A stretch of 11,108 nt of DNA from Methanobrevibacter sp. (lineage in GTDB: Archaea > Methanobacteriota > Methanobacteria > Methanobacteriales > Methanobacteriaceae). This document shows, piece after piece, positions 1-11,108 of this stretch. The position numbers were made by a program, and so were the translations under genes. The stretch is from NCBI GenBank assembly GCA_031261945.1, contig JAISIQ010000094.1, positions 1-11,108 of the forward strand, in the 5' to 3' direction. The notes beneath the pieces are model-generated. The model did not search any database, was not told the DNA's origin, and saw only the letters and a program-made list of their open reading frames with translations. Within the stretch, counting starts at the first letter, position 1. The number at the start of each line of letters is the position of its first letter.

Positions 1-240
1 ATTATCATTATCATTATATTATCATTATTAGAAAAATTACTATTAAAATTACTATTAAAAGTATTGCTAAAAATATTGCTAAAAAGATTAAGAATTAATT
101 ATATTAATAGTATAACTAATTATAACTAATAATATACTAATAATATTATCAATAGTACTAATAATACTAATATTAATAGTAGTAACAATACTAAAACTAA
201 AATTACTAATAATGAGATTAATAATATTAATAATATTGAA
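1..240. repeat. AT-rich low-complexity tract with short tandem duplications
   Basis: No convincing gene is seen here. The first 86 bases are made of adjacent short duplications: ATTATC units at 1-30, a 12-13 base unit containing ATTACTATTAAA at about 35-60, and a 12-base unit containing ATTGCTAAAAA at about 62-86. From about 105 to 235 the sequence is a degenerate run of TAATA/ACTAATAAT words, almost without G on the plus strand. It lies directly downstream of the 3' end of the zinc-ribbon gene. Frames open on the minus strand give only Ile/Asn/Phe-rich low-complexity peptides, so I treat the stretch as non-coding. A closely similar tract occurs at 8326-8460. Confidence 0.7.
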
Positions 241-244
241 AATA

Positions 245-589
245 TTAAAGAAAGTTAATAATATTAAAAAAAGATAAAATAATCCCAATTAAGGAAATAG
301 CTATTTGAATAAGGCCGTGTTTTTTAGCTATTGGATTGTTAGATTGAATTAGATAGAAAGGTAAAAATAAACCAATGAAAGCAACAAAACCAAAGCTATT
401 GAAAATTAATTTAAAAAGAATCCAGCTCCAGCTAAAAGCTATTGTGAGGATATAGCTAATTATAATTAATTTTTTATAATCAAGACCTTCTTTATTTTCA
501 TTTTCAGGATATAATATTTTTCCACAATTAAAACAAAAATTAAAGCTATTTTGATTTTCACATCCACAATAAGGACAAATTTTACCCAT
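245..589 (-). CDS. Small zinc-ribbon membrane protein
   Basis: This 114-residue protein starts with a compact zinc ribbon: CPYC at residues 5-8 and CFNC at 19-22, four cysteines spaced to bind one zinc ion. After a short acidic linker (about 28-38) the rest is hydrophobic, with probable membrane helices at about 41-60, 63-81 and 93-112. The layout is that of the small zinc-ribbon plus membrane-segment proteins common in methanogens, with the ribbon probably on the cytoplasmic side. No specific function is known to me. The ATG at 589 is preceded by AAAGTGAG, a plausible GTGA-type ribosome binding site. It lies 114 bases downstream of gyrA on the same strand, with a TATA-like element between them, so it is probably transcribed separately, though read-through from gyrA is possible. 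The coding sequence contains one copy of the AATAGCTATT palindrome (296-305). Confidence 0.8.
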   Translation of the reverse strand: MGKICPYCGCENQNSFNFCFNCGKILYPENENKEGLDYKKLIIISYILTIAFSWSWILFKLIFNSFGFVAFIGLFLPFYLIQSNNPIAKKHGLIQIAISLIGIILSFFNIINFL

Positions 590-639
590 AAACTCACTTT
601 ATTAACATATTACAAAAAAGATAGTTTTGCTATTAAAAA

Positions 640-647
640 AATATAAA
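640..647 (-). promoter_or_regulatory. TATA-box candidate for the zinc-ribbon gene
   Basis: The minus strand reads TTTATATT here. Transcription would start about 25 bases further on, near 618, leaving a leader of about 30 bases before the ATG at 589. Support is sequence match and spacing only; the region is so AT-rich that chance matches are frequent. Confidence 0.4.
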
Positions 648-671
648 GAACCTAAAAAATTAATTATAGAT

Positions 672-678
672 AAAAAAA
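672..678 (-). terminator. T-run terminator candidate after gyrA
   Basis: On the minus strand a run of seven T residues occurs 25-32 bases after the gyrA stop codon, and another seven-T run follows near 635-641. Archaeal termination commonly uses such U-rich stretches without a hairpin. Confidence 0.4.
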
Positions 679-703
679 GTGATTTAAAGATATAAGGAAA
701 TAG

Positions 704-3124
704 CTATTCTTCTTTAATTGTTGTAATTGCACTTACCTTTTGACCATCTTTTAATCTCATTAATCTTGTGCCTTGTGTAACACGATTATTAATAGCTATT
801 TGATCTAATGGCAATCTTATTATAATGCCATTATTAGTAACAATAACTAACTGATTATCATCATCGATTGATTTAATTGCAACAAGATTTCCTGTTTTAG
901 AGGTTTTCTTCATTATTTTACTACCTTTGCCCCCTCTATGGGTCAAACGATACTCCTCTATGTTAGTTCTCTTACTATAACCGTTTTCTGTGATTGTTAA
1001 GATTTGTTGTCCTGGCTTAGTAATTTCACAACCAACAACAACCCCTTCATCCATTCTTATTCCTATTAAACCAGAAGCATTTCTTCCAGCAGGAGAAACT
1101 TCCTTCTCATCAAAGTGTACTGATTTACCATTAGAAGATGCAAGGAATATTTCATCATTACCAGTTGTCTTTTTAACACTGATTAATGAATCATTTTCTT
1201 TTAATTTAATAGCTATTTTCCCTGTTTTTCTAATTTTAGAAAATTCTGTTAGAGCTGTTTTTTTAACTAAACCATTTTCTGTAGCAAATAAACAATATTT
1301 AGATTTTTCTTCAGTTTCGACTTTTAATACACTTTTAACAACTTCATCTTTTTCTAAAGGCAATAAATTTACAATAGGTAAACCTTTTGATTGTCTTGAA
1401 TAAATAGGAATTTCATAACCTTTTAAACGATAAACTTTTCCTTTATTTGTAAAGAACATTAAATAGTCATGAGTAGTCATGTTAATCATATCTTCAACAA
1501 AATCATCTTCATTTGTTGTCATACCTTTAACACCAACTCCTGCACGATTTTGGGTTTTGTAAGTATCTTGTTTAATACTTTTTATATAACCTCTGTTAGT
1601 TAAAGTTATAATAATATCTTCAACAGGAATTAAAGATTCATCTTCAATAAATTCAAGAGTAGAATTATCAATGATGGTTTTACGAGGAGTAGCAAAACGT
1701 TTTTTCACATCTAATAGCTCTTCTTTAATAATGTTTCGAACTTTTTCATCAGATCCTAAAATTCCTTTAAGTTCATCAATTAAATTTAAAATTTCAGTTA
1801 GTTCATCATTTATTTTTTTCCTTTCTAATCCTGAAAGTCTTCTAAGTTGCATATCTAAAATAGCTATACTCTGTTTTTCAGTTAAACCAAATTGTTCGTT
1901 GAAAATTTTCTTTATTTCATCTACTGCATCAGTTTCTTTAATAATTTTTATAACGGCATCTATATTATCTAAAGCAATAGTTAAACCTTTTAAAATATGA
2001 GCTCTTTTTTCTGACTTATTTAAATCAAATTTAGTTCTTCGTATGATAACTGATTTTTGATGTTCAATATAATGATATATGATTTCAGCAAGACTCAAAC
2101 GTTTTGGTCTATTATTTACTAACATCAAAAGATTAATACTATAATTTGATTGTAGCTGAGTTTTCTTATATAAATTATTTAATAAAACATTTACATTATA
2201 TCCTTTTTTAACATCAATAACAACTTTTATTCCATCTAAGGTAGATTCATCGTTTAAATTAGCTATTCCTTCAATCTGTTTGTCACGAACAAGCTCAGCT
2301 ATTTTAATAATTAAACTGGATTTATTTAATTGATAAGGAATTTCTCTTATGATTATCTTTTCTCTACCATCTTTTTCTTCTATATCTACTTTAGATTGTA
2401 TTGTTATTGAGCCTTTACCTGTTTCATAGGCTTTTCTAATTCCTTTATCTCCTAAAATTGCAGCAGCTGTTGGAAAATCAGGTCCTTTAATATATTCCAT
2501 TAATTCTAAAGAACTTATTTCTGGATTATCAATAAATGCAACACAACCATCTATTATTTCTCCTAAGTTGTGTGGAGGAATATTTGTTGCCATTCCTACA
2601 GCTATTCCCATATTTCCATTAACTAGAATATTTGGAAATCTTGAAGGTAGAACAACCGGTTCTTTTCTTTGGCCATCATAATTATCTGCAAAATCAACTG
2701 TGTTTTTATTGATTTCTTTTAACATTTCCATTGAGATTTTTGAAAGACGAGCTTCAGTATATCTGTATGCTCCTGCCCCATCTCCATCAATAGAACCAAA
2801 ATTTCCATGACCATCAATTAAAGTGTTACTATATGTGAAATCTTGAGCCATTCTAACCATAGATTCATAAATAGCTGAATCACCATGAGGATGGTAATGA
2901 CCCATAATAGCACCAACAGCATTAGCAGACTTTTGATGTTTTTTATTAGGAAGCATTCCCTCTTCAAACATAGTATATAAAATACGTCTATGAACAGGTT
3001 TTAAACCATCTCTAACATCAGGTATGGCACGTGAAATAATAACACTCATAGAATAATCTAAGAATGAATCTTTTACTTCTGAAGAGATATTTACTGTAGT
3101 TATTTTATCTGTTTCATTCTCCAT
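704..3124 (-). CDS. gyrA: DNA gyrase subunit A
   Basis: This is the breakage-reunion subunit of type IIA topoisomerase, which with GyrB introduces negative supercoils using ATP. The preferred start is the ATG at 3124 (806 residues): it has GATGAGG six bases upstream, whereas the in-frame ATG at 3136 has only a weak AGAAAAG. With this start the numbering coincides with E. coli GyrA: active-site tyrosine Y122 in RYTEAR, and quinolone-region residues S83 and E87 in HPHGDSAIYE. The catalytic winged-helix/tower region covers about residues 15-490, and the DNA-wrapping beta-pinwheel about 495-800. The GyrA-box is recognisable as THRGGKG ending at residue 734, a variant of bacterial QRRGGKG, which argues for gyrase rather than topoisomerase IV. 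Length is normal for the family and the gene is intact. It follows gyrB by 150 bases on the same strand. Archaeal gyrase is generally regarded as acquired from bacteria. Confidence 0.97.
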   Translation of the reverse strand: MENETDKITTVNISSEVKDSFLDYSMSVIISRAIPDVRDGLKPVHRRILYTMFEEGMLPNKKHQKSANAVGAIMGHYHPHGDSAIYESMVRMAQDFTYSNTLIDGHGNFGSIDGDGAGAYRYTEARLSKISMEMLKEINKNTVDFADNYDGQRKEPVVLPSRFPNILVNGNMGIAVGMATNIPPHNLGEIIDGCVAFIDNPEISSLELMEYIKGPDFPTAAAILGDKGIRKAYETGKGSITIQSKVDIEEKDGREKIIIREIPYQLNKSSLIIKIAELVRDKQIEGIANLNDESTLDGIKVVIDVKKGYNVNVLLNNLYKKTQLQSNYSINLLMLVNNRPKRLSLAEIIYHYIEHQKSVIIRRTKFDLNKSEKRAHILKGLTIALDNIDAVIKIIKETDAVDEIKKIFNEQFGLTEKQSIAILDMQLRRLSGLERKKINDELTEILNLIDELKGILGSDEKVRNIIKEELLDVKKRFATPRKTIIDNSTLEFIEDESLIPVEDIIITLTNRGYIKSIKQDTYKTQNRAGVGVKGMTTNEDDFVEDMINMTTHDYLMFFTNKGKVYRLKGYEIPIYSRQSKGLPIVNLLPLEKDEVVKSVLKVETEEKSKYCLFATENGLVKKTALTEFSKIRKTGKIAIKLKENDSLISVKKTTGNDEIFLASSNGKSVHFDEKEVSPAGRNASGLIGIRMDEGVVVGCEITKPGQQILTITENGYSKRTNIEEYRLTHRGGKGSKIMKKTSKTGNLVAIKSIDDDNQLVIVTNNGIIIRLPLDQIAINNRVTQGTRLMRLKDGQKVSAITTIKEE

Positions 3125-3170
3125 TTTATTCCTCATCTTTTCTAATTATAATAATTATAATGTTAATAAT

Positions 3171-3197
3171 TTTAATGATTTTAATGATTTTAATAAA
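3171..3197. repeat. 9-base tandem repeat in the gyrA leader
   Basis: Two exact copies of TTTAATGAT (3171-3179 and 3180-3188) are followed by an imperfect third (3189-3197) and preceded by a diverged one (3162-3170). It lies between the predicted gyrA promoter and its start codon, so it would be in the 5' leader. No function is evident. Confidence 0.6.
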
Positions 3198-3210
3198 AAT
3201 ATCAAGCATA

Positions 3211-3219
3211 TATATAAAA
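3211..3219 (-). promoter_or_regulatory. TATA-box candidate for gyrA
   Basis: On the minus strand a TTAAA stretch (possible BRE) is followed by TTTTATATA, close to the consensus of methanogen promoters. A start of transcription near 3187 would give a leader of about 60 bases before the ATG at 3124. If real, gyrA can be transcribed independently of gyrB as well as by read-through. Confidence 0.5.
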
Positions 3220-3252
3220 ATTTAATTATAAAATATAAATTTTAAATTTAAA

Positions 3253-3268
3253 TTAAGTTTAAACTTAA
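3253..3268. promoter_or_regulatory. 16-bp perfect palindrome between gyrB and gyrA
   Basis: TTAAGTTTAAACTTAA is a perfect inverted repeat 7 bases after the gyrB stop codon and about 35 bases upstream of the proposed gyrA TATA box. It could be an operator for a dimeric regulator or simply a product of AT-rich sequence. It contains only one G and one C, so chance is a serious alternative. Confidence 0.35.
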
Positions 3269-3274
3269 ACACGA

Positions 3275-5194
3275 TTAAACATCTAAATTTCTAACATTTA
3301 ATGCATTATCTTCAATGAATTTTCTTCGTGGAGCTACTTCTTCTCCCATTAATATTTGGAAAGTTTCATCAGCTAAAATTGCATCATCTAATTCAATTTT
3401 AAGAAGATTTCTAGTTTTTACATTCATAGTAGTTTCTTTAAGCTCAATTGAATCCATTTCACCTAAACCTTTCATTCTACCTATTTCATATTTAGTTTTT
3501 TCATCTAAGCTATTTATATATTCATCAAGTTCTTCTTGATTTAAAACATATTTATTGGTTTTTCCATGACTTATTTTAAATAATGGTGGTTGAGCAGCAT
3601 AAATATGACCATTTTCTACTAATGGTTTGAAATATCTATAAAAGAAAGTTAAAAGTAAAGTTCTAATATGAGCACCATCAACATCTGCATCTGTCATGAT
3701 TATAATCTTATCATATCTAAGTTTATCAATATCAAACTCATCCCCAATACCAGTACCAAAAGCAGTAATTAAGCTCCTAATTTCTTCATTAGCTAAAATT
3801 TTATCAAGACGAGCTTTTTCAACATTTAGTATTTTTCCACGAATTGGTAAAACAGCTTGTATTCTTGAATCTCTGCCTTGTTTAGCTGGTCCTGCAGCAG
3901 AATTTCCTTCCACAATAAAAAGTTCAGTTTCGCTTACATCTTTAGATGAACAATCAGTTAATTTTCCCCATTGGGTAGTGAGTTCCAATCCACCTTTACG
4001 TCTGGTTAGTTCACGAGCTTTTTTAGCAGCTATTCTTGCTTTAGAAGTAGCTATTGCCTTTTCAGCTATTATTTTAGCTTCATTTGGGTTTTCTATTAAG
4101 AATTTTCTGAGTCCTTCTGAGAAAATACTTGAAGCTATTTTTTTAACCTCAGAATTTCCTAATTTTGTTTTTGTTTGACCTTCAAACTGAGGATTAGGAT
4201 GTTTACAAGAAATAATCATAGCTACTCCCTCTCTAACATCCTCACCAATGAAAGGTTCATCTTTTTCTTTTAAGATATTTTTATCTTTAGCATATCTTTT
4301 TACTTCTTTTGTTAATGCTTGTTTAACACCATCTTCATGAGATCCTCCTTCATGAGTATTAATATTATTAACAAAAGAATAAATTAATTCAGAATAGCTT
4401 TTATTATATTGTAAAGCTACTTCAATAATAATATCATCTATTTCTCCTTCTACATAAATAACATCTTCATTAAGAGGTTTTTTATTCTTATTTAGGAGTT
4501 TAACATAGTCTTTTATTCCACCATTATATATGAATTCCTCTTGAACTTTTTCATCGGGTCTTTCATCTGTTAAAATTATTCTGAGTCCTTTGTTTAAAAA
4601 AGCCATTTCCCTAAGACGTGTTCTTAAGATATCATAATCAAATTTTGTGGTTTCTGTGAAAATCTCTGGATCTGGTTTGAAAGTTACTTCAGTACCACTT
4701 TTTTCTGGATCACATTTTCCAATAACTTCTAATGCTTTACTATTCTTTCCACCATTTTTAAAGCTCATTGAGTGAATGGATCCCTTTTGACAAACTTTAA
4801 CTTCTAAAAAGCTACTTAATGCATTGACAACACTAGCTCCAACACCATGTAATCCTCCAGCAACTTTATATCCTCCTCCACCGAATTTCCCTCCAGCGTG
4901 TAAAACTGTAAAGACAGTTTCAATAGTTGAAACTCCTGTTTTAGAGTTTATTCCGGTAGGTATTCCTCGTCCATTGTCGATGATTGTTATTGAATTATCT
5001 TTATTTATAAATACCTTTATAAGATCAGAATAACCAGCTAATGCTTCATCAACAGAATTATCTACAATTTCCCATACTAAATGATGAAGTCCTCGGTTAC
5101 TTGTTGAGCCAATATACATTCCAGGACGCTTTCTAACAGCTTCTAATCCTTCCAATACCTTAATATCATCATCATTGTAGGTGTTTTCACTCAT
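3275..5194 (-). CDS. gyrB: DNA gyrase subunit B
   Basis: This is the ATPase subunit of DNA gyrase, 639 residues, typical of the short (non-proteobacterial) GyrB form. Residue numbers match E. coli in the first half. The GHKL ATPase has E42 and N46 in [14 protein letters not shown]73 in DNGRGIP, and the lid [15 protein letters not shown] at 113-127. The transducer domain follows (about 220-390), then the TOPRIM domain with metal ligands E429 in VEGNSAAG and D502/D504/D506 in TDADVDGAH. The C-terminal RMKGLGEM motif is at 573-580. The ATG at 5194 is preceded by AAGGAAAAGG. Two substitutions stand out: EGNSAAG in place of the usual EGDSAGG, and Q136 where E. coli has the coumarin-contacting R136. 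All catalytic residues are kept, so the enzyme should be active. It lies upstream of gyrA, its partner subunit. Confidence 0.97.
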
Positions 5195-5689
5195 TTTACC
5201 TTTTCCTTATTATGTGAAAGTAATTATAATTTTAAATAATTAAATAAGCTTACAGCATTTTCACTAACTAACTATCTCAATTTTAAATTTATATTTAAGT
5301 TTTTATATTTTAAATCTGTATTTTATATAATAATTTTTATGTTATTACTTTTATTAATTTTATTAGATTTTATTATATAATTATAATTTTAATTACACTT
5401 TTTTATCATTAATTTAATTATTTTAATTTAATTATTTTATTATTAGATATTATTATTTATTATATTATTAATTTATTGTTTAATTAGATATATGAAAATA
5501 TATTATAATATATTAAAAATATAGTATATAAATTTAATGAGAAAAACAACATATAATCCTATTATAAATATTAAAAATAAGAATTATGCGGAAAGAATTA
5601 ATAAATTTTAAAATATTTAAAATGTATATTTAAAATTTATTAATAAAAAGTTAATTAAAAAAATTAAAATTAGTACAAAAAATTAATTT
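5195..5689. other. AT-rich spacer upstream of gyrB
   Basis: No gene is supported in these roughly 500 bases; all frames are short and AT-driven. The part nearest gyrB must hold its promoter. One TATA-like candidate on the minus strand is TTAAATATAA around 5286-5297, which would give a leader of about 70 bases, but several other AT-rich matches (for example near 5325) are equally possible. A perfect 14-base tandem duplication (AATTTAATTATTTT) lies at 5411-5438. Confidence 0.5.
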
Positions 5690-5735
5690 AAAAAAAAAAT
5701 AAAAAAAATAAAAAAATGAAAAAATGAAAAAATAG
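5690..5735 (-). terminator. Poly-T terminator of the surface-protein gene
   Basis: Starting about 70 bases after the stop codon of the surface-protein gene, the minus strand carries several consecutive T-runs (six to nine T each, separated by single other bases). This matches the U-rich termination signals of Euryarchaeota. Confidence 0.6.
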
Positions 5736-5788
5736 TAAATGCATGAAAATAGTAAAGACACAAAAAATCAAAGATGTGAAAATAGTAA
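5729..5788. repeat. Three copies of AAAATAGTAA in the 3' region of the surface-protein gene
   Basis: The 10-mer AAAATAGTAA occurs at 5729-5738, 5746-5755 and 5779-5788 (on the transcript: UUACUAUUUU). A fourth copy occurs at 8466-8475, downstream of the RNase J-like gene. In both places the copies sit between a minus-strand stop codon and or within T-rich terminator sequence, so they may be part of termination or 3'-end processing signals. Confidence 0.45.
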
Positions 5789-5805
5789 TGATAGGATATT
5801 AATAA

Positions 5806-8094
5806 TTAAAGTGCTTTAAATAATTTATAAACAGTTTTCATAGTCCCATCAGAATACTCTATAGATTTACTCACAGAATACCAAACACCATTAATTTTCA
5901 AATGCTTATGATTAATATAATCATGAGTTACAAAAGAATTATCAGGATCATTATTAAAAACCTTAGCCTTAATCCACTTAGACTGACCCCTCAAACTACC
6001 ACTCTTAAGAGAAGTATCAGCATGCACCCACCTCTTATTAATATACACCTTAGTCCACACATGAGCCCCACCATAAACATTCGCCTTATACACATAAATA
6101 GCAGGAATATTCGCAGCCCTAAACATCGCCACAGCCAAATGAGTATTATCAAGACAATTACCATTCTTCCTATCTAAAGTACCATCCGAACCAAAACGAG
6201 TACCACCATAAACCGCATTATCATACTTAATATTCTTCTTAATCCAATCCCAAATACCATTAGCAATCGCCTTATCAGTCCTTTTAGACGGGTTTATACT
6301 ACTAATAATCTTTTTCACAACACGCTTAATTTTAGGATTATTCTTATTACAATCAGTTGATGAGGCAAGATACTTAGTCCAATCAGACCTAATCCTCTTA
6401 CTAACAGAAGTCTTAAACAAATACTTCTTATTAATCTTCTTAGCAATACGCTTACCATTCAAAAAAGTCTGAGTAACCTTAGTCCCCTTTTTAAGATAAT
6501 AAGTAACCCTCTTCTGCTCATTCCACCGATACTTCTTCTTATTCTTATTATTAATTAAAACCCACTTAGTAGAACGAGCAACCAACCTATTAACCCAATT
6601 TTTCACAGACTTCTTTTTAAACAAAGCATACTTCCCATTCTTAATAGAATAATAATTAGTTGAAATCTTCGCTAAAACCTTCTTATACTTATTAACAGTG
6701 ATCTTTGCATAAACTTTCACAACCTTCTTATAAGTCCTAGCCTTTAAAATTGAAGTTACAACCACCTTCTTATTTGTAACCTTCAAAAAAGACCTAGTTG
6801 ATGATTGAGAATACAAAGATGTTTTCAAAAAAGTAGCCACTACCTCATGAGACTTAATTGCGAACTTGCCAGTATTAATCTTAAAAACAGCACCACCATT
6901 AGAATTTGTTTTTGAACTATACCTCAGCTTATTCACAGTCAACTTTATATTCTGACCAGAAACCTTATTTGACTGCTTAGGAGTCTTACCATCAACCTTC
7001 AAGACTCCAGAATTATAAATCGCATTCAAAACATTATTACCACCAGTCAAAGAAACAGAAATAGTAGCCACATTACTACAATTAACATAACGAGGAACAG
7101 AAATAACAAGCTTAGAAGAAGCACGATTATTAGCAAAGTTCGAATTATAAATATCTAAATTAGAAGAACTAAAAACAGCCCCACCATTAGAAGAAGCAAC
7201 ATTATTTAAAAAACTAGAATCCCTAATAGTAACCACAGAATTCTTAACAAAAACAGCACCACCATTACGAGCACTATTACCCTCAAAAATAGAATTCATA
7301 ACATTTGAAGCCATACTGTTTTCAAAAAATATTCCTCCCCCATCCCCCACACCATTAGAAGAAGAAGCATTATTATTCCTAAAAACACAATCTGAAATAT
7401 AATTATTATCAGAATACAAAACCATCGCACTATTACCATTATTAACAAAATTAGAATAAAGAACATTGACAGGATAATAAGACTTAATAGCAGAACCTTT
7501 ATTATTACTAAAATTAGAATAAGAAATTTCAGAATCTAAAAACCAGCCCGAATACTCATTAGTTTTCAAAATATTAACAGCAGCGAAACCTTTACCACCA
7601 CAGTTTATAAAAGAACAATTCTCAAGAAACACATTCCCAAAAACAGACAAAGCACCAACAGAATCATAAGTAGAATTCCCATTAACAAAATTAACATTAG
7701 CAAAAGTTACATTAAAACCCATAATGTTAAAAATCCCACTTAAACCTCTTGCATCCAAAACTGCCCTATTCTCATTAGACTGGCCCCTAAAAGTCAAATT
7801 ATTAGAATTCACATCAATAACTTTATTATCACCATAATATGTCTTATTCCCTAATTCAATAATTTTAGGCTGAGTATTAACAGATTCCTTCTCAATCTCC
7901 TCAACAACATCACTAATATTTGAAAAAGAATCACCTTCAACCTCAAAATGTTCGCCACTATCAAGATTACCACCATCTTCAACAGCAAAAACCGCTGAAG
8001 TATAAACTAAGCACAAAACTGTTGAAAGAATCAATATTCCCAATAACCTTCCAAACACACTAGACTTAATAAAATCAACACCCTTTTCAGTCAA
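5806..8094 (-). CDS. Exported beta-helix surface protein with C71/transglutaminase-like domain
   Basis: This 762-residue protein is an adhesin-like protein with a putative cell-wall enzyme domain. The order is: signal peptide with hydrophobic core about 13-33 and likely cleavage after A37 (SAVFA/VEDGG); right-handed beta-helix about 80-330 with repeated GGAVF and SxFxNN motifs; an Ig-like module about 330-440; a lysine-rich stretch about 440-565; and a papain/transglutaminase-fold domain about 575-740. The catalytic triad is visible as C647 in RKNGNCLDNTHL, H678 in GGAHVWTKVYI and D693 in WVHADTS. The GTLDRKNGNC block and the YLASSTDC/IK region upstream resemble peptidase C71, the pseudomurein endoisopeptidases of methanogen phages and hosts. 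I infer pseudomurein cleavage or remodelling; a plain transglutaminase-like role is possible. The start is a TTG preceded by GTGATC, an exact anti-Shine-Dalgarno match at good spacing; no ATG start is available nearby. Lys codons are mostly AAG, unlike the AAA-rich gyrase genes. Confidence 0.88.
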   Translation of the reverse strand: MTEKGVDFIKSSVFGRLLGILILSTVLCLVYTSAVFAVEDGGNLDSGEHFEVEGDSFSNISDVVEEIEKESVNTQPKIIELGNKTYYGDNKVIDVNSNNLTFRGQSNENRAVLDARGLSGIFNIMGFNVTFANVNFVNGNSTYDSVGALSVFGNVFLENCSFINCGGKGFAAVNILKTNEYSGWFLDSEISYSNFSNNKGSAIKSYYPVNVLYSNFVNNGNSAMVLYSDNNYISDCVFRNNNASSSNGVGDGGGIFFENSMASNVMNSIFEGNSARNGGAVFVKNSVVTIRDSSFLNNVASSNGGAVFSSSNLDIYNSNFANNRASSKLVISVPRYVNCSNVATISVSLTGGNNVLNAIYNSGVLKVDGKTPKQSNKVSGQNIKLTVNKLRYSSKTNSNGGAVFKINTGKFAIKSHEVVATFLKTSLYSQSSTRSFLKVTNKKVVVTSILKARTYKKVVKVYAKITVNKYKKVLAKISTNYYSIKNGKYALFKKKSVKNWVNRLVARSTKWVLINNKNKKKYRWNEQKRVTYYLKKGTKVTQTFLNGKRIAKKINKKYLFKTSVSKRIRSDWTKYLASSTDCNKNNPKIKRVVKKIISSINPSKRTDKAIANGIWDWIKKNIKYDNAVYGGTRFGSDGTLDRKNGNCLDNTHLAVAMFRAANIPAIYVYKANVYGGAHVWTKVYINKRWVHADTSLKSGSLRGQSKWIKAKVFNNDPDNSFVTHDYINHKHLKINGVWYSVSKSIEYSDGTMKTVYKLFKAL

Positions 8095-8325
8095 AGATCA
8101 CAAAAACCATAACGATCATCAACTTTAAACAAACAAATCAGTGAAGGCACAAAAAAACAAAATGTACAAAATAACCAAAAAAATATATCTATTCTTATAT
8201 CACCAATATACAACTACATTATATATAAATATTCCCACAAAACACCAAAACACAAAACATACACAAAAAACACAACCCTCTAAAAATACACCAATGAAAA
8301 ATAAAACCCTCAAAAATGCCAAAAT
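8095..8325 (-). other. G+T-rich leader/promoter region of the surface-protein gene
   Basis: No gene is supported. On the plus strand the segment is almost entirely A and C (only two G in about 90 bases around 8235-8325), giving Lys/Thr/Gln/His-rich nonsense frames. On the minus strand it is a G+T-rich region leading into the surface-protein start, and the same bias continues through that coding region. It contains the TATA candidate at 8222-8229 and the GTGATC ribosome binding site at about 8096-8101. Confidence 0.5.
8222..8229 (-). promoter_or_regulatory. TATA-box candidate for the surface-protein gene
   Basis: The minus strand reads TTTATATA, the exact methanogen consensus, in a context that is otherwise G+T-rich, which makes the match more meaningful. 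Transcription would begin near 8198, leaving an unusually long leader of about 100 bases. Confidence 0.5.
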
Positions 8326-8460
8326 TTAATAAAAATAATAAAAATACTACTAATATAACTAATAATACTAATAATAACACCAATAACAATAATATTACTA
8401 ATTTTAATAATACTAATAATATTACTAATAATTACTAATATCCTAATAATAATAAGAATA
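8326..8460. repeat. Low-complexity ACTAATAAT tract
   Basis: This is a degenerate run of TAATAA and ACTAATAAT words, almost lacking G on the plus strand. It shares the 16-mer ACTAATAATACTAATA with the tract near the window start. It lies between the 3' end of the RNase J-like gene and the promoter of the surface-protein gene. A minus-strand frame covering it encodes an Ile-rich peptide that is an artefact of the composition, so I do not call a gene. Confidence 0.65.
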
Positions 8461-8463
8461 ATG

Positions 8464-8487
8464 AAAAAATAGTAAAAAAATAAAAAA
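8464..8487 (-). terminator. T-rich terminator of the RNase J-like gene
   Basis: About 70 bases after the stop codon the minus strand shows T-runs of six, seven and six residues, interrupted by ACTA and A. It resembles the terminator region of the surface-protein gene, including a shared AAAATAGTAA word. Confidence 0.5.
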
Positions 8488-8556
8488 GCTATTAACACTA
8501 AAAATAAAAAGAATTCCTTGTAAAATGTGTAATCCTTAATAATAAAATTCAATAAA

Positions 8557-10134
8557 TCATAATTTAAGTTCAGGATAAACAACTTCAATACCATAATCCC
8601 TTAAAACATCAAAAGACTCAATATTAGTAGTATGAATAGGATACAAGTTCTCAGGATTAATTTCTTTAATCATATTAATAATCTCATCTCCACTAGCATG
8701 GCCTGAAACATGCATTGAGTGCATTGGTAATAAATTAAAATGTTTTAACCAATTTTGAACTCTTCTAAAATCTATCTCCATCTCTTCATTAAATGGTTCT
8801 GTCATTGAATGAATATACAATCCATTTTTAGGCTTAATATCAATTAGCTCTTTAAGTTCAAAGAAATCACATCTAAAAATATAGCTATTTGGATTTTCTT
8901 GTAAATCCCTATAATTAAGAACATTGCCTTCTTCTAAAAATTCTCTTTCCCAAGTTTCATAATCTTTTTTAACTTCTTCATCCTCGTGATTCAATATTTT
9001 CCAATCATCATCATAGCAGACATAATGCTCTCCTGAAATCAAGCCTTGCTTTTTTCTTGGGAAGTAAATAGCTATTTTCTCATCATTTAAACTAGGATAT
9101 TTTCCTTGTTCAATGTCTCCATCTTCTTCTAACAGCTTTAACATATAAGCTTGTTTAGTATTAATAGCTAAAATCCTATCAGTGCTTTTTGCAACATTGT
9201 AAAAAGTAATTAATCGATCTAAATCTCTAATTGGGTAGTTAACAATAGCTAAACCATTATGATTATTAATTAATTCAGTAGCTTTAGTTTCAATATCTTC
9301 TTCAAGGCCTTTACTACTTTCATTTATTCTTGTTCCTTCACAAAGCATTGTAGTTGGATTAAATTTATAAGCTTTTTTTACAAATTTATCACTAAATTCT
9401 TTATTTCTTCCATGAAAACGAATATCTCCAGTATAAACAATAGCTTCATTATCACTTTCTAAAAAATAGCTAGATGATCCAGGAAGAGAATGATCAACAG
9501 GAATCGAAGTAACTTTAAAACCATTAATTTCAAATGGAGAATATGGATCTACAGTAATTATTTCTCTTTTAACTTTAGCATCATTTCCTGTAAGGCGTTT
9601 ATACCCTTCTCCCCTTTTTTTAGGAACATAATGGAAACTCTTTTTGAGATTCATTATTTCTGCAAATGATGCTTTACCTGTTTCTTCTAATACTTTTAAT
9701 ATTATTTCAGATTCTTTTCTCATGAAAATTGGTATATCTTCTCTTAAGTGATGAATATATGCAGAATGATCCATGTGAGCATGTGATAAAAGAACTCCAT
9801 CAATAGCTGGTTCTTCATTAGAATTAATTCCACAGTGTTTTAAATAATCTTCTCTATATATTCCTTTAATTTTAGGAAGGAGCCCTAATTCAACAAAATC
9901 CATTATTCCATTAAGTTTCCGAGGTTGAAGAAATTCTGAAAAATAGCTACCTGCTGCAGAAAAACTCATACCAAAGTCTAAAAATAAAGAAGAAAGATTA
10001 TTTTGCGATGAATTAGATGAATTAGAAGATTTAGAAGATTTAGAAGAATCATTAGTATCTACTAATATCTTATTTCCACCAATCTCATTTACTCCACCAT
10101 AAAAATGAATGTTTTTGTTAGCTTTTCTAGTCAT
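8557..10134 (-). CDS. RNase J-like beta-CASP metallo-beta-lactamase ribonuclease
   Basis: This 525-residue protein is a zinc-dependent nuclease of the metallo-beta-lactamase/beta-CASP superfamily, expected to act on RNA in the cytoplasm. The N-terminal FYGGVNEIGGNK block resembles the start of RNase J. Metal ligands are in HAHMDH (118-123), H215 in VDHSLPG and D237 in YTGDIRFHG. Beta-CASP motifs follow: acidic residue E266 in CEGTR, HVSGHASGDEI (475-485) and H501 in YPIHTTN. RNase J family members are 5'-3' exonucleases and/or endonucleases in mRNA and rRNA maturation; the exact activity here is inferred. It lacks an obvious KH domain, so it is unlike aCPSF1. A Ser/Lys/Asn simple repeat occupies about residues 29-49, inserted between the first two beta strands. 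The ATG at 10134 has only a weak purine-rich upstream stretch, so initiation may be on a short leader. A TATA candidate lies at 10191-10198. Confidence 0.88.
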   Translation of the reverse strand: MTRKANKNIHFYGGVNEIGGNKILVDTNDSSKSSKSSNSSNSSQNNLSSLFLDFGMSFSAAGSYFSEFLQPRKLNGIMDFVELGLLPKIKGIYREDYLKHCGINSNEEPAIDGVLLSHAHMDHSAYIHHLREDIPIFMRKESEIILKVLEETGKASFAEIMNLKKSFHYVPKKRGEGYKRLTGNDAKVKREIITVDPYSPFEINGFKVTSIPVDHSLPGSSSYFLESDNEAIVYTGDIRFHGRNKEFSDKFVKKAYKFNPTTMLCEGTRINESSKGLEEDIETKATELINNHNGLAIVNYPIRDLDRLITFYNVAKSTDRILAINTKQAYMLKLLEEDGDIEQGKYPSLNDEKIAIYFPRKKQGLISGEHYVCYDDDWKILNHEDEEVKKDYETWEREFLEEGNVLNYRDLQENPNSYIFRCDFFELKELIDIKPKNGLYIHSMTEPFNEEMEIDFRRVQNWLKHFNLLPMHSMHVSGHASGDEIINMIKEINPENLYPIHTTNIESFDVLRDYGIEVVYPELKL

Positions 10135-10180
10135 TTTAACTACTTTTTCTATTTTTTATTAACATAATATTGGGATAAAT

Positions 10181-10203
10181 ATGCATAAAATATATAAATG
10201 CAT
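10181..10203 (-). promoter_or_regulatory. TATA box flanked by two ATGCAT palindromes
   Basis: The minus strand carries TTTATATA (10198-10191), 57 bases upstream of the RNase J-like start; transcription would begin near 10170. The box is bracketed by two copies of the palindromic hexamer ATGCAT (10181-10186 and 10198-10203), giving a near-symmetrical element. Because it is nearly symmetrical it could also drive a plus-strand transcript starting near 10222, right at the edge of the self-pairing element. Confidence 0.45.
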
Positions 10204-10258
10204 AATATAAATTTATAATCATAATGTAGGTTGGTGAGTTGTGTAACTATCCTTAACT

Positions 10259-10345
10259 TTACTTAATTAGGAAGTATATAGCTATTACGTTTCGGAGTAT
10301 TAGAACTATCACTAATACAAGCGACAGCATACTTTCAAATGGCAA
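10259..10345 (-). CDS. 28-residue hydrophobic peptide, type I toxin-like
   Basis: This short ORF starts with TTG at 10345, preceded by GGAGGTGAT with 8 bases between GGAGG and the start, the best ribosome binding site in the window together with that of the DUF2283 gene. The peptide begins MPFESMLSLVL and continues as an almost uninterrupted hydrophobic segment (residues 7-17 and 20-27), broken by Arg18-Asn19 and ending in Lys28. The N-terminal pattern of two or three residues followed by aromatic-Glu-Ser/Ala-Met/Leu-x-Leu is that of Gram-positive holin-like/type I toxin peptides. I infer a small membrane peptide, perhaps toxic and controlled by RNA structure or antisense RNA. A leader peptide for the RNase J-like gene 125 bases downstream is an alternative. 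There is no direct evidence that it is translated. Confidence 0.5.
   Translation of the reverse strand: MPFESMLSLVLVIVLILRNVIAIYFLIK
10297..10318 (-). other. Hairpin inside the small ORF
   Basis: GTATTAG and CTAATAC form a 7-bp stem around an 8-base loop, within the codons for the hydrophobic core. In a transcript this could slow ribosomes or form part of the overall fold. Confidence 0.4.
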
Positions 10346-10349
10346 TACT

Positions 10350-10358
10350 ATCACCTCC
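10350..10358 (-). promoter_or_regulatory. Perfect Shine-Dalgarno of the small ORF
   Basis: GGAGGTGAT on the minus strand is complementary to nine bases of the archaeal 16S rRNA 3' end. It decides the TTG start at 10345. Such an intact site in a region otherwise devoid of long ORFs is the main argument that the 28-codon frame is real. Confidence 0.6.
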
Positions 10359-10393
10359 TACTTATTTAGTAAAAGTAAAAGGCTAATGTACAC

Positions 10394-10418
10394 TTGGTGT
10401 AAAAATTAGTGTATGCCT
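10394..10418. repeat. Direct repeat, copy 1 (inside the element)
   Basis: The plus strand begins TTGGTGTAAAA and ends GTGTATGCCT. Copy 2 at 10562-10583 has the same two blocks with three fewer bases between them. Copy 1 lies in the leader of the predicted toxin-like mRNA and overlaps a hairpin made by CTAAT/ATTAG and ACAC/GTGT arms (about 10383-10409). Confidence 0.65.
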
Positions 10419-10436
10419 CGTACTTTCCTTGAAATT

Positions 10437-10455
10437 AACAATACAATGTATTGTT
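10437..10455. other. Strong 8-bp hairpin in the leader of the small ORF
   Basis: AACAATACAATGTATTGTT is an odd-length near-perfect palindrome that gives an 8-bp stem with a 3-base loop on either strand. Part of it (ACAATGTAT) recurs at 10550-10558 next to direct-repeat copy 2. Confidence 0.5.
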
Positions 10456-10522
10456 TTATTCAACAAACAGTATTTACTAGCTATTAACTCACCAAGCCTA
10501 CAACTAATATTATAATCTTTTT

Positions 10523-10530
10523 AATATAAA
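10523..10530 (-). promoter_or_regulatory. TATA-box candidate for the structured transcript
   Basis: The minus strand reads TTTATATT. The usual 22-27 base spacing puts the start of transcription at about 10502, the outer base of the 16-bp terminal pairing. A second TATA-like word lies just upstream (10533-10541). Confidence 0.45.
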
Positions 10531-10561
10531 TATTTATATAGTATAAAAAACAATGTATTTA

Positions 10562-10583
10562 TTGGTGTAAAAGGTGTATGCCT
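10562..10583. repeat. Direct repeat, copy 2 (outside the element)
   Basis: It matches copy 1 at 10394-10418 in both the TTGGTGTAAAA block and the GTGTATGCCT block. It lies just upstream of the predicted promoter of the structured transcript and touches the hairpin at 10583-10614. Confidence 0.65.
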
Positions 10584-10614
10584 AATAGCTAGCTTTATAT
10601 TAGCTAGCTAATTA
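10583..10614. terminator. 12-bp hairpin built of TAGCTAGCT arms
   Basis: TAATAGCTAGCT (10583-10594) pairs with AGCTAGCTAATTA (10602-10614) with one bulged A, around a 7-base loop. On the plus strand it is followed by T-rich sequence (10615-10640), so it would resemble an intrinsic terminator for a plus-strand transcript. On the minus strand it lies about 95 bases beyond the DUF2283 stop codon and may end that gene instead. Its role is undecided. Confidence 0.4.
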
Positions 10615-10706
10615 CTTCTTATTTTTATTAATTATTTAACTAATATCTGCTAATAACAGTTTATTACTCCTATTTCTTTAATCGAGATTGTTTTAAAATT
10701 AATATA

Positions 10707-11081
10707 TTAAGTAATAGCTAATTCTACTTCAGATTCAGGAATATTGAATTCATTGATAGTTTTAGGATTTAGAGGTCTATTTTGTTCTTTATTATGAACT
10801 TTAACTTTGAATTTAGCTTCAAGAGATATAGTTTTTTCAGTAATTTTAATTGTAAAAACACCTTGAAGATCCCTAATTAGATTAAATTTACTTGTATTTA
10901 ATATTTTAGAAGCATCTAAAATTTCTAAAGCAGCAGGATTATTTTTTTCATCAAAATCCATAATTATGCCAGTATCTATCTCAATAGATTGATTATGTTC
11001 ATATTCAGATTTCTTTTCAATAAATAAAGCGTCTGCTTGAGAATCATACTCATAATCCATTTCAAGTAAATCATTGCTCAT
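10707..11081 (-). CDS. DUF2283-type small protein
   Basis: This 124-residue protein has a DUF2283-like core in residues 8-62: the YDSQADALFIE block, the ELD-like acidic strand SIEIDTGIIMDFDEKNNP and the AALEILDASKIL block, which correspond to the family's pattern of YD..ADALYI, D.GVIVDYDE and GIEIL.AS. The C-terminal half (about 63-124) is a beta-rich/charged extension I do not recognise. The family has no established biochemical activity; members are often found next to small toxin-like proteins (for example DUF4258), which suggests a partner or antitoxin-like role, but that is inference and any upstream partner would lie outside the window. There is no signal peptide or membrane segment, so it should be cytoplasmic. 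The ATG at 11081 has a clear GGAGGA ribosome binding site seven bases upstream. Confidence 0.8.
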   Translation of the reverse strand: MSNDLLEMDYEYDSQADALFIEKKSEYEHNQSIEIDTGIIMDFDEKNNPAALEILDASKILNTSKFNLIRDLQGVFTIKITEKTISLEAKFKVKVHNKEQNRPLNPKTINEFNIPESEVELAIT

Positions 11082-11087
11082 ATCTTT

Positions 11088-11095
11088 TCCTCCTT
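11088..11095 (-). promoter_or_regulatory. Ribosome binding site of the DUF2283 gene
   Basis: AAGGAGGA on the minus strand, seven bases before the ATG at 11081, fixes that start codon. The sequence upstream runs off the window edge, so the promoter is not visible. Confidence 0.75.
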
Positions 11096-11108
11096 CTTTT
11101 AGGATGAA

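Follow-up and report, generated by a model that had tools for sequence, protein, structure and literature searches.

The window, meaning here the whole stretch of 11,108 nucleotides of Methanobrevibacter DNA that was analysed, carries on its minus strand a short frame (10345-10259) that runs TTG CCA TTT GAA ... AAG TAA and encodes a hydrophobic peptide with a GRAVY of 1.97 if codon 1 is taken as Leu. The initial annotation had described a hydrophobic, TTG-started frame of 28 codons behind a Shine-Dalgarno sequence GGAGGTGAT, and this description proved correct; the Shine-Dalgarno (10358-10350) is separated from the TTG by 4 nt. The sequence GGAGGTGA occurs only once on the two strands of the window. 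In 300 dinucleotide shuffles of the window, frames of 20-60 codons behind GGAGGTGA arose at a rate of 0.007 per shuffled window, and none had a GRAVY above 1.5. An in-frame GTG three codons further upstream, inside the Shine-Dalgarno, makes a longer frame possible. The TTG is the likelier start, however, because the codon aligned to it in the other five loci of group A (one of two groups of related loci, see below) is TTG in two cases, ATG in two and CTG in one, where CTG would be the start of G001b. The frame is only one part of a two-RNA locus that spans about 10222-10627 and comprises the following features:

10259..10345, minus strand: putative toxin ORF of 28 codons plus stop with TTG start, MPFESMLSLVLVIVLILRNVIAIYFLIK, from the sequence and its codon-like conservation in relatives
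10350..10358, minus strand: Shine-Dalgarno GGAGGTGAT, predicted to be base-paired within the messenger (unpaired probability of the core 0.00)
10222..10505, minus strand: predicted toxin messenger of about 285 nt, its ends placed by the TATA element and the end-to-end pairing
10486..10501, minus strand: 5' arm of the predicted clamp, GTAGGCTTGGTGAGTT, which pairs with AACTCACCAACCTAC in the fold
10226..10240, minus strand: 3' arm of the predicted clamp, AACTCACCAACCTAC, which pairs with GTAGGCTTGGTGAGTT in the fold
10394..10418, minus strand: part of the leader that the antisense RNA would target, some 50-73 nt ahead of the start codon, from predicted pairs
10523..10540, no strand: TATA-like, nearly palindromic element that separates the predicted transcripts (1 match with at most 2 mismatches, 0.05 expected)
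10557..10622, plus strand: predicted small RNA, the candidate antitoxin, running divergently to the messenger, with approximate ends
10562..10583, plus strand: seed, the antisense portion of this small RNA, TTGGTGTAAAAGGTGTATGCCT, from its complementarity to the leader
10586..10610, plus strand: hairpin of the small RNA that resembles a terminator and leads into a T-rich tail, from a hairpin scan

On the minus strand the stretch 10210-10520 folds with -95.2 kcal/mol (z -7.5), a value that none of 100 shuffles reaches; its plus strand likewise surpasses shuffles, by a smaller margin (z -5.0). The predicted fold pairs the Shine-Dalgarno with the 3' part of the toxin frame, and the ribosome site would be held in structure in the full-length messenger. 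In the model, neither trimming of the window messenger by 25 nt at either end nor binding of the small RNA changes the unpaired probability of the Shine-Dalgarno, which stays at 0.00; the predictions would thus account better for silence than for activation. The small RNA on the plus strand (about 10557-10622) had been absent from the initial annotation. The starts of both predicted transcripts were set from the TATA-like element at 10523-10540. Positions 10562-10583 of the small RNA form 22 predicted pairs with the leader at 10418-10394 (-31.3 kcal/mol), and its hairpin is the only terminator-like site on either strand of 10150-10720 (0.1 expected). The small-RNA region itself (10540-10640) folds no better than shuffles (z -1.0). 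Judged from sequence, the small RNA gene would be divergent from the toxin gene and share a short complementarity with its messenger.

These features suggest that an archaeon carries a module resembling type I toxin-antitoxin systems, of the divergent kind exemplified by TisB/IstR-1 and ZorO/OrzO, and we put the probability of this reading at roughly three in four. The computed evidence consists of the frame with its codon-like conservation, the fold of the messenger, the complementarity and its locus-specific co-variation, and the terminator-like hairpin. We infer that both RNAs are transcribed, back-to-back from a shared TATA region, the minus strand yielding a messenger of about 285 nt for a 28-residue membrane peptide and the plus strand a small RNA of about 65 nt. 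The full-length messenger would be self-closed, with its 5' and 3' ends paired and its Shine-Dalgarno paired inside the coding region, and would be translated poorly. The 5' part of the small RNA would pair with the leader hairpin, which precedes the start codon by about 50-70 nt; this pairing may either block ribosome loading or mark the messenger for decay. Once the small RNA is exhausted or the messenger processed, the peptide would be made and enter the cytoplasmic membrane, which it may depolarise or permeabilise, with toxicity as the presumed outcome. If this reading is true, membrane peptides under antisense silencing either originated in a domain whose lipids and RNA decay are different or found their way into it, and the loci would offer a natural collection of separate small RNA-messenger pairs with which to study archaeal antisense control. 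The toxin frames are short enough to be missed by usual gene calling.

End-to-end pairing of the messenger hides the ribosome site in hok/sok, as is predicted here, but Sok overlaps hok and Hok is longer, whereas here the small RNA is divergent and the complementarity short. The antitoxins of Hol_Tox toxins (PF16935) overlap the toxin gene; a short hydrophobic peptide is common to these systems and the present locus, which has no match to the profile. The initial annotation had proposed a type I toxin-like archaeal membrane peptide that resembles holin-like toxins of Gram-positive bacteria. The first part of this proposal gains strength, as the frame and Shine-Dalgarno are kept with codon-like change and a predicted divergent antisense RNA, whose complementarity co-varies, adjoins them, but the holin-like resemblance finds no support: no Hol_Tox match was obtained, and the peptide start MPFES is kept in the two closest relatives only and replaced elsewhere by LQLEY, MDIYY or MSDN/MSDD. 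The Hol_Tox profile matched none of three peptides at E up to 10, where the filters of HMMER drop most matches above about 0.1, and none of 40 genomes, among them that of the window, had a match above the PF16935 cut-off. Matches under the cut-off occurred in six of these genomes (E 0.018-0.087), none at toxin loci, and control genomes had matches in 5 of 14 cases, 2 over the cut-off. DUF4083 was rejected as a family name (E 0.018-0.038, under the cut-off).

Excerpts of published reports allow comparison with characterised systems. Divergent-antitoxin type I loci with 18-21 nt of pairing include TisAB-IstR, ShoB-OhsC and Zor-Orz (PMC3919570), and TisB and ZorO are peptides of 29 residues whose ribosome sites are buried or standby-dependent (PMC8309996). 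As described in these excerpts, zorO/orzO of Escherichia coli O157:H7 resembles the present locus in its hydrophobic peptide (29 residues, 28-29 here), its divergent small RNA, the 18-19 nt of complementarity to the messenger in the 5' end of that RNA (here in its 5' part), a 5' UTR structure that buries the ribosome site, and a variable pairing stretch that separates paralogues (PMC3919570, PMC8309996). This likeness is one of described features, and the archaeal host and the messenger ends clamped together set the present locus apart. Repression by OrzO requires RNase III. The tisB/istR-1 pair of E. coli is similar in its 29-residue peptide, its trans-acting small RNA and its pairing at a standby site that lies upstream of the ribosome site (PMC8309996), and in its divergent arrangement (PMC3919570); TisB differs in having charges along one helix face, and it is SOS-induced (PMC8309996). 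According to an excerpt from 2025, type I systems were known only from Proteobacteria, Firmicutes and Tenericutes until the cyanobacterial msoT1/msoA1 was added, a recent extension beyond the earlier phyla that differs from the present case in being bacterial and in having been found via a search for overlapping toxin-antitoxin pairs (PMC12390103). The excerpted description of TADB 3.0 gives 16,009 type I loci predicted from known families in bacterial and archaeal genomes, with the archaeal share unspecified, and a type I protein range of 30-500 residues, outside of which a peptide of 28-29 residues would fall (PMC10767807). Antisense RNAs to type II systems are reported from archaea (PMC6523106). 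In the excerpted text of a paper on Methanosarcina small RNAs, a type I system is cited only from another study (PMC3510493), and that of a review on Clostridia speaks of archaeal systems in general terms (PMC6563280). In the open-licence literature, so far as its text was accessible, we found no archaeal type I system; most subscription papers lie outside this scope, and priority is not proven. As far as found, this kind of locus is described in bacteria only and lacks a known archaeal type I precedent. The related loci probably constitute a first archaeal type I family, characterised by self-clamped messengers, membrane toxins of 28-29 residues, their own divergent antisense RNAs, and a fast-changing pairing code that separates paralogues of the same genome.

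A DNA search of 60 genomes matched four, namely the window's own, G016, G001 and G027, where the match is a 32-nt stretch and was not counted. Searches with peptide alignments and one covariance model, in 138 genomes of the family and then 150 of the order, delineated two groups. Group A contains the window, G016a, G001a, G001b, G023a and G009a; group B, with peptides starting MSDN or MSDD, contains G033b, G031b1, G031b2, G025b1, G025b2, G062b, G023b, G061b1, G061b2, G061b3 and the frameshifted G016b. The group B alignment revealed no further members in 151 genomes of the phylum, one more than in the order. The layout with an open frame is found at 16 loci in 10 of the 138 family genomes and in 3 of 17 genera. 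The open frames encode 28-29 residues (26 in one copy), all below 60, with GRAVY values of 1.19-2.09, and every one of the 16 adjoins a small-RNA copy. Most B loci have GAGATTCATT..AATGAATCTC or a close variant at the hairpin position, and this exact hairpin occurs in 5 of 138 genomes, all with group B copies, although those of G016 are only broken ones.

The same anatomy, and a conserved frame, would be expected if the peptide were a small regulatory membrane protein that is not a toxin but is controlled by a divergent antisense RNA. This explanation could also draw on G016a and G001a, which belong to different genera and both adjoin what we take to be a lysyl-tRNA synthetase-like gene (L002 3-767, minus strand, and L003 2887-3297, plus strand); with the same neighbour in different genera, their location may be inherited rather than newly acquired. 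The flanks of four A loci differ apart from this common neighbour, however, the occurrence in the family is patchy, and some genomes harbour multiple copies with private pairing sequences. Such patchiness and copy variation, together with decayed copies and remnants consisting of the small RNA alone, are more in keeping with an addiction-type module than with a regulator that has one fixed partner; a regulatory protein appears unlikely. The initial annotation had named frame-breaking changes in related loci as evidence against it, and three such copies do exist alongside the 16 open frames: the frames of G016b and G016:C13 are broken beside a small-RNA copy (degraded in G016:C13), and G001:C98 has lost both the start and the small RNA. 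At G023:C23 (11447 and 14216), G023:C17, G023:C4 and G023:C250 a small-RNA copy is present but a whole toxin frame is not; G023:C250 looks like a deletion between the two repeats. G061b3, whose frame ends at 26 codons, and G025b1, with an AT-rich insert of about 47 nt between Shine-Dalgarno and ATG, may be decaying. A possible exception to this pattern is G023:C89, which retains the Shine-Dalgarno and a C-terminally shortened frame of 23 codons and where neither small RNA nor leader hairpin was found in the 360 nt read. The decay pattern is suggestive only, given how few loci are involved and that the toxin was the means of finding them.

Weak peptide matches that by eye lack the layout were seen at L012, L013, L017, L018, L044, L046, L071, L079, L095, L097 and L111. 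A mechanical scan of 90 loci (repeated places included) for a Shine-Dalgarno plus frame returned members only, among them the shortened G023:C89, and did not return members with a displaced or lost start. Plasmid records contained no match, and in viral contigs none was confirmed with either peptide alignment. Palindromic repeats, AAAATCGAAGATTTTC-like or similar, are scattered in the genomes of L074 (G025:C1, about 2000100), L109, L017 and L018; one of them separates the Shine-Dalgarno from the ATG in a toxin copy, and the weak peptide matches in G028 and G160 (L017, L018) coincide with such repeats.

The strong fold and the conserved 5'/3' clamp could also indicate that the minus-strand element is a structured non-coding RNA with an accidental frame. 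A consensus of nine B messengers (of 11; G025b1 and G016b omitted) contains the clamp together with the leader hairpin and the Shine-Dalgarno helix. Of its 42 pairs, 7 survive a two-sided change, including 5 of the clamp's 15, each in one sequence, and its covariation term is small (-1.11). The predicted unpaired probability of the Shine-Dalgarno is at most 0.20 in 15 of 17 loci, the exceptions being G025b1 (0.32) and G061b1 (0.77). The frame, however, evolves in a codon-like manner. In the nine gapless B loci (the 11 minus G061b3 and G016b) frame 0 is free of stops, compared with 38 and 37 stops in frames 1 and 2, and mean pairwise differences at codon positions 1/2/3 are 0.196/0.170/0.307. 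Frame 0 is likewise without stop in five of the six A loci (G001b was omitted due to an indel), with differences of 0.363/0.126/0.385; changes at the third position are in excess in both sets, and one 3-nt indel among the relatives preserves the frame. BLOSUM means favour frame 0 in the pooled A subgroups (3.01 vs 1.55 and 1.97) and the pair G023a/G009a (3.14 vs 2.38 and 2.19), but not within B (3.01 vs 3.07 and 2.78) or in the three closest A loci (4.31 vs 4.08 and 4.69); thus, the coding argument rests on stops and codon positions. Moreover, the Shine-Dalgarno is kept at start-codon distance in two groups with different peptides, and Rfam 15 assigns no family at gathering or permissive thresholds (two weak matches, E 2.9 and 5.3, fall far under the cut-offs), which together render a non-coding RNA highly improbable. 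Messengers of group B (L041/L073, L091, L074, L093) have a second AGGAGGT stretch after the stop codon, in the 3' UTR. It could be a built-in switch that competes with the Shine-Dalgarno for a stretch with CTCC located within the toxin frame.

Returning to the toxin-antitoxin-like reading, the pairing sequence varies from locus to locus, yet fits best within most loci. With anchors set by eye, and for the A loci placed on the repeats themselves, the local score over 17 loci is 32.9 for cognate and 14.8 for non-cognate combinations, and none of 100,000 permutations reaches the cognate sum; by group, the figures are 0 of 100,000 for the 11 B loci and 284 of 100,000 for the six A loci. Duplex energies agree (-24.7 vs -11.0 kcal/mol; 0 of 100,000 permutations). 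By anchored energies the cognate is strictly best in 13/17 rows (missed by G016a, G031b2, G061b2 and G016b) and in 12/17 columns (missed by G001a, G031b2, G025b2, G023b and G061b2). G016a and G001a are nearly identical, the pairing of G061b2 is weak (10 bp, -12.1) and not above non-cognates, and the frameshifted G016b pairs poorly. This matrix retains G016b (frameshift) and omits eight rows whose leader, small RNA or frame is absent or not complete, namely G023:C89, G016:C13, G001:C98, G023:C17, G023:C4, G023:C23 at 11447 and 14216, and G023:C250. Small RNA and leader form 10-23 predicted pairs, at least 14 in 13/17 loci and at least 18 in 6/17. Without anchors, no more than 25 of 1000 shuffles do as well as the real sequence at nine of 17 loci, seven loci rank first in their row, and permutations reach the sum in 0 of 20,000 cases (B alone, 1 of 20,000); here the AT-rich background obscures much of the signal. 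Folding of whole-segment duplexes, which placed the cognate leader first in 9/17 rows, was too noisy in AT-rich DNA and was replaced by the local and anchored tests. In a four-locus alignment of group A, a second conserved block, located upstream of the TATA element, is a repeat of the leader loop and varies in step with it (upstream GGCATACACCTTTTACACC and leader GGCATACACTAATTTTTACACC in the window, GGCAAGTACCTTTTTCACC and GGCAAGTACTATTTTTTCACC in G016a). Differences inside the matches comprise 19 transversions and 20 transitions, 15 of which still allow a G-U pair between the RNAs and 5 of which do not. That the upstream and leader repeats are instead DNA sites of a protein such as a repressor or transposase, and the inverted ends those of a mobile element, would suit the multiple copies in mostly different neighbourhoods, the existence of fragments (e.g., G001:C125 10386-10446) and the member matches of six relatives, which never lie beside their copy of the window's neighbouring gene, but is very improbable given this excess of G-U-compatible transitions, a repeat that ends at the hairpin on one side, and sequences that differ among paralogues of the same genome (G001, G025, G031, G061), as one DNA-binding protein would hardly allow.

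A fixed link of the locus to the neighbouring metallo-beta-lactamase gene was considered and rejected, as the gene is found in 6 of 8 genomes and no member match lies beside any of its copies. About 360 nt upstream of this gene in G001, G033, G016, G009 and G025 contain no cassette; in the sixth genome (G023:C324) the sequence was viewed inside the gene only. At L123 (G001:C118), a tandem array of TAGGTATGAGTATTGGTTTATAGATTTTTAGGATATTT-like units precedes the metallo-beta-lactamase gene. The minus strand of the window presumably encodes, in order, DNA gyrase B-like (3275-5194) and A-like (704-3136) proteins. A secreted-looking protein of 762 residues (5806-8094, minus strand) has a C-terminal transglutaminase-like domain (PF01841, E 1e-16) and repeats that resemble Chlam_PMP under the cut-off; it is probably a cell-surface protein. 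The small-RNA locus is adjoined by a gene for a DUF2283 protein (10707-11081, minus strand; PF10049, E 7.5e-12), and positions 1-240 of the window consist of AT-rich, low-complexity ATT/ATA-like repeats.
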